A stretch of 64,000 nt of DNA from Ferrimonas sp. YFM (GTDB lineage: Bacteria; Pseudomonadota; Gammaproteobacteria; Enterobacterales; Shewanellaceae): NCBI RefSeq assembly GCF_030296015.1, contig NZ_AP027368.1, positions 868,001 to 932,000 on the forward strand, in the 5' to 3' direction. Numbering within the stretch: the stretch's first letter is position 1; the number at the start of each line of letters is the position of its first letter. A program made the position numbers and the translations under genes. Below, piece after piece: positions 1 to 64,000 of this stretch. A model generated the notes under the pieces. The model was given only the letters and a program-made list of their open reading frames with translations. It ran no database searches and had not been told where the DNA came from.

Positions 1-44
1 GGGAAGCGATCGACAAGAGGATTCAACCGCTGTTAGAGCGGTAG
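1..44 (+). CDS. rpoE: RNA polymerase sigma-E factor, C-terminal fragment
   Basis: Only the last 13 codons and the TAG stop lie inside the window. They read EAIDKRIQPLLER, close to the C-terminus of RpoE as I remember it from E. coli. The gene directly downstream is rseA, the membrane anti-sigma factor of RpoE, which is the invariant order rpoE-rseA-rseB-rseC. The identification therefore rests on the short match plus strong context. Confidence 0.85.
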   Translation, partial: EAIDKRIQPLLER

Positions 45-62
45 TATCAATCAGGGTGAACC

Positions 63-656
63 ATGACAGAACGTAAAGAAGCAGTATCGGCTTGGGTTGA
101 CGGAGAAGGAACCGATCTGGACCTCAAGCAGTGGCTTAAGGATGAAGAGATGCAGTCCTCCTGGGGTCGCTACCACCTTATCGGTGATGCGATGCGCAAC
201 GAGTTGCCCAAGGAGCTGAATCTGGACATCGCCTCCAGCGTGGCTGCCGCCCTGGAGCAGGAGCCCACAGTGCTGGCGCCCAAAGAGGAACCTAAGTCCT
301 CTGAGCCAAGCCGACGCTCCGTGGTCTCTGGCAAGGTGGTGGAGTTCTCCCGCCGCTTCGGTCAGTACGCCATCGCCGCCACCGTTGCCGCCATCGCCGT
401 AGTCGGCGTGCAGCAATACGGTGCCGAGCAGCAGAACAGTCCTGTGCCTGTACTCAATACCCTGCCGGTTGTGGGCGCTCCCACCCCAGCCAGCTATCAG
501 GCCAACACTCCTGCCGCTCGTCAGGCCCAGGCTCAGAGTGCCGAGGCCCAGGCGATGGAACAGCGCCGCCGGGTGAACGCCTATCTGCGTGACCACCTGT
601 TGCAGCAGCGTCTGAAGGGGCATAATGTGTCCAACGACGATCAAGAGCAAAACTAA
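63..656 (+). CDS. rseA: Sigma-E anti-sigma factor RseA
   Basis: This inner-membrane protein holds sigma-E inactive until envelope stress triggers its cleavage by DegS and RseP. The 197-residue protein starts with the typical cytoplasmic sigma-binding region (AVSAWVDGEGTD at about residues 8-19, then QSSWGRYHLIGDAMR), has a single hydrophobic segment at about residues 101-118, and ends in a Gln/Ala/Arg-rich periplasmic tail. The ATG follows the rpoE stop by 18 bases and precedes rseB by 9 bases, so the genes form one operon. Confidence 0.95.
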   Translation: MTERKEAVSAWVDGEGTDLDLKQWLKDEEMQSSWGRYHLIGDAMRNELPKELNLDIASSVAAALEQEPTVLAPKEEPKSSEPSRRSVVSGKVVEFSRRFGQYAIAATVAAIAVVGVQQYGAEQQNSPVPVLNTLPVVGAPTPASYQANTPAARQAQAQSAEAQAMEQRRRVNAYLRDHLLQQRLKGHNVSNDDQEQN

Positions 657-665
657 GAGGCACGC

Positions 666-1613
666 TTGCGTAAATTCTTGTTTGTAGTGGCATGGTTGCT
701 GGCATTGCCGGCCCATGCCGCTGGCGACGACCCCGCCATCGACTGGCTGCAGAAGATGCAGCACGCCCTCTCCAATACCCAGTTCCGCTACTCCCTGATA
801 CACCTGCAGTCGGATCACATCCGTCCCCTTCGCTATCTCCACGGCACCGTGGATGGCAAGGAGGTGGCCTACCTGGAGCACCTGAACGGGCCACAGAAGA
901 ATGTGGTCAGAATCGGTGATCAGGTCACCTACCTGGAGCACGACGTCAAACCCTACTCGGTTCGCAGCGCTCGCATCAGCGGCTTTATTCCGCCGGCGTT
1001 CGGCACCGGCGTGGAAGCCTTCACCCCCTACTACCAGCTGGCCGTGGGGGGCCGGGATCGGGTGGCGGGTCGCACCTCTCAGGTGGTGCGCATCGTCTCC
1101 ACCGACAAGTTCCGCTACAGCTACAGCCTGTGGCTGGATATGGAAACGGCGCTGCCCCTGCGTATCGATACCCTCAACGCCGATGGTCAGCTGCTGGAGC
1201 AGTATCTGGTGATTGAGATGGCCGCCTTCGATGTGACCCCTCCGGTGTTGGGCAAACTGACCGAAGAGAACTGGCCGCCGGTGCTGGTGAGAGCCAACAG
1301 CGATCAGCAGTCTCCCTGGCGTTTCGGCTGGTTGCCTCAGGGGTTCAAACTGACCCATGTGGACCAGCACCGCCTGTTCGGTGTCAATGACCCGGTTCAG
1401 TACCTGGCCCTGAGCGACGGCCTGACCGAGATGTCGGTCTACATCGGCCTGGCTGGCCAGGTGGTGATGCCCGAGAGCCTCTCCACCGGCAGCGGCCTCT
1501 CCCTGGCGTCTGCCCGCCACGGCGACGTGGAAGTGGTTGTCGTAGGGCGCTTGCCCCTGGAGAGCCTGACCAATGTGGCCAACTCCATCTATCCGGCGGA
1601 GTCCGGCCAATGA
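666..1613 (+). CDS. rseB: Sigma-E regulatory periplasmic protein RseB
   Basis: RseB binds the periplasmic part of RseA, protects it from DegS, and releases it when it senses stray lipopolysaccharide. The 315-residue protein has an N-terminal signal peptide (KFLFVVAWLLALPAHAA, cleavage expected near residue 19) and the MucB/RseB two-domain layout, a large lipoprotein-carrier-like domain followed by a smaller C-terminal domain starting near residue 215. The start is TTG at 666, supported by AAGAGG at about 654-660. Its end overlaps the start of rseC by 4 bases, which suggests translational coupling. Confidence 0.95.
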   Translation: MRKFLFVVAWLLALPAHAAGDDPAIDWLQKMQHALSNTQFRYSLIHLQSDHIRPLRYLHGTVDGKEVAYLEHLNGPQKNVVRIGDQVTYLEHDVKPYSVRSARISGFIPPAFGTGVEAFTPYYQLAVGGRDRVAGRTSQVVRIVSTDKFRYSYSLWLDMETALPLRIDTLNADGQLLEQYLVIEMAAFDVTPPVLGKLTEENWPPVLVRANSDQQSPWRFGWLPQGFKLTHVDQHRLFGVNDPVQYLALSDGLTEMSVYIGLAGQVVMPESLSTGSGLSLASARHGDVEVVVVGRLPLESLTNVANSIYPAESGQ

Positions 1614-2044
1614 TGGAGGCCCTGGCCCGGGTGGAGTCCTGGGATAAAGGCCAGGTCACCCTGAGCTGGCAGGTGCAGAGTGCCTGCGGCCACTGTTATG
1701 AGTCCGACAACTGCGGCACCGGTGTGGTGGCCAAGGGGCTGAATCCCAGGTCTCAGCGCCTGACCCTGCCCTGGAAGCAGCGGCTCAGCCCGGGCACCCA
1801 GGTGACCCTGGGGATCCCCGAGCAGCAACTGCTCAGTGCCGCCGCCCTGGTTTATCTGCTTCCCCTGCTAGGCTTACTGGTGGGGGTAGGCGGCACTGCC
1901 CTGATGGGTGGCGCCGAACTGTTGGCCCTGGGTCTGGGTTTGGCCCTGGGTGGGGCAGGCTTTATGACAGCCCGGCGTCTGGCAGATTCACTGACACCCA
2001 CACCGAGAATCATCAAGGTGTTGGGCGCGCCTGCCAAGGAGTAG
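1610..2044 (+). CDS. rseC: SoxR-reducing/sigma-E regulatory protein RseC
   Basis: RseC is a small inner-membrane protein of the sigma-E operon; its homologues also take part in reducing SoxR. The 144-residue product has the family's N-terminal cysteine cluster (CGHCYESDNCG, about residues 25-35) and then two hydrophobic helices (about residues 78-97 and 103-121) followed by a short cytoplasmic tail. It overlaps rseB by ATGA. The next gene, lepA, is 145 bases away, so the rse operon may end here. Confidence 0.93.
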   Translation: MMEALARVESWDKGQVTLSWQVQSACGHCYESDNCGTGVVAKGLNPRSQRLTLPWKQRLSPGTQVTLGIPEQQLLSAAALVYLLPLLGLLVGVGGTALMGGAELLALGLGLALGGAGFMTARRLADSLTPTPRIIKVLGAPAKE

Positions 2045-2079
2045 GTGGCTCTTCTTTGTTGCTGAAGAGGGCACCAATT

Positions 2080-2112
2080 CCCGGCGGTTACCTATTCCAT
2101 AGCCGCCGGGGA
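2080..2112 (+). other. Stem-loop in the rseC-lepA gap
   Basis: CCCGGCGG and CCGCCGGG form an 8-bp GC-rich stem around a 15-base loop. The T-run of an intrinsic terminator is missing; AT-rich ATAAAATCC and TTAAAATCC repeats follow instead. It could be a weak terminator for the rse operon or a leader structure for lepA-lepB. The stem is seen directly; the role is not known. Confidence 0.4.
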
Positions 2113-2189
2113 TAAAATCCGTTAAAATCCCCCCCCTGTATCTATCCCTGATAGTTTTGTTCCTGTTGTTTTTGCAAGAAGCGGCCTAG

Positions 2190-3980
2190 ATGAAGCATAT
2201 TCGTAATTTCAGTATCATTGCCCATATCGACCACGGTAAGTCGACCCTGTCCGATCGCCTGATCCAGGTGTGCGGCGGTTTGAGCGATCGTGAAATGGCG
2301 GAGCAGGTCCTCGACTCCATGGATCTGGAGCGTGAGCGCGGCATCACCATTAAAGCGCAGAGTGTGACGCTGGACTACACCGCCCAAGATGGCGAAACCT
2401 ACCAACTGAACTTCATCGATACCCCAGGACACGTGGATTTCAGCTACGAGGTGTCCCGCTCCCTGGCGGCCTGTGAAGGCGCCCTGCTGGTGGTGGACGC
2501 CGGTCAGGGGGTGGAAGCCCAGACCCTGGCAAACTGCTACACCGCCATCGAGATGGACCTGGAAGTGCAGCCGATCCTCAACAAGATCGACCTGCCCCAG
2601 GCCGACCCTGAACGGGTGGCGGAAGAGATTGAAGACATTGTCGGCATCGACGCCATGGAAGCGGTGCGCTGCTCCGCCAAGACCGGCGTCGGTATTGAGG
2701 ATGTGCTGGAGTGCATCGTCAAGACCATTCCTGCCCCCGAGGGGGATCCCGAGGCGCCGCTGCAGGCGCTGATCATCGACTCCTGGTTCGACAACTACCT
2801 GGGTGTGGTTTCTTTGGTGCGCATCAAGAACGGTAAGCTGAAGAAGAACGACAAGATCAAGGTGATGAGCACCGGTCAGGTGTGGGGTGTGGACCGTCTG
2901 GGTATCTTTACCCCCAAGCAGAAGGACACCACAGAGCTGCTCACCGGCGAGGTGGGCTGGGTAGTGTGTGGCATCAAGGAGATCCACGGTGCCCCCGTGG
3001 GCGATACCCTGACCCACGCCAAGCACGGCTCCGATCAGGCTCTGCCCGGCTTCCAGAAGGTGAAGCCCCAGGTGTACGCCGGCATGTTCCCCATCTCCAG
3101 TGAAGACTATGAGTCCTTCCGCGATGCCCTGAACAAGCTCTCCCTGAACGACGCCTCCCTGTTCTTCGAACCTGAGACCTCCGCGGCCCTGGGCTTCGGC
3201 TTCCGTTGTGGCTTCCTGGGTATGCTGCACATGGAGATCATCCAGGAGCGCCTGGAGCGTGAGTACAACCTGGACCTGATCACCACCGCGCCGACCGTGG
3301 TGTATGAGGTTGAGACCACCAAGGGCGAGACCCTGATGGTGGACAACCCGTCGGAACTTCCTCCCCTTAACAACATCGAAACCATTGCGGAACCGATTGT
3401 TGAGGCCAACATTCTGGTTCCTCAGGAGTATCTGGGGAATGTGATCACCCTGTGTATCGAGAAGCGGGGTGTTCAGACTAAGATGGCCTATCACGGAAAC
3501 CAGGTGGCGGTGACCTATGAACTGCCCATGGCGGAAGTGGTGCTGGACTTCTTCGACCGACTGAAGTCCACCAGCCGTGGTTTTGCCTCCCTGGACTACA
3601 ACTTTGTCCGGTTCCAGCAGGAGGAGATGGTGCGTCTGGATGTGATGATCAACGGCGATCGGGTGGATGCCCTGGCGATGATCACTCACAAGGAGAACGC
3701 CCAGTTCCGTGGCCGCCAGTTGGTGGAGAAGATGCGTGAACTGATTCCCCGCCAGATGTTCGATATCGCCATCCAGGCTGCCATCGGCAACCAGATCGTG
3801 GCGCGCAGCACCGTCAAGGCCCTGCGTAAAGATGTGACCGCCAAGTGTTATGGCGGTGACGTCAGCCGTAAGAAGAAGCTGTTGCAGAAGCAGAAAGAGG
3901 GTAAGAAGCGGATGAAGCAGCTGGGTAATGTTGAGGTGCCTCAGGAGGCCTTCCTGGCGGTACTCAAGGTAGGAGATTAA
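2190..3980 (+). CDS. lepA: Elongation factor 4 (LepA), ribosomal back-translocase GTPase
   Basis: LepA is a translational GTPase that acts on stalled or mistranslocated ribosomes. The 596-residue protein starts [20 protein letters not shown], with G1 (AHIDHGKST) at about residues 11-19, G3 (DTPGH) near residue 77 and G4 (NKID) near residue 131. EF-G-like domains and the LepA-specific lysine-rich C-terminal domain follow ([16 protein letters not shown] near residue 560). Length and layout are standard. It is followed 6 bases later by lepB, the usual lepA-lepB pair. Confidence 0.98.
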
Positions 3981-3986
3981 TCGCGC

Positions 3987-4907
3987 ATGGCGGCACTGTT
4001 TTCCCTGATCCTGGTTCTGGTCACCCTGGGGACCGGCCTGGTCTGGCTACTGGATAAGTTTTACCTGGCGCCGCGGCGCCAGCAGAAGCTGGCGTTTGCC
4101 AGCGAGCAGACCTCGGGGGAGCTGCCTGAGGAGGCCAGAGACAAACTGGTTCAGGAGCCCTGGCTGGTGGAGACCTCCAAGTCCATCTTCCCGGTGATCG
4201 CCTTTGTGCTGGTGCTGCGCTCCTTCCTGTGGGAACCCTTCCAGATCCCGTCAGGCTCCATGATGCCCACCCTGCTGGTGGGCGACTTCATCCTGGTAAA
4301 CAAGCATGAGTACGGCCTGCGGGATCCTGTGTTCCGCGCCAAGTTTTGGGAGAACAACGACCCCCAGCGCGGTGACATCATCGTCTTCAAGTATCCCAAG
4401 GACACCCGTGTCGACTACATTAAGCGGGTGATTGGCCTGCCCGGTGACCGTGTGGTGTACCGCAACAAGACCCTCTATCTGCAGCCCAAGTGTGAGGCGG
4501 GTGTGGCCAAGTGCCCGGGTCTGGAGCAGGTGCAGTCTGCGGAGCTGAATCGGGATGAGTTCTTCCAGAACGGCACGCCGCTGACGCGCCTGGGTGAAGA
4601 CCTGGCCGGGGTGGAGCACGACATTCTGATAAACCCGCGTCGCCCTGAGCCCCTGCGCTACTACTACAAGCAGCAGGGCCGTCAGACCGGCGACTGGGTG
4701 GTGCCCGAGGGCAGCTACTTTGTCATGGGTGATAACCGTGACAACAGCACCGACGGCCGTTTCTGGGGTTTTGTCCCCGAGGAGAACCTGGTGGGTAAGG
4801 CCACCGGCATCTGGATCTCCTTCGAGTTCGATCGTGAACGCGACAGTGTGCTGCCCTCCTGGGTACCCACAGGCGTTCGCTTCAGCCGTATTGGCGGAAT
4901 TGATTAA
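3987..4907 (+). CDS. lepB: Signal peptidase I
   Basis: LepB removes signal peptides from proteins exported by Sec or Tat. The 306-residue protein has two N-terminal membrane segments (about residues 3-22 and 65-80), the catalytic serine in PSGSMMPTL (Ser91) and the general-base lysine in YIKRVIGLPGD (Lys146). The box GDNRDNSTDGRFWG near residue 250 is also typical. It lies between lepA and rnc, as in E. coli. Confidence 0.98.
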   Translation: MAALFSLILVLVTLGTGLVWLLDKFYLAPRRQQKLAFASEQTSGELPEEARDKLVQEPWLVETSKSIFPVIAFVLVLRSFLWEPFQIPSGSMMPTLLVGDFILVNKHEYGLRDPVFRAKFWENNDPQRGDIIVFKYPKDTRVDYIKRVIGLPGDRVVYRNKTLYLQPKCEAGVAKCPGLEQVQSAELNRDEFFQNGTPLTRLGEDLAGVEHDILINPRRPEPLRYYYKQQGRQTGDWVVPEGSYFVMGDNRDNSTDGRFWGFVPEENLVGKATGIWISFEFDRERDSVLPSWVPTGVRFSRIGGID

Positions 4908-4916
4908 AGGTTAGCA

Positions 4917-5588
4917 GTGGCTGATTTACAACGATTGGTGAGGCTGCTGGGCTATGAGTTTCAGCAGCCTCAATTATTACAGCAGGCCCTGACCCACAGA
5001 AGTGCGGGCAGTCGCCACAATGAGCGTCTCGAGTACCTGGGAGACGCGGTGCTCTCCATGGTGGTGGCCGAAGACCTGTACCACAGGTTCCCCAAGGCCC
5101 CCGAGGGGGAGATGACCCGGATGCGGGCGACCCTGGTCAAGGGGGCCACCCTGGCGGAGATCGCCCGGGAGCTGAATTTGGGTGAGTACATCAAGCTGGG
5201 GCCGGGTGAGATGAAGTCCGGCGGTCATCGCCGCGAGTCGATTCTGGCCGATGCGGTGGAAGCCATTCTCGGGGCGATCTTCCTCGACGGCGGCATCGAG
5301 TCCTGTAAGCCGGTGTTGCTGGCGTTGTGGAAGCCCAGACTGGATGCCATCCAGCCCGGTGCCGGTCAGAAGGATCCCAAGACCCGTCTGCAGGAGCTGC
5401 TTCAGTCCCGTCGCAAGCCCTTGCCGGTCTATGAGGTGATCACCGTCACCGGTGACGCCCACAATCAACAGTTTACTGTCCACTGCTCCGTGTGTGAGCT
5501 GGACGAGCCCGTGGTGGGCACAGGCAGTTCCCGTCGCAAGGCGGAGCAGGATGCCGCCGCCCGGGTCCTGGAGGCACTGGAATCATGA
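4917..5588 (+). CDS. rnc: Ribonuclease III
   Basis: RNase III cuts double-stranded RNA in rRNA precursors and many mRNAs. The 223-residue protein carries the signature NERLEYLGD (residues 35-43) with its Mg2+-binding acids, a second catalytic region ([20 protein letters not shown], about residues 104-123) and a C-terminal double-stranded RNA-binding domain with [11 protein letters not shown]. The start codon is GTG at 4917. The stop overlaps the ATG of era by 4 bases, so rnc and era are coupled. Confidence 0.98.
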
Positions 5589-6490
5589 CAGACACCACTT
5601 ACTGCGGCTTCGTCGCCATCGTCGGCCGCCCCAATGTGGGCAAGTCGACTCTGCTGAATCGCCTGCTGGGGCAGAAGGTGAGCATCACCTCCCGCAAGCC
5701 TCAGACCACCCGTCACCGCATCATGGGCATTCATACCGAAGGCCCCCGCCAGGTGATCTTCGTGGACACTCCCGGATTACACATCGAGGAGAAACGGGCG
5801 ATCAACCGCCTGATGAACCGCGCCGCAGCCAGCTCCCTGGCGGACGTTGAGCTGGTGCTGTTCGTGGTGGAGGGGACCAAGTGGACCCCGGATGACGAGA
5901 TGGTGCTGAAGAAGCTGCGCCGTGGCGGCGAGCACCGCAAGACCGCCCTGGTGGTCAACAAGATCGATCAGGTCAAGGACAAGGAGGAGTTGCTGCCTCA
6001 CCTGCAGCAGCTGCAGGAGCGCTTCAACTTTGACGCGGTGTTCCCGGTGGCCGCTGGCAAGGGCGGCGACATCGCCCCCATCATGGATCTCTCCCTGGCC
6101 AGTGTGTCCGAGTCCATTCATTACTTCCCGGAAGACTACGTCACCGACCGCAGCCAGCGCTTCATGGCGTCGGAGATCCTGCGTGAGAAGCTGATGCGCT
6201 TCATGGGGGATGAGTTGCCCTATGCGGCCACCGTGGAGATCGAGCAGTTCAAGGTGGACGAGAAGGGCACCTACCACATCAATGCCCTGATCCTGGTGGA
6301 GCGTACCGGCCAGAAGCGGATGGTGATCGGCAACAAGGGTGAGAAGATTCGCACCATCGGCCGTGAAGCGCGCATCGAGATGGAGAAGATGTTCGACACC
6401 AAGGTCTATCTGGAGACCTGGGTGAAGGTGAAGTCCGGCTGGGCAGACGACGAACGTGCACTGCGCAGCCTGGGGTATGGAGACGACTAA
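5585..6490 (+). CDS. era: Ribosome-assembly GTPase Era
   Basis: Era binds the 3' end of 16S rRNA and guides maturation of the 30S subunit. The 301-residue protein shows G1 GRPNVGKST (residues 14-22), G3 DTPG near residue 60 and G4 NKID near residue 123, followed by the C-terminal type-2 KH domain ([20 protein letters not shown], residues 240-259). It overlaps rnc by 4 bases and recO starts 1 base after its stop. Confidence 0.98.
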
Positions 6491-6491
6491 G

Positions 6492-7190
6492 ATGGAGCCG
6501 GGTTGGCAGTCTGCCTATCTGCTGCACGCCCGACCCTATCGCGAGCGCAGTCAGCTGATCACCCTGCTTACCGAGCAAGAGGGTAGGGTGGCGGCGGTGG
6601 CGCGCACCTCCGGCAAACAGGGGGGCCTGATGAAGGCCGCCCTGCAGCCCTTCCAGCCTCTGAAGGTCTCCCTGACCGGCCAGGGCTCCCTCAAGACCTT
6701 AAAGGGGGCCGAAACCCTCTCTCTTCCGGTTCCCCTCTCCGGTGATAAGCTCTACTGTGGTTTGTACTTCAATGAATTGGCGGTACGATTGCTCTCAGAG
6801 CTGGCTCAGTGCACCGAACTGTTTCAGGCCTACCATCAGTGTCTGCTGACCCTGGCCGCCGAGGAGGAGCACGAGTCGGTGCTTCGCTACTTCGAATGGG
6901 CCTTGCTGACTCACCTTGGGGAGGCGCCGGCCCTGAGCCGGGATGTCACCGGCGAGCCATTGGTGGCCGATTGCTGCTACGCCCTGGTGGCGGAACAGGG
7001 GTTCGTCCCTGTGGGCCATGACCGGGGTTACCTGGGGGCGATGCTGCTGGCTCTGGCTCAGCAGCAGCTGGCACCGGAACACCTGGCCCAGGCCAAGCAC
7101 CTGGCCCGGACCCTGCTCAGGCCACACCTGGGCAACAAGCCCCTGCGCAGCAGGGAGCTGTTTATGAAACGAATCAACAACAAGGACTAG
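6492..7190 (+). CDS. recO: DNA repair protein RecO
   Basis: RecO helps load RecA on SSB-coated single-stranded DNA in the RecFOR pathway. The product is 232 residues from the ATG at 6492, whose N-terminus ([20 protein letters not shown]) lines up with E. coli RecO. An open frame extends further upstream into era, but that extension has no family match, and a GGAG lies about 10 bases before 6492. The protein has the N-terminal OB fold and a helical C-terminal part. The family's zinc-finger cysteines are not evident, as in E. coli. Confidence 0.95.
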
Positions 7191-7192
7191 GC

Positions 7193-7927
7193 ATGAGTAT
7201 TCTTCTAGGGGTCAACATCGACCACATCGCCACCCTGCGTCAGGCCAGGGGCACCAGCTACCCGGATCCGGTTCATGCGGCGGCGGTGGCGGAGCACGCC
7301 GGTGCCGATGGCATCACCATTCACCTGCGGGAAGATCGTCGCCACATCATCGACCGGGATGTCTACCTGCTGGCCCAGACCCTGAAGACCCGGATGAACC
7401 TGGAGATGGCGGTAACCGAGGAGATGCTGGCCATCGCCCTCGAGGTGAAGCCCACCTATGTCTGCCTGGTGCCTGAGAAGCGTGAAGAGCTGACCACCGA
7501 AGGGGGCCTGGACGTGGCCGGTCAGTTGGACAAGATGCTGGACGCGGTGTCTCGTCTGAATGAGGCGGGCATCAAGGTGTCGCTGTTTATCGATGCGGAC
7601 AAGACCCAGATCGACGCCGCGGTGAAAGTGGGGGCTCCCTACATCGAGATTCACACCGGTGCCTACGCCGATGCCGAGACCGAGGCAGAAGCCGAGGCTG
7701 AGCTGGCCCGCATCCGCGAAGGGGCAGCCTACGCCGCCTCCAAGGGGCTGATCGTCAACGCCGGCCACGGCCTTAACTACCACAACGTCAAGCCCATTGC
7801 CGCCATCCCGGAGTTCTATGAGCTCAACATCGGTCATGCCATCATCGCCCGCGCCGCCATCGACGGCCTGGACCTGGCGATTCGGGACATGAAGCGTCTG
7901 ATGCTGGAAGGGCGTCAGGGGATCTGA
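7193..7927 (+). CDS. pdxJ: Pyridoxine 5'-phosphate synthase
   Basis: PdxJ condenses 1-deoxyxylulose 5-phosphate with 3-amino-2-oxopropyl phosphate to make pyridoxine 5'-phosphate, the last ring-forming step of vitamin B6 synthesis. The 244-residue TIM barrel starts with [18 protein letters not shown] and contains HLREDRRHI (about residues 43-51) and [12 protein letters not shown] near residue 190. It follows recO by 2 bases and overlaps the start of acpS by one base. Confidence 0.98.
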
Positions 7928-8304
7928 TGAGCATCAAGGGTCTGGGCACGGACATCGTTGAGATTGAGCGGGTAGAGGCCCAGTTTCAGCGACTGGGAGA
8001 GAAGTTTGCCAAGCGCATCCTTACGCCCAATGAGCTGGAGGAGCTGGCCCGCTCCAAGGCGCCGGCGAGGCTGCTGGCCAAGCGCTTCGCGGTTAAGGAG
8101 GCGGCGGGCAAGGCCCTGGGCACCGGCATCGGCCGCGGGGTCTCCTTCCAGCACATCGAACTGGGTCACAACGCCGACGGGGCGCCGCAGCTGATCCTCA
8201 CCGAGGGAGCCCTGGCCAGGATGCAGGCCCTGGGGGCGGAACAGGCTCACATCAGCCTGGCGGATGAGCGCCGCTATGCGGTGGCCACGGTGATTCTCAG
8301 CTGA
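7927..8304 (+). CDS. acpS: Holo-[acyl-carrier-protein] synthase
   Basis: AcpS transfers the 4'-phosphopantetheine arm of coenzyme A to acyl carrier protein. The 125-residue protein has the Mg2+-binding motif GLGTDIVEIERVE (about residues 5-17) and RFAVKEAAGKALGTG (about residues 54-68). It is the last gene of the long plus-strand series and is followed by a clear terminator at 8323. Confidence 0.98.
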   Translation: MSIKGLGTDIVEIERVEAQFQRLGEKFAKRILTPNELEELARSKAPARLLAKRFAVKEAAGKALGTGIGRGVSFQHIELGHNADGAPQLILTEGALARMQALGAEQAHISLADERRYAVATVILS

Positions 8305-8322
8305 CGCCCTGTCTCAGAAACC

Positions 8323-8350
8323 AAAAAGGCCACCTCAGGGTGGCCTTTTT
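8323..8350 (+). terminator. Intrinsic terminator after acpS
   Basis: AAAAAGGCCACC and GGTGGCCTTTTT pair around a short loop and end in a T-run. The A-run on the other side means it can also end transcription of the minus-strand gene at 8364-8723. Confidence 0.9.
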
Positions 8351-8363
8351 GATGCTGGGAGAA

Positions 8364-8723
8364 TCAGAATTTTACTTCGGTATTGAACCCCAGCACCGTC
8401 AGGTTCTGTTGCTGCTGTTGCTGAAACTGCAGGTCGACAGAGAGGGTGAATCGACCCATCTGGATGCCGGTGCCGACTCGGGCGCCCAGGCCCTGGTCAA
8501 TCTCACGGGTCAGCCAGGGGGACTCCTGACGGGTGAGGCTGAGGGAGGTCTGAGTGTACCAGGGGCTGTCTCCCCACTGGGTCTGCAGGGTCAGGGGAAT
8601 TTGACTGAAGCTGGGATCCTGGGTGACCAGGGTAGGCGCCTTGACCCAGTGCACCTCGGCACTGGCGGCGTGGGTCCACATGGTCAGCAGCAGGGTCGCT
8701 GCGGCCAAGATTCTGTGCATCAC
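8364..8723 (-). CDS. Small secreted protein of unknown function
   Basis: The 119-residue product starts with a likely signal peptide (RILAAATLLLTMWTHAASA, cleavage after about residue 22). The mature part alternates polar and hydrophobic residues and ends in LGFNTEVKF. That aromatic end, with a preceding run of about seven glutamines near residue 100, could fit a short beta-rich outer-membrane or periplasmic protein. The first or second of two adjacent ATGs could be the start. I recognise no family. It is separated from the yfjD-like gene by about 80 bases and shares the terminator at 8323 with acpS. Confidence 0.6.
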   Translation of the reverse strand: MMHRILAAATLLLTMWTHAASAEVHWVKAPTLVTQDPSFSQIPLTLQTQWGDSPWYTQTSLSLTRQESPWLTREIDQGLGARVGTGIQMGRFTLSVDLQFQQQQQQNLTVLGFNTEVKF

Positions 8724-8800
8724 CTCTCCTCCCTGAAAAATGAAAGACCGGTTCGGCGGGCCGATCCGGTCTTTGAGTATAGAAGAGATTTTTGCCTTTG

Positions 8801-10066
8801 CTATTTTGCCTGCTCAACCTTCACCGTGGTGACCATGCTCTCATTGGCGTCCAGCACCTCAATCTGGTAATCGCCTATGGTCAGCCGGGTGTGCACCTTG
8901 GGGATCTCCTCCAGGGTCTCCAGCACCAGGCCATTGAGGGTCTTGGGGCCATCGGTGGGAAACTTCCAGTTCATCTCCCGGTTCATGTCACGGATATTGA
9001 TGCTGGCGTCCACCTCGTAGCTGCCGTCCTCATTGCGGTTGATCTCGTCGCTGACCGCTGGCTGCAAGCCTGTGGTGAAGTCGCCGACAATCTCCTCGAG
9101 AATGTCCTCCAGTGAGACCAGCCCCTGGATGTCGCCATACTCGTCCACCACCAGTCCGAGGCGCTCCTTGGCCCGTTGAAACTTCAGCAGCTGCACGTTC
9201 AGCGGCGTGCCCTCAGGCACATAGTAGATCTCCCGGACCTCCCGCAGCAGGGTGGCCTTATCGCTCACCTCCTGATCCCGGGTCATCAGCCTGAGCAGAT
9301 CCGACAGGTGCAGGAAGCCCACCACATCGTCGATGTTGTCCCGGTAGAGCAGCACCTTGGAGTGGGGGCTGTGGGTCAACTGCTTCATCATCTTCTTGAA
9401 GTCGTCGTTGATGTCGATGGCATAGAGCTCGTTTCTGGGCACCATCACGTCCTCCACCGTCACCTTCTCCAGGTCGAGGATGGAGACCAGCATCTCCCGG
9501 TGGCGCCGGGGGATCATGGCACTGGCTTCGTTGAGCACAGAGCGAAGTTCGTCGGCGGAGAGATCGTCCCCATCCCCATGGAGGGGGCGCACGCCGACGA
9601 TGGAGAGCAGGGCATTGCTGATGCTGTTGACCAGCCACACCAGAGGGTAGAACAGGGTCATCAGCGGGCGCAGCACCACGCTGTTGGGGTAGGCCAGTTT
9701 TTCAGGATAGAGGGCGGCCAGGGTCTTAGGGGTGACCTCGGCGAAGATCAGCACGATAAAGGTGAGGGCCCCGGTGGCCACCGCCGGTCCCCAGGCACCG
9801 AACCAACGCTGACAGACTATGGTGGCCAGTGAGGCGGCCGCCAGGTTGACGATGTTGTTGCCGATGAGGATAAGGCCGATGAGCCGGTCTGGGCGTTCCA
9901 GCAAGCGCTCTGCACGGCTGGCACCCTTATGACCCTGCTGACTGAGGTGTCTGAGGCGGTAGCGGTTGAGCGACATCATCGCGGTTTCCGTACCGGAGAA
10001 GAAAGCGGAGAGGCAGATTAGGACAGCCAGGGCGATAAGCAGGCTGTCGGTGGATATCTCGTCCAA
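8801..10066 (-). CDS. yfjD: CorB/CNNM-type membrane protein with CBS pair
   Basis: Members of this family (CorB, YfjD, mammalian CNNM) are implicated in Mg2+ export or Mg2+-dependent control. The 421-residue protein has an N-terminal DUF21 membrane domain with about four hydrophobic segments (residues 5-160), two CBS repeats (VEDVMVPRNELYAI near residue 205; DEYGDIQGLVSLEDILEEIVGD near residue 315) and a C-terminal CorC_HlyC domain. It sits next to ypjD and opposite ffh, the same neighbourhood as E. coli yfjD. The transported ion cannot be read from sequence. Confidence 0.9.
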   Translation of the reverse strand: MDEISTDSLLIALAVLICLSAFFSGTETAMMSLNRYRLRHLSQQGHKGASRAERLLERPDRLIGLILIGNNIVNLAAASLATIVCQRWFGAWGPAVATGALTFIVLIFAEVTPKTLAALYPEKLAYPNSVVLRPLMTLFYPLVWLVNSISNALLSIVGVRPLHGDGDDLSADELRSVLNEASAMIPRRHREMLVSILDLEKVTVEDVMVPRNELYAIDINDDFKKMMKQLTHSPHSKVLLYRDNIDDVVGFLHLSDLLRLMTRDQEVSDKATLLREVREIYYVPEGTPLNVQLLKFQRAKERLGLVVDEYGDIQGLVSLEDILEEIVGDFTTGLQPAVSDEINRNEDGSYEVDASINIRDMNREMNWKFPTDGPKTLNGLVLETLEEIPKVHTRLTIGDYQIEVLDANESMVTTVKVEQAK

Positions 10067-10144
10067 GTCAGGGCAATCCTATTAGGCGGCTGAAACTGTA
10101 GAGTCGGGAAATGGCTGCCTCCTGTCAAGAGGCAGCCTCGTGGC

Positions 10145-10930
10145 TCAGCCGATGAGCAATTCTCGCACCAGCCGGTTGCCGAAGTAGGCCAGGGTCAGCA
10201 GGGTGACACCGGACATGGAGTAGATGATGGCGCTGCGGATGCGAATCCCCTGAGTGCGGTGACGCAGCAGCATGGTGCCGTACACCAGCCAGGCGGCAAT
10301 GGCGAAGATCGCTTTGTGGGCCTGACCGCTGCCGAAGAAGCCTTCCAGGAAGATAAAGCCGGTGAGCAGCGACAGGCTCAGCAGTGCAAAGCCGATCATC
10401 ACGAAGTGATACAACTGCTTCTCTACGGTCATCAGAGGCGGCAGCGGTGACTCCAGCATCAGCTTGCGATCCTTGAGTCGGCGGTTGATGCTGGCCAGCT
10501 GAATGGCGTACAGGGCGGCAATCAGGAACACCGAGTAGGCCAGCAGCGAGGTGCCCACATGGGTAAACAGCGCGGGGTCATTAAACAGGTAGCCCTCGTT
10601 CTGGGGCAGCAGCACCATGCCGGCGGCACCGAAGATGCCACAGATATAGACCGCGGGCACCACCACGATCACCTTGATGCGGGTCAGCATGATGGTGATG
10701 GCGGTGGTGATCATCAGCATCACCATAGAGGCGGTGTTCACCAGGCTGTAGTGCTGGGCACCATTCTCCAGAATCTGCGGAACCAGGGCGGCCCCGTGGC
10801 AGAGTACCCCTACGGCACCGGCGATGGTGGCCAGCTTGCGATTGGGCCCCTGCGGGTGCAGCAGTTTGCTGGCGACCAGGTAGAAGGCCAGGCCGTAGCC
10901 AATGATTGCGCTGATGGCAAAAAACTCCAT
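10145..10930 (-). CDS. ypjD: CcsA-like cytochrome c assembly family membrane protein YpjD
   Basis: The 261-residue protein has about eight hydrophobic helices and belongs to the CcsA/CcmC-like family by overall pattern. Its position, divergent from ffh and beside yfjD, is that of E. coli YpjD, whose role is not firmly known. The tryptophan-rich WWD motif of true heme handlers is not evident, so direct heme delivery is doubtful. The start ATG lies about 240 bases from the ffh start. Confidence 0.85.
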   Translation of the reverse strand: MEFFAISAIIGYGLAFYLVASKLLHPQGPNRKLATIAGAVGVLCHGAALVPQILENGAQHYSLVNTASMVMLMITTAITIMLTRIKVIVVVPAVYICGIFGAAGMVLLPQNEGYLFNDPALFTHVGTSLLAYSVFLIAALYAIQLASINRRLKDRKLMLESPLPPLMTVEKQLYHFVMIGFALLSLSLLTGFIFLEGFFGSGQAHKAIFAIAAWLVYGTMLLRHRTQGIRIRSAIIYSMSGVTLLTLAYFGNRLVRELLIG

Positions 10931-11104
10931 AGTGCCTCTTTACCTCACAAAAATAGATATCGATCGGGGAATGCTCCCAATTTCCCAAGCTTATCATGCA
11001 CTCCGGGCTTTGGGCAGCGGCTAGATTCCCAATTTGATTGGTGAATTTTGTCTGTTTGTGACAGGTGATCCCCTGGGTTGGTTCCCCAGGAGGGCAGCGG
11101 CGGT

Positions 11105-11134
11105 TTGTGTTTGTCTCTGGCGCACCGTTATAAT
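11105..11134 (+). promoter_or_regulatory. Likely sigma-70 promoter for ffh
   Basis: A consensus TATAAT at 11129-11134 is preceded by TTGTGT at 11105-11110 with an 18-base spacer. It is 24 to 36 bases upstream of the possible ffh starts. Confidence 0.6.
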
Positions 11135-11169
11135 GCCGAGCGATTGATCATTAACCGATGCTGCAGGCG

Positions 11170-12540
11170 ATGTTCCAGAATTTATCCGAACGCTTGGGCC
11201 AGACGCTGAAGAACATCAGCGGCCGTGGCCGTCTTACTGAAGACAATATTAAAGAGACCCTGCGCGAAGTGCGCATGGCGCTGCTGGAAGCCGACGTGGC
11301 TCTGCCGGTGGTTCGCGACTTCGTGTCCAAGGTGCGTGAGCGTGCCGTGGGTACCGAGGTTTCCAAGAGCCTGACTCCGGGCCAGGCCTTCATCAAGATC
11401 GTTCAGAGCGAGCTTGAGGCGGCCATGGGCCAATCCAACGAAGCCCTGAACCTGGCCAGCCAGCCACCGGCCATCGTGATGATGGCGGGTCTGCAGGGTG
11501 CCGGTAAGACCACCAGTGTGGGTAAGCTGGCCAAACAGCTGAAAGAGCGTGAGAAGAAATCTGTTCTGGTGGTCAGTGCCGACGTCTATCGTCCTGCGGC
11601 CATCAAACAGCTGGAAACCCTGGCCGGTGACATCGGTGTGGAGTTCTTCCCCTCTGACGTGAGCCAGAAGCCGGTGGACATCGCCAATGCGGCGGTGGAC
11701 CACGCCCGCAAGAAGTTCATCGATGTGGTGATCGTCGATACCGCCGGTCGTCTCCACGTCGACTCGGACATGATGGATGAGATCAAGGCGCTGCACGCCG
11801 CCATCAACCCGGTGGAGACTCTGTTCACCGTGGACGCGATGACGGGTCAGGATGCCGCCAACACCGCCAAGGCCTTTAACGAAGCCCTGCCGCTGACCGG
11901 TGTGATCCTCACCAAGGTGGACGGTGACGCCCGTGGCGGTGCCGCCCTCTCCATCCGTCACATCACCGGCAAGCCGATTAAGTTCCTGGGTGTGGGTGAG
12001 AAGACCGACGCCCTGGAGCCCTTCCATCCGGACCGGGTGGCTTCCCGCATCCTGGGTATGGGTGACGTGCTCTCTCTGATTGAAGAGGTGGAGCGCAAGG
12101 TCGACCGCAGTCAGGCGGAGAAGCTGGCCAAGAAGCTGAAGAAAGGTGAAGGGTTCGACCTGCTGGACTTCCGCGACCAGCTGCGTCAGATGCACAACAT
12201 GGGCGGCATGATGGGGATGCTGGAGAAACTGCCCGGTGTCGGACAACTGCCCCCCGAAGCACTGGCCCAGGTGCAGGATGACAAGATGACCCGCCAGATG
12301 GAGGCGATCATCAACTCCATGACCCCGGGTGAGCGTGCCCGTCCCGACATCATCAAGGGCTCCCGCAAGCGCCGCATCGCCGCCGGTTCCGGTACCCAGC
12401 TGCAGGATGTGAACCGTCTGCTCAAGCAGTTCACCCAGATGCAGAAGATGATGAAGAAGATGAAGGGCGGCGGCATGAAGAAGATGATGCGCGGTATGGG
12501 TGGCATGCTGCCCCCAGGGATGAAGATGCCCCGCCGCTGA
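11170..12540 (+). CDS. ffh: Signal recognition particle protein Ffh
   Basis: Ffh binds 4.5S RNA and signal sequences of nascent membrane proteins and delivers ribosomes to FtsY. The protein has the N domain, a GTPase G domain with GLQGAGKTTSVGKLAKQL (about residues 100-117) and DTAGR, and a methionine-rich C-terminal M domain (MQKMMKKMKGGGMKKMM). The ATG at 11170 gives MFQNLSERL, matching the family start; an in-frame ATG at 11158 would add four residues. Confidence 0.98.
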   Translation: MFQNLSERLGQTLKNISGRGRLTEDNIKETLREVRMALLEADVALPVVRDFVSKVRERAVGTEVSKSLTPGQAFIKIVQSELEAAMGQSNEALNLASQPPAIVMMAGLQGAGKTTSVGKLAKQLKEREKKSVLVVSADVYRPAAIKQLETLAGDIGVEFFPSDVSQKPVDIANAAVDHARKKFIDVVIVDTAGRLHVDSDMMDEIKALHAAINPVETLFTVDAMTGQDAANTAKAFNEALPLTGVILTKVDGDARGGAALSIRHITGKPIKFLGVGEKTDALEPFHPDRVASRILGMGDVLSLIEEVERKVDRSQAEKLAKKLKKGEGFDLLDFRDQLRQMHNMGGMMGMLEKLPGVGQLPPEALAQVQDDKMTRQMEAIINSMTPGERARPDIIKGSRKRRIAAGSGTQLQDVNRLLKQFTQMQKMMKKMKGGGMKKMMRGMGGMLPPGMKMPRR

Positions 12541-12603
12541 TTCCAGCGCCCAGACTTCCGGCTGCTACACTCGGTTGTGGTGGCCACAGAACCGCCGAAA
12601 TGG

Positions 12604-12631
12604 TTGCAATGCGCTTGCATTCAGGTAAAAT
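12604..12631 (+). promoter_or_regulatory. Likely sigma-70 promoter of the rpsP operon
   Basis: TTGCAA (12604-12609) and TAAAAT (12626-12631) are separated by 16 bases, 73 bases upstream of the rpsP ATG. Confidence 0.6.
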
Positions 12632-12649
12632 CGGCGGGCTTTCTACCTT

Positions 12650-12667
12650 GGGGCCCCTGCGGGCCCC
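12650..12667 (+). other. GC-rich stem-loop in the rpsP leader
   Basis: GGGGCCC and GGGCCCC pair perfectly around a four-base loop (CTGC). No T-run follows, so it is not a classical terminator. Lying between the likely promoter and the rpsP start, it would be in the mRNA leader, where it may affect stability or translation. Confidence 0.5.
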
Positions 12668-12703
12668 AATTCTATTGCTGTAAACCATTAGAGGAATTAC
12701 CTT

Positions 12704-12955
12704 ATGGTAACCATTCGTTTAGCCCGTGGTGGCGCTAAAAAGCGTCCCTTTTATCAAGTGGTTGTAGCGGACTCCCGCTCCAAGCGCGATGGCCGCTTCA
12801 TCGAGAAGATCGGCTTCTTCAACCCTATCGCTGCCGGTAAGGAAGAGCGTGTACGCCTGGACCTGGATCGTATCGATCACTGGGTATCCCAGGGCGCTTC
12901 CCTGTCCGATCGCGTAGCCACTCTGGTGAAGGACGCCCGTAAAGCTGCGGCTTAA
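12704..12955 (+). CDS. rpsP: 30S ribosomal protein S16
   Basis: This 83-residue protein of the small ribosomal subunit starts [20 protein letters not shown], the S16 signature, and continues with [19 protein letters not shown]. It opens the conserved rpsP-rimM-trmD-rplS operon. GAGGAATTACCTT upstream of the ATG contains a good ribosome-binding site. Confidence 0.98.
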
Positions 12956-12980
12956 TGGGTGTTAGGTTAGGGGTACGTTG

Positions 12981-13508
12981 ATGAAACAGCAGGAACTGAT
13001 GATGGTGGGCCGCCTAGGTGCGCCACATGGGATTCGGGGCTGGATGAAGGTCAACCCCTTTACCGAAGATCGAGAGGGTATCTTCGAGTACCGTCCTTGG
13101 TTAGTCACCCGGGGTGGGGTGCAGCAGGAGATGAAGGTGCTGGATTGGCGTCGTCAAAATAACGGCCTGATTGTGCGCCTGGATGGGGTTGAGGACCGTG
13201 ATGCGGCTGCAGCCTACACCAACTGCGACATCTCTATCTCTGCCGATCAGCTGGCTGAGCTGCCGGAAGACGAGTTCTACTGGCGTGATCTCATCGGCTG
13301 TAAGGTGGTCAACACCCAGGGGTACGACATGGGCACCGTTTCCGGAGTTCTGGAAACCGGCGCCAATGACGTGCTGGAGATCAAGGCGAACCCGAAAGAC
13401 GCCTTTGGCAAAAGAGAACGTATGGTTCCTTTTGTCCCGGAGCAGTTCATCCTCGAGGTGAACAAATCCGACAAACTAATTACCGTTGACTGGGACCCAA
13501 GTTTTTAA
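12981..13508 (+). CDS. rimM: Ribosome maturation factor RimM
   Basis: RimM helps assemble the head of the 30S subunit and binds S19. The protein of 175 residues has the N-terminal RimM fold ([20 protein letters not shown]) and a C-terminal PRC barrel ([20 protein letters not shown]), ending in VDWDPSF like E. coli RimM. The ATG at 12981 is preferred to a TTG three bases earlier. Its stop overlaps the first ATG of trmD. Confidence 0.96.
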
Positions 13509-14275
13509 TGACACAAGCGAACGCAATGTGGTTGGGGGTCGTTACCCTGTTTCCCGAGATGTTTCGTGCTGTGACTGAGTTTGGGGTAACCGGTCGCGCC
13601 GTGAAAAACGGCTTGATTGGATTGCAGACGTGGAATCCTCGTGATTTCACCCATGATCGACATCGCACCGTGGATGACCGTCCTTATGGTGGTGGTCCGG
13701 GAATGTTGATGATGGTGCAGCCCTTGCGCGATGCCATCCGTGCGGCCAAGGCCGAAGCGGGTGACGAGGCTAAGGTGATCTACCTGTCGCCTCAGGGCCG
13801 TCCACTGACCCAACAGGGTGTGGAGGAGCTGGCTCAGAACAAGCGCATGGTGCTGGTGTGTGGTCGTTACGAAGGTATCGACGAGCGCATCATCCAGTCG
13901 GAAGTTGATGAGGAGTGGTCCGTTGGTGACTATGTTCTCAGTGGTGGTGAGCTGCCGGCCATGAACTTGATCGACGCCGTATCCAGGCTGGTGCCTGGGG
14001 TGTTGGGAAAGCAGGCTTCGGCAGAGCAGGACTCCTTCTCGGATGGCCTGCTGGATTGTCCTCACTACACCCGTCCGGAGGTTCTGGATGGTCAACAGGT
14101 TCCGCAAGTCCTGTTAAGCGGCAATCATGAATCGATTCGGCGCTGGCGGTTGCAGCAGTCCCTTGGACGCACATGGCAACGACGGCCCGAGTTACTTGAC
14201 AACCTAGCTCTGACTGACGAGCAAGCCAAGTTGCTTGCCGAGTTCGTCGCCCAGCAGGGTCAGGATGAACGTTAG
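13508..14275 (+). CDS. trmD: tRNA (guanine-37-N1) methyltransferase
   Basis: TrmD methylates G37 next to the anticodon, which prevents frameshifting. The product has [14 protein letters not shown] near residue 57, YLSPQGRPL near residue 92 and the SPOUT trefoil-knot region [11 protein letters not shown] and [12 protein letters not shown] (residues 117-155). The ATG at 13508 overlaps the rimM stop; the ATG at 13526 ([13 protein letters not shown]) fits the family start better, so the true start may be six codons later. Confidence 0.97.
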
Positions 14276-14307
14276 AGTTTTCAGTTTAATCTAGGAAGAG
14301 AGACATT

Positions 14308-14655
14308 ATGAGCAACATCATTAAGCAGCTTGAACAAGAGCAAATGAAGCAGGACGTACCCGCGTTCGGCCCTGGTGACACCGTTACTGTACAGGTTCGT
14401 GTAACCGAAGGTAACAAGACCCGTCTTCAGGCTTTCCAGGGTGTGGTTATCGCTAAGCGTAACCGTGGCCTGCACTCTGCGTTCACTGTACGTAAAATCT
14501 CTAATGGTGAAGGCGTAGAGCGTGCGTTCCAGACTCACTCTCCGCTGGTAGAAAGCATCAAAGTAGAGCGTCGTGGTCGCGTTCGTCGTGCCAAACTGTA
14601 CTACCTGCGTAGTCGTACTGGTAAGGCTGCCCGTATCCGCGAGCGCCTCAACTAA
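14308..14655 (+). CDS. rplS: 50S ribosomal protein L19
   Basis: L19 lies at the interface of the 30S and 50S subunits. The 115-residue protein starts [20 protein letters not shown] and contains [20 protein letters not shown], as expected. AGGAAGAGAGACATT supplies a ribosome-binding site. It is the last gene of the rpsP operon, followed by a strong terminator at 14677. Confidence 0.98.
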
Positions 14656-14669
14656 GAATTTCTTAGTTG
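14649..14669. repeat. Palindrome across the rplS stop codon
   Basis: CAACTAAGAA and TTCTTAGTTG are perfect inverted repeats around one T, and the TAA stop of rplS lies inside the left arm. It sits just before the terminator at 14677. Confidence 0.6.
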
Positions 14670-14676
14670 AAACTGG

Positions 14677-14705
14677 TAAAAGCCCGCCCTTTCGGCGGGC
14701 TTTTA
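14677..14705 (+). terminator. Intrinsic terminator of the rpsP operon
   Basis: TAAAAGCCCGCC and GGCGGGCTTTTA form a 12-bp stem around a five-base loop, ending in a T-run. Confidence 0.93.
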
Positions 14706-14863
14706 TCGTTTTATAAGGCTTTGCCAGCGAATTCTCATCCAGTTCAGCATTTACTTGCATCTCCTATCCATAAAAGGCATGGTGAACTCAGGCCGGAAGC
14801 ACCGGTTGGGTTAACTTACTCATCGAATCGCTTTACCGATGGGTCATACTTGGAGACGCAGAA

Positions 14864-15940
14864 ATGCAAAAGGACAGTATTAACAACATCCACATTCAAT
14901 CTGAACAGGTCCTGATTACCCCGGAGCAGCTGAAAAACGAGTTGCCCCTCTCCGAGCATGCCTATCGATATATCAACGGCGCCCGTGCCCAGGTCGCCGA
15001 CATCGTCCACAAACGTGATAACCGACTGCTGGTGGTGACCGGCCCCTGTTCCATCCACGATGTGGACGCGGCCAAAGAGTACGCCCTGAAGCTGAAGAAG
15101 CTGCAGGAAGAGGTGGGCGATCAGATGTTTATCCTGATGCGGGTCTACTTCGAAAAACCCCGCACCACAGTGGGCTGGAAGGGACTGATCAACGATCCGG
15201 ACATGGACAACTCCTTCGACGTGGCCAAAGGGCTGCGTGCCGCCCGTGAGCTGCTGATCTGGCTGGCGGAGCTGGAGATGCCGGTGGCCACCGAGGCCCT
15301 GGACCCCATCAGCCCACAGTACCTGGCGGAGCTGTTCTCCTGGTCCGCCATCGGCGCCCGTACCACCGAATCTCAGACTCACAGGGAGATGGCCTCCGGC
15401 CTGTCCATGCCTGTGGGCTTCAAGAACGGCACCGACGGCAAGCTGGACGTGGCGATGAACGCCCTCAAGTCCGCCGCCAGCGGTCACCGCTTCATGGGGA
15501 TCAACCAGGCGGGGCAGGTGGCCCTGCTGCAGACCCAAGGTAACCCGGACGGCCATGTGATCCTCCGCGGCGGCAAGCAGCCCAACTACGACTCGGTCAA
15601 CGTGGAGATGTGCACCCGTCAGCTGCATGAGGCGGGCCTGAACTCCCGGCTGATTGTGGATTGCAGCCACGGCAACTCCTCCAAAGATCACCGCCGTCAG
15701 CCCCTGGTGGCTCAGAATGTGTTTAATCAGATCATCGAGGGCAACACCTCCATCATCGGCATCATGCTGGAGAGCCACCTGAATGAGGGTAACCAGTCCT
15801 CGGATCTGGCCCGGGAGGAGATGACCTATGGTGTCTCCATTACCGATGCCTGCATCGACTGGGACACCACCGCCGATCTGCTGCGCAAGGGCGCGGAGGA
15901 TCTGGCCCCTGTGCTGCCAACCCGATTCGGAGGTGCCTGA
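14864..15940 (+). CDS. aroF: 3-deoxy-7-phosphoheptulonate (DAHP) synthase, AroF type
   Basis: The enzyme joins phosphoenolpyruvate and erythrose 4-phosphate in the first step of the shikimate pathway. The 358-residue class I protein has VTGPCSIHD near residue 61, [16 protein letters not shown] near residue 90, [16 protein letters not shown] near residue 165 and [15 protein letters not shown] near residue 265. Its N-terminus ([11 protein letters not shown]) is closest to E. coli AroF, the tyrosine-sensitive isozyme, and it is coupled to tyrA by one base, as aroF is. Tyrosine sensitivity is inferred from this. Confidence 0.93.
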
Positions 15941-17079
15941 TGGCTGAACGAAGCAGTATCGAACTGGAGCGTTTGCGCGACCGCATCGATGAGGTGGACA
16001 AGGAGCTGCTGACCCTGTTGCGCCGCCGCCTGGACCTGGTGTCCGAGGTGGGGGTGATCAAACATGAGCAGGGGGTGCCCATCTACGCCCCCAAGCGGGA
16101 GGCGGCGATGCTGATGAAGCGTCGTGATGAAGCCTCGCTGATGGGGGTGCCGCCCCAGCTGATTGAGGACCTTTTGCGCCGCATCATGCGTGAGTCCTAC
16201 GCCAGTGAGAATGACGTCGGCTTCAAGTGCATCAATCCGGACGTGGGCCCTGTGGTGATCGTCGGCGGTGCCGGTAAGCTGGGCACCCTGTTCAGTCAGC
16301 TGTTCCGTCTCTCCGGCTACGAGGTGCGCATCCTCGACAAGGAGGATTGGCCCAAGGCCGATGCCATCCTCGAGGGCGCCGGTGTGGTGGTGGTCTCGGT
16401 GCCTATCCACAACACCACCCAGGTGATTGAGAAGTTGCCCAAGCTGCCCGAAGAGTGTGTGCTGCTGGATCTGACCAGTATCAAACAGGCGCCTCTGGCG
16501 GCGATGCTGGCCAGTCACAAAGGGCCGGTTGTGGGCCTGCACCCGATGTTTGGCCCGGATCTCGCCAGCCTGGCCAAACAGGTGGTGGTGGTGTGTCACG
16601 GCCGTGAGGAGCAGAAGTACGCCTGGCTGCTGGAGCAGATCCGCATCTGGGGGGCTCGCCTCCATGAAGCGTCCGCCGCCGAGCACGATCAGGCGATGCA
16701 ACTGGTGCAGGCGATGCGCCACTTCACCGCCTTTGTCTACGGTGCGCATCTGCGTCGGGAGAGGGCGGATCTGGACCAGCTGCTGCAGTTCAGCTCCCCC
16801 ATCTACCGCCTGGAGCTGGCGATGGTGGGCCGACTGTTTGCCCAGGATGCCAAGCTCTACGGCGACATCATCTTCTCCCAGCCGGACACCCTGGCCCGGG
16901 CGCGTCACTACCTGGAGCGTTACCAGGAGGCGCTGAAGTTCCTCGAGCAGGGGGACAAGGAGGCGTTTGAGGCGCAGTTCGACGACATCGCCCAGTGGTT
17001 CGGTGACTTCGCCCAGCAGTTCCAGAGTGAGAGTGGCAATATGCTGCTCAGTGCCAACGACAATCGCAGCGAAGGCTGA
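15940..17079 (+). CDS. tyrA: Chorismate mutase / prephenate dehydrogenase (T-protein)
   Basis: This bifunctional enzyme converts chorismate to prephenate and then to 4-hydroxyphenylpyruvate for tyrosine synthesis. The 379-residue protein has an AroQ chorismate mutase domain at residues 1-90 ([23 protein letters not shown]) and a dehydrogenase domain starting near residue 103 with the NAD-binding [17 protein letters not shown]. It overlaps aroF by one base, so the pair forms the aroF-tyrA operon, and a terminator follows. Confidence 0.97.
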
Positions 17080-17092
17080 GTTGAGTCGATAG

Positions 17093-17123
17093 AAAAAAGA
17101 GGTGCCATCAGGCACCTCTTTTT
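17093..17123. terminator. Bidirectional terminator between tyrA and the chemoreceptor gene
   Basis: AAAAAAGAGGTGCC and GGCACCTCTTTTT pair around ATCA. Both strands show a T-run, so it can end both convergent genes. Confidence 0.9.
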
Positions 17124-17137
17124 GATCTTAGGCCGCG

Positions 17138-19012
17138 TCACGCCCGGTAACGACTGAGCTGCTGGTCCAGATCGCCCGCCAGAGTCTCCAGGGCGCGACT
17201 GGCGTGGCTGCTTTGCTCCGAGGCGGCCACGGCGGTGTGCAGCTGCTGCTGTCCCTCCTGCACCAGGTGTTGCACCTGGGCGGTGAGATCCACCTGGGCC
17301 TGACAGGCGTCGGCCACATCCCGGCTGCTGGTCTCTATTCCGGCCAGCCCCTGCTCCAGCTCTGACAGTGCCTGAGCCAGCGCCTTAACCTGGCCGTCAG
17401 CGCTGCTGGCCTGGTCGGTGGATTGGTCCATCGCTTCCACGACTTCGGCGGTGGTGGAGACCACCAGTTCAATCATCTGGCGAATCTCGCCGGTGGAGTT
17501 GGCGGTGCGGGTCGCCAGGGTGCGCACTTCGTCGGCCACCACCGCGAAGCCCCGTCCCTGCTCGCCGGCCCGGGCGGCCTCGATGGCGGCATTGAGTGCC
17601 AGCAAATTAGTCTGTTCGGCGATCTGGGCGATCTCCTTTACCACAGAGTCGATCTGTTCTGTGGTGCGGTCCAGGGCGGCGGTGGTGGTTTGGGCCTGAT
17701 GGATGCGCTGACTGACCCCTTCCACCTCCTCTCCGGCCTGGGCCATCAAAGCCAGGCCCTGGTTCATCCTGTCGCGCAGCCCGGCCACCACCTTCACCTC
17801 CTCCTGAGCCCTGCCCGCCATCTGCCGGGCGTGGTCCGCCACCCGGGTATTGGTGTCCGACAATTCGGTCAGCTGGCTGTCCTGACGACGGGTGGCGTCA
17901 CTGGTGTCGGCGGCGGCCGCCAGCACCTGACGGCTCTGCTGACGAACCTGAGTGGTGGTGCTCTTGCTCTCCTGAACCAGGGACGCGGTGGCCGCGGCCA
18001 GGGCATTGAATTGTTGTCCGATGCGGCTCAGTTCATCCCGGCCGCTGATGGGGACCCTGTGGCCGAGATCGCCCTGAGCGAAGGCGGCGGCGGCCCGGGC
18101 GGTTTCTCCTACCATGCTGGATACCTGGCGGTAGAAGCCGGCGGTGAGCCACAGGGCCAGCCCCAGGGTGGCCAGCAACAGGCCGGAGTGGAGCCACAGC
18201 CTATAGTGGGTATCCTGCCTGGCTTGATTCAACTGGAATGCCAGGGTGTTGCCCAGCTGGACACCGGTTGCATCCAGCTGGCTGGCGAGTCGTTGTTGCT
18301 CCGGTCCGGGATTGAGGCTGACATCAATGTTGTCGGCATCGAGGAAGTGACGCTGTACCCACTCCAGGTAGCGGCGGATCTCCGTGGTGGGGTCGGCCTG
18401 GCGCCACAGCTGAGGTTGCTGGGTGCGGGCCTTGGTCATGGCCGTAGTGAGGGAGCGCAGTTGGCGCTGCAATCGCTCCATCTGGCCACTGAGGCCCAGA
18501 TAGAGCTCCGGGGTAAAGCGCCCCTGGTTCAGCAGGGCGGTCACCTGGCCATCCAGGCGGGCCAGTTCCAGCTGCCAGGCCACCAGCTCAGAGCTCCACA
18601 GGCTCAGCAGCAAGGGGTCGGAGATCAGGTTGTCCAATTCGCCCTGGCGGGTCTGATCTGACAGCCATTGGCGGATGCTGTCCACATCGCTGCTCTGGGT
18701 ACCCTGCAGCAGGGGGCGCAGGGACGCGGGCAGGGAAGCCGGCAGTGACAGCGGCTGGACAGCTTGCCCCTGGGCCAGGGCCAGGGCCAGGTCGAGGTCG
18801 GCGCGCCGCTGCCAGATGGGCTTGAGGCTGCTCAACTGGGTCTGGGTCGTCAGGGCCCGCTCAATCTGGTTCAGTGCACTGAGTTGCTGGCCGATGAAGG
18901 GCAGCAACAGGGCCAGCAGGGGCAGCATCAGCAGCAGGGCCAATACCAGCAGTTTGGAGCGGAAGGAGAGGCGAGCCATCAGGCGTTCGGCCAGTGTCAG
19001 CATGGGGACCAT
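17138..19012 (-). CDS. Methyl-accepting chemotaxis protein
   Basis: The protein relays a sensed signal to the CheA kinase. It has a membrane segment near the N-terminus ([19 protein letters not shown]), a periplasmic region of about 230 residues rich in Gln and Leu, a second membrane segment ([18 protein letters not shown]), a HAMP domain and a cytoplasmic signalling domain with the invariant hairpin tip [20 protein letters not shown]. The periplasmic region shows no recognisable ligand fold. The ATG at 19012 is chosen; another ATG at 19003 and a TTG at 19051 are possible. It stands alone between tyrA and pheA. Confidence 0.93.
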
Positions 19013-19131
19013 CCATGGGAAAGCTAAGGGTGATAGAACAGACCCGGCCAACGGTCACAACATTTCATTAATTCGTGGTTAAGTTGTGGTAAATACAGAA
19101 AAAAAAGCGGCCCTCTCGGGCCGCGTGTTGT

Positions 19132-20277
19132 TTATTCCAGTTCCGTCGGCAGGATGCGTTCACTCTGATAGCAGCCCAGCACCTTGACGAAGCGGGTGAT
19201 GGGCACCAGCTCAGACAGGGCTTGCTGCATGGGACCGCTGCTGAGGTTGGCTTCCACATCCAGGTAGAACATCTCCTCCCAGGGGTTGCCGGGGATGGGG
19301 CGGCTGGTGAGCTTGCTCATGATGAGGCCGTTGTTCTTCAGCACCAGCAGGGCGTCCACCAGGGCGCCGGCCTTCTGTCCCGTGGCCATGATCAGCGTGG
19401 TCTTGGCGGGCACCTGGACCGGCACCTCCTTGGCCTTTCGTGCCACCAGAATAAAGCGGCTTTCGTTGTCGGCCTGGTTGGCCAGTTTCTCCCGGCGAAC
19501 CTCCAGGCCATAGAGGGCCCCGCCGGCCTGGCTGGCGATGGCGGCCTTGGTGGGATCTTTGCCATCGGCGACCAGGGCCATGGCGTGGGCGGAGCTGGCG
19601 CAGTACTCCAGCTTCACCCCAGGGTAGCCGCGCAGATGATTGCTGCACTGGGACAGGACCTGGGGGTGAGCGTAGATGGTATCGATGGCGTCCAGATCGG
19701 CACCGGGCAGGGTGAGCAGGCAATGGCCTATGGTCTCGGTGGTTTCGCCGACAATCTGCAGATGAGTCTGCTGCAGCAGGTCGTAGACCTCGTTGATGAA
19801 TCCGGAGGAGGTGTTCTGAATCGGCAGTATGCCGTAGTCGGCGTTGCCCTGTTCCACCGCCTGAATCACTTCATGGAAGTCCGGGCAACCCATCTCCACC
19901 ATGGACATCTCCCGGCGGGTAAAGTAGCCCTGAGCGGCGATGTGGCTGTAGGAGCCCCGTGCGCCCAGGTAGGCCACGGTCACCAGATCCTGGCTGGTGT
20001 TCTGCCGGCCTTGCAGCCAGGCCTGCTGACGCAGCACCGAATCTTCGATGATGGTCTGGAACAGGCGGACCACATACTGGGCATCCAGCCCCTGATCCTT
20101 GCCCAGGGCCACCAGCTTCTCCAGCAGCTGATGTTCCCGTTCCTGATCCCGAACCGGCTTTAGGTCGATCTCCTTGCTTCTGGCCACATTCAGGGTCAGC
20201 TGACGCCGCTTCGCCAGCAGGGCCAGAAGATCGTTGTCTACCTGATTGATGTCGGTTCTTATCTTGTTTAAGTCCAT
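19132..20277 (-). CDS. pheA: Chorismate mutase / prephenate dehydratase (P-protein)
   Basis: The enzyme makes phenylpyruvate, the precursor of phenylalanine. The 381-residue protein has an AroQ chorismate mutase domain (about residues 1-90), a prephenate dehydratase domain beginning VAYLGARGSYSHIAA near residue 107, and a C-terminal ACT domain with ESRFILVA before it and KAGALVDALLVLKNNGLIMSKLTSRP-type residues, which binds phenylalanine for feedback. A phenylalanine leader peptide and attenuator lie upstream at 20320-20446. Confidence 0.97.
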   Translation of the reverse strand: MDLNKIRTDINQVDNDLLALLAKRRQLTLNVARSKEIDLKPVRDQEREHQLLEKLVALGKDQGLDAQYVVRLFQTIIEDSVLRQQAWLQGRQNTSQDLVTVAYLGARGSYSHIAAQGYFTRREMSMVEMGCPDFHEVIQAVEQGNADYGILPIQNTSSGFINEVYDLLQQTHLQIVGETTETIGHCLLTLPGADLDAIDTIYAHPQVLSQCSNHLRGYPGVKLEYCASSAHAMALVADGKDPTKAAIASQAGGALYGLEVRREKLANQADNESRFILVARKAKEVPVQVPAKTTLIMATGQKAGALVDALLVLKNNGLIMSKLTSRPIPGNPWEEMFYLDVEANLSSGPMQQALSELVPITRFVKVLGCYQSERILPTELE

Positions 20278-20319
20278 CTTATCCTCGTTGCTGCTCTGAG
20301 GGCCTGGCCCGCCGGATAC

Positions 20320-20346
20320 AAAAAAGCCTCCCGGTGAGGGAGGCTT
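20320..20346 (-). terminator. Attenuator terminator in the pheA leader
   Basis: Read on the minus strand, AAGCCTCCC and GGGAGGCTT pair around a five-base loop, followed by a T-run. It lies between pheL and pheA, 43 bases before the pheA start, as expected for transcription attenuation. Confidence 0.88.
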
Positions 20347-20389
20347 GCTGGGTCATCTATTTTCGTTTTGGCACCCGCATTTCGCCTCC

Positions 20390-20446
20390 CTATCTGGGTG
20401 GTGCAAAAAAGAAAATAAAAAACCTGTGAATCTGAATTTTTATCAT
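20390..20446 (-). CDS. pheL: pheA operon leader peptide
   Basis: This 18-codon reading frame starts at the ATG at 20446 and ends at TAG. It contains five phenylalanine codons within seven positions (RFFIFFFAPPR at its end). Ribosome stalling at these codons when charged tRNA-Phe is short would favour the anti-terminator and allow pheA transcription. The order raiA-pheL-pheA is that of E. coli. The peptide differs in sequence from the E. coli one but keeps the Phe run. Confidence 0.92.
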   Translation of the reverse strand: MIKIQIHRFFIFFFAPPR

Positions 20447-20491
20447 TGGGCTACACTAGCGGCTCGTCGATGCTTTTGTCAACAACGCAAA

Positions 20492-20511
20492 GCGCCGGCG
20501 TTTGCCGGCGC
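20492..20511 (-). terminator. Probable terminator after raiA
   Basis: GCGCCGGC and GCCGGCGC pair around GTTT. On the minus strand it is followed by TTTGCGTT, a weak T-run. It lies 29 bases after the raiA stop and before pheL. Confidence 0.65.
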
Positions 20512-20539
20512 ACTCCTCATCTGAACGTACGGGGGAGTC

Positions 20540-20878
20540 TTAGGCCGCGCTCTCCTCCTCTTCCACCTCGACGGCGGCGGGTTTGACATGACGCTTGGCC
20601 TGATCTTTGTGAGCGTGGCGGTTCAGCTGACGCTCCAGTTTCTGTCCCATCTGATTGATGGCGTTGTACAGGTTCTCATGAGAAGCTTTAGCAAACAGTT
20701 TACCGCTGGGGACGCCCATGGACGCTTCTATCTGGAAGTCGTTGCCCTCCTGGGTGATGATCACATGGGGGCTGATGAGGTCGACATCGTGTCGATTCAG
20801 TTTCTCAAAACGGCTTTCGATGCGTTCACGGATGGGGTCGGTTACGGCGAGGTGTTTGCTGGTGATTTCAATTCTCAT
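20540..20878 (-). CDS. raiA: Ribosome-associated inhibitor / hibernation factor RaiA
   Basis: RaiA (YfiA, a short HPF-family protein) binds the 30S A and P sites and silences ribosomes in stationary phase. The 112-residue protein starts MRIEITSKHLAVTDPIRERI and shows the beta-alpha-beta fold with NLYNAINQMGQKLERQLNRHAHK near residue 70, ending in an acidic tail typical of YfiA (VEVEEEES). A CRP-like palindrome lies 72 to 85 bases upstream of the start. Confidence 0.93.
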   Translation of the reverse strand: MRIEITSKHLAVTDPIRERIESRFEKLNRHDVDLISPHVIITQEGNDFQIEASMGVPSGKLFAKASHENLYNAINQMGQKLERQLNRHAHKDQAKRHVKPAAVEVEEEESAA

Positions 20879-20947
20879 AGAGTTCCCCTTCTGTATGACC
20901 CAAAATCAGGTTCAACTTCAGACTAACTCCACTTTTGCGTATGGGTA

Positions 20948-20965
20948 AAGTGATCTTGATCACCT
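20948..20965. promoter_or_regulatory. CRP-like palindrome between raiA and the cytochrome b561 gene
   Basis: GTGATCTTGATCAC at 20950-20963 is a perfect GTGA-N6-TCAC core of a CRP site. It lies about 70 bases upstream of raiA (minus strand) and about 190 bases upstream of the plus-strand cytochrome b561 gene, so raiA is the likelier target. Confidence 0.65.
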
Positions 20966-21152
20966 TTTTGTCGAATGTCGGAAAGATACGCAATCGGTTC
21001 AACTTAGGTTAAAAAAACACAGATTTTCGCTTGTGGGATAATCAAAAGCGGCGCATTATGGGTGGGATTTAGGGCAAGGGAGTGCTGCGGTTCGTCTAGG
21101 AAATAACCGCCTTAAAAACGCCTGGCCCAGACCGGATTCCAAGGAGTTTAAG

Positions 21153-21797
21153 GTGAAGGTGAAGATCTGGGACGGCATGGTCCGCCTTTTTCACTGGGGG
21201 ACGGCCTTGTTGCTGCCTCTGTGTTGGTATACCGCAGATCAGGGCATGATGGAGTGGCACATGACCTGTGCCTACCTGCTGATGACCCTGCTGCTGATGA
21301 GAGTGCTCTGGGGCTTTGTCGGCACCACTACGGCACGATTCGATCACTTCCTGCGCCGCCCCGGCGCCGTTATCCATTATCTGGCCCATTGGCGCCACCA
21401 CAAGCGTCCCTACTTCGGGCATAATCCCGCCGGTGGCTACATGGTGCTGGTGATGCTGCTGCTGTTGATGGGGCAGGTGATCACCGGGCTGTTTGCCACC
21501 GATGACATCCTCACCGAAGGGCCCCTCTATCCCTATGTCAGCAGCCAGCTGGCGTCCACCCTGACCAGCCTGCATCACCTGATCTTTGATCTGATCCTGG
21601 CCAGTGTGGCACTGCATCTGACGGCCATTCTCTTTTATCGGCTCAACGGGGTGAATCTGGTGGAGGCGATGCTCACCGGTTATGGGTTTACCGCCGAAGG
21701 ACGTCGCTGCAACGCCAAGACGCCCATGCGCTGGTTGCTGCCCCTGACCCTGACCAGTTCCGGGGTGCTGTTTGGCCTGATTCTTCCCCTCTGGTAG
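21153..21797 (+). CDS. Cytochrome b561-type diheme membrane protein
   Basis: The 214-residue protein starts IWDGMVRLFHWGTALLLP, the typical heme-ligating first helix of the Ni/Fe-hydrogenase/cytochrome b561 superfamily, and has four or five hydrophobic helices with histidines suited to heme binding (HW near residue 14, MEWHM near residue 36, TSLHHLI near residue 147). The start is GTG at 21153 with AAGGAG six bases upstream. It faces a cytochrome c' gene across a shared terminator. It probably passes electrons between quinol and a periplasmic partner; the partner is not certain. Confidence 0.85.
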   Translation: MKVKIWDGMVRLFHWGTALLLPLCWYTADQGMMEWHMTCAYLLMTLLLMRVLWGFVGTTTARFDHFLRRPGAVIHYLAHWRHHKRPYFGHNPAGGYMVLVMLLLLMGQVITGLFATDDILTEGPLYPYVSSQLASTLTSLHHLIFDLILASVALHLTAILFYRLNGVNLVEAMLTGYGFTAEGRRCNAKTPMRWLLPLTLTSSGVLFGLILPLW

Positions 21798-21813
21798 TGG
21801 GGAGCCATAAACT

Positions 21814-21841
21814 AAAAAAGGGCTGCAGATGCAGCCCTTTT
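21814..21841. terminator. Bidirectional terminator between cytochrome genes
   Basis: AAAAAAGGGCTGC and GCAGCCCTTTT pair around a short loop; both strands end in a T-run. Confidence 0.9.
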
Positions 21842-21854
21842 CTGTGCTCGGCAA

Positions 21855-22310
21855 TCAGTCCTGCTTGAACTGATCGTGGCAGCCTTTGCAGGTCTTGCCT
21901 GTGGCACCAAACGCCTTCTTGATGGCGCCGGCGTCGCCACTGGCGGAGGCGGTCGCCAGATTGGAGGAGGCCAGTTGAAACTCCTTGGCGATGTCGTTGA
22001 ACTTGGCGTTGTCGCTCCAGACCGAGGCCAGGGCTTCGGTATCGCCCTTGTTGGAGCCAGCCACCTTGAACGCATCGAAGGGGATGTTGGCCAGCATGGC
22101 CAGATGCTCCGCCCGGCGCTGGAACGCGGCGTCATCCATCTCCTTCTTGCCCTTAATCATGGCGTACATGTCGCCAAAGTTTTCCTTGATCAGCTGGAAG
22201 GCGTGTTGCCTGTACTTGATGGCATCCTCCGGAGTGTTGAAGGCACCTTCGGCTGCGACTGAGCCGCTCATGGCCAGCAGTGCGGCCAACAGCATAGAAC
22301 TTCTTGTCAT
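21855..22310 (-). CDS. Cytochrome c' (periplasmic c-type heme protein)
   Basis: The 151-residue product has a signal peptide (SSMLLAALLAMSGSVAA) and a single heme site, CKGCH, near its C-terminus followed by DQFKQD, the usual cytochrome c' layout of a four-helix bundle with a C-terminal heme. Such proteins bind NO or CO and may protect against NO. The ATG at 22310 is chosen because the signal peptide starts there; the open frame extends 24 codons further without sense. A CRP-like site lies about 60 bases upstream. Confidence 0.9.
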   Translation of the reverse strand: MTRSSMLLAALLAMSGSVAAEGAFNTPEDAIKYRQHAFQLIKENFGDMYAMIKGKKEMDDAAFQRRAEHLAMLANIPFDAFKVAGSNKGDTEALASVWSDNAKFNDIAKEFQLASSNLATASASGDAGAIKKAFGATGKTCKGCHDQFKQD

Positions 22311-22366
22311 TGTTGCTTTTTCCCTGTCGTTGTTTTGCTCATGTGAATAGTAACGCGCAAATGTGT

Positions 22367-22384
22367 CCGTGACCAAGCTCACAA
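22367..22384 (-). promoter_or_regulatory. CRP-like site upstream of the cytochrome c' gene
   Basis: GTGACCAAGCTCAC at 22369-22382 has the exact GTGA-N6-TCAC core. It lies 59 to 72 bases before the start codon, a usual activation distance. Confidence 0.65.
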
Positions 22385-22452
22385 TTGTTTCTGAAAGTGG
22401 CTCAGCCTCTCATGACGGGAAAAACCGCTCGCCTTTGTCCTGCTGTAGCGGT

Positions 22453-22470
22453 GTAATGCTACGGCATTAC
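22453..22470 (+). promoter_or_regulatory. Palindromic operator candidate before trpR
   Basis: GTAATGC and GCATTAC are perfect inverted repeats around TACG. It ends 20 bases before the trpR start, where an autoregulatory TrpR operator would be expected. It does not match the E. coli operator closely, so the binding protein is inferred from position. Confidence 0.5.
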
Positions 22471-22490
22471 ATGTGGAGACCAAAAACGAT

Positions 22491-22778
22491 ATGGAATCTG
22501 AGTATTGGGATGAGGCGCTCGACCTCATCGCCGGACTGAGTGGTAAGGAGTCACTGAATCCTCTGTTCTCTCTTCTGCTGACCCCGGATGAACGGGAAGC
22601 CATAGGCGCCCGGTTGGCGGTGTTTCGCGCCCTGTTGCAGGGGGAGATGACCCAGAGGCAGATCGCTTCGACGCTGAATGTCAGCATTGCCACCATCACT
22701 CGTTGTTCAAACACATTAAAACATCTGCCCGACCCCCAGCGCGCCCTGATGCAGGAGATGCTGCTGGGGCCCAGTTAA
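22491..22778 (+). CDS. trpR: Trp operon repressor TrpR
   Basis: TrpR binds tryptophan and represses trp and tryptophan-uptake genes. From the ATG at 22491 the protein has 95 residues and contains LLLTPDEREAIGARLAVF, QGEMTQRQIASTLNVSIATITR, that is, the tryptophan pocket and helix-turn-helix of TrpR. One in-helix position reads RCSNTLK where E. coli has RGSNSLK. A GTG at 22473 is in frame, but GGAG at 22475-22478 fits the ATG at 22491 better. It is followed by a tryptophan-type permease gene 22 bases on. Confidence 0.9.
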   Translation: MESEYWDEALDLIAGLSGKESLNPLFSLLLTPDEREAIGARLAVFRALLQGEMTQRQIASTLNVSIATITRCSNTLKHLPDPQRALMQEMLLGPS

Positions 22779-22799
22779 CGAGTTACAACGGAGACATCG

Positions 22800-24056
22800 A
22801 TGTCAGAAGTAGTATTAGAGACATCAGCAAAACAGGCCTCACCCGGAATCCTGGGAGGGGCGATGATCATCGCCGGCACCGCCATTGGCGCTGGCATGCT
22901 GTCACTGCCGGTGATGAGCGCCGGCATGTGGTTTGGGTGGTCGGTGATCATCCTCGCCCTCTGCTGCTACTGCTGTTACAGCTCCGCCATGTACCTGGCC
23001 GAGGCCAACCTCAACTACCATGCCGGTGCCAGCTACGCCACCATGGCCAGGGACACCCTGGGTGTCCCCGGGGTGATCGCGTCGCTCTGCACCGTGGGCT
23101 TTGTCAGCTACATCCTCTGTTACGCCTACATCTCCGGGGGATCCTCGGTGCTGGCCTCCAGCCTGGAGGCGGGGTTCGGTCTGAGCCTGGCCAACTGGCA
23201 GGCGGGCCTGGTGTTTGGCATTGTGCTTGGCGGCATCGTGCTGCTGGGCAGCCGGGCGGTGGATCGGGTGAGCACTATCATGATCGGTGCCATGGTGATC
23301 ACCTTCATCACCTCCATCGGCATGCTGTCCGCCGAGGTGACCTCCACCAACCTGTTCCCCGAAGTGGGTATGGGGGAGACACTGCCCTACATCTGGTTGG
23401 GGATTCCGGTGCTGGCCCTGAGCTTCGGCTACCACAGTACCGTACCCAGCATCGTCAAACACTATGACATGGATATCCGCAAGTCACGTCAGGCGATCCT
23501 CGGTGGCAGCCTGTTGGCCCTGGCCATCTATGTCCTGTGGCAGTTTGCCATCCTGGGCACCGTCTCCCGTACCGACTTCGCTCAGGTGGTGGCCTCCGGG
23601 GGTAACGTCAGTGCTTTGATTGGCGCTGTGGGCGATGCGGTGGACGGTCAGTTTATCGATACCCTGCTCAGCTTCTTCGCCAAGTTTGCCCTGGCCAGCT
23701 CCTTCCTGGGGGTGGCCCTGGGACTGCTGGACTTTATGAAAGACCAATTGGGGCTGGGCGACAGCGCAAGAGATACCGCCCTGGCCGGGGCCGTGACCTT
23801 CCTGCCCACCCTGACCCTGGCGGTGGCCATTCCAGATGGCTTCATCGTGGCCATCGGCTATGCCTCTCTGCTGGCCAGCATCTTCGTCTTGGTGCTGCCC
23901 TGTTCCATCGCCCTGGTGTTGCGTCGCCGCGGTGCCAGCGAAGGGTTCAGGGTCTCCGGTGGCAACCTGCGTCTCTATCTGGTGCTGGGCTTCGGTCTGC
24001 TGGTGATTGTGTGCGAGAGCCTGGCCCTTTTGAAGATGTTGCCGAGTTACCCGTAA
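22800..24056 (+). CDS. Aromatic amino acid (tryptophan-type) permease, Mtr/TnaB-like
   Basis: The 418-residue protein belongs to the HAAAP family of proton symporters. It starts the membrane part with GGAMIIAGTAIGAGMLSLPV, then AEANLNYHAGASY near residue 75 and YILCYAYISGGSS near residue 112, all closer to Mtr/TnaB than to TyrP as I remember them. About eleven hydrophobic helices can be counted. Its place directly after trpR suggests a tryptophan-controlled uptake unit. Substrate choice is inferred. Confidence 0.88.
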   Translation: MSEVVLETSAKQASPGILGGAMIIAGTAIGAGMLSLPVMSAGMWFGWSVIILALCCYCCYSSAMYLAEANLNYHAGASYATMARDTLGVPGVIASLCTVGFVSYILCYAYISGGSSVLASSLEAGFGLSLANWQAGLVFGIVLGGIVLLGSRAVDRVSTIMIGAMVITFITSIGMLSAEVTSTNLFPEVGMGETLPYIWLGIPVLALSFGYHSTVPSIVKHYDMDIRKSRQAILGGSLLALAIYVLWQFAILGTVSRTDFAQVVASGGNVSALIGAVGDAVDGQFIDTLLSFFAKFALASSFLGVALGLLDFMKDQLGLGDSARDTALAGAVTFLPTLTLAVAIPDGFIVAIGYASLLASIFVLVLPCSIALVLRRRGASEGFRVSGGNLRLYLVLGFGLLVIVCESLALLKMLPSYP

Positions 24057-24244
24057 CAACGTGTTGTCGGTGTCGGCCGGATCTTCTAGGGCTGACACTG
24101 GCCGGAGCGCCTCTGAGATCATCGGCGCCGCCCCTGGGCGGCGCCGAATTGTATTACCTGTCAAACATTGAGCTGCCTCAGGTCTGTTAACGGGGTTTCC
24201 GCCTAGAGTTGAATAAGAGGCTGGAGCTAACTGAGGAGAGCAGC

Positions 24245-24481
24245 ATGGATTGGGAACCCGGCAACATTAACTATCAAGGCCAGGACAGCGGCGTGCACCG
24301 TTGGCAGGTGGACTCTGAAGTGACGCTTTTTTGGCACCCGGACTGGTTGCATCTGGCTGAGGACATCACCGGCATGCACAAGCGGGTCCCTCTGGATCTC
24401 AATGCCGGAGAGGTGCCCACCGAAGCCCATGCGCTTAAGGCGGTGGAGAAAGTGGTCAAGGCGCGCAAGGGAGAGGCGTAG
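24245..24481 (+). CDS. Small conserved-looking cytoplasmic protein of unknown function
   Basis: The 78-residue product starts MDWEPGNINYQGQDSGVHRW, is acidic at the front and basic at the end (VEKVVKARKGEA), and has no membrane segment or cysteine. The ATG at 24245 is chosen because GAGGAGAG lies at 24233-24240; an upstream TTG at 24209 is in frame. I recognise no family. It ends 3 bases from the end of the convergent antiporter gene. Confidence 0.65.
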   Translation: MDWEPGNINYQGQDSGVHRWQVDSEVTLFWHPDWLHLAEDITGMHKRVPLDLNAGEVPTEAHALKAVEKVVKARKGEA

Positions 24482-24484
24482 CCC

Positions 24485-25708
24485 TTAGCCAGGGGGCGCC
24501 TGCCCCCTGACATCTTCCCTCGGCCCAGGGTGGGTGCAGGCCCATTTGAGCACCACAGGCCCGACTATGGTGGTGAGGGTGATCACCAGCACCAGCATGG
24601 CGAAGCTTTCGTCCCCCAACAGGTTTACCTGTCGTCCCATCTCGGCGAACACTAGGCCCACTTCACCCCTGGGTACCATGGCGCTGCCCACCATCAGCTT
24701 CTGCCGCCAACTCCCCGACAGCCACAGTCCGCACTGCAGCTTGGTCAGGACCGCCAGGACCGTCAGGACCAGAGCAATGATCAGCGCGGTCGGCGTCAGA
24801 GCCTGTTGGTTCAGGTTGATGCTCAGTCCCACATAACTGAAAAACAGGGGGGCCAGCACATCATTGAGTGGTCCAGAGGCCTGTTCCAGCTTGCGGGTGA
24901 AGGGGAAGGGGTTGACCAGCCACTTGGACCAGGGAGAGGTAAAGTGGCGGGAGATCCCCAGGCCGGCGGCAAAGCCGCCCAGCAGCGGTGGTGTGCCACA
25001 CAGGTGGGCCAGCCAGCCAAACAGGCAGATCAGCAGCAGCACGGTACTGGCGTGGAAGCCCGGTAACATATCTTGTTTGGTCAAGGGTTTGATCAGATAG
25101 ATGATCACCCTGGTGGCCACGGGAGCCAGCATCAGAAACAGCACTATGGTCACCAGTTGCATGACCAGCCCAACCGGTTCCGTATCGCCGTTGGAGAGGC
25201 TGAACATCAGCCCCAGCAGCAGCACCCCAATTACGTCGTCGATGATGGCCGCCCCCAGGATGGTGTGTCCCATTACCCCCTTGTCCTGGTGATTGAGCCT
25301 GAGCACCCGCATGGCGATACCTATGCTGGTGGCGGTCAGGGCCACGCCAAAGAACAGGGCTTCAAGGGGCGGGGCGGGCAACAACCAGTGGACGAAGGGA
25401 GGAATCAGCATCGCGGGCACCAGCACCCCGCTCAGGGCGACGGTGATCACCCTGTGGCCGCTGTGCAGCAGGCGCTTGATGGAGGTCTCGCAGCCGATGA
25501 CGAACATCAGGGTGACCACCCCCAGCTCAGCCAAGTTGTGCAGCTGGGGATGAGGGGTGACCCAGCCCAGCAGTGACGGCCCAAGGATCAGGCCTGAGCT
25601 CAGCTCTCCGACTACAGCGGGCAGCCCAAGACGCCAGCATAGCTGGGCCAGAATCTTGGCCAGCAACAGCATCAACAGCAGGCTGAGCAGGAAGGTGTCC
25701 AGATGCAT
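24485..25708 (-). CDS. Cation:proton antiporter, CPA2 family
   Basis: The 407-residue protein has about twelve membrane helices and the CPA2 marks: LPAVVGELSSGLILGPSLLG near residue 32, the ion-binding pair AAIIDDVIGVLLLG near residue 152 and PRGEVGLVFAEMGRQ near residue 360. It lacks the C-terminal TrkA_N domain of KefB/KefC, so it is a Na+/H+ or K+/H+ exchanger of the short type. The start at 25708 is supported by AAAGGAG upstream. Confidence 0.88.
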   Translation of the reverse strand: MHLDTFLLSLLLMLLLAKILAQLCWRLGLPAVVGELSSGLILGPSLLGWVTPHPQLHNLAELGVVTLMFVIGCETSIKRLLHSGHRVITVALSGVLVPAMLIPPFVHWLLPAPPLEALFFGVALTATSIGIAMRVLRLNHQDKGVMGHTILGAAIIDDVIGVLLLGLMFSLSNGDTEPVGLVMQLVTIVLFLMLAPVATRVIIYLIKPLTKQDMLPGFHASTVLLLICLFGWLAHLCGTPPLLGGFAAGLGISRHFTSPWSKWLVNPFPFTRKLEQASGPLNDVLAPLFFSYVGLSINLNQQALTPTALIIALVLTVLAVLTKLQCGLWLSGSWRQKLMVGSAMVPRGEVGLVFAEMGRQVNLLGDESFAMLVLVITLTTIVGPVVLKWACTHPGPREDVRGQAPPG

Positions 25709-25817
25709 GAGGGCTCCTTTAGGCGGCAAAGCTCGGTGGGCTTGCTCTGGTTAGACTATGTTTAAATCATAGAATTTCTTCGGAACTCTGGTGTTTAAAA
25801 GCGACAGAGGAGGGACT

Positions 25818-26672
25818 ATGAGCAAGATCTTGATCGTGGCTCCCAGGGACGATGATCAATTTGACGCCTTGGCCAAGGGAGTGGAGCTGGCACAAACACT
25901 GAAGATGGATGCCGAGGTGGTGGGCTACTGCCACGAGTCGATGCCTACCACAGATGGGATGACGCCTGAGTTGGTGGAGTCCATCAAAAATCGCCTGATG
26001 AGTGAGCTGGACGATAAGCTCCACACCAGGATGTCTCAGTTGGGAGGGGGCATCCCGGTGACGGTGCGCTGGGCCGAATATCTGGCCGAAGATGTGGCCG
26101 CCCTGGGCGATCAAGGGGCGTCGATGATCGTCAAATCCTATCGCAAGAGCGACCACCTGCTGCCCACAGACTGGCACCTGATTCGCCAGACCCGGGTGCC
26201 ACTGATGCTGTTTACCGACAACCACAGGGCCAGGGCTCAGGATGTGCTGGTGGCGCTGGATCTCAGCGGCAAGAGTGAGTCTAAGCAGATGCTTAATCAG
26301 CAGCTGCTCCATCAGGCCAAGCAGTTGGTGAAATCGACCGGTGGTGAGCTGCATCTGGCTTATGTGGTGCATCTGTCACGGGTGATCCGCGATCTGGAGG
26401 TGGTGGATACCCGGCAGCTGGTGAAAGATGTCTATCGCAACAACGCGCTGCTGCTGGAGTCTCTGGGATTGCCCAAGGACCAGGTGCATGTGATGGTGGG
26501 GGATGAAACCCAGTGCCTGCCTCAGTTGGCCAACAAGCTGCAGGTGGGGTATTTCGTCATCGGAGCCCGTCAGCGCAAGGGGATTCTGGGGTATGTGATG
26601 GGCAACACCGCCGAGGAGATCCTCAGCAAGATGCACAGCCATCTGCTGGTGGTGCCCCAATTCGATCAGTAA
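25818..26672 (+). CDS. Universal stress protein with two Usp domains (UspE-like)
   Basis: The 284-residue protein has a degenerate first Usp unit (KILIVAPRDDDQFDALAKGVELA) and a second unit starting DVLVALDLSG near residue 145. The second unit keeps the nucleotide-binding loop GARQRKGILGYVMGNTAEEI near residue 252. Tandem Usp proteins such as UspE act in stress resistance. The ATG at 25818 follows GAGGAGGG. Confidence 0.85.
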   Translation: MSKILIVAPRDDDQFDALAKGVELAQTLKMDAEVVGYCHESMPTTDGMTPELVESIKNRLMSELDDKLHTRMSQLGGGIPVTVRWAEYLAEDVAALGDQGASMIVKSYRKSDHLLPTDWHLIRQTRVPLMLFTDNHRARAQDVLVALDLSGKSESKQMLNQQLLHQAKQLVKSTGGELHLAYVVHLSRVIRDLEVVDTRQLVKDVYRNNALLLESLGLPKDQVHVMVGDETQCLPQLANKLQVGYFVIGARQRKGILGYVMGNTAEEILSKMHSHLLVVPQFDQ

Positions 26673-26691
26673 TCTCGCATCGCTCGGCAAT

Positions 26692-26720
26692 AAAAAACGG
26701 CAGCCTGAGCTGCCGTTTTT
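26692..26720. terminator. Bidirectional terminator between usp and slyD
   Basis: AAAAAACGGCAGC and GCTGCCGTTTTT pair around CTGA, with a T-run on both strands. Confidence 0.92.
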
Positions 26721-26741
26721 CCTGAAGGCGGGAATGAACCC

Positions 26742-27317
26742 TTAGTGGCAGCCGCAGCCGCCTTTGCCTTCACCGTGGTCACCGCACTCGCCGGTGCCGC
26801 CACAACACTCGTGATCGTCACCCTTGTCGCTGCAACCGCCACCACAGCCGCCGGCCGCGTGGATGTGACCGTGAGCGATCTCCTCTTCGGTCGCGGCACG
26901 TACTTCAACCACTTCCACTTCGAATTGCAGGGTAACGCCGGCCAGAGGGTGGTTGCCGTCAACGACAACGGTGTCATCGCGGACTTCGGCGACCACTACA
27001 GGGGCAGGACCCTGGTCGGTTTCCGCCATAAAGCGCATGCCAGGGGTGATGTCTTCGATGTCGCCGAAGGCGGCCAGAGGCACCTCCTGCTTCAGGCCCT
27101 CCTGATAAGGACCATAGGCTTGCTCTGGGGCAACAGCCGCTTCCAGCTTGTCGCCGGCCGCTTTGTCGGCCAGTTGTGCTTCCAGGCCTGGGATCAGGTT
27201 GTTGGCCCCATGCAGGTACTGCATAGGCTGACCGCCGAAGGAGTCTTCGATCAGTTCGCCTTCGCCGTCACGCAGACGGTAGTGCATGGTAACGACGGTA
27301 TTAGCAGCAATTTTCAT
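26742..27317 (-). CDS. slyD: FKBP-type peptidyl-prolyl isomerase SlyD
   Basis: SlyD is a prolyl isomerase and chaperone that also delivers nickel to hydrogenases. The 191-residue protein starts MKIAANTVVTMHYRLRDGEG, with YLHGANNLIPGLEAQL near residue 35 and the inserted chaperone flap, and ends in a metal-binding tail rich in Cys, His and Asp (GGCGGGC, HECCGGTGECGDHGEG, CGCH). The ATG at 27317 fits the family start. Confidence 0.95.
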   Translation of the reverse strand: MKIAANTVVTMHYRLRDGEGELIEDSFGGQPMQYLHGANNLIPGLEAQLADKAAGDKLEAAVAPEQAYGPYQEGLKQEVPLAAFGDIEDITPGMRFMAETDQGPAPVVVAEVRDDTVVVDGNHPLAGVTLQFEVEVVEVRAATEEEIAHGHIHAAGGCGGGCSDKGDDHECCGGTGECGDHGEGKGGCGCH

Positions 27318-27416
27318 CCTGAACTCCAAAAACAGATGAGTGTAAAAGGCCAAATCATACGGCTTTCACCCTTGCTGCACCATGACTGAGGCGACATTTT
27401 TACCTCCAAAGGGGGA

Positions 27417-29114
27417 TCAGAGCCGGCACTCCTGGCGGTAGGGGCGGATATCCGGGTAGATGCCGTCTCGGATCTGGCTTTGCAGTCCCTGCCAGTAGCT
27501 GGCCTGAAGCAGATCCCTGTGCTGGGCCATAAAGCTCTTGCGGATCTCCGCACGTCCCAGCAGGAAACGACCAAACTCCTCCGGGAAGATGTCCTTGGGC
27601 CCTACCGAGTACCAGGGCTCCGCCGCCATCTCATCCTCCGGGTAGCGCGGTGGCGGAATCACCCGGAAGTTGCAGTCGGTCATATAATCGATTTCGTCGT
27701 AGTCGTAGAACACGACGCGGCCATGGCGGGTGACGCCAAAGTTTTTAAACAGCATGTCACCGGGGAAGATATTGGCGGCGGCCAGCTGCTTGATGGCGTT
27801 GCCATACTCGCCGATGGCCCGGTGCAGGTGGAGGTCGTCGGCATCATCCAGATAGATGTTGAGAGGGGTCATGCGCCGCTCAATATAGAGGTGGCGGATG
27901 ATGATTCTGTCGCCATCCAACTCCACTTCGGACGGAGCGCAGGTCATCAGTTCATCCAGCAGGGCCGGGCTGAATCTGTGGCGGGGAAAGGCGAAGTTAC
28001 GAAACTCCTGGGTGTCCGCCATCCTGCCTACCCGGTCGTGCTCCTTCACCAGGTTGTACTTCTCCATCACCTCGGCTTTGCTGCTCTCCTTGGGCGGAGC
28101 GAAGCTGTCCTTGATCAGTTTGAACACCACATCATAGGAGGGCAGGGTGAACACGCTCATCACCATCCCCTTGATCCCCGGGGCGATGACAAACTGATCG
28201 CTGCTGGTGTTGAGGTGGCTGAGGAAGGAGCGGTAGAACTCGGTCTTGCCGTGTTTTTGCAGGCCGATGGCGGTGTAGAGCTCTGCCCAGGACTTGTTGG
28301 GCATCAGGTGGCGCAGGTAGCGCAGCAGCAGGGCAGGGCGGTCGGTCTCCACCATGAAATAGGCCCGGGTAAAGCTGAAGATCACCGAACAGTCATCCTG
28401 GCGGGTGATCACCGCATCCAGTGCCAGTCCCGCATCTCCATGGCGAATGGGCAGAATCAGCGGGGATTCCCCTCTGTGGCCAATGAGTCGCCCCACCAGA
28501 TAGGCGCCTTTGTTTCGGTAGAAGACCGGTTTGAGAAACTCCACATCATGGGCTTTGAGCCTGTCCATCACCGGCTCCAGCCTCTGATGCAGCTTGTCCA
28601 GATCCTGGTCTATGTTCTCAAAGGCATTGAGCAACCTGGCGTAGCCCAGGGCACGGCGAAACGCCTCTTTGGGACGCTCCCCCAGATGGAAGCGCCAGCA
28701 TAGCTGATGAGGAGCAAAGGGGGCGCGCCGGGCACTGGCGGTGTGGATATACAGATGCTGATTGTCCAGCCCCCGATGGCGAAACAGCCTGGCAAACACC
28801 GAGTTAAAGAAGGTTTCTGCCAGCTCGGCCTGGGGGTGGCCCTGCAACAGGACGCTGTATTCACTCTTGGCGGCGCGCCACAGCTCGGTGGAGATGGTCA
28901 GGCTGTCCAGTCTGGCCATCAGGGCGGCGACGGTTTCCGATACCCGCTGGCTGTAGAAGCGGATTCTCTGCTTCTGGGCGCGCTGAACGCCGGCCCAGTC
29001 GGCACTGAGAAATCGCTCCGGGGCGCCGGCATTGACCCGGGAGAAGAGCCGGTAGTGTTGGTCGAACCCGGTGAGAATACGGTAGGCGAGCCGTTTCGGG
29101 GTGCCCTTGTCCAT
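27417..29114 (-). CDS. aceK: Isocitrate dehydrogenase kinase/phosphatase
   Basis: AceK switches isocitrate dehydrogenase off by phosphorylation and on again, steering carbon between the TCA cycle and the glyoxylate bypass. The 565-residue protein has the AceK-specific ATP site APGIKGMVMSVFTLPSYDVV near residue 312 and the kinase-like FKNFGVTRHGRVVFYDYDEIDYM (about residues 453-475). It is not beside aceA/aceB here, unlike in E. coli. Confidence 0.96.
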   Translation of the reverse strand: MDKGTPKRLAYRILTGFDQHYRLFSRVNAGAPERFLSADWAGVQRAQKQRIRFYSQRVSETVAALMARLDSLTISTELWRAAKSEYSVLLQGHPQAELAETFFNSVFARLFRHRGLDNQHLYIHTASARRAPFAPHQLCWRFHLGERPKEAFRRALGYARLLNAFENIDQDLDKLHQRLEPVMDRLKAHDVEFLKPVFYRNKGAYLVGRLIGHRGESPLILPIRHGDAGLALDAVITRQDDCSVIFSFTRAYFMVETDRPALLLRYLRHLMPNKSWAELYTAIGLQKHGKTEFYRSFLSHLNTSSDQFVIAPGIKGMVMSVFTLPSYDVVFKLIKDSFAPPKESSKAEVMEKYNLVKEHDRVGRMADTQEFRNFAFPRHRFSPALLDELMTCAPSEVELDGDRIIIRHLYIERRMTPLNIYLDDADDLHLHRAIGEYGNAIKQLAAANIFPGDMLFKNFGVTRHGRVVFYDYDEIDYMTDCNFRVIPPPRYPEDEMAAEPWYSVGPKDIFPEEFGRFLLGRAEIRKSFMAQHRDLLQASYWQGLQSQIRDGIYPDIRPYRQECRL

Positions 29115-29313
29115 CTGTGGTACTCCTTACCTGACTGCGGGACCTGGGGCGTGTGATCCTCACCCCTGCACCCTCTAACCTACCGTCACCCACCTTGCTT
29201 CTCAATGGGATTTCATTACCCTTGGCCGCAAATGTTTTAAGGTGTACAGCGCCTTGATGGGCTTTTTTGCGCCAATGCCCGCCTGATGCGGCACCTGCGC
29301 ACGAGGAGAGAGT

Positions 29314-29994
29314 GTGGAACTGACCTTTATTCTGGTGGCCCCTGCCCGGGGAGAAAACGTGGGCGCCGTGGCTCGTGCCATGAAGACCATGGGATTTGAA
29401 CGGCTGAGGGTGGTGGCCTCCCAGGCACACCTGAGTGAGGAAGCGGGCTGGGTGGCCCACGGCAGTCAGGAGCTGCTGAGTCAGGCACAGAGTTTTGCCA
29501 CCCTGGCCGAGGCAGTGGCCGATCAGGATCTGGTGATTGCCAGCACCGCCCGTCGCCGAGGCGACAAACGGGTATTGCACTCCCCGGCCCAGGCGGCAGA
29601 AAAGGTCAGGGCTCTGGGTGAGGCGGCCCCCAGGGTTGCCCTGGTGTTTGGCTGTGAGGAGTCAGGCTTGTCCAACGCGGATCTGGCCTTGGCGGATCTG
29701 CTGACCACCATTCCCCTGGCCAACCCCTACCCCTCTCTGAATCTGGCCCAGGCTGCCATGCTTTACGCCTACGAGTTTTCCCGGGTTCCCCAGACTCCGG
29801 TGCCGGACGCATCTGGCGAAGGACCGCTTTCGGCACTGAAACAGCGCTCCATAACCTTGATGAATGATTTGAATGTTGCTGAGAATGACCCGTTGCGCCT
29901 GTGGCTCAAAGATCGCTTAGGTCTTTTAAATCAAAGGGATGTGTCAATGGCGCACACCCTGATGGGAGACATCGAAAAGGCGCTGAAAAAATAG
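29314..29994 (+). CDS. yjtD: SpoU-type RNA methyltransferase, TrmJ/LasT-like
   Basis: The 226-residue protein is a SPOUT methyltransferase with VAPARGENVGAVARAMKTMG near residue 8, VFGCEESGLSNAD near residue 111 and IPLANPYPSLNLAQA near residue 134. It is shorter at the C-terminus than TrmJ at about 245. Its location directly upstream of thrL matches E. coli yjtD (lasT). The exact RNA target is unknown. The start codon is GTG at 29314 after GAGGAGAGA. Confidence 0.88.
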   Translation: MELTFILVAPARGENVGAVARAMKTMGFERLRVVASQAHLSEEAGWVAHGSQELLSQAQSFATLAEAVADQDLVIASTARRRGDKRVLHSPAQAAEKVRALGEAAPRVALVFGCEESGLSNADLALADLLTTIPLANPYPSLNLAQAAMLYAYEFSRVPQTPVPDASGEGPLSALKQRSITLMNDLNVAENDPLRLWLKDRLGLLNQRDVSMAHTLMGDIEKALKK

Positions 29995-30064
29995 TCCTTG
30001 ACTCTTCGGCGCCTTTCAGTTCAAGTAACAGGTAAGACAAATTTAAAGGTTTATTCATAAAACG

Positions 30065-30145
30065 ATGCTAAATATGCACGCTGTAATCACCACCATTATC
30101 GTGATTACCGGCACCGGTACCACCGGTCGCGGGGCGGGCTGCTAG
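30065..30145 (+). CDS. thrL: thr operon leader peptide
   Basis: This 26-codon frame starts at the ATG at 30065 and ends at TAG. It is packed with regulatory codons: seven threonine and five isoleucine (for example ITTIIVITGTGTT), followed by GRGAGC. Stalling here when Thr-tRNA or Ile-tRNA is short would prevent the terminator at 30175 and let thrABC be transcribed. Confidence 0.95.
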   Translation: MLNMHAVITTIIVITGTGTTGRGAGC

Positions 30146-30174
30146 TATCTGAACAAACCACAAATTCAGTTACC

Positions 30175-30210
30175 AGAAAGCCCGCTCCCAAAGCGGGCTT
30201 TCTTCGTTTT
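30175..30210 (+). terminator. Attenuator of the thr operon
   Basis: AGAAAGCCCGCT and AGCGGGCTTTCT form a strong stem around a short loop, ending TCGTTTT. It lies between thrL and thrA, 27 bases before the thrA start, and the upstream stem within the thrL end (GGGGCGGGC) can offer the alternative pairing. Confidence 0.92.
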
Positions 30211-30236
30211 GGGCAGGGCACAACAGGAGAGACGAG

Positions 30237-32687
30237 ATGAAGGTGATGAAGTTCGGGGGCTCTTCCCTGGCCAGTGCAGAACGGTTTGCCCAGGTGGCGA
30301 CTCTGGCACAGGAGAGCGTCGAGGGGTTCTCTCTGGCGCTGGTGCTGTCTGCACCCAAGGGGGTCACCAATGCCCTGGAGTCGGCGGTATATCGGGCGGT
30401 GGCCGGCTACAGTGATGAGTTGCTGGAGCCGGTCCGTCAGACTCTGGACGAGCTCAGCGACGGCGCCGAACTGGATCTGGAGGCTCGTGAAGCCCTGATG
30501 GCCCTGTGGCAACAGGAGCTGGCCCAGGTGGCTCAGAAGCTTCAGGGGGTGGCGTTGCTGGGACGTTGCCCCGATGAGGTGGTGGCGGAAGTGATGGTGG
30601 TCGGTGAGCGCCTGTCGGTGCACATGATGATGGCCCTGCTTACCGCCCGGGGCGAGCGCAATGCGTTTCTGGAGCCCAGACGTTACCTGATGGCCCGGGG
30701 AGAAGCCCTGGATGCCCAGGTGGACATCGAGGCTTCCCGCCAACGTCTGGCTTCTCTGCCTGTTGGGGAGTACCGTTTCTGGGTGATGCCTGGTTTTACC
30801 GCCTGCAACCAGGAGGGGCAGACCGTTACCCTGGGCCGCAATGGCTCAGATTACTCCGCGGCCGCCCTGGCCGCCTGCCTGCACGCCGACAGCTGCGAGA
30901 TCTGGACCGATGTGGACGGGGTCTACAGCGTCGATCCCCGCCTGGTGCCCGATGCCCGCCTGCTGGAAGAGATGAGCTACAAGGAGGCGATGGAGCTCTC
31001 CTACTTCGGTGCCAAGGTGTTGCACCCCAGAACCATCGCCCCCATCGCCCAGCACCAGATCCCCTGCCGCATCCGCAATACCCTGAATCCCCAGGCCCTG
31101 GGCACCCTGATCCATCAGGAGGGGGCGGGCAGTGACGCGGTGAAGGCGGTCAGCCACCTGGCGGAACAGACCATGATCAGTGTCTCCGGCCCCGGGATGA
31201 AGGGGATGGTTGGCATGGCAGCCCGGGTGTTTGACGCCATGAGCCTGGCCGGTGTGTCAGTAAGCCTGATCACCCAGAGCTCCTCGGAATACTCCATCTC
31301 CTTCTGTGTGGAGGAGCAGGACCAGGAGCTGGCGGTACAGGCCCTGGAGGAGACCTTCGCCCTGGAACTGAAGAGCGAGATGCTCGATCCCCTGGAACTG
31401 ATGCCCGGCATGGCCATCGTCACCCTGGTGGGCGATGGCATGAAGACCCGCAAAGGGGTCGCCGCCCGCTTCTTCCGCTCCCTGGCCCAGGCCTCCATCA
31501 ACATTGCCGCCATCGCCCAGGGCAGCTCGGAGAGAGCCATCTCTGCGGTGATCCGCAACGATGATGCCGCTGCCGCCCTGCGCATCTGCCATCAGAATTT
31601 CTTCGACAGCCGCCTCTACGTGGATGTGCTGCTGGTGGGCTGTGGTCAGGTGGGCGCCGAGCTGCTCAGTCAGATCAATCAGCAGCAGCAGGCCCTCAAT
31701 GATCATCATGTGGCGCTGCGGGTCTGTGGCGTGGCCAACTCCCGGCAGATGCTGCTGGACCCTCATGGTCTCGGCCTGGACGACTGGCGGGAGCAGCTTG
31801 AGGTCAAGGGGCAGCCCATGTGCCTGGAGGCGCTGTTTGCCTTTGCCCACGACGCCAAGCTGACCAATCCGGTGCTGGTGGATTGCAGTGCCAGCGATGC
31901 CCTGGGGGCCCGCTATGTGGATGCCATGAACGCCGGCCTGCACGTGGTGACCCCCAACAAGAAAGCCAACACCGCCGACATGGCCTATTACCGGGAGCTG
32001 CGCCAGGTGGCCCGCCGCCAGCGCCGTCAGTTCCTCTATGAAACCAACGTGGGGGCCGGCCTGCCGGTGATCGATAACCTGCAGGGGCTGCTGCGTGCCG
32101 GCGACGAGCTGCACAGCTTCGGCGGCATCCTTTCCGGCTCGCTCTCCTACATCTTTGGTCTGCTGGAGGAGGGGGTCTCCCTCTCCGACGCCACCACCCG
32201 GGCGCGGGAGAAAGGCTTTACCGAGCCGGATCCCCGGGAGGATCTGGCGGGCATGGACGTGGCTCGTAAGGTACTGATTCTGGCACGAGAGGCCGGCCTG
32301 GAGCTGGAGATGGAGGACATCCAGGTGGAGAGTGTGCTGCCTGCCTCCTTCGATGCCAGTGGCGACACCGACAGCTTTATGGCCAACCTGCCCCAGGCGG
32401 ATGCCGAGGTGGCCCAGATGGTCGCCGCGGCCAAGGCCGAGAACAAGGTGCTGCGCTATGTGGGCGCCATCGAAGCGGACGGCAGCTGTAAGGTGGCGGT
32501 TCAGGCGGTGGCACCTGAGCATCCCCTGTATGCCATCAAGGGCGGGGAAAACGCCCTGGCCTTTTACAGTCGCTACTATCAGCCACTGCCCTTTGTCCTG
32601 CGCGGTTACGGCGCCGGCACCGCGGTGACCGCCGCCGGGGTCTTCGCCGACATCCTGCGTACCCAGGCTTGGCAGAAGGAGGGCTGA
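30237..32687 (+). CDS. thrA: Bifunctional aspartokinase I / homoserine dehydrogenase I
   Basis: ThrA carries out the first and third steps from aspartate to threonine. The 816-residue protein has the kinase domain ([35 protein letters not shown] near residue 222), two ACT domains in the middle that bind threonine ([18 protein letters not shown] near residue 300), and a homoserine dehydrogenase domain from about residue 462 ([16 protein letters not shown]), with TPNKKAN and [18 protein letters not shown]. thrB follows after one base. Confidence 0.98.
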
Positions 32688-32688
32688 T

Positions 32689-33624
32689 ATGGCCAAAGTG
32701 ACCGCTTATGCCCCCGCCTCCATGGGCAACGTCAGTGTCGGCTTCGATCTGCTCGGCGCCGCCCTGCAACCTGTGGATGGCAGCCGCCTCGGCGACAGGG
32801 TCAGCGTCGAGGACGCCGATGCGCCGGCGTTCGCCTGCTGCGGCCCCTATGAAGACGTGCTGCCCAAAGACCCGGCCGAGAACATTGTACTCAGGGCGGT
32901 GGAGGCGTTTTTCGAAGCCAGTGGCCTGGCGCCTCAGCCCCTGTCACTGACCCTGGAGAAGAATCTGCCGGTGGGCAGTGGCCTGGGCTCCAGTGCCAGC
33001 TCTGTGGTGGCCGCCTGTGCCGCCCTCAACCGCTTTTTCGGTGATCCCCTGAATGAGGTGGAGCTGCTCAGGTTGATGGGGGAACTGGAGGGGCAGATCT
33101 CCGGCTCCATTCACTATGACAATGTGGCGCCCAGCTACCTGGGCGGGCTGCAACTGATGGTGGCGGACTTTGCCCGCAAGCTGCCTGCGTTCGACGACTG
33201 GTACTGGGTGGTGGCCTACTCGGGGATCAGCCTGTCCACCGCCAAGATGCGGGCGCTGCTGCCCGAACAGTATGACAAGGGCACCACCATCGCCTTTGGC
33301 CAGAACCTGGCGGCCTTCGTAGACGCCTGTTACCGCCAGGACCAGCAACAAGCCCTGGCCATGCTCAAAGATGAGCTGGCAGAGCCCTACCGGGCGGCCC
33401 ACATCCCCGGGTTTGTGGCGGCCAAGTCCGCCCTGGCTGAACTGGGCGCCGACGCCGTGGGGATCTCCGGGTCCGGGCCGACCCTGTTTGCCGTCTGCCG
33501 TGACCCAGAGAGCGCCCAGCGGGCCAAGACCTACCTGGACACCTGTTACCTGGCCAATGCCAGGGGTTTCGCCCATATCTGCCGGCTGGCGGAGGATGGG
33601 GTTATCTACCAGAGCGAGAAGTAA
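32689..33624 (+). CDS. thrB: Homoserine kinase
   Basis: ThrB phosphorylates homoserine. The 311-residue GHMP kinase starts AYAPASMGNVSVGFDLLG and has the ATP-binding motif LPVGSGLGSSASSVVAACAA near residue 88 and SGSGPTLFAVC near residue 262. It lies between thrA and thrC with gaps of 1 and 5 bases. Confidence 0.98.
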   Translation: MAKVTAYAPASMGNVSVGFDLLGAALQPVDGSRLGDRVSVEDADAPAFACCGPYEDVLPKDPAENIVLRAVEAFFEASGLAPQPLSLTLEKNLPVGSGLGSSASSVVAACAALNRFFGDPLNEVELLRLMGELEGQISGSIHYDNVAPSYLGGLQLMVADFARKLPAFDDWYWVVAYSGISLSTAKMRALLPEQYDKGTTIAFGQNLAAFVDACYRQDQQQALAMLKDELAEPYRAAHIPGFVAAKSALAELGADAVGISGSGPTLFAVCRDPESAQRAKTYLDTCYLANARGFAHICRLAEDGVIYQSEK

Positions 33625-33629
33625 CCACC

Positions 33630-34901
33630 ATGGAACTCTATAACCTGAAACATCCCGATCAGACCGTCAGCTTCTCCCAGGCCGTGCGCCAGGGACTGGG
33701 CAGGGACCGCGGGCTGTTTTTCCCCTCGAGCCTGCCGAAGCTGGACAACGTCGACGAGTTGCTGGCCATGCCCTTTGTGGATCGCTCCGTGGCCATTCTG
33801 AATGCCTGGCTGGGCGATGAGCTGGGTGAGGAGACAGTCGCCTCCCTGGTGCGTGACGCCTTCACCTTCGATGCCCCCCTGGCCCAGGTGTGTGACCGCC
33901 AGTACTGCCTGGAGCTGTTTCATGGTCCCACCCTGGCCTTCAAGGATTTCGGCGCGCGCTTCCTGGCACGGGTCCTCTCCCACCTGGCCGGGGAGGAGTC
34001 TCTGACCATCCTCACCGCCACCTCGGGGGACACCGGCGCCGCCGTGGCCGATGCCTTCTATGGCCTGGACAACATCAAGGTGGTGATCCTCTACCCCGAG
34101 GGGCGCATCAGCTCCCTGCAGGAGAAGATGTTCTGTACTCTGGGGGGCAACATCCAGACCCTGTCGGTGGCGGGCAGCTTCGATGACTGCCAGTCCCTGG
34201 TGAAGCTGGCGTTTGAGGATGAGCCGTTGAAGCAGGCCATTGGCCTGAACTCCGCCAACTCCATCAACATCGCCCGGTTGCTGGCACAGATCTGCTACTA
34301 CTTCGAGGCGGTGGCTCAACTGCCCGAGGAGCGCCGTCATCAGGCGGTGATCTCCGTGCCCAGTGGCAATTTCGGCAACCTGACCGCCGGCCTGCTGGCC
34401 AAGGCGATGGGCCTGCCGGTGAAACGCTTCATCGCCGCCACCAACAGCAACGACACCGTCCCCCGTTACCTGTCTAACGGTCAGTGGGAGGTGCGTCCTA
34501 CGGTGGCCACCCGCTCCAACGCCATGGATGTGTCTGCCCCCAACAACTGGCCCAGGGTCGAGGCCCTGTGTCAGGCGAAGGGCTGGTCCCTGGCTCAGCT
34601 GGAAGGGGTGGCGGTCTCCGAGGCGGAGTGTGAAACCCAACTGACCGCCCTGCACAAGGGAGGCTACCTGTCTGAGCCCCATGCGGCGGTGGCCAGCCGG
34701 GCACTGTCTCTGTCTCTTAATCCGGAGGAGTGCGGCATCTTCCTGGGCACCGCCCATCCGGCCAAGTTCAAGGAGTCGGTGGATGAGTTGCTGGGTCTGG
34801 ATCTGCCCCTGCCTGAGGCGCTGGCCCAGGCGGCGGTCAAGCCTCTGCTCAGTGAGTTTCTGGCGAACTCCTTCGAGGAGCTGAGGGCCAAGCTGCTCTG
34901 A
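33630..34901 (+). CDS. thrC: Threonine synthase
   Basis: ThrC turns O-phosphohomoserine into threonine using pyridoxal phosphate. The 423-residue protein has the PLP lysine in HGPTLAFKDFGARFLARV (near residue 105), then TATSGDTGAAVADAFYGL near residue 129, and SVPSGNFGNLTAG near residue 242. It ends the operon and is followed by a terminator. Confidence 0.98.
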   Translation: MELYNLKHPDQTVSFSQAVRQGLGRDRGLFFPSSLPKLDNVDELLAMPFVDRSVAILNAWLGDELGEETVASLVRDAFTFDAPLAQVCDRQYCLELFHGPTLAFKDFGARFLARVLSHLAGEESLTILTATSGDTGAAVADAFYGLDNIKVVILYPEGRISSLQEKMFCTLGGNIQTLSVAGSFDDCQSLVKLAFEDEPLKQAIGLNSANSINIARLLAQICYYFEAVAQLPEERRHQAVISVPSGNFGNLTAGLLAKAMGLPVKRFIAATNSNDTVPRYLSNGQWEVRPTVATRSNAMDVSAPNNWPRVEALCQAKGWSLAQLEGVAVSEAECETQLTALHKGGYLSEPHAAVASRALSLSLNPEECGIFLGTAHPAKFKESVDELLGLDLPLPEALAQAAVKPLLSEFLANSFEELRAKLL

Positions 34902-34914
34902 GTTACCCAGAGAT

Positions 34915-34945
34915 GAAAAGAGGACGCCGTGGCGTCCTCTTTTTG
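34915..34945. terminator. Terminator after thrC
   Basis: AAAAGAGGACGCC and GGCGTCCTCTTTTT pair closely; T-runs on both strands make it shared with the convergent ruvX gene. Confidence 0.92.
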
Positions 34946-34957
34946 ATTCCGGAAGGG

Positions 34958-35377
34958 TTAGCCATAGAGGGACTCGAAGTAGCCCTCGAGGATCAGGGCG
35001 GCCGAGGTGGCGTCGATGGCAGACTTTTTCAGGCCGCGAAAGCCGCGGCGCTCAAACAGGTGCGCCTTGGCGTCCGTGGTGGTCAGGCGCTCATCCTGGG
35101 TGACCACCTTGACCCCGAAACGTCCATGGAGGCGGTTGGCAAACTTGCGCGCCCTCAGGGTCAGCTCCTGTTCGGTGCCGTCCATGTTCAGGGGCAGGCC
35201 CACCACCACCAAGCTGGGTTGCCATTCGGCAAACAGATTGGCCACTTCATCCCAGTTGGGGATGCCGTCGTTGGCCTTGAGGCCACACAGAGGCTGGGCG
35301 GTGCCGGTGATGCTCTGACCTATGGCCACGCCGATGGCCTTGGTGCCGAAATCGAATCCGAGAATGGTGTCACTCAT
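34958..35377 (-). CDS. ruvX: Putative pre-16S rRNA nuclease YqgF (RuvX)
   Basis: YqgF is an RNase H-fold protein that trims the 5' end of 16S rRNA. The 139-residue protein starts [16 protein letters not shown] with the first acidic residue, then [14 protein letters not shown] near residue 60, and DERLTT near residue 99. Its ATG overlaps the yqgE stop by 4 bases, as is common for this pair. Confidence 0.95.
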
Positions 35378-35937
35378 GCGTGGCCAATCTCCCCGGACAG
35401 TTGCCAGGCGTCGATGCCCAGGGCCCGGGTGGCGGCGGCCCAGCGCTCTTTGTGGGGCACTTCAAACAGCAGCTCCGGGGTGGCAGGAATGGTCAGCCAG
35501 GAGCCTTCGAGGATCTCCTGTTCCAACTGGCCCGCTTCCCAGCCGGCATAGCCCAGGGCCACCAGATAATGGTCCGGAGCCTGACCCTGGCCCAGGCTGT
35601 CCAGGACATCCTTGGAGCAGGTGACGGTCAGCTCATTGTTGATGCGGCGGCTGTTGGCGAAGTTGCGCTCGCTGCTGTGGAGCACGAAGCCGCGATCCGG
35701 CGTGACCGGCCCGCCAAGCAGCACCTGGTTGGCCAGGCTGGCAGGCAGGACAAATCCCTCCTCCTGCAGCTCCATCTTCTTCAGCAACTCGTCCAGTGCC
35801 AGTCCAATGGGGTGGTTGATGATCAGCCCCATGGCCCCCTCTTCGTCGTGTTCGCAGAGGTAGGTAACCGAGCGTTTGAACACCTTGTCCTGCAGTGAGG
35901 GCATGGCGATCAACAGGTGATCTTTCAGGCTTTGCAT
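35374..35937 (-). CDS. yqgE: UPF0301 family protein YqgE
   Basis: The 187-residue protein starts [20 protein letters not shown] and contains [20 protein letters not shown] and [16 protein letters not shown], the conserved UPF0301/AlgH marks. Its length equals that of E. coli YqgE. The molecular role is not established. The ATG at 35937 is chosen because an upstream extension has no family match. It is coupled to ruvX and lies 10 bases after yciH. Confidence 0.95.
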
Positions 35938-35947
35938 GGGTAACTCC

Positions 35948-36277
35948 TTAACCTCCCGCCAGTTTGACCTTGAAGCCCTGTTGCTCCAGAAGCTGCTTGA
36001 GCTGATCCCGCTTGTCGCCCTGGATCTCGATGTCGAACTCCTTGACGGCACCGCCGACACCCATCTTCTTCTTCAGGGTGGCGGCCAGCTTCTTGAGCTT
36101 CTTGTCTTCTAAGCCTAGCCCCTTCACCACCATCATTCCTTTGCCTTTGCGGCCCTTTCTGTCCAGGTGGATGCGAACCCAACCATCGCCCTGAGGCGGT
36201 TGGGGTTTTGTCTCTTCCTGGCTAATGCGCCCCTGGTCAGTGCTATATACCAGTTGCGAGTCTTGATTAGAGATCAT
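35948..36277 (-). CDS. yciH: Translation-initiation-factor-like protein YciH (SUI1 family)
   Basis: The 109-residue protein has a SUI1/eIF1 domain (VRIHLDRKGRKGKGMMVVKG; GVGGAVKEFDIEIQGD) ending in LEQQGFKVKLAGG. Bacterial YciH is reported to affect initiation fidelity or act under stress, though its role is modest. It heads the yciH-yqgE-ruvX unit on the minus strand. Confidence 0.93.
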   Translation of the reverse strand: MISNQDSQLVYSTDQGRISQEETKPQPPQGDGWVRIHLDRKGRKGKGMMVVKGLGLEDKKLKKLAATLKKKMGVGGAVKEFDIEIQGDKRDQLKQLLEQQGFKVKLAGG

Positions 36278-36348
36278 ATCTTGCGGCTTATCAGGTATGG
36301 GCCTGTCAGTTTATCAAAATCACAGAAGAAAAAGGAAAATCTGCGCCG

Positions 36349-37110
36349 ATGTCCCTCTTCAACCGACTGCTTTCCTCCATGGGCATGGGCTCCTGTGAGG
36401 TGGATACCCTGCTGAGTTCCGACAGCTATTCGCCCGGTCAGAGGGTGACCGCCCGTGTATTGGCCAAGGGAGGCACCATAGGTCAGCATATCCATGGGGT
36501 CTACTTCTCCCTCCACTGCCGTTACCAGCAGAGAGAGGATGGCCAGGTGCAAACCCAGGAGGTGGAGCTGGCTCATTTCCAGTTGCCGGTGGCGATGACC
36601 GTTGGCGCCCGGGAGGAGCTGGAGATCCCCATAGAGTTCCAGTTGCCGGAATTCACCCCCCTGACCCTGGGTAGTACCGAGGTGTGGCTCTCCACCGGCC
36701 TGGATATCCGTCAGGCCCGAGACCCCAGCGATAAGGATCTGTTTGAGGTGGTGCCCCAGCCATTGGTCGCAGACCTGTTGGTGGCCATAACCCGGCTGGG
36801 CTTTATCCAGGATCTGGTGCACACCGAAGCGGTCTCCTCCATGGCCAGGGTGACGGCGCCCTACCTGCAGATGTTCCACTACAGTGTGGGCGAGGGGCCA
36901 TTCAAGGGGCGCATCGAGGAGATGGAGCTGGCGGTGGTCCCGGCAGAGGGGGGACTCTACCTGCATGCGGAGGTGACCCGCACCGGCCGGGGCATGGCGG
37001 CGGCGGTGAGTCGCATCCTGGAGGAGAGCGGAGACCGGCAACGCCGCAGGCTCACCCCGGAACTGGTGGAGAACCTGCAGCAGCACATAGAACAGCTGTT
37101 GGTGGACTGA
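36349..37110 (+). CDS. Sporulation-control Spo0M family (arrestin-like) protein
   Basis: The 253-residue protein starts FNRLLSSMGMGSCEVDTLLS and continues YSPGQRVTARVLAKGG, the Spo0M signature; the family has an arrestin-like beta fold. In Bacillus it affects sporulation and cell shape; this organism is not expected to sporulate, so the role here is unknown. It stands alone, divergent from yciH and convergent with the next gene. Confidence 0.88.
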   Translation: MSLFNRLLSSMGMGSCEVDTLLSSDSYSPGQRVTARVLAKGGTIGQHIHGVYFSLHCRYQQREDGQVQTQEVELAHFQLPVAMTVGAREELEIPIEFQLPEFTPLTLGSTEVWLSTGLDIRQARDPSDKDLFEVVPQPLVADLLVAITRLGFIQDLVHTEAVSSMARVTAPYLQMFHYSVGEGPFKGRIEEMELAVVPAEGGLYLHAEVTRTGRGMAAAVSRILEESGDRQRRRLTPELVENLQQHIEQLLVD

Positions 37111-37153
37111 CCTTCAGGGGCGCTGAGCCCCGGCATTCGCCAGTTTCAGGTGT

Positions 37154-37693
37154 TCAGCGATCGATCTTGGTGAACTTGGACCCTTCGAAGGTGAGGTTAT
37201 ACATCAGTCCCTTATTCGAGAAGATGAATCCGATGATCGGCTGCCTCAGGGTGTTGCTGTCGAAGGTGCCGCCCGCCCCCAGGGTGGCCAGGGCGACCGA
37301 GCCGTCCACGCCGGCTTTCCAGCCCTGACTGTTACGGAAGTTGTCCAACGCCTCTGAGGTCATAAACAGCACCACCTGGCTCTTGACCTGAGCGCCGACC
37401 TGCAGGCCGAACGAGGCCGCCGCAGTGGCATAGTAGTCGGCTGGGGCGCCATTGATCAGCAGGGCGCCCTCGCCATATTCGCCGCCGATGCCGAACCCGG
37501 CTTTGTACACCTCGGGCATCACCAGCACGCCTCTGGCTTTCGCCACCAGCTCCTTCGCCGCCGGGGTTTCTTTATAGAGTTGCTGCAGCGCGCCCTTTAC
37601 CTTGGCGTCGATCTCGGTTTTTGAGGCGGCCTGGGCACCGAATCCAAGGGTCATGGTCATCAGTGCGAACAGCCATATCTTCAGCGCTCTCAT
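37154..37693 (-). CDS. SYLF/YSC84-domain lipid-binding protein, periplasmic
   Basis: The 179-residue protein has a signal peptide (KIWLFALMTMTLGFGAQAA) and a SYLF domain with AKARGVLVMPEVYKAGFGIGG near residue 46 and ATAAASFGLQVGAQ near residue 88. SYLF proteins bind phospholipids; the bacterial role is unknown. Confidence 0.85.
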   Translation of the reverse strand: MRALKIWLFALMTMTLGFGAQAASKTEIDAKVKGALQQLYKETPAAKELVAKARGVLVMPEVYKAGFGIGGEYGEGALLINGAPADYYATAAASFGLQVGAQVKSQVVLFMTSEALDNFRNSQGWKAGVDGSVALATLGAGGTFDSNTLRQPIIGFIFSNKGLMYNLTFEGSKFTKIDR

Positions 37694-37909
37694 TCTCTGT
37701 TACTCCTAAGGCTATGATCCGGGTGCTATCCTAATAAGTTGTTAAAAAGTATAGACAACCAAATGAGTGCATGAGGAAGTCTTGGGAAAGGAACCAGAGT
37801 GACAGTGTCATGCTGAACCCCGGCTGGCTGAGAGGTCAGAAGGGCTTTAGGGAACCTGAATCCCTGTGTTAAGGTCATAAACAGTGTATTAACGGATAGG
37901 GATCCCACT

Positions 37910-38479
37910 ATGTTGAAGCGCGCGTTTCTTTGGATTGGCATTTTGGCGCTGGCGGGCTGCAGCTCGGTCAGCACCGAGTACGACTACGATGAGAAGGTGG
38001 CGTTCGACAGCTTCACCAAGTGGGCCTGGGTGGAAGCCACCCCGGACAGCGGTTCCGCCAAGTACCAGATGGACGGACTCAACGATCGTCGCATTCGCGA
38101 TGCCCTGACCTCCCAGTTGACCAATGCGGGCCTGTCCCAGGTGCCCGCCAGTGATGCCCAGGTGCTGGTGAACTACCTGACTCAGGTTGAGAAGAAGATC
38201 GATGTCGACACCTTCTACACCAGTTTCGGCTACTACCCCTACTACCACAGCCGTCACGGCTACTGGGGCACCGGGGTCCAGGCAGACACCCGGGTTCGCG
38301 AGTACAAAGAGGGTACCCTGATCATCGACATCATTGATGCCAAGACCAAACAGTTGCTGTGGCGTGGCAGTGGCACCGACACCCTGAAGAAGAACCTGAC
38401 GCCGGAGAAGCGAACCGAGCAGGTTCAGAAGGTGGTTGCCGCCATTTTCGAGGGCTACCCACCAGGCAAAGAGAAGTGA
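37910..38479 (+). CDS. DUF4136 lipoprotein
   Basis: The 189-residue protein has a lipobox LAGC (Cys17) after a short signal peptide and the DUF4136 pattern: FDSFTKWAWVEATPD, RIRDALTSQLTNAGL, and GTLIIDIIDAKTKQLLWRGSG. Near residue 105 is a Tyr/His/Gly-rich loop. The family occurs widely in outer-membrane lipoproteins of unknown role. Confidence 0.88.
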   Translation: MLKRAFLWIGILALAGCSSVSTEYDYDEKVAFDSFTKWAWVEATPDSGSAKYQMDGLNDRRIRDALTSQLTNAGLSQVPASDAQVLVNYLTQVEKKIDVDTFYTSFGYYPYYHSRHGYWGTGVQADTRVREYKEGTLIIDIIDAKTKQLLWRGSGTDTLKKNLTPEKRTEQVQKVVAAIFEGYPPGKEK

Positions 38480-38484
38480 TTCAC

Positions 38485-38516
38485 CCAGGCCGACTTGAAA
38501 GTCGGCCTGTTTTTTG
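38485..38516 (+). terminator. Terminator after the DUF4136 gene
   Basis: CAGGCCGACTT and AAGTCGGCCTG pair almost directly and are followed by TTTTTT. Confidence 0.92.
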
Positions 38517-38561
38517 CTCTGAATACAGAACCAGACTTTGGTCATTGAACAAGGAGATGGG

Positions 38562-39167
38562 ATGAATCCAGAAGTCGAACAGGTGCTGTTTTTCTGGTTC
38601 GGAGAGCTGGAGCAGGGCCTGCCTAAAGAGCCGAAAGGCAAGCTGTGGTTTGGTGCCGGAGAGGTGATCGATGAGGAGATCCGGGTTCATTTTGGTGAGC
38701 TGCATCAGCGGGCGCTGATAGGTGAACTGGACGACTGGGCTGAGCAACCCAGGGGGCGTCTGGCCCTGATCATCGTCCTGGACCAGTTCAGCCGCAACCT
38801 GTATCGGGGCCGGGCCGAAGCCTTCTCCGGGGATGCCAGGGCGGTTGCTCTGTGCCGGGAGGGGATCGCTTCCGGTATGGATGATGAACTCAGCCTGTCG
38901 GAAAAGCAGTTCTTCTATATGCCGCTGCAACACTCCGAGTCTTTGGACGACCAGCGTCTTGGCGTCGAATTGTTGACTGACCTGACCCAGGGCCTGACCG
39001 ACCGGGCATTGACCGAAGCCGAAGGCACCCTGAAGTTTCAGCAGCTGCACCTGGAAATCATCGAACGCTTTGGCCGTTTTCCCCACCGGAATCAGGTATT
39101 AGGGCGGCAAAACAGTGCCGCAGAGGCCCTCTATCTTGCCGACGGTGCCCCCAGGTTCGGCCAGTAA
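38562..39167 (+). CDS. DUF924 family protein
   Basis: The 201-residue helical protein has VLFFWFGELEQ at the start, LIIVLDQFSRNLYRG near residue 70 and FFYMPLQHSESL near residue 118, the marks of DUF924, a TPR-like family of unknown function. The start at 38562 follows AAGGAGAT. The SRAP-family gene starts 2 bases after its stop. Confidence 0.9.
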   Translation: MNPEVEQVLFFWFGELEQGLPKEPKGKLWFGAGEVIDEEIRVHFGELHQRALIGELDDWAEQPRGRLALIIVLDQFSRNLYRGRAEAFSGDARAVALCREGIASGMDDELSLSEKQFFYMPLQHSESLDDQRLGVELLTDLTQGLTDRALTEAEGTLKFQQLHLEIIERFGRFPHRNQVLGRQNSAAEALYLADGAPRFGQ

Positions 39168-39169
39168 TT

Positions 39170-39766
39170 ATGTGTGGTCGCTTCTTCCAGGCCTGTGATG
39201 GCTACGATACCCGGGATCAGCTGGGGATGAATGGCGGCACCTTTGAGCTGGAGCCCCAGGGGGAGATTCGCCCCACTCATCTGGTCTCGGCGGTATTGGA
39301 ACTCGATGGCCAGCTCAGCCTGAGGCAGTTCCAGTGGGGCCTGCCTCATCCCGGGTTGTCCAGACCCGTCATCAATGCCCGTAGTGAAACCCTGGCGGAA
39401 AAGCCGATGTTTCGTCAGGCTCTGGCGCGCAGGCGCTGCCTGATCCCCGCCTCGGGTTGGTTCGAGTGGCGCAAAGAGGGGAGCGGCAAGCAGGCCTACC
39501 GCTTCTCTGCACCTCGTCCTGCGCCGCTGTTCAGTTTTGCCGGACTCTGGTGGCCACCGGCAGAGTCCCTGCCCAACGGCGCCGTGGTGCTCATTACCCA
39601 GGCTGCCACCCAAAATCTCTCCGAATACCATCACAGGATGCCAGTGGCCCTGTTGGGGGCACCCGCCAGAGCCTGGTTACAAAGCGGCGAGCTCGGCGCC
39701 GCTCTCTCCTGCTTCGATGTGGCTGCCCACCCTGGCGGTGGTCCCGCCCAGGGACAGCTGTTTTAA
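39170..39766 (+). CDS. SRAP/HMCES-family abasic-site processing protein (YedK-like)
   Basis: These proteins form a thiazolidine crosslink with abasic sites in single-stranded DNA through Cys2. The 198-residue protein starts MCGRFFQ with Cys2, and has INARSETLAEKP near residue 68, the ASGWFEW box near residue 94 and a catalytic histidine region EYHHRMPVALL near residue 151. All key residues are visible. It follows the DUF924 gene by 2 bases. Confidence 0.93.
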   Translation: MCGRFFQACDGYDTRDQLGMNGGTFELEPQGEIRPTHLVSAVLELDGQLSLRQFQWGLPHPGLSRPVINARSETLAEKPMFRQALARRRCLIPASGWFEWRKEGSGKQAYRFSAPRPAPLFSFAGLWWPPAESLPNGAVVLITQAATQNLSEYHHRMPVALLGAPARAWLQSGELGAALSCFDVAAHPGGGPAQGQLF

Positions 39767-39819
39767 CCTGCCTTTTGCCTCAGCTTGGTCTATCTTTGAG
39801 ATGGAGCCAGGAGCGAGAT

Positions 39820-40332
39820 ATGACTTTCTTTATCAGATGTTTGTGCTGTACCTTGGTGTTAGTAGCCCCGGTTATGGCCGGGGACAGAGACGGGGATGGT
39901 GTCCCGGACAGTAAGGACGCCTGCCCAAGGACATCGGCGACCGTGGCCAGCGGCAATGGCTGCCCGGCCCAGGCGGCTCAGGAGGCGCGCACTGTGGTGC
40001 TGCTGTTTGACAGCGGCTCATCGGTAGTGCGTCAGGATCAGCTCAAGAAGCTGCAGCCCTGGATGAACAAATGGCAGGGGCATCAACTGGTGGTCAAGGG
40101 GCACGCCGATGAGCGGGGTGGTGCCAGCACCAACCAGACTCTGTCACGAGCCCGGGCGGAGGCGGTTGCCGACGTTCTGCAGTTGAATTTTGGCGTCGAT
40201 CGCCGCTCTCTCTCCCTACATGCTTTGGGAGAGAGTGAGCCATTGAAGGAAAATGACCAAGGACTGGCTGCCAATCGCCGTGTGGAGGTGGTGGCCCAGC
40301 CCGTAACCCTAAAACTGATTAAGGGAGACTAG
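39820..40332 (+). CDS. OmpA-family peptidoglycan-binding protein with TSP3-like repeat
   Basis: The 170-residue protein has a signal peptide (FIRCLCCTLVLVAPVMA), a calcium-binding thrombospondin-3-like segment (DRDGDGVPDSKDACP, about residues 22-36) and an OmpA C-terminal domain with VVKGHADERGGASTNQTLSR and ANRRVEVV. It should sit in the periplasm and tether to peptidoglycan. No beta-barrel is present. The start at 39820 is chosen because it opens the signal peptide. An mscS-type gene follows 5 bases later. Confidence 0.88.
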   Translation: MTFFIRCLCCTLVLVAPVMAGDRDGDGVPDSKDACPRTSATVASGNGCPAQAAQEARTVVLLFDSGSSVVRQDQLKKLQPWMNKWQGHQLVVKGHADERGGASTNQTLSRARAEAVADVLQLNFGVDRRSLSLHALGESEPLKENDQGLAANRRVEVVAQPVTLKLIKGD

Positions 40333-40337
40333 GGAAA

Positions 40338-41171
40338 ATGGAAGCATGGATGGAGCAGTTGCCTGAACTGGCGATGGCCTATGGACTAAATATCGTATTC
40401 GCCCTGGTGATCTTCATTGTGGGTCGCTGGGTCAGCAAACTGGTGCGTAAGCTTGTGGAAGCGGTGATGACCCGGCGTAACGTCGAGAAGACCGCGGTCA
40501 GTTTTGTCGGTGCCCTGGTCTCGGTGATGATCATGGCGGTGACCCTGGTGGCGGTTCTGGCGCAGCTAGGGGTGCAGACCGCTTCGCTGATTGCCGTGTT
40601 GGGTGCCGCCGGCCTGGCGGTAGGCCTGGCTCTGCAGGGCTCCCTGTCCAACTTTGCTGCCGGTGTCCTGCTGGTGGTGTTCCGTCCCTGCAAGGCAGGA
40701 GACTACGTCGAGGCCGCAGGAGTGGCCGGTGTGGTCGAGGAGATCTCCATCTTCTCCACCACCCTGGTGACCCCGGACAACAAGAAGATCATCGCCCCCA
40801 ATGCGGCGGTGATGAGCAGCGTCATCGTCAACTACAGTGCCAAAGACACCCGGCGAGTGGATCTGGTCATTGGTGTATCTTACGATGCCGACCTGCGTCA
40901 GACCCGTGAAGTGCTCACCAATACGGTCAAGGCCTGCGAGTATGTGCTGGATGATCCCGCGCCCACCATCGAAGTGTCTGCGCTGGCGGACTCCAGTGTT
41001 AACTTCGTGGTCCGTCCCTGGGTCAAGGGCGCAGATTACTGGAACGCCTACTTCCAGCTGATGGCCAACATCAAGGTTGCCCTGGACGACGCCGGCATCG
41101 GCATCCCCTATCCCCAGATGGATCTGCATGTTCAGCAGTTGCCGGCCAGGTCGCCGGCCGATCATCAGTAG
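40338..41171 (+). CDS. mscS: Small-conductance mechanosensitive channel MscS
   Basis: MscS opens under membrane tension to release solutes in osmotic downshock. The 277-residue protein has three membrane helices; the third, pore-lining helix is seen as AVLGAAGLAVGLALQGSLSNFAAGVLLV (about residues 88-115) rich in Gly and Ala, then [22 protein letters not shown], the beta domain. Length matches E. coli MscS at 286. Confidence 0.95.
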   Translation: MEAWMEQLPELAMAYGLNIVFALVIFIVGRWVSKLVRKLVEAVMTRRNVEKTAVSFVGALVSVMIMAVTLVAVLAQLGVQTASLIAVLGAAGLAVGLALQGSLSNFAAGVLLVVFRPCKAGDYVEAAGVAGVVEEISIFSTTLVTPDNKKIIAPNAAVMSSVIVNYSAKDTRRVDLVIGVSYDADLRQTREVLTNTVKACEYVLDDPAPTIEVSALADSSVNFVVRPWVKGADYWNAYFQLMANIKVALDDAGIGIPYPQMDLHVQQLPARSPADHQ

Positions 41172-41317
41172 TCCCATTCCTGAGCAGAGTCAGGATTGAA
41201 CAGCAAGGCGGGTCGCGATGGCGGCCCGCTTCACGTTTGGCGGGGGGAATGTGATCTCTGCCCATTTGGGCGCGCCTTAGGTACAATGGCGCCAAGCAAA
41301 CACTACAGGACCCGCAA

Positions 41318-41689
41318 ATGCTGTTGAAAATTGTACGTGAAGGCCTGGGCCGCACCATAGCTCTGGGCGATGTGCTCACTCGCCCCAGGCCGGTTAAACG
41401 CTCTCCGGAGGAGCAGGCCAGGGTAGCCAAAGAGGTACAAAGCCTGTCTCTCTACCAGTTTTATGCCTGCCCCTTCTGCATCAAGGTACGCCGTGCCATG
41501 CATCGGCTGAACCTGCCCATCGAGACCCGGGATGTGAATCGTCACCCGGTATACCGCGCCGAGCTGGAGCAGAACGCCGGTAAGGTGATGGTGCCCTGTT
41601 TGCGCATTGATGGTGACGAAGGCAGCCAGTGGATGCTGGAGTCTGGTGACATCATCGCCTATCTGGATAAGCGCTACGGCACTGCCTGA
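41318..41689 (+). CDS. Glutaredoxin-domain protein
   Basis: The 123-residue protein has an N-terminal extension of about 40 residues and then a glutaredoxin fold: LYQFYACPFCIKVRRAMHRL with the redox pair CPFC (about residues 51-54), VMVPCLRIDG and SGDIIAYLDKRYG. It resembles the Grx/GST-N-type disulfide proteins common beside methyltransferases in Shewanella. The target is unknown. Confidence 0.88.
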   Translation: MLLKIVREGLGRTIALGDVLTRPRPVKRSPEEQARVAKEVQSLSLYQFYACPFCIKVRRAMHRLNLPIETRDVNRHPVYRAELEQNAGKVMVPCLRIDGDEGSQWMLESGDIIAYLDKRYGTA

Positions 41690-41751
41690 TCCCCTTTCCT
41701 GCCCCGGGGGCTTTGGCTACAATGGCCGCTTTTTTACGCCCCTGGGTGCCC

Positions 41752-42942
41752 ATGGATCATCTTCAAAGGTTTCACCGGCTCACTGAACTGCTGAAGGCAC
41801 ATCGCCACTGGTGGCAGTTTGTGCCTTTCGAGCAGCTGAGTCTGCCCTGGCTGGAGTCGGCTCCTGCTCTGTGTACCTGGTTGGCAAACCAGCCCGACGA
41901 GACCCTGGTGGCGCTGCGCCAGGATCTGCCGACACTGCACGCTGAACTCTCCCCCTTCCTGCCTTTTACCGTCGAGCTAGGCTCTCTGGCCGCCGTCGAC
42001 GACAGTGAAAGTCGTGAGATTCGCTACCCATCCCGTCTCGACTCTGGTGTGCCTGGGCGAAAGTGGCGGCAGATCACCGCCTTTGCCTCTGCGCTGCACA
42101 GTGACGACCAGCCCTGGCTGGAGTGGTGCGCCGGTAAAGGCCATCTGGGACGGGTGCTGGCGGCGACCAGCGGTCGCGACGTCGTCAGCCTGGAGTGGCA
42201 ACAGACCCTGTGCGAAGAAGGGGCGATGCTGGCATCGAAAAGCGGTCAGCCGCAGCGATTTGTTCAGGGCGATGCCCTGGCGGCCGATGCGGCCTCCCTG
42301 CTTGCCGGTGAACAGCATGCGGTGGCACTGCACGCCTGTGGTGAGTTGCACCTGGCCCTGATGCGCCATGGGGCAGAGCGTCGCACCAGGTCCATCTCCC
42401 TCTCCCCCTGTTGTTACCATTTGATCCCTCAGGACAGTTATCAGCCTCAGTCCCGGGCGGCCCAGGCAACTGGCCTGAGTCTGAGCAAGATGGACTTGAA
42501 GCTGCCTCTGCAGGAGACGGTCACCGCCCCGCCCCAGGTGCGACGCCGCCGCCGGCTGGAACTCAGCTATCGTCTTGGGTTTGATTCCCTTCAGCGCAGT
42601 CAGGGTGGCAGCGGATACCAGCCTCTGCCCACCGTGCCCAAGGCGGTGTTGGATCAGGGATTTGAAGCCTTCTGTCACTGGGCCTGCGAGCGTAAGAATC
42701 TGCCGCTGGATCTGACCCGGGCCGGTGATTTTCTTGAGAAAGGGGAGGTCAGAGTGAGCCTGGTGGAGCAGATGGAAACCGTGCGTCAGCTGTTTCGTCG
42801 TCCATTGGAGATCTGGCTGGCCCTGGACAGGGTGCTGTTTCTTGAAGAGCAGGGATACCAGGTGTCCCTGACTAAGTTCTGTGAGCGCAGCGCCACCCCG
42901 AGAAACCTGCTGATTCAGGCGACCCTCAGCAAGGCTATTTGA
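41752..42942 (+). CDS. SAM-dependent methyltransferase of unknown target
   Basis: The 396-residue product has a motif-I-like SAM site WLEWCAGKGHLGRVLAA near residue 120, then VVSLEWQQTLCEEG, ALHACGELHLALM near residue 195 and SLSPCCYHLIP near residue 219. The Cys-Cys-Tyr box resembles the METTL25/GSTCD-type methyltransferases, whose targets are little known. The ATG at 41752 is chosen; an ATG at 41722 is also in frame. Its last 8 bases overlap the end of the convergent zinc-ribbon gene. Confidence 0.78.
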   Translation: MDHLQRFHRLTELLKAHRHWWQFVPFEQLSLPWLESAPALCTWLANQPDETLVALRQDLPTLHAELSPFLPFTVELGSLAAVDDSESREIRYPSRLDSGVPGRKWRQITAFASALHSDDQPWLEWCAGKGHLGRVLAATSGRDVVSLEWQQTLCEEGAMLASKSGQPQRFVQGDALAADAASLLAGEQHAVALHACGELHLALMRHGAERRTRSISLSPCCYHLIPQDSYQPQSRAAQATGLSLSKMDLKLPLQETVTAPPQVRRRRRLELSYRLGFDSLQRSQGGSGYQPLPTVPKAVLDQGFEAFCHWACERKNLPLDLTRAGDFLEKGEVRVSLVEQMETVRQLFRRPLEIWLALDRVLFLEEQGYQVSLTKFCERSATPRNLLIQATLSKAI

Positions 42943-43186
42943 CCCTGACCTTGCCCCCGACCATCTTCAGGGCAGGCACACCCCGGATCAGGGTCTGGCG
43001 GCCAAACTGACTGCCGCAGCCGGGACAGATCCCCGGCTCCTGGGTGTGATCCTCGGTAATCCGCTCCATAAAGCACTTCACCAGGGCACCGTTGCCCCCC
43101 TTGCGGTATCGCAGCAGCTGGGTACGACATCGGCTGCAGCTGATCTGGACAGAGCGGTCCGGGAGTTTGCTGTTGGGTCTGGCCAT
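42935..43186 (-). CDS. Zinc-ribbon protein, possibly nucleic-acid binding
   Basis: The 83-residue basic protein has two zinc-ribbon knuckles, ISCSRCRTQLLRY near residue 14 and GICPGCGSQFGRQT near residue 51, and basic stretches between. It starts MARPNSKLPDRSVQ at the ATG at 43186; the open frame reaches further upstream without family sense. RNA binding is plausible from the fold but inferred. Confidence 0.75.
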   Translation of the reverse strand: MARPNSKLPDRSVQISCSRCRTQLLRYRKGGNGALVKCFMERITEDHTQEPGICPGCGSQFGRQTLIRGVPALKMVGGKVRVK

Positions 43187-43400
43187 GGAATCCGGGTATC
43201 TGGTGAAACAGGCTAGGCAGTGTATCCCAGAGAGGGGCGCGGCGCGAAGTGGGAAATCGCCTTGCATTTCTGACAGCTCTGCTAATCTTGTTGATATGCC
43301 GGGCACAGAGTTCGGCTTTTTTTGACTTGGCGGGAGTGCCGGGTTGTCAGCGCAGAGAATCACAAGGATGTGGCCAATGTTGCACAGAGAAACCCTCTTA

Positions 43401-43430
43401 GGGCGGGCGGCGGTGCCCGCCCCAGTTTTT
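43401..43430 (+). terminator. Terminator-like stem-loop upstream of a chemoreceptor gene
   Basis: GGGCGGGC and GCCCGCCC pair around GGCGGT and are followed by CAGTTTTT. No plus-strand gene lies just upstream, so it may be an attenuator in the leader of the chemoreceptor gene at 43486 or the end of a small RNA. Confidence 0.6.
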
Positions 43431-43485
43431 CAACCTGCAGATCACACGCAGATCATGGTTGGCCACCCAAAACGGGGAGGCGCCC

Positions 43486-45156
43486 ATGGTTAACACCCTG
43501 AGTATCCGTCAACGCCTGGTGCTTCTGGTGGTGGTGATCTGCGGCATTCAACTGCTCACCACCTCGACCGTCTTTATTAAGCTGACCAACCTGGAGGGGC
43601 ACCTGGGTGAAGTGGCCCACAGGAACATGCCTGTGGTGGCGGCGGCCACCCGCATCACCGAGTTGCAGCTGGAGCAGGAGGTGATGTTTGAGCGGGGATT
43701 CCGTTATGCCCTGGAGCTTTCCTCTGAGGAGGGGGCGGTGTCGGGCTACCAATCCTCCCTTGCGGCCTTCTGGGCGATGAATCAGGAGATTGAACGGGAG
43801 TTCAGCCGTGCCGGTCGCTTCTTCGAGGGCAGTACCGGCGATATGGCGCTCCTTGGCGCCTCGCTGGTGAAGCTTCGCGCCCATCATCACACCTGGGTGG
43901 AGCATGTTCAGGAAGTGTTTGAACACCTGGAACAGGGGGCTATCAGTCAGGCAGAAGCACTCTCCGGCCAGGTGGAACAGGAGGCTCAGGCCCTGACCAC
44001 TGAGGTGGAGGAGCTGCTGCATCAGTTGGCGGGGCTGACCGAAACAACTTTGGGGGACATAGAGGGAGAGGCCACCAGCCTGGAATATATCTCGGTGTCC
44101 GCGTCACTGGTCTCCCTATTGATCGCCTGTGCCATGGTGCTGTGGTTCTCCAGGGCGATCATGCGGGGGCTGGACAAAGGTCTGGTGGCCCTGCACGATC
44201 TTGCCGGTGGTGACTTCAGTCGGCCCGTCGCCAAAGATGAGCCCGGCGAGTTGGGTGAGCTGCTCTGCGCCATGGAGAAGACCCGCAACACCGTGGCTCA
44301 GCTGCTCATTGGTGTCAGGCACTCTACCGAGGAGGTGGCCCAGGCCTCAGATTCTCTGTCGGTGTGCAGCTGTGAGGTTCAGAACAACGTCAGTCGCCAG
44401 ACCGATGAGGTGACCCAGGTGGCCACTGCGGTGAATCAGATGGCGTCGACCGCTCAGGAGGTGGCACGCAGCGCCTCGGCCACCCAGGCGGCCACCGGTG
44501 AAGCGACCCAGAGGTCTCAACAGAGCCAGCAGGCCAATCTGGAGGCCATGGGGCACACGGAACAGCTGGTGGAGAGCCTGAATCAGAGCGGCGAGGTGAT
44601 GGGCGCGCTGGAGCAGAACAGCCACAACATCGGCACCGTGCTGGAGGTGATCAAGGGGATCGCCGAGCAAACTAATCTGCTGGCGCTCAATGCAGCCATC
44701 GAGGCGGCACGGGCCGGGGAGCAGGGCAGGGGGTTTGCGGTGGTGGCCGACGAAGTACGGCATCTGGCTCAGCGCACCCACGAGTCCACCACGGAGATTG
44801 AGTCGATGATTGAGCAGTTCCGCTCCGGAACCGATGAGGCGGTGCAGACCATCCAGCGCAGCTGCGACCTTGGCGGGCGCACCATAGAGCTGTCCGGTCG
44901 CTTCAGTGAGCTGATGTCGCAGATGAATGATGCGATTCAACGGGTGAACGAGATGAACACCCAGATCGCCAGCGCCGCGGAGGAGCAGAGTGGGGTGGTG
45001 GAGGAGATCAACATCAACGTAGTGCGGGTCAGTGATGCTTCAGAGGGCAACGCCCAGCAGATCCAGCAGGTTGCTGCGGCCAGTGAACAACTGACGGCCA
45101 CCGCCAGTCAGCTGAGAACCGCCATCGATCATTTCAGGTTACCGGAAACGGGATAG
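43486..45156 (+). CDS. Methyl-accepting chemotaxis protein
   Basis: The 556-residue protein has an N-terminal membrane helix ([20 protein letters not shown]), a periplasmic helical sensor of about 170 residues, a second helix ([17 protein letters not shown]), a HAMP domain and a signalling domain with [20 protein letters not shown]. It starts at the ATG at 43486 after GGGGAGG. Ligand unknown. It ends just before the iron-related island at 45206. Confidence 0.94.
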
Positions 45157-45189
45157 AAAAAAGGCCGGAGTCACAGCTCCGGCCTTTTA
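45156..45189. terminator. Terminator between chemoreceptor and P-type ATPase genes
   Basis: AAAAAAGGCCGGAG and CTCCGGCCTTTT pair around a five-base loop; the A-run opposite makes it usable by the minus-strand operon ending at 45206. Confidence 0.92.
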
Positions 45190-45205
45190 GTTTTGGGGTT
45201 TCAGG

Positions 45206-47269
45206 CTAGCCTTGACGGGCGGCAATGGCCCGGCTGATGACGGCAAGGGTGGTGCCGTTGTGCAGCAGGGCACTGGTGGCGGGACGCAGCCAGCCCATGG
45301 CCGCGGCCAGCATAATGCCGCTGTTGACCACCTCTGCCAGGCGGATGTTGCTGTCAATCAGCGCCATCGCCTCCTGGGACAGCTCTCTGGCCTGGGCAAT
45401 GCCCAGCAGGCTATCCTGCATCAGCACCACATCGGCGGCCAGGTGCGCCAAGTCGGTGCCTGTGGCCATGGCCAGGCCTACATCGGCAGCCGACAGGGCG
45501 GGGGCATCGTTGACACCATCGCCGACGAACATCACCTTGTGCCCCTGCTGTTGCAGCTTGGTGACCACGTCCGCCTTGGAGTCTGGGGTGGCTTCGGCAA
45601 AGAACATGTCGAAACCCAGCTCCTCGGTGACCTGACGGGCCTTGGCCGTGGTGTCGCCGGTGAGCAGGACCAGATTGCGAATGCCTTTATCCCTCAGGCG
45701 CTTGAGGGCGTCGTGGACCTCTTCCCTCAGGGTGTCCCGAAGGCCAATGACCCCCATGGGCAGGTTGCCACTGGCCAGGAACAGCATGTGCTTGCCCTCC
45801 GCTTCCAACTGGGCAATGGTCTGCTCCAGCGAGCTGAAGTCCACCTGCTCATGGGCTTCCAGGTAGTGGCGGCTGCCAATCACCAGGGGATGACCGTCAA
45901 TGGAACTCTTCAGGCCATGGGCGATCACGTACTCCACTTCACCATGCTCGATGTGGGGTAAGGCATGGTGTTTGGCGGCATTGACCACAGCCTGGGCCAG
46001 GGGATGGTTGCAGTGCTCCTCCACCGACGCGGCAATGGCCAACAGTTCCCGGGCGTTCTCCTGTTCGCGCAGGCAGATGACGTCGGTCACCTCCAGGTCG
46101 CCATAGGTCAGAGTGCCGGTCTTGTCGAACACCACGGTATCCACCTCAGCCAGGTTCTCCATGGCCCGGCCGCCCTTGAGCAGCAGGCCCTGTTTGGCGG
46201 CGCGGTACATCATCGACTTAAAGGCCACCGGAGTGGACAGCTTCAGGGCACAGGAGTAATCCACCAGGAATACCGAGGCCAGGCGCTCCAGGTCGCCGGT
46301 CATGGCGAACACGGCACTGCCGATGGCCAGGGTGATCTTCACCCGGCGTTCTGCCATCTCCTGAGTCGCCAGTTGAGTCTGACTCTTCTCGCCCAGCGAC
46401 TGGGCGATGATGGCGGCGATGCGTGCTGTGGTGGTGTCACAGCCGATCTTTTCCGCCTTGAGGGTGACATTGCCCTCGTGAATGGCGGTACCTGAGTAGA
46501 GGTAGGCGCTGTCCTCCCGGCGCACCGGTACCGATTCGCCGGTGAGCGAGGCTTGGTTGACCAGACATTCACCCTGGGTGATCACCCCGTCTGCGGGCAC
46601 CATGTCGCCTGGGCCCAGGCGCACCAGTTCGCCCTCGACCAGAGTTTCGGAGCTGACCTGTATCTCCTGACCGTCACGGATGACCCACACCTGAGTGTGC
46701 TTGGGCTGCATCAGTTCGGCCAGCAGCTTGTCGCTGTTGCGACTGGTGAGCTGCTCCATATACTCGCCGGTGGAGAGCAGGGTCTGGGTGAGCATGGCGG
46801 TCTTGTGATCCCCGCGCCAGGCGGAGAGGCCGATGGCGAACGCATCCAATACTTCGACGCCCAGGGTGCGATCCCGAAGCTGCTCAACCCCGGCCTCCAG
46901 GGTCGGGGTGATCAGCGCTGCGGTACTCAGGGAGGCGTAGCGTTTGGGCAGCAGCCCGGCGGCCAGAAAGCCCATCAGGTTCAGGGCAATATCGCCGCGG
47001 GTGTATTGGTGCTCGCCGTCGGCATGTTCCACCGCCTGCCAGTCCAATGATTCCAGTCTGGCCTGAATGTCCGCCGGCTCCAGCAGCTGGTGATCATATT
47101 CAATCACCAGGGAGCGGGCGTATTCATTCAGGCGGACAGAGTGCACCCCCTGCAGGGAGAGCAGTCCGCTTTTCAGCCAGTCGCCACAGCCCTTTAGAGA
47201 AGCCAGCAGCTCAATCTTGAGGCGGATGCGTCCAGGTATGTGGTGTTTGACCACAAACTGAGTCATCAC
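45206..47269 (-). CDS. P1B-type ATPase with SCA metal motif, ferrosome FezB-like
   Basis: The 687-residue metal-pumping ATPase has a cysteine-pair-free HMA-like domain at its N-terminus (HHIPGRIRLK, residues 9-18), TGES (243-246) in the actuator domain, the phosphorylation site DKTGT (382-386), the nucleotide-binding HP pair (His422-Pro423) and GDGVNDAP (583-590). The membrane metal site reads DYSCALKLSTP, with SCA at 339-341 where copper and zinc pumps have CPC. This variant, with the surrounding small genes and Fur-like boxes, fits the P1B-6 pumps of ferrosomes, which load iron into storage vesicles. The assignment to iron is inferred. It overlaps the preceding gene by ATGA. Confidence 0.85.
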   Translation of the reverse strand: MMTQFVVKHHIPGRIRLKIELLASLKGCGDWLKSGLLSLQGVHSVRLNEYARSLVIEYDHQLLEPADIQARLESLDWQAVEHADGEHQYTRGDIALNLMGFLAAGLLPKRYASLSTAALITPTLEAGVEQLRDRTLGVEVLDAFAIGLSAWRGDHKTAMLTQTLLSTGEYMEQLTSRNSDKLLAELMQPKHTQVWVIRDGQEIQVSSETLVEGELVRLGPGDMVPADGVITQGECLVNQASLTGESVPVRREDSAYLYSGTAIHEGNVTLKAEKIGCDTTTARIAAIIAQSLGEKSQTQLATQEMAERRVKITLAIGSAVFAMTGDLERLASVFLVDYSCALKLSTPVAFKSMMYRAAKQGLLLKGGRAMENLAEVDTVVFDKTGTLTYGDLEVTDVICLREQENARELLAIAASVEEHCNHPLAQAVVNAAKHHALPHIEHGEVEYVIAHGLKSSIDGHPLVIGSRHYLEAHEQVDFSSLEQTIAQLEAEGKHMLFLASGNLPMGVIGLRDTLREEVHDALKRLRDKGIRNLVLLTGDTTAKARQVTEELGFDMFFAEATPDSKADVVTKLQQQGHKVMFVGDGVNDAPALSAADVGLAMATGTDLAHLAADVVLMQDSLLGIAQARELSQEAMALIDSNIRLAEVVNSGIMLAAAMGWLRPATSALLHNGTTLAVISRAIAARQG

Positions 47270-47538
47270 TGCTCCTTGTGCAGGTTGCGGTAGTACTCCA
47301 GCTCGGCCTGAGTGTCTTCCAGGCGCTCCTTGAGTTCCTCCACTTCGCCACGCACAGTGGACCAGGCACGGTTGCCCGCGGAGGCGACGCCCTGCTGCAC
47401 CTTCTTGTTGGAGAGCAGGTAGGCCACGGCGGCACCGGCCAGCAGGCCAGAGACGAAGTGGGTACGGGTGTTCTGCTGTTGGTAAGGCTGCTGCGGCTGG
47501 TAGCCGTAGGGGTAATAGGGATTAGGCACTTTTTTCAT
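47266..47538 (-). CDS. YtxH-like small membrane protein of the ferrosome-like operon
   Basis: The 90-residue protein has a Pro/Tyr/Gln-rich start (PNPYYPYGYQPQQPYQQQ, residues 5-22), one hydrophobic segment (HFVSGLLAGAAVAYLLSN) and a charged coiled coil (VRGEVEELKERLEDTQAELE). The segment GLLAGAAVAYLLSNKKVQ closely resembles GAMIGAAAALILSNENVR in the His-rich protein of the same operon. It is embedded in the operon with overlaps of 17 bases upstream and 4 bases downstream. Confidence 0.8.
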   Translation of the reverse strand: MKKVPNPYYPYGYQPQQPYQQQNTRTHFVSGLLAGAAVAYLLSNKKVQQGVASAGNRAWSTVRGEVEELKERLEDTQAELEYYRNLHKEQ

Positions 47539-47833
47539 TGGAATTGTCCGTTAATTCATCGATGAGGTAGAGGCTGGCGGCGCCGGCGCACAACACAGTG
47601 GCCAGGGACAGCAGGGGGCGTCCAGCCATGCGGCTGGCAACGGCGGTGGCCATGCCTCCGGCAACTCCCGCTTTGGCGGCATCCTTCAGCGTCTTGGCGG
47701 CAAGCTCATTGACCTGCAGTTCACCGCGCTGATAGGCGCTCCACTGTCCAGCCGCAGAGGCGGTGCCGCCCAGTAGGGCGCTGGCGATCATCGCCCGGCT
47801 GGCGGGACTCAGCTCTCGAGAGCTGTTACTCAT
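47522..47833 (-). CDS. Small hydrophobic protein of the ferrosome-like operon
   Basis: The 103-residue protein is rich in Ala and Gly and has two or three hydrophobic stretches (AMIASALLGGTASAAG, AGVAGGMATAVASRM and LLSLATVLCAGAASLYLI). I recognise no family. It overlaps the His-rich gene by 8 bases and the YtxH-like gene by 17 bases, so the translation of the three is probably coupled. It may be a membrane component of an iron-storage vesicle (inference from context). Confidence 0.75.
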   Translation of the reverse strand: MSNSSRELSPASRAMIASALLGGTASAAGQWSAYQRGELQVNELAAKTLKDAAKAGVAGGMATAVASRMAGRPLLSLATVLCAGAASLYLIDELTDNSNEKSA

Positions 47834-48503
47834 TGGCTTCAGCCTTTACCTGAGGCTCCGCAGGGGCTTCAGGGGCAGACTCCTGCTGTGGCGCCGCTTG
47901 AGGCTCGGGCGCGCGGTGGCGCTCGACGGATTCCTTGAAGCCCGCCTTACCGGCGGCCAGGGTGTCTTTAAACACATCGGTGCCCATTGAGACGTTGCTG
48001 GTCATGTTGGAGGCGGTTTGGGTGGCGGTCTGTTTTACCTTGTCGGTGCCGGTTTTCAGCAGATCGCCGGCATTGCCCAACATGCTCATCAGGTTGCCGC
48101 GGACGTTTTCGTTGCTGAGAATCAAGGCGGCAGCGGCGCCAATCATCGCCCCTTTCCAGAACTCTTTGTCGTCCACACCCAGCTTGTGCAGAAGATCCTT
48201 GAAGATGCCTGCCTGATCACCCATCAGTCCTTCCAGCATCTGCTGAGACTGGGCCATCAGTGGGTCGCCGTGGTGGTGATCATGGTGGCCGCCGTGTGGT
48301 GGCATGCCATGGTGATGCGGCGGATAGCCATGGGGCATTTGCGGCTGGCCCTGGGGCGGCACACCATAGCCTTGGGGTGGCATGGCGTGGGGGTGATAGC
48401 CGTGCATGGGATGAGGGTGGTAGCCATGCATAGGATGGGGGGGCCACACAGGAGGATAACCGTATGGGGGGTAAGCCATGTTTTGCTCGTCTTTGTTACT
48501 CAT
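47826..48503 (-). CDS. His/Pro-rich membrane-associated protein of the ferrosome-like operon
   Basis: The 225-residue protein has about 17 histidines in its first 82 residues, with the repeat MHGYHPHPMHGYHPHA and the clusters PPHHHG and HHDHHH. Residues 83-150 hold a helical part with a hydrophobic GAMIGAAAALILSN segment, followed by an amphipathic region and an Ala/Pro/Glu-rich tail. The histidine-rich start is a likely metal-binding, disordered segment; iron storage or capture is a guess from context. Confidence 0.78.
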   Translation of the reverse strand: MSNKDEQNMAYPPYGYPPVWPPHPMHGYHPHPMHGYHPHAMPPQGYGVPPQGQPQMPHGYPPHHHGMPPHGGHHDHHHGDPLMAQSQQMLEGLMGDQAGIFKDLLHKLGVDDKEFWKGAMIGAAAALILSNENVRGNLMSMLGNAGDLLKTGTDKVKQTATQTASNMTSNVSMGTDVFKDTLAAGKAGFKESVERHRAPEPQAAPQQESAPEAPAEPQVKAEANE

Positions 48504-48516
48504 GATGTAACCGTCC

Positions 48517-48852
48517 TTATTGGTAATGTGGCGCTAAAAGGTCAATCAGCTCCTGGCAGGCCTGCTCGGCGCCCATCTGGCATTCGCCGAACAGCCTGTC
48601 CAGTAACCCGGGATGGATGGTGCCGTGGTCATACTCAAGGATTAGGCTGTTAGAGCCGGTATTGAGCTGGAACCTTTTTAAGGGGGGCAGGCGATTGGCC
48701 TGCTCCATAATCTGCTCTGTCTTGAATCTGGCCATCTGAGTGACCAGGGCCGAGTTGAACTTAAGCCGGATTCGGCCAGGAATATGGTGGGCAACGTGGA
48801 CCCACTGCCTGAGCTTTACTATTTCTGTGGCCGTATTTGGCATGTCATTCAA
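48517..48852 (-). CDS. HMA-like domain protein, first gene of the ferrosome-like operon
   Basis: The 111-residue protein carries HHIPGRIRLKF at residues 22-32 and LILEYDHGTI near residue 70, nearly the same as the N-terminal domain of the P-type ATPase three genes further on (HHIPGRIRLK, LVIEYDH). The metal-binding CxxC of ordinary HMA domains is absent. It opens a five-gene minus-strand operon; a Fur-like box lies about 110 bases upstream. Confidence 0.82.
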   Translation of the reverse strand: MNDMPNTATEIVKLRQWVHVAHHIPGRIRLKFNSALVTQMARFKTEQIMEQANRLPPLKRFQLNTGSNSLILEYDHGTIHPGLLDRLFGECQMGAEQACQELIDLLAPHYQ

Positions 48853-48958
48853 TCGCTTTCGCTAGTGGTAAGAGTTGGATTCTTGCATGGGGCTCTGTAA
48901 AGAGTGTTGCGCGAAGTCAAAAGGGGGTTCTTGTTTCCCTCAAATGGAGTGAAAGGGC

Positions 48959-48979
48959 AAACAAAAATCAATCTCATCA
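48959..48979 (-). promoter_or_regulatory. Weaker Fur-box candidate upstream of the five-gene operon
   Basis: AAACAAAAATCAATCTCATCA shares about 14 of the 19 informative positions with the Fur consensus AAATGATAATNATTNTCATTT. It lies about 110 bases upstream of the first gene of the minus-strand operon. Confidence 0.45.
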
Positions 48980-49047
48980 CGAGCTTTGTGATGTTGACCC
49001 AAGGCCGGTGATTTTTCTTTGAATTTCAGCAGGGGATGGGATACATT

Positions 49048-49068
49048 AAATGCAAATCAGTCTCATTT
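49048..49068 (+). promoter_or_regulatory. Fur-box candidate upstream of the plus-strand HMA-like gene
   Basis: AAATGCAAATCAGTCTCATTT matches the Fur consensus at all but about three informative positions. It ends 12 bases before the ATG at 49081 and could also reach the divergent operon. This closeness supports the ATG at 49081 rather than an earlier in-frame start. Confidence 0.72.
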
Positions 49069-49080
49069 AAGGTGGTTGTC

Positions 49081-49440
49081 ATGTCCACTTACATCCACAA
49101 AACGGATCGTCGTCTGCGCATTCGCTCCGACTATGTCCTGAATAACCCGGCAGAGGTGCAGGGGTTAGTGGAGCAGCTGCGTCAGATCGATGCGGTACTG
49201 GAGGTGCGACATCGCCGTTACGCCGGCTCGGTGACACTTATTTTTGACCACAATGAGCTGACCGCCGATGATCTTCTGGAGACAGTGGAGAGCCATGGTT
49301 GGCTGCGCTCAGACAGTCGCAGCGCCTTTGTGGAAAACGCGGTACGCAGTGGCTCTCGTTCCCTGGTCAAAGGGGTGGCTGTGCTGGCATTGAAGCGTTT
49401 GATGGGCCCAACGGTGGTGAAGGCGCTGGCGTTCGCCTGA
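49081..49440 (+). CDS. HMA-like domain protein, ferrosome-associated
   Basis: The 119-residue protein has an HMA-type ferredoxin-like fold pattern (RRLRIRSDYVLNNPAEVQGL; VLEVRHRRYAGSVTLIFDHNEL) without cysteines, and a C-terminal helix-rich part (LVKGVAVLALKRLMGPTVVKALAF) that may lie on or in a membrane. It is divergent from the five-gene operon and follows a good Fur-like box, so it probably belongs to the same iron-controlled group. A strong terminator follows. Confidence 0.78.
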   Translation: MSTYIHKTDRRLRIRSDYVLNNPAEVQGLVEQLRQIDAVLEVRHRRYAGSVTLIFDHNELTADDLLETVESHGWLRSDSRSAFVENAVRSGSRSLVKGVAVLALKRLMGPTVVKALAFA

Positions 49441-49453
49441 TTTGAGATCAAAC

Positions 49454-49485
49454 AAAAAAACGCGCTCCATTGAGCGCGTTTTTTT
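49454..49485. terminator. Bidirectional terminator in the ferrosome-like island
   Basis: AAAAAAACGCGCTC and GAGCGCGTTTTTTT pair around CATT; it ends the HMA-like gene and the convergent Cys-motif gene. Confidence 0.95.
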
Positions 49486-49500
49486 GTGCCTGAAATTCGG

Positions 49501-49854
49501 TCAACTGGCAAACTTCTTGACGGCACACTTACATTGGCCGCCCATCAGGGCCGGGCAGCGCTTACAGGGCGGAGATTTCAGTGGCAGCATGGTGAGGGGA
49601 CGTGCCGGTTGTCGAATGGACTGAATCTGTGGGGTGCTCGCTTCCGAGGAGGAGAATTCGATGCCTCCCTCGTTAAACCAACTGAGCAGTGGGTTGAGTG
49701 GTGCCATCAGTTCTCGCACTGCGCTTTGCCCTGCCTGCAGGGTGATCGCCCTGAGCTCAGGGTTGAGCTCTCTTAAGGGGCGCTCAGCCTTGGCGAGGCG
49801 TTTTTGAAACTTACCCGCCTTGGTGAGCTTTTTGAGCTTCTTCAATGATGACAC
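49501..49854 (-). CDS. Small Cys-motif protein of unknown function under a Fur-like box
   Basis: The 117-residue protein is very basic at the start (SLKKLKKLTKAGKFQKRLAK) and ends with four cysteines in CKRCPALMGGQCKC (residues 97-110), a likely metal-binding knuckle. The start is GTG at 49854 with GGGTGATG upstream. A Fur-box candidate lies 13 to 33 bases before the start. No family is recognised; location and control suggest an iron role. Confidence 0.72.
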   Translation of the reverse strand: MSSLKKLKKLTKAGKFQKRLAKAERPLRELNPELRAITLQAGQSAVRELMAPLNPLLSWFNEGGIEFSSSEASTPQIQSIRQPARPLTMLPLKSPPCKRCPALMGGQCKCAVKKFAS

Positions 49855-49866
49855 TGCACATCACCC

Positions 49867-49887
49867 AACTGAAATTGATTCTCATTT
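49867..49887 (-). promoter_or_regulatory. Fur-box candidate upstream of the Cys-motif gene
   Basis: AACTGAAATTGATTCTCATTT matches the Fur consensus AAATGATAATNATTNTCATTT at about 16 of 19 informative positions. Confidence 0.72.
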
Positions 49888-50668
49888 ATCTTAATGGGTG
49901 GGAGACAAAATTACCAGAGGGTTGTTGCCCCACAATGAGGTCGGATCTCAGTTCCTGGGGTGGGACTTTCAGCTGATTTCCGGTTTTTGTTCGCTGTAAA
50001 CCTTCGGCTTGGTAAAGTGGTTGTTGCGATGGGGTGTGCGCATTGTTACTTCTCGCTTGCATTTTCTTACCATGTTGCGGTGTTTTGGTGCTGATGCTCA
50101 CATTATTTGGAACTTGATGTGAAATGAAGGCGGCAGGGGATGCAGTTGTCTTGACGCTTTGTTGTACAGCAAATTAGAATTCAAAAAAATGTTGTTTTTT
50201 TCGGGGTTAAAAAATCATTGATGTGAATTTGATTATTAGTGATCTATAAACTTCCTTCACCCTATGAATAGGGCAGTTGTTAATAATTTCACAAAGGCCA
50301 AATCAAGAGCCTGAATTAAATTCTCCGTTGGATTTAAAAACATTTAGATAAAGCTAAATTAGACTGGCACACACTTAAGCATCGACTGGTGTTGCTCACT
50401 AACGCTTCATAAAACAATCTTCAAGATTCACATGACTGCCTGAGACATTGTTTGTCATTAGAGTAGTCGGTTATTGCCTGGTGGTTTTGCTTCACATTTT
50501 AATGGGCAGGTTGTTTTCACGGAGCACTCTTTTTTGATGACAGCTTACCTTTTTGCTGCTGTCCGGCTTCTTTGTGCCCAAAAGAACCAAATTTCTGCCA
50601 GCTAAAGGCTTGCCATAGCATTTTGGCGATTCTGTTCTTACTTGATATTCACAAAAATAGGTTGAGCT
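49888..50668. other. AT-rich gap between the two accessory islands
   Basis: No convincing gene is seen in these 781 bases; the two short open frames lack ribosome-binding sites. The stretch from about 50100 is clearly AT-rich compared with the surrounding genes. A small stem-loop, CCCTA-TGAA-TAGGG, lies at 50260-50273. The promoter of the outer-membrane gene at 50669 must lie here, but I could not single out its boxes. Confidence 0.5.
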
Positions 50669-51517
50669 ATGCAATCAACACGACTACCTCTTTCTGGCGG
50701 ACGTCGGAGCCCTACAACTGGGCGGCTGTTGGCTGGAGCTATGATGCTCTGGACTGCCGCAGCGTCTGCCGCCATAGACTATGACCTGCCTCAGGACGAG
50801 CCTTCCCGCTGGTCCGGGTATGTCGGTGGCGGATACACAAGAAATGTTTATAGTTCAGACTCATATCATGCATATGAGTCCTTCTATATGAACGCCAGGC
50901 TGGGCTATAAGACAGATTATGGCCAGTACCGTCTTACCGTGGGTGGTGAACAGGAAACCCTGCATGGTCAGGAGTCGACTTTCTACGATCCCATGATTGA
51001 GTTTCGTACCAATAAGTACAAGTTTGATGAACAGTGGTCTTTAAGAGGCAGCCTTGCTGCCATTCTTCCCGGTAACCACTATTCCAAGCTGGATCACTTT
51101 GAATACGCATTCAGATTGGGTGGCTATCTATATTGGAACCCAAGCGATGACTGGTATTTATATGTCTCTCCAAGATATAGATACAATGATTACAAATACA
51201 AAACATCCGGGCAGCGTGTTTTAACAGAGCATCAATACGATATTGTCGCTGATGCTCTGTGGCAGTTCTATCCCGATTGGTATCTGGAACTGACCTATCA
51301 GCATATCTGGAGCGAAAATTATTACGGTAAGCAATTAGACGACAAATTCTTCTTCGCTCAGGAGTTGGGCTGGGAGATTAAGAAGAATCTGATTCTTGCT
51401 GTGGCTCACAATAACAGTGGCCGATTCTATAACCCCGAGAGGGGTCCTTCTCAAGAGTTTGAGATCTTCGATAAGCGAAGCTCAACTTTCACTCTTTCGA
51501 TAACACAATATTTCTAA
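50669..51517 (+). CDS. Outer-membrane beta-barrel protein paired with a metzincin lipoprotein (copy 1)
   Basis: The 282-residue protein has a long signal peptide (GRLLAGAMMLWTAAASA, cleavage near residue 34) and alternating aromatic strands ending in SLTQYF-like FTLSITQYF, the C-terminal phenylalanine of outer-membrane barrels. About ten to twelve strands can be imagined, similar in style to KdgM-type porins. ESRWSG/PSRWSG, YKTSGQRVLTEHQ and YNPERG are shared with the paralogue at 59342-60181. Codon use is more AT-rich than in neighbouring genes. A metalloprotease gene follows after 20 bases. Confidence 0.8.
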   Translation: MQSTRLPLSGGRRSPTTGRLLAGAMMLWTAAASAAIDYDLPQDEPSRWSGYVGGGYTRNVYSSDSYHAYESFYMNARLGYKTDYGQYRLTVGGEQETLHGQESTFYDPMIEFRTNKYKFDEQWSLRGSLAAILPGNHYSKLDHFEYAFRLGGYLYWNPSDDWYLYVSPRYRYNDYKYKTSGQRVLTEHQYDIVADALWQFYPDWYLELTYQHIWSENYYGKQLDDKFFFAQELGWEIKKNLILAVAHNNSGRFYNPERGPSQEFEIFDKRSSTFTLSITQYF

Positions 51518-51537
51518 GGCAATCAAGCTAAGAGGAT

Positions 51538-54500
51538 ATGATGAATAAATCTCTTTTGTGCCTCTCGATCACCAGTGCTCTGGCACTGTCTGGTTGCGGG
51601 GCGGGCGAGGAGCCCTACAAGGAACTGCCCAAGGATGAGAAGCAGATAACCACTGCGGCCATCGAGAAAGCCGGTGAGCGTCAATATCTCTACATCCGAA
51701 GTGTTGGGCAGGCGCCACGTTATGCCGCCGCTATCCGCGGATTTACCCAGGGCGACCCCAAGCTGGTGACCCTTAAAAAAGTTAAAGGTGGTATTCAGGT
51801 ACTGCAATTAGACCGCGATAACATTGGTCTCGGCCATGAAGGTCGGTATGACACCGACAACAACCTGGCGCCAGTAGTGACCATTGCAGGTCAGTATATC
51901 GATTTCAAGTGTAAAGAAGATAAGTGGCGTGAGTGCATCAACGAAGAGGAGGAGAACGAGGACAAAGACCTCGAGTGGCATCAGAAGCGCTACTTCGTTC
52001 CTCAGTTTGAAAAAACCAGTGTCCATGAAGTGTCGATCGAGGACATATTTACCTTTGGGGAATGTGTAAAAGAGGACAAAGAGGTTGTGACTCTGGCTCG
52101 AGATGAGGATCGAGGCTGGAAGGGTTATGAGATGAATCTTGAAGAGGGGGTGATCAACTTCGAGATCAAGCACACCTACACCGCTTCTGACTCCTGTCTG
52201 AATCAGTTCTACAACGGCAGCCTGGATAACCTCTCCTTCACTACCACAGAGTACATCTCCATTGTGGCGGTGGATAAGCTGGCCAGCCCAGATTATCAGG
52301 CTATTCCCTACAGTGAGGATGAGCGGGGTACCTACGGTTACTTCACTTCCGATCATCACTATCGTGATGCCACCGACAGCGACGGTGTGGACGGCTATGT
52401 CCGTACCTACATGAATCGCTTCAATCCTGCCAAGGAGAGCATCACCTATTACCTGAGCAACAACTTCTTCGATGCCAAGAACAAGGCGTATCTGGATGCG
52501 GCCAACGAAAGTGTTACCGCCATCAATATTCAGAACAAACTGTTCAAGACCGGCTTCCCTGAGATCAAGCTGGAGCAGGCCAATGACAAGCGTCATGGCG
52601 ACCTGCGTTACAGCCACATCACCCTGTTCGATCAACCCCTGGACAACGGTCTGGCCGGTTACGGCCCCTCTGCCGCCAACCCCCTGACCGGTGAGATTGT
52701 CAGCGGCCGGGTGAACCAGTACAGCTCCAACCTGAAGCAGGGTGCGGTGCGCTATTACCGCCAGGTACGCCTGGACTACAACCGTGGTCGTCTGGACGCA
52801 GAAACCGCCACCGCCCTGACCGGTGTTGAGTACAAGAACAGCAACGACGTCAATACCGGTAAGCCGGCTCCCGTGGACAAGGTGGACGCTGCCAATTTCG
52901 AGCAACCTGAGCAGACTCTGCTGGCCAAGGCCACGACTTTGCCCAAGCTGGTGAAGGAGAGCCAGGAGTTCGACGAGCTGGTGGACTACGATCGCGAGAC
53001 CCGCGACTACTGGTCCGAAAACACCATGATGCACCTGGACAATGTCTATGCTGTTGGCGGTGCCGCACGTCAGCTGCCTGCGGGCATCAAGGATCACAAG
53101 ATTGACTGGAAGCGAGCCGAGCTTTGGGAAAACGGTGAAGTGGGCAGCAAGCTGGTTGCCTTTGAAACCCTGCCTGTGGATCTGCAGAATGAGCTGACCA
53201 CCAAATTGGCTGCTCAGGCCTTTGCCGGCACCCTGACCCATGAACTGGGTCACAACTTCGGCCTGCGCCACAACTTCTCCGGCAGTACGGACAAGGAGAA
53301 CCTGTTCACCGAAGAGCAGATGGCGATGATGGATGAGGCCTTTACCGCAGCCGGCTACCCGGACCTGACGGTGAACGCCGAGTTCTCCAGCCAGATGGAC
53401 TACAACGTCAACCGTTTTGCCACCACCTTCGAACCCTACGATCTGGCGGCCCTGCGCTTTGCTTATGCTCGTGAAGTGGAGAAGAAGGACGGCGAGTTTG
53501 TCTCCCTGAAAGAGGAGGATGCCAAGCGTCGTGATGAGCTGGCCAAAGGCATTGTCAACGGTGAAACCCGCTTTGGTGCGCTGTACAACATCGAACAAAA
53601 GAATGAGCTGCGTAGATACAACTTCTGCACTGACGGCCATGTCACCCTCAACTCCAATTGTAACCGCAGCGATGCTGGCGGCACCCTGGAGGAGATTTCT
53701 GAATTTTACATTGAACGATATAAGGACAGCTATGAAACCGCTAACCTAAGGCATAATCGTCAGACCTTGTTTGAAGATCATACCTTGAGCTACGCCATTG
53801 GTCGCAAGCATCTGTTCAATGATATTCGTCAGTTTGTTGAAGACGTTACCAGCTATGAGGAGCTCTTCACTCTGCCTGAGAACACCTTCGTTCGTTGGTG
53901 CGGAGAGCTGGCTGCCTCCAATGAAGACGCTTGGTATTGCGAGATGGTTCGAGCCGAGGAGCAAGCCGCGGACCTGTTCTTGACCCTAATGGGTGAGAAT
54001 GATGCGACCATTCGTGCGCACTTTAGAGCTAAAAGCGATGACTCCCCTGCCGGTAGTTTGACCTTTAACCTGAGGGAAGTGCTGGATTCTTATCTGAGAT
54101 TCTCCGGTCAGCTCAGTGAACAATTTGAGCCGGGCCAAGTTATTCTCAACGCAACAGACTCTCCTGAGGTCCTGAAAGAGCTGATTTTGAAGTCACGCTT
54201 CTCTGAGGCAATTCAGGAGCAATTTTATATTGCTGATATCGAGTTAAGCGGTCGCTTGCTGAATGGCATGAAGGCGCCAAAGTCCTCGCCCAATCATCCT
54301 TATGTCAATGAACGCGATGTACTTGGCGTGTGGCCAGATAAATTGCTTGCAGTACGTTCACTGGTTACACGTACTACGGAGCGCAGCTCAAGCGGATTGA
54401 GTAATCGAGCTTTAGTCGACCTGCCTTCTGTTCAGCCTGTGTTTGAGGACATGCTTTGCAGAGCGGTTATGGGAGAATCCAGCGTATTGAGAGATACTTG

Positions 54501-54996
54501 CGGCACCAGCGGTAAGCTGGGTAAATATATGCCGGAATACAGTGACTTTGCGGATCGCAGCATTGAGCCTCTCCCTAATTACGCTCGGAGTGTTGCTCGT
54601 TACTTCGGTTTTAGCACTGATCGTAATGGTTACCCCAAGGGGGAAAGTAATCTGCTGGAGATGATGCTTCGTCAAGTGTCTATGGCATCGCGAGATAGTG
54701 ATTATCAGGGATACGAGAAAGCGCGTAAATGGCGAGAGTACGTGGGTATTCACTGGAACAATATCTCATTGGCCAAGAAAGCGGAGATCACCCACAACGG
54801 TCGCATCTATGTTGCTACTGAAGAAAACGTTCTGGCTATTGGGTTAATCGATAGAATTCAAAGTGTGGAAGCGATTTTAGCTCCCGACTCTGGTATCGAT
54901 CTGACCCGGGTGCTTGATGGTCGTACTTTAGAAGAGCACCTTAGGGCGCAACTGGAGCGTGACTACCGCGTTCTGACCTACCTACCTGTTCTGTAA
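51538..54996 (+). CDS. Large zinc metalloprotease lipoprotein with metzincin site (copy 1)
   Basis: The 1152-residue protein has a lipobox (LSGC, Cys20 region) and the metzincin zinc site HELGHNFGLRH (residues 568-578) with a Met-turn candidate SSQMDY (Met620). Repeated marks shared with the copy at 55371 include APRYA..RGF.QGDPKLVTL near residue 60, GYGPSAANPLTGEIV near residue 375 and DVLGVWPDKLLA near residue 925. It fits the DUF4953/DUF5117-type zinc-dependent metalloproteases. It should sit in the outer membrane. The GC content drops in the last third. The substrate is unknown. Confidence 0.85.
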   Translation: MMNKSLLCLSITSALALSGCGAGEEPYKELPKDEKQITTAAIEKAGERQYLYIRSVGQAPRYAAAIRGFTQGDPKLVTLKKVKGGIQVLQLDRDNIGLGHEGRYDTDNNLAPVVTIAGQYIDFKCKEDKWRECINEEEENEDKDLEWHQKRYFVPQFEKTSVHEVSIEDIFTFGECVKEDKEVVTLARDEDRGWKGYEMNLEEGVINFEIKHTYTASDSCLNQFYNGSLDNLSFTTTEYISIVAVDKLASPDYQAIPYSEDERGTYGYFTSDHHYRDATDSDGVDGYVRTYMNRFNPAKESITYYLSNNFFDAKNKAYLDAANESVTAINIQNKLFKTGFPEIKLEQANDKRHGDLRYSHITLFDQPLDNGLAGYGPSAANPLTGEIVSGRVNQYSSNLKQGAVRYYRQVRLDYNRGRLDAETATALTGVEYKNSNDVNTGKPAPVDKVDAANFEQPEQTLLAKATTLPKLVKESQEFDELVDYDRETRDYWSENTMMHLDNVYAVGGAARQLPAGIKDHKIDWKRAELWENGEVGSKLVAFETLPVDLQNELTTKLAAQAFAGTLTHELGHNFGLRHNFSGSTDKENLFTEEQMAMMDEAFTAAGYPDLTVNAEFSSQMDYNVNRFATTFEPYDLAALRFAYAREVEKKDGEFVSLKEEDAKRRDELAKGIVNGETRFGALYNIEQKNELRRYNFCTDGHVTLNSNCNRSDAGGTLEEISEFYIERYKDSYETANLRHNRQTLFEDHTLSYAIGRKHLFNDIRQFVEDVTSYEELFTLPENTFVRWCGELAASNEDAWYCEMVRAEEQAADLFLTLMGENDATIRAHFRAKSDDSPAGSLTFNLREVLDSYLRFSGQLSEQFEPGQVILNATDSPEVLKELILKSRFSEAIQEQFYIADIELSGRLLNGMKAPKSSPNHPYVNERDVLGVWPDKLLAVRSLVTRTTERSSSGLSNRALVDLPSVQPVFEDMLCRAVMGESSVLRDTCGTSGKLGKYMPEYSDFADRSIEPLPNYARSVARYFGFSTDRNGYPKGESNLLEMMLRQVSMASRDSDYQGYEKARKWREYVGIHWNNISLAKKAEITHNGRIYVATEENVLAIGLIDRIQSVEAILAPDSGIDLTRVLDGRTLEEHLRAQLERDYRVLTYLPVL

Positions 54997-55021
54997 TCCA
55001 TCAGAACCTGTATTGAAATCT

Positions 55022-55050
55022 AAGGGCCGCATTCGCGGCCCTTTTCTTTT
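55022..55050 (+). terminator. Terminator of metalloprotease gene copy 1
   Basis: AAGGGCCGC and GCGGCCCTT pair around ATTC and are followed by TTCTTTT. Confidence 0.88.
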
Positions 55051-55320
55051 GTCCGGCCTCTGGGCTGTATGTCATCGCCGATGACACCACGGCTTCCCTC
55101 TGAATTTCGTTGGCACTGGGTAGAGGCTCTGAGCTTTGAGGAGATGAGTCAGGGTAACCTTGGGGACAAGGGTGGAGCCAAGCAGCAAGACAGCTGTTGT
55201 GTTCGGTTCTTTTTAGCTTGTTGGAAATGCGCTCCCGATGCTGCGTGCTCGAACCATCTCCCGCTTGCACAGAGATTGTCTTCGAGTCTTTTTGAGCCTG
55301 TGAACTGCATGTGAGCAGAA
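55051..55320. other. Non-coding gap between convergent modules
   Basis: The region between the two terminators holds overlapping open frames on both strands without ribosome-binding sites or recognisable proteins. I see nothing supported in it. Confidence 0.5.
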
Positions 55321-55322
55321 AT

Positions 55323-55350
55323 AAAAAAGCCGGCCCAGAGGGGCCGGCTT
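55323..55350 (-). terminator. Terminator of metalloprotease gene copy 2
   Basis: On the minus strand AAGCCGGCCC and GGGCCGGCTT pair around CTCT-like loop bases and end in a T-run. Confidence 0.9.
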
Positions 55351-55370
55351 GCTTATCAATCTAAGTTGCC

Positions 55371-58300
55371 CTAGTTGAACAGAGGGAACTGCTCGAAGGC
55401 ACGACGATAATCCACGTACTCGTTGGTGCTCCAAAGGCGCAGCAGCTGAGGGTCGTAGTCGTAGACCTCGGCATCCTTGCGGTAGGTGGAGTACTGATTG
55501 TTGGACTCGATGGCGTCGCCGAAGGTGGTGGCCAGGTTGTAGATCTCCGTCAGACGGGCGTCATCGATGCGGTCGATGGACTGCAGGGCGTTCTCCAGAG
55601 ACTCCTGGGAGTTACACTTGCGGTTCAGGCGCTGGGCTTCGGTTTCGCTGTCCAGTTCCAGGCGACGACACTTAAAGGTGGTCTCGTTATCCTGGCCCTG
55701 GTTGCGAACAATCTCATACTCCTTGAAGTTGTTGCGTAGCAGGAAGAAGCGGGCAAACCCGGTGGTTTCCTGCATCAGCTTCAGAGCGTCCGCATCGGCG
55801 ATGGCGATCAGGCGTGCTTCGTGGTGGTCACGGGCAGCTCGGAACACATTCAGGGCGTTGCGTACCCGGTAGCCAACACCACCAAGGCGTTCAACCTGGG
55901 GCTTTTGCTCGTCACCGTAGAGGGCGCGGGTAGCCATGGCCTGGGCCAGCAGGTTGCGGCGGGTGGCCACAAAGTTGTCTGCCTTCCAGGAGAAGGTGAT
56001 GGCGCCCTCGGTGTCCACGTAAGGACCGGCCCTGCGCAGGCCAATGGCGTCGATCAGGCCCAGGGCGTTGTCGCTCAGACCATACTCTTTCGCCCAGGCG
56101 TATCTGTGCAGGTTGTTCAATAGCGCACGGAATTCAGGGGTCGGCGTATCGGGTGTGGCTGGGTCGTACCAAAGGTCATAGTAGTCCTGATCGGTGAAAC
56201 CGAAGAAGTGCTTCATCGGCCACAGGTAGGAGGGCGACTGGTCAATCATCTTGCCCAGGCTGGGCACGTAGCGATCGACGGTCTCCACATACTCGCCATC
56301 CTTGTCCACAAACACCGGCTGGCGGGCTGTGGGGTTGCCGGCCAAGTAGGAGAGGTGGCTGTAGATATCTTCCACCTTACCTTCGATGTCGATCAGCGCC
56401 AAGCTGGAGTTCTCGGTGTCTACGAAGGGGCTGTCGCGGCGCACCAGCATCTGGGCAGCCAGCAGTTTGTCAGGCCAGGCGCCCAGCAGGTCGACAGAAG
56501 CAACAGAGCTCTGGTGCGGGTTGTTGGCCTGCAGACTAGCCTGGATACGGCCATCTCGGGTCTCGGAGCGGACCACGATCTTGTTCTGCTGATTGGCCAG
56601 AACCTCTACCAGCTCGTCGTCGTAACAGCTAGTGGGTATGTCGCGGTTGTCGGACATGCCCGGGCCGTAGGTGCGCCACAGGTCGGACAGGGTGGCGAAG
56701 CGGTAACGGTTAGGTACCCCTGGGGCGATCTCTTCCAGTTCACACACCTTGTCAGGCTGAGTCATTACATCGATGAAGAAATCGGCAGCGGTGACTGCGG
56801 CGTCGTAGGTATCACACAGGTTACGCAGGTTGCTGGTCATGGTGTCACGAGGCACACCGCGGCAGCTGTTGGCGTAGATCTCACTGAAGACACGACCGTT
56901 GGTGTTGCTGACCCCCAGGTAACGGGCAAACAGGTAGTCAATTTCTTCGACGTTTTCAATCACGTCACGAATATTCAGGAACTGATCCCAGCGGCTCAGG
57001 AAGTAGTTGTACTGATGGAACTGGTAGAAGCTCTGACGGCCGTTACGACGGTTCATGGTGTCGTAGCTGTCGTAGTAGCGCTGAATGCGGAAATCGGTCA
57101 GCTCTTTGATGTTGGTGCCTTCATCGAAGCGGTTACACAGCACCGAGGTGGTGGTGTGCTCGTCGGTACAGAAGTTGTACAGAGTCAGGCCCAAAGTCTG
57201 GTTGTCACCGAGATCGATATTTTTAAGTTCGTCGCTCTCCAGATAGTTGTCTCGTATCTGCTGGACGATGCCCCGAGGGTAGGCGTTGAAGTCCTCAGCC
57301 AGTTCGCTGTCCAGCTTGGCCAAAGAGAGGTACTTCTTCTCTGTGGTGGTCTTGGGCTGGTTGGTCTCTTCATCGATGGCTGTGGTGCTCAGGTCCGCTT
57401 CGACCTGGCGGCCGTAACCGAAACGCAGGGCGGCGATGTCGTACTTACCATAGGTCGGCAGCTCATCGAAGATGGAGGCCGCGTAGTCCATGATGGAGCT
57501 GTAGGCAGGCACCTTCTCCATACCCTTGGCCTTGGCTTCGGCTTCAGAGTAGAAGTTGGCTTTGTCCACTGAACCCATAAAGTTGTGGCGCAGGCCCAAG
57601 TTGTGGCCCAGTTCGTGGATAAGGGTGGAGCGGAACATGTGGGCGGCGATGGCGTCGCTGACCTCTGACTGCTGGGCTGCGGTCAAGTCGTCCCAGGCTT
57701 TCAGCTCGGTGTTCTCTTCGTTGGCGAAGTAGCCACCCTCCAGATAATCGATGCCTTCAATCAATCCTTTGGACTGGGTGCTCAGCCACATGAACTCCAC
57801 CGCGTAAGCATTCTGTTCGGCGAGCATATCCAGATACTGCTGATGCTTGTTGAAAGATTGAATCGCCAGATCTTTGTGCTGGGTGTTCCAGGTTTTCTCT
57901 GCGGCGTGGTTGTGGCCAGCCAGTTGAGTGTCCATGGTGCTGCCGGCAACCTGGGCAATCTCGCTGTCAGCCAACTCTGGAACACCAATAGGAGCGCCCA
58001 TGTCTGCGGCTAGCATGTCGCGGAACGCCTTAACCTCGAGGTTTTCTTCGGTATTTGTGTCGGCAGGCTCCTGAGTCTCCGGCTTGTATTCGTCAGGACG
58101 GGCAATCTCCTGACGGTTGTAGCGCATCACCAGTTGGGTCCACATGGCGCGGGTGGCGCCGCGGATGACGCCGGCGTACTGGTTGACGTGGGCGTGAACG
58201 ATTTCACCGGTCAGCGGGTTGGTGGCGGAGGGGCCGTAACCCAGCAGGCCATTGTCTACAGGGTCGGTGATCAGGTTCAGTACGTTGTAGCGCAGGTCTC

Positions 58301-59321
58301 CGGTATGAACGCCCGCTTTGCTGTCCGGATTGACGATGCGAATCGGCGGTACCCCGGTGCCTTCCAGCGACTTATTGATGTCGGCGATGCTCTCCATGGT
58401 GACGCGCTTGTACAGCTCGTTGCCTTCATCGTGGTAGCTGTCGCTCAGGTAGTAGTCGATGCTGTCCTGATTGGGGGCAAAGCGGTTCAGCAGGCTGAAT
58501 ACACTGCCTTGAACATTGGTTTCACCTGTGGCGGTACGCTGCTCTTTGCTGTCCTCGAAGAAGCCGTAGAAGGCACGGTCACGGCCCTGGTAGTAGATGG
58601 GCTGGTAATCCGGGGTGACAAGCTTGTCCAGCTTCACCAGGGAGTAGAAGAAGCGGGTCTTGAAGGACAGGTTCTTCGGGTCATTGCCGAACTGGTACTG
58701 ATCTTCTGGGTCTGCGGTAAAGGTGCGCTCCAACTCGACGTTGATCACGCCCTCTTCAGCGTTGTACTCGTAGGAGACGATACGAGGTTCGGCGGTCTCT
58801 TCCACGTTGCTGGCGGTGTACCAGGTCAGGCTGTCATGAGCCAGGGTGGCAACCTTTTCGTAGTCCGGCACGAAGTGAGTGGCGTCGGTCCACTCGCGGT
58901 CTTCGTCTTTGTTGATCTCTTCTTTGTTGGTGCACTCATCATAGGCGTTGAGGGCACAGCGGTATTCACGGAATTCACCGGGAATTTTCAGAACCGGGGC
59001 TTTGTTGATGTCCGAGTCCCAGCGGCTCTCGCCATCCATGGACAGCTTATCGCGGTCCACCTCTTCGGCGTAGATGCCGTTGAACTCGTCAAAGCGCAGG
59101 GTGACCAGCTTGGGGTCGCCCTGGAAGAAGCCACGCTGAGTCATGGCATATCTGGGGGCGGCACCGGTGGAGGGCATAAACAGCCAGAGGGATTCGGTGT
59201 CCAAAGAGGCAGTGGAGATCTCTTCGGCAGGCCTCTCAAATTTGTCGTAAGGCCTGTCTTCAGTGCCGCAGCCGGTGAGGGCGGCGGCCACTGCGGCGGC
59301 AATGGCGATCCGTTTAAACAT
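55371..59321 (-). CDS. Large zinc metalloprotease lipoprotein with metzincin site (copy 2)
   Basis: The 1316-residue protein starts with a signal peptide and lipobox (LTGC, Cys18 region). Its zinc site HELGHNLGLRH lies at residues 569-579 and a Met-turn SSIMDY has Met611. The zinc sites of the two copies therefore lie at the same distance from the N-terminus. It is 164 residues longer than copy 1, mainly after the catalytic domain. APRYAMTQRGFFQGDPKLVT, GYGPSATNPLTGEIV and LLGAWPDKLLA are shared with copy 1. A barrel gene lies 20 bases upstream. Confidence 0.86.
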   Translation of the reverse strand: MFKRIAIAAAVAAALTGCGTEDRPYDKFERPAEEISTASLDTESLWLFMPSTGAAPRYAMTQRGFFQGDPKLVTLRFDEFNGIYAEEVDRDKLSMDGESRWDSDINKAPVLKIPGEFREYRCALNAYDECTNKEEINKDEDREWTDATHFVPDYEKVATLAHDSLTWYTASNVEETAEPRIVSYEYNAEEGVINVELERTFTADPEDQYQFGNDPKNLSFKTRFFYSLVKLDKLVTPDYQPIYYQGRDRAFYGFFEDSKEQRTATGETNVQGSVFSLLNRFAPNQDSIDYYLSDSYHDEGNELYKRVTMESIADINKSLEGTGVPPIRIVNPDSKAGVHTGDLRYNVLNLITDPVDNGLLGYGPSATNPLTGEIVHAHVNQYAGVIRGATRAMWTQLVMRYNRQEIARPDEYKPETQEPADTNTEENLEVKAFRDMLAADMGAPIGVPELADSEIAQVAGSTMDTQLAGHNHAAEKTWNTQHKDLAIQSFNKHQQYLDMLAEQNAYAVEFMWLSTQSKGLIEGIDYLEGGYFANEENTELKAWDDLTAAQQSEVSDAIAAHMFRSTLIHELGHNLGLRHNFMGSVDKANFYSEAEAKAKGMEKVPAYSSIMDYAASIFDELPTYGKYDIAALRFGYGRQVEADLSTTAIDEETNQPKTTTEKKYLSLAKLDSELAEDFNAYPRGIVQQIRDNYLESDELKNIDLGDNQTLGLTLYNFCTDEHTTTSVLCNRFDEGTNIKELTDFRIQRYYDSYDTMNRRNGRQSFYQFHQYNYFLSRWDQFLNIRDVIENVEEIDYLFARYLGVSNTNGRVFSEIYANSCRGVPRDTMTSNLRNLCDTYDAAVTAADFFIDVMTQPDKVCELEEIAPGVPNRYRFATLSDLWRTYGPGMSDNRDIPTSCYDDELVEVLANQQNKIVVRSETRDGRIQASLQANNPHQSSVASVDLLGAWPDKLLAAQMLVRRDSPFVDTENSSLALIDIEGKVEDIYSHLSYLAGNPTARQPVFVDKDGEYVETVDRYVPSLGKMIDQSPSYLWPMKHFFGFTDQDYYDLWYDPATPDTPTPEFRALLNNLHRYAWAKEYGLSDNALGLIDAIGLRRAGPYVDTEGAITFSWKADNFVATRRNLLAQAMATRALYGDEQKPQVERLGGVGYRVRNALNVFRAARDHHEARLIAIADADALKLMQETTGFARFFLLRNNFKEYEIVRNQGQDNETTFKCRRLELDSETEAQRLNRKCNSQESLENALQSIDRIDDARLTEIYNLATTFGDAIESNNQYSTYRKDAEVYDYDPQLLRLWSTNEYVDYRRAFEQFPLFN

Positions 59322-59341
59322 TGGGATACCTTTTTAATAGA

Positions 59342-60181
59342 TTAAAACTGATAGTTGGCAACGAAGTAGTAATTCATCTTGTCGAGATCGACGAAGTCAT
59401 GAATTGGGTCTGTGCCACGTTCCTGGTTGTAGTAGGTGATGCCGTTGGTCATACCGATGGCGATATCGATATTGTCCGTGAGCTGGTAACCAAGCTCTTC
59501 ACCATGAATTAGGTCTGGGTAGATATTGTCGCCGTCATAATCCCAGCCGTATCTGGAGATTAAGTAGGTGCTGAAGTTGAACCTGTCGGCAAAGAAGTAA
59601 TCGATGGTAAATAGATTGCTTGCCTGATATTCGGACAGTTTTTGGTCACCAGCTGTCTTGTATTCATGAAAGTTCTTTCTTAGCCGCACACTGTCGCCTA
59701 TGTAGAGGCCATCTACATAGTCGCTCAGATTGAAGCTGACGCGCAGGCTACCGCGAACACCGAACTCCAGATCCTGTCGGCGGGAGAACTTGGAAGTGGG
59801 TAGGATCAGACGCACCTCTCCACTTAAGGTGCTTGATTTGCTTGGCTTCCAGAGGTTGTTTCTCGACCAGGACAGGGAGGTGTCACTCCAGAAATCTCCC
59901 TGACTACCATACTCGTCACCATCACTGGCGTGGTAACCGGAGATGACGGCCTGTAGCCGTGAATCATTATTCAGCGAATAGCGAATGATCGCTGTTGCCG
60001 AATAGTTACGTTCTGCCAAATATGCACCAGCACTGTATTTGTTTTGGGTGTAGTCGACACTAAGAAAGCCTGACCAACGGCTCTCTTCAGGATCACTCCA
60101 TCTGTCCTGAATATTTTCTGCACTCGCTAAAAAAGGCGCTATCCAAAGTATGGATGCGACCAAAAATGAGCATATTTTCAT
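59342..60181 (-). CDS. Outer-membrane beta-barrel protein paired with a metzincin lipoprotein (copy 2)
   Basis: The 279-residue protein has a signal peptide (FLVASILWIAPFLASA) and ends in YYFVANYQF, an outer-membrane terminal strand. It shares EESRWSGFLSVDYTQNKYS, YKTAGDQKLSEYQ and YNQERG with copy 1 but is otherwise diverged. It precedes its metalloprotease by 20 bases, the same spacing as in copy 1. The codon use is AT-rich. Confidence 0.8.
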   Translation of the reverse strand: MKICSFLVASILWIAPFLASAENIQDRWSDPEESRWSGFLSVDYTQNKYSAGAYLAERNYSATAIIRYSLNNDSRLQAVISGYHASDGDEYGSQGDFWSDTSLSWSRNNLWKPSKSSTLSGEVRLILPTSKFSRRQDLEFGVRGSLRVSFNLSDYVDGLYIGDSVRLRKNFHEYKTAGDQKLSEYQASNLFTIDYFFADRFNFSTYLISRYGWDYDGDNIYPDLIHGEELGYQLTDNIDIAIGMTNGITYYNQERGTDPIHDFVDLDKMNYYFVANYQF

Positions 60182-60519
60182 TATCGTTGTCCTAATTTAG
60201 GCTTTGGTTTTTAACCCTGAATTAAATTAGTTTTTACTAAATATTCCCCTCGAATTTTATTTCGGACACGAGACGCTATCATTAGTGCATATGGTATGCA
60301 AAACGAAAAAGCACAAAAAACAAACAAACTTAAAGAATCGTAAAGAGGAGTGCACAAACTGGGATCTGCGTCTCAAAAGTTGATAAACCAAATCGCCGGG
60401 TTAATTACACTTTGTAAGGAAAATGTGCGTAAAGCAGTAGGATAATGAAAGGGATAAGCTGTGAGCTGGAGTGTGACAGGCCTGCATGAGGCCATGCCAT
60501 TGAGAGAGGTGCGGCAGGA
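60182..60519. other. AT-rich upstream region of the copy-2 module
   Basis: No gene is seen. The promoter for the minus-strand barrel gene must lie here. A perfect palindrome is noted separately at 60286-60300. Confidence 0.5.
60286..60300 (-). promoter_or_regulatory. Palindromic operator candidate upstream of the copy-2 barrel gene
   Basis: TGCATA and TATGCA are perfect inverted repeats around TGG, about 105 bases upstream of the start codon. The binding protein is unknown. Confidence 0.4.
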
Positions 60520-60876
60520 TCAATCCGCCAGTTCGGCGCCGACACTGAAGCTCAGCATTCTGGGGGGTTCTCCCAGCTCCATTCGGCCCTGTTCGCCCAC
60601 CTTGATCACCACCGCTGGCATCAGCAGTTGGTTCAGGCGTTCGCCTTCGCCACTGGTCAGCACCGCGTCTACGGTGATCTGCTCGTTGTGGGTGCTGGGC
60701 TGCAGAGAGAGGCGGTAGTCACCCAACTGGTGGTCGCTCCACTGGTTGGCGGGCACTCGGGCGTCCAGTTGCATGGGTTGGGTGCCGGGAAGCACCACTT
60801 CGATGGAGAGATCCAGCTCCTGGGCCGCAACGTTAAGGGCGGTCAGCGACAGCAACAGGGGCAGAGCAAACTTCAT
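60520..60876 (-). CDS. Small periplasmic protein of unknown function
   Basis: The 118-residue protein has a signal peptide (KFALPLLLSLTALNVAA) and a beta-rich mature part (LDLSIEVVLPGTQPMQLDAR; ITVDAVLTSGEGERLNQLLM) without cysteine or membrane helix. I recognise no family. It stands alone between the protease island and nqrM. Confidence 0.65.
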   Translation of the reverse strand: MKFALPLLLSLTALNVAAQELDLSIEVVLPGTQPMQLDARVPANQWSDHQLGDYRLSLQPSTHNEQITVDAVLTSGEGERLNQLLMPAVVIKVGEQGRMELGEPPRMLSFSVGAELAD

Positions 60877-60963
60877 TGGGTCTCCGGAGCAACAGGAAGC
60901 GAAAAACAGAGGCCAGAGTATCAGAAATCTGCGGCTGCCAGAAATGGAGTCTATTGATTAGGT

Positions 60964-60990
60964 AATAAAAAAGGCACCGCAAGGTGCCTA
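60964..60990 (-). terminator. Terminator of the nqr gene group
   Basis: On the minus strand TAGGCACC and GGTGCC pair around TTGC and are followed by TTTTTTATT, just after the nqrM stop. Confidence 0.9.
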
Positions 60991-61008
60991 ATTATTATCG
61001 GGGCAGAT

Positions 61009-61239
61009 TCAGAGAATGCGCTCCTTGAGGAAACGTTCCCGGCGCGCCAGCTCCGCCTCCCTGGCCATCTTCGCCTTGCGCTTGTCGCAGGGTTCTGGGC
61101 AGTCGCACACCTTGTCGATGCCGACGCCCCCCAGTCCTCCGCAGGAACCGGCGATGGTCTTGCGCCTGAACAGATAGCCGACGGACATCATCAGGATCAC
61201 CAGCAGCATGATGGCAAAGGTGGTGGCAAAGGCGGTCAT
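61009..61239 (-). CDS. nqrM: Na+-NQR maturation protein NqrM
   Basis: NqrM inserts iron into the NqrD/NqrE subunits of the sodium-pumping NADH dehydrogenase. The 76-residue protein has one membrane helix (FAIMLLVILMMSVGYLF) and four cysteines in SCGGLGGVG and VCDCPEPCDKRK, typical of the family. The start at 61239 follows GGAG; it lies 43 bases after nqrF. Confidence 0.93.
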   Translation of the reverse strand: MTAFATTFAIMLLVILMMSVGYLFRRKTIAGSCGGLGGVGIDKVCDCPEPCDKRKAKMAREAELARRERFLKERIL

Positions 61240-61281
61240 AGCTTGTCTCCAAATCCGGGCACCCAACAGGGTGCCCCTTAA

Positions 61282-62502
61282 TCAGTCACCGAAGTCATCC
61301 AGCAGGATGTTCTCGTCCTCAACGCCCAGATCTTTGAGCATCTTGATCACCGCGGCGTTCATTACCGGTGGTCCACACATGTAGAACTCGCAATCTTCAG
61401 GCGCCTTATGGTCCTTCAGGTAGTTCTCGTAGAGCACATTGTGGATGAAGCCGGTGTAGCCATCCCAGTTGTCTTCGGGCAGAGGATCGGACAGGGCCAC
61501 ATTCCAGTGGAAGTTGTCGTTCTCCGCCGCCAGGCTATCGAAGTCCTCCTGGTAGAAGATCTCCCGCACCGAGCGGGCACCGTACCAGAAGCTCATCTTG
61601 CGCTTGGTCTTCTTCGCCTTCAGCTGGTCGAAGATGTGGGAGCGCATGGGAGCCATGCCGGCACCACCACCGATGAAGATCATCTCCGCCTCGCTCTCCT
61701 CCTTGACGAAGAACTCGCCGAAGGGACCGGAGATCACCACCTTGTCACCGGCCTTGAGGTTGAAGATGTAGGAGGACATCTTACCCGGGGGCAGGTCGTT
61801 GCTCGGCGGCGTAGCGATACGCACGTTGAGCATGATCAGGCCCTTCTCATCCGGGTAGTTGGCCATGGAGTAGGCACGCAGTACGTCCTCTTCGACCACG
61901 GACTCCAGCTGGAACAGCTCGTACTTCTCCCAGTCGTCGCGGTACTCCTCCGGGATGTCGAAGTCGGCGTAGTTGACCTTATGGGCCGGGGCTTCAATCT
62001 GGATGTAACCACCGGCCTTGAAGGGCACCTCTTCGCCTTCGGGCACCTTGAGGCGCAGCTCCTTGATGAAGGTGGCGGTGTTGTCGTTGGAGACAACCTC
62101 ACACTCCCACTTCTTCACCCCGAAGATCTCCTCTTCGATCTCCAGTTCCATGTCGTCTTTCACCGCCACCTGGCAGGCGAGACGGCAGCCCTCTTTGGCC
62201 TCTTTCTTGGTGATGTGGTCCCGTTCGGTGGGCAGGATCTCGCCACCGCCGGACTTCACATGCACCCGGCACTGGCCGCAGGTGCCACCGCCGCCACAGG
62301 CGGAGGGGATAAAGATATCCTGGCCCGCCAGGGCGCCCAGGAGTTTGCCACCGGCTGGCGTGTTGACCGTTTTATCCGGGTCGCCATTGATGCCGATGGT
62401 GACGTCGCCAGAGGCGACCAGTTTGCTTTTGGCGATAAGGATCACCGCGACCAGCAGACACACCACTATGGTGAACATGCTGATGCCGATTGCCATTTCC
62501 AT
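61282..62502 (-). CDS. nqrF: Na+-NQR subunit F, NADH-oxidising flavoprotein
   Basis: NqrF takes electrons from NADH through FAD to a [2Fe-2S] centre. The 406-residue protein has an N-terminal membrane anchor, a ferredoxin domain with Cys69, Cys75, Cys78 and Cys110, then RAYSMANYP (FAD) near residue 209, [12 protein letters not shown], and the NADH side [12 protein letters not shown] and [10 protein letters not shown]. Operon order F after E is as in Vibrio. Confidence 0.98.
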
Positions 62503-62534
62503 CGCGTTACCTTCTTAAATCGTCACAAATTGGG

Positions 62535-63143
62535 TTACAGGGCGATGCCCACGAAGGCCATAAAGCCCAGTGCCATCAGTCCGGTGGAGATAAAGGTGAT
62601 GCCGATACCCTGCAGCCCCTCGGGGATGGCAGAGAACTTCATCCGCTCTCGCAGGCCGGCCAGCAGTACGATGGCCATGGCCCAACCGGAGCCGGAGCCC
62701 AGTGCAAACACCACGGACTCGGTCATGTTGTAGTCGCGGTTGGCCATGAAGATCACCCCGGCGAAGATGGCGCAGTTCACCGTCAGCAGTGGCAGGAAGA
62801 TCCCCAGGGTCTGGTAGAGCGCAGGAGCATACTTGTCCAGCACCATCTCCAGAATCTGTACCAGGGCGGCGATCACGCCGATGAAGGTGATCAGCTTCAG
62901 GTAGCTGAGATCCAGGTTCGGCATTCCCGCCCAGGCCAGGGCGCCGGGCTTAAGGAAGTTCACGTAGATCAGCTGGTTGACCGGTACCGCCAGGGCCATT
63001 ACCACAATAACCGCGATTCCCAGGCCGAAGGAGGTGGAGACCTTCTTCGATACCGCCAGGAAGGTACACATCCCCATAAAGAAGGAGAGGGCCATGTTGT
63101 CGATAAAGGCAGCCTGAACGAACAGGTTGATATAGTGTTCCAT
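62535..63143 (-). CDS. nqrE: Na+-NQR subunit E
   Basis: This 202-residue membrane protein has six helices and, with NqrD, holds an iron centre in the membrane. It starts with [31 protein letters not shown] (cysteine near residue 26) and has [14 protein letters not shown] near residue 118, the two cysteine regions of the family. Confidence 0.97.
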
Positions 63144-63152
63144 GTTCGCTCC

Positions 63153-63776
63153 TTAGCCTTTGCGCTTCTGAATCACGTGAAGGCCCCAGATCATCAGGCC
63201 GATAAGGAAGAAGGCGCTGGGAGCCATCTTGAACATCTCGTTGGCCAGGTAGAAACCGCCGTTCTCTGTGGTGGTGATCACCTCATGACCGAACAGGGTG
63301 CCTGCGCCCAAGAGTTCGCGGACGAAGCCCACCCCTACCAGGATGACGCCATAGCCCAGGGAGTTGCCCAGGGCGTCGATGACCGACATCAGCGGTCCGC
63401 TCTTCATGGCGTAGGCTTCCGCCCGTCCCATCACGATGCAGTTGGTGATGATCAGTCCCACAAACACCGACAGTTTCTGGGACAGCTCATAGGCCACGTC
63501 CTGCAGCACCATGTCCACCACGATCACCAGAGAGGCGATCACCGTCATCTGGGCGATGATGCGCACGCTGTTGGGGATGAAGTTGCGGATCAGCGAGATA
63601 AACAGGTTGGAGAACACCAGTACGAAGGTCACCGCCAGGGTCATGACCACCGCGGTTTCCATGGAGTTACTCACCGCCAGGGCGGAACAAACACCCAGAA
63701 CCTGCATGGCCACCGGGTTGTTGGCAAAGATGGGAGTGGTCAGCACCTGCTTGGCTGCATTACTGCGACTGCTCAT
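63153..63776 (-). CDS. nqrD: Na+-NQR subunit D
   Basis: The 207-residue paralogue of NqrE has six helices and the cysteine regions [16 protein letters not shown] near residue 27 and [15 protein letters not shown] near residue 109. Its ATG at 63776 lies next to the nqrC stop. Confidence 0.97.
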
Positions 63777-63777
63777 C

Positions 63778-64000
63778 TCAGGCCTCCTTCTTAATGGTGT
63801 TCAGGAAGTTCTGGTAACCCTCTGGGCCGAACCAGAATTTCACCGCTTTCTGCAGACCCCGGCCGGTCTTGGTGGCGCCACTGACGCCATCGACGCCGTG
63901 AACGTCGCCTTTCTTGGCGCCGCCTTTGACCACCGCCAGCACAGGCTTGCCGCTGTCGTCGAAGATCTGCTTGTTGTGCCAGCCCGAGAGCCACTTGGTG
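63778..64000 (-). CDS. nqrC: Na+-NQR subunit C, C-terminal part
   Basis: About 73 C-terminal residues are present, cut by the window edge. They contain the FMN-attachment motif SGAT at 63872-63883 ([12 protein letters not shown]), whose threonine carries a covalently bound FMN, and end in [18 protein letters not shown]. The stop is at 63778-63780, directly before nqrD. Confidence 0.94.

Follow-up and report, generated by a model that had tools for sequence, protein, structure and literature searches.

The window analysed here, a stretch of 64,000 nt from Ferrimonas sp. YFM, contains two modules, A and B, each consisting of a gene for a predicted outer-membrane barrel followed by a gene for a large protease (Table 1). 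The modules lie tail to tail with 374 nt between them, where one terminator-like stem is found on each strand; the terminator consensus scan of the region as a whole was not above shuffled sequence (12 sites against 10.0). As an earlier note on this DNA had described, the two modules have the same gene order and the same gap of 20 nt between barrel stop and protease start (51518-51537 in module A and 59322-59341 in module B), and the genes lie where it had placed them. The gap is no constant of the family, since 18-42 nt separate the model ends at 39 loci in the window's family, which we take to be the Shewanellaceae. A sigma-70 scan returned 7 sites against 7.4 expected from shuffles, and there were no Rfam matches in the region of the modules.

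Table 1. Features of the two modules and their surroundings, in window coordinates.
Feature	Position	Strand	Description	Basis
5.4-kb stretch	49903..55319		Module A is its sole clear gene content
Barrel A	50669..51517	+	282 aa, predicted outer-membrane beta-barrel
Protease A	51538..54996	+	1152-aa metzincin lipoprotein, by motif	DUF4953, E 4.3e-8
Terminator-like stem-loop 3' of protease A	55022..55043	+		Consensus scan
Terminator-like stem-loop 3' of protease B	55327..55350	-		Consensus scan
Protease B	55371..59321	-	1316-aa metzincin lipoprotein, by motif	DUF4953, E 1.1e-10
Barrel B	59342..60181	-	279 aa, predicted 12-stranded outer-membrane barrel	AlphaFold2, mean pLDDT 62

The likeness that the note had seen within both families is far beyond chance. 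Proteases A and B are 30% identical over 1171 columns (E 4e-137) and the barrels are 28% identical (E 3e-20). Modules A and B are nevertheless old, separate lineages. In both the protease and the barrel tree module A falls in a clade with 22 copies from the window's family, of Ferrimonas A and Shewanella types (group g2 is presumably Shewanella), with support of 0.999-1.0, and module B belongs to another (support 1.0), together with Ferrimonas B and eight copies from Vibrio. The corresponding locus of F. futtsuensis (L001) is otherwise collinear, with 39 nt in place of the 5.4-kb stretch that holds module A. The trees and synteny together rule out a recent local duplication as the source of both modules, and hence the term "duplicated" used in the note holds in a deep sense but not in a recent one. 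The 5.4-kb stretch may have entered the window lineage or have been deleted from F. futtsuensis, and a repeat search across it revealed nothing readable as a mobile element at its ends.

All 85 protease frames longer than 1100 aa in the fetched loci (the 85 frames and the 78 pairs collected count some species twice, as L003 = L080 and L002 = L116) contain the HExxHxxGxxH motif, which is invariant across a 25-protease alignment, and all 85 also fit the narrower form HExGHxxGxRH. A Met-turn of the form S.MDY follows no more than 90 residues past the zinc motif in 76 of the 85, including both window proteases; the 9 frames without this strict form all come from loci L072-L079. Likewise, 76 of the 85 begin with a sequence that fits a strict lipobox pattern, and LLGC, LYGC, LNAC or LNGC stands near the N-terminus of the remaining 9. 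Protease A carries the lipobox LSGC at 17-20, HELGHNFGLRH at 568-578 and the Met-turn SQMDY at 618-622, and protease B carries LTGC at 15-18, HELGHNLGLRH at 569-579 and the Met-turn SSIMDY, so that the zinc motifs begin at H568 and H569 as previously noted. In both, the residue after the lipobox Cys is Gly and there is no Asp at +2. Zinc site and lipobox are thus intact, and on these motifs the protease is classed as an outer-membrane lipoprotein metzincin, which may well be exposed at the cell surface.

The window proteases match PF16313 (DUF4953) with 33.2 and 41.7 bits against a cut-off of 24.2, over about the first 100 of its 316 positions only, and the domain is matched by 25 of the 25 proteases tested. 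With Peptidase M66 the two score 17.7 and 18.6 bits, below the Pfam cut-off of 20.6; at E <= 0.01 all 25 proteases match this model, the best with 8.2e-6. The V. parahaemolyticus copy is annotated Peptidase M66. The metzincin core is the same as that of the DUF5118-DUF5117-DUF4953 zinc metalloproteases, but the N-terminal domains of the latter are missing from the window proteases: residues 1-540 of A and 1-555 of B gave no match to DUF5117 or DUF5118 at E <= 10, and both classical homologues tested in the same search match DUF5117 over its cut-off. No barrel was found in the stretch read around the classical homologues G014 and G358. A search by sequence returned no solved relatives of protease B, and an AlphaFold2 model of the protease built from five sequences (pLDDT 37) was not used.

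The barrel is predicted to be an outer-membrane beta-barrel on account of its amphipathic strands and terminal aromatic residue, a C-terminal Phe in both window copies. The model of barrel B is of modest confidence (Table 1), with residues 1-23, the part to be compared with the inserted N-terminus of the COG4313 channels, at pLDDT <50. The two faces of its 12 predicted strands differ in hydropathy by 0.9-3.7 units, the parity having been chosen by hydropathy, and the outward faces are 28% aromatic and 43% aliphatic. The predicted lumen face is polar, with conserved Arg 143, 166 and 168 and the acids D100 and E184, and conservation appears concentrated in the outer half of the modelled barrel, where 17 of the top 20 residues lie (p 2e-5). 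Barrel A matches the Pfam model OMP_b-brl with E 9.8e-5, under the Pfam cut-off, and matches the barrel model built here with E 7.4e-102, a value to be read with the knowledge that barrel A is itself a row of that model. No credible solved relatives of barrel B were found by sequence. By fold, the COG4313 channel 4rl8 (Z 21.4) heads a tied group that includes the amyloid exporter FapF (20.5); the autotransporter translocators NalP and EspP score 20.0 and 19.7, and KdgM (4pr7) scores 19.6, with an rmsd of 1.7 over 168 residues. The first Foldseek match is FapF. The COG4313 family (Phenol_MetA_deg, PF13557) is matched by 2 of 23 barrels (best E 1.2e-7), the other 21 giving no match at E <= 0.1, and these 23 gave no match to the Pfam KdgM models at E <= 0.1.

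In the window's family the protease was found in 37 of 152 genomes and the barrel in exactly these 37 (Fisher p 3e-36, kinship not corrected); in Vibrio the two likewise coincide, in 30 of 148 genomes. The module is sporadic among genomes, and its pairing is as constant as the earlier note had supposed. Weak partial barrel matches (G169, G375) and weak protease matches (G014, G358, G424) were excluded before these counts. The two genes are adjacent at 39 of 39 loci in the window's family, a figure that takes in G732, where the protease is in three pieces. The result that the note had named as refuting, proteases occurring mostly without a barrel, was not obtained: a protease stood alone at three loci, each in a genome with a barrel locus elsewhere. 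The solitary proteases adjoin a gene for a lipoprotein-like protein of 733-737 aa; the one such neighbour tested is a subtilase. At locus L075 there are two proteases to one barrel, and at L076 one protease and a second split over two frames. The V. parahaemolyticus copy sits on a plasmid. A contig scan limited to close relatives gave three loci. A spread through the whole class was considered and rejected, as a search of 274 genomes of the class gave, at E <= 1e-10, no more than a single distant DUF4953 match besides the window genome itself.

It could be argued that the two genes merely share an operon and encode surface proteins that do no joint work. Physical contact between the two would be hypothetical, and the agreement of the protease and barrel trees (Mantel r 0.69) comes in part from linkage alone. 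Moreover, protease and barrel lineages have, to judge by the trees, recombined at L049 and L043, where proteases seem to have been exchanged behind a barrel, which argues against a finely matched pair. Such loose co-regulation is nonetheless very improbable, as the two genes are present together in genomes in which the module is sporadic, their link outlasts changes of gene order and the outer half of the barrel is conserved.

New here is the linkage of the barrel-protease module in Vibrio to genes for an oligopeptide ABC transporter, which lie in the same cluster at 31 of 41 barrel loci. At 30 of these the oppB and oppC permeases are at least 55% identical to the reference Opp and on the same strand within a 20-kb stretch, and the 31st, L103, carries another Opp set that includes an SBP_bac_5 of its own; at the remaining 10 loci the stretch read contains no Opp genes. 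Three gene orders are found, oppBCADF-barrel-protease (22), barrel-oppBCADF-protease (5) and barrel-protease-oppBCADF (3), and a locus of another family (L048) has the order protease-barrel-oppABCD, so the Opp link has either survived rearrangement or arisen more than once. In the five loci of the second order the barrel is not beside the protease but 28-49 nt from oppB, as would be expected of a transport part. A close OppB (E <1e-110) is encoded in 29 of 30 Vibrio genomes with the module and in 30 of the 118 that lack it (p 2.6e-13, kinship not corrected), some matches among the 59 positive genomes being partial or containing stops (G836, G858, G887, G904). The same Opp subfamily as that linked to the module occurs in 30 Vibrio genomes without it.

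Outside Vibrio, Opp genes were met only at L048 and at three loci of family f12 (three or four genes away). As a universal partner a close OppB was rejected, for none of the 152 genomes of the window's family matched at E <= 1e-60 with a query that did match in Vibrio. No importer genes lie beside the window modules; elsewhere in the window genome there are two PTR2-like loci and a single SBP_bac_5 locus broken across two frames.

It is somewhat probable that each module serves the cell in feeding on protein: its two genes would supply a surface metzincin and a barrel channel, which would work with an importer. The lipoprotein metzincin would cut proteins at the cell surface, perhaps docked near the conserved outer face of the barrel, and the polar-lined, 12-stranded barrel would admit the resulting peptides into the periplasm. 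An inner-membrane peptide importer would finish the uptake, at most Vibrio loci the one encoded by oppBCADF in the same cluster, whereas members of the window's family would rely on a different importer with its genes elsewhere. Surface exposure of the protease, peptides as the cargo, the channel function of the barrel and any physical complex with the protease are what we infer. The earlier note had taken the pairing to imply joint work, in display, activation or uptake of cleaved products; of these, uptake gains most because peptide-importer genes surround the Vibrio modules, with display and activation standing as rival readings.

A further possibility is that the protease degrades antimicrobial peptides at the cell surface, for defence or scavenging, and that their fragments are taken away by a Yej-like importer. 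Among the neighbouring genes there are permeases resembling YejB/YejE and relatives of OppD and OppF, all with scores short of the curated equivalog or subfamily cut-offs, and SBP_bac_5 is matched over its cut-off. For the V. fortis permeases the best-scoring models are those of microcin C YejB/YejE, again below the cut-offs. YejABEF is named in the available part of a review on how bacterial transporters clear antimicrobial peptides (PMC9629497). This reading is improbable, since the very large proteases, some in tandem, and the subtilase beside a solitary one better fit bulk proteolysis, and since the module is present in the window's family although this importer subfamily was not found there.

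The main rival to protein feeding remains that the lipoprotein protease depends on the barrel for its passage through the outer membrane, its anchoring there or its maturation, with general porins importing the peptides. The pair would then be a counterpart, in separate genes, of the lipoprotein autotransporter or of Slam; in autotransporters passenger and barrel make up one polypeptide. Near-strict pairing holds even where Opp was not found nearby, the fold is about as near to the autotransporter translocators and FapF as to uptake channels, and the conserved outer half could serve as a docking site. Display is unlikely all the same, given the loci at which oppBCADF separates barrel from protease, the unequal numbers at L075 and L076 and the three proteases without a nearby barrel. 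Nor is a dedicated partner always needed, according to an E. coli case in the accessible part of PMC5500766.

The proposed channel can be set beside solved ones. KdgM, NanC and VhGalP follow an enzyme-channel-importer logic with extracellular lyases. The barrel B model has their 12-stranded fold, but the enzyme here is a protease, the lumen has conserved Arg and acids, and a KdgM sequence match is absent. FapF exports amyloid subunits and has an 81-residue N-terminal periplasmic region with a coiled coil, as the available text of PMC5557850 has it; that region is not matched in barrel B, where strand 1 starts at residue 36, signal peptide included. Less favourable to a peptide channel are the COG4313 proteins, among the nearest solved folds, which are thought to import hydrophobic molecules (PMC4493636, in its available part).

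To our knowledge, little is settled about how peptides from large proteins enter through the outer membrane of Gram-negative heterotrophs outside the Bacteroidota. In the open-licence literature no title describing the protease-barrel pair was found and the phrases 'protein/peptide utilization locus/loci' are absent; a paper that has the M66 phrase mentions none of DUF4953, PF16313 and DUF5117. The pair is probably an undescribed kit for extracellular protein digestion and peptide intake. A compact, sporadic gene pair, often with its own ABC importer in Vibrio, proposes a definite protease, channel and importer, and would give a role to large proteases of marine bacteria that have no functional name, including the V. 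parahaemolyticus plasmid copy. A bolder and rather doubtful proposal is a single surface machine, in which the metzincin would be seated where the channel is conserved on its outside, passing peptides directly into it, with a peptide ABC importer behind; if true, it would be a protein-utilisation locus of Gammaproteobacteria, like the polysaccharide loci of Bacteroidota but made from unrelated parts.

Two known systems come close in their logic. In Vibrio cholerae the gene for a FadL homologue adjoins volA. As in the proposal made here, VolA is a hydrolytic lipoprotein of the cell surface that releases a nutrient for uptake, in this case for lipid use (available parts of PMC9496633 and PMC5500766), but it is a lysophospholipase yielding fatty acids, and its protein families are unrelated to the window pair. 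Barrel B, with its 279 residues and 12 predicted strands, is not a plugged 22-stranded barrel of the SusC/RagA kind. In Porphyromonas gingivalis RagAB is tied to the gingipains. In this proteolytic species it likewise brings products of proteolysis in through the outer membrane (PMC11817032, as far as its available text goes). The phylum is another one, however, and the means is RagA, a 22-stranded TonB-dependent barrel, with RagB as its lid; the system described here has instead a metzincin, a barrel predicted to have 12 strands and, in Vibrio, ABC importers.

The window contains two convergent modules, A and B, separated by 374 nt and each consisting of a barrel gene whose stop codon lies 20 nt before the start of a protease gene. 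The positions of the four genes, the tail-to-tail arrangement and the common 20-base spacing described in an earlier note are thus confirmed, as are the zinc site at residue 568/569 (H568 and H569) and the mutual likeness of the two barrels (28% identity, E 3e-20). The two proteases are 30% identical over 1171 columns (E 4e-137). A secreted-looking 118-aa ORF upstream of barrel B has a counterpart in the F. futtsuensis locus L001 and gave no match in a Pfam scan; the window also holds an ordinary phenylalanine leader peptide (Rfam RF01859).

Locations of the module genes and of other features discussed in the text
Feature	Location	Strand	Size or remark
Barrel A	module A, window 50669-54996	plus	282 aa
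Protease A	module A, window 50669-54996	plus	1152 aa
Barrel B	module B, window 55371-60181	minus	279 aa
Protease B	module B, window 55371-60181	minus	1316 aa
118-aa ORF	window 60520-60876	minus	
Phenylalanine leader peptide	window 20317-20439	minus	
SBP_bac_5 locus, own genome	G000:C1:1128808-1129943		split over two frames
Lambda-type integrase	L045:13526-14665		
Solitary metzincin lipoprotein and its neighbour	L077:4329-10762		
Solitary metzincin lipoprotein and its neighbour	L078:2752-9021		
Solitary metzincin lipoprotein and its neighbour	L079:9170-15637		
HTH protein	L040:13256-14071		HTH_26 match
HTH protein	L047:5801-6109		by eye
HTH protein	L103:7818-8591		HTH_26 match

The arrangement had been read as a duplicated module, and the pairs are indeed homologous, but A and B fall into different old clades. 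The tree of the proteases and that of the barrels are broadly congruent (Mantel r 0.69; none of 2000 permutations as high). In each, module A clusters with 22 copies belonging to the window's family, and module B falls in a clade of Ferrimonas B and eight Vibrio copies, with support of 0.999-1.0. Moreover, the window and F. futtsuensis are collinear on either side of 49903-55319 (89% and 93%), in place of which F. futtsuensis has 39 nt. The separate clades and this replacement show that the window holds two neighbouring old lineages, one of which occupies a cassette with no other clear gene. In another Ferrimonas species (G374) a module A relative is preceded, at a distance of about 1 kb, by a lambda-type integrase, which hints at transfer on an integrative element. 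The two trees disagree on L049, from Vibrio, and L043, from family f12: their proteases share a lineage, although each barrel clusters with those of its own relatives, which suggests that a barrel can stay in place while its protease is exchanged.

The constant pairing of barrel and protease largely stands. In the window's family both occur in the same 37 of 152 genomes (Fisher p 3e-36, with related genomes treated as independent), adjacent at all 39 loci with 18-42 nt between model ends, and in Vibrio both occur in the same 30 of 148 genomes. Across the order, 22 of 394 sampled genomes have protease matches at E <= 1e-5; two of these (G014 and G358) match only weakly, through classical proteins, and the stretch read there contains no barrel. 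In the remaining 20 genomes there are 24 loci, at 22 of which a barrel adjoins the protease (that of G259 with an internal stop), G111 having only a barrel fragment at a contig edge and the G096 locus running off its contig. The barrel lies upstream of the protease except in G023:C10, where it follows, and the only other barrel matches, in G169 and G375, are weak and partial. What does not hold is pairing at every locus, as three proteases (L077, L078 and L079) lack a nearby barrel, which is found elsewhere in the same genomes. Each of these solitary metzincin lipoproteins has a lipoprotein-like neighbour of 733-737 aa, in L077, the one tested, a subtilase with a P-domain, and the two form another, barrel-free, two-gene protease pair.

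In both window proteases the metzincin signature HELGHN[FL]GLRH precedes a Met-turn, and both score above the cut-off of the Pfam Met-zincin model DUF4953, over only about its first 100 positions. HExGHxxGxRH is present in all 85 protease frames longer than 1100 aa from the fetched loci, a strict lipobox in 76, and LLGC, LYGC, LNAC or LNGC near the N-terminus of the remaining nine, so that the proteases look catalytically intact and lipid-anchored. In both window proteases glycine follows the lipobox cysteine, which by the usual rule directs a lipoprotein to the outer membrane. They are related to, yet distinct from, the DUF5118-DUF5117-DUF4953 proteases, since at E <= 10 their N-terminal halves match neither DUF5117 nor DUF5118, the former of which is matched by two classical homologues from the same order. 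On a V. parahaemolyticus plasmid (NZ_CP141289.1, L070) the module protease is annotated as 'M66 family metalloprotease', and its upstream barrel is unannotated and broken into two overlapping frames.

Barrel B is predicted to form 12 strands (pLDDT 62). The closest solved folds, the COG4313 channel (Z 21.4), FapF (20.5), autotransporter translocators (about 20) and KdgM (19.6, rmsd 1.7), all lie within about two Z units; among 23 barrels, two match the COG4313 sequence model (best E 1.2e-7) and none a KdgM model. The main alternative to a transport function is that the barrel displays or activates the protease, with which this fold is equally compatible, since 12-stranded barrels serve import and export alike. 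With strand parity picked by hydropathy, polar or charged residues prevail at the inward positions of a 78-row alignment, and aromatic or aliphatic ones at the outward positions; Arg 143, 166 and 168 share the interior with D100 and E184, and such a mix of charges would be suited to zwitterionic peptides. If both termini are taken to lie in the periplasm, conservation over the 78 rows is higher outside than inside for loops (0.496 versus 0.392) and half strands (0.527 versus 0.451), and the 20 best-conserved positions include 17 on the outer side; the joint p of 2e-5 (0.017 in an earlier 23-row version) comes from related rows and a structure model of modest confidence. As outer loops are usually the most variable part of outer-membrane proteins, this suggests that the barrel meets a fixed partner or cargo on the outside.

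In V. fortis, peptide-importer genes lie directly upstream of the barrel; they encode two permeases nearest to the YejB and YejE models, a family 5 solute-binding protein and OppD-type and OppF-type ATPases. NCBIfam scores are under the curated cut-offs, whereas in Pfam the binding protein scores above the cut-off of its model. Permeases OppB and OppC at least 55% identical to references are encoded on the same strand within the 20-kb stretch at 30 of 41 Vibrio barrel loci, in the order oppBCADF-barrel-protease (22), barrel-oppBCADF-protease (five) or barrel-protease-oppBCADF (three); the protease adjoins the barrel at 36 of the 41 and is separated from it by Opp genes at five. Ten have no Opp genes within the stretch, and L103 has a different Opp set after the protease, with its own solute-binding protein. 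Outside Vibrio, L048 reads protease-barrel-oppABCD and L044, the second module of that genome, is without Opp, whilst at three f12 loci Opp genes lie three or four genes off, facing the module. Close OppB occurs in 29 of 30 Vibrio module genomes, the exception (G880) being that with L103, versus 30 of 118 other Vibrio genomes. The module thus seems to have joined pre-existing importers, more than once, because Opp genes also exist without it. Close OppB was found in none of 152 genomes of the window's family; the window's own genome has one SBP_bac_5 locus and, away from the modules, two PTR2-like loci.

At the five barrel-oppBCADF-protease loci the barrel lies 28-49 nt before oppB and apart from the protease, which counts against display or activation and speaks for a role in transport beyond help with display. 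Exchange of proteases behind a barrel is likewise easier to reconcile with a general peptide channel than with a matched exporter. The most economical account of the module is protein foraging, in which the protease would cut proteins at the cell surface, the resulting peptides would enter through the barrel and, where linked to the module, Opp would import them. RagAB of Porphyromonas for proteolysis products (PMC11817032) and VolA of Vibrio for lipids (PMC9496633, PMC5500766) follow the same logic. So does KdgM for oligogalacturonates. Compared with all three, the module has different parts in every slot. The protease-barrel module would be a known logic in a new set of parts, and searches of the open-licence library found no title describing such a pair.

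In the window's family, nine loci (L050, L051, L113, L117, L121, L122, L123, L126 and L128) have a conserved membrane-like ORF of 143-180 aa just before the barrel, which forms one BLAST cluster, has no Pfam match (L050 and L051) and is a possible third component. In L052/L053/L129 and in L054/L118, ORFs of similar size make up separate small clusters, and several of these ORFs end in a WIKPIKG-like C-terminus. In three genera a similar-looking HTH protein, a candidate regulator, is encoded divergently upstream of the barrel.
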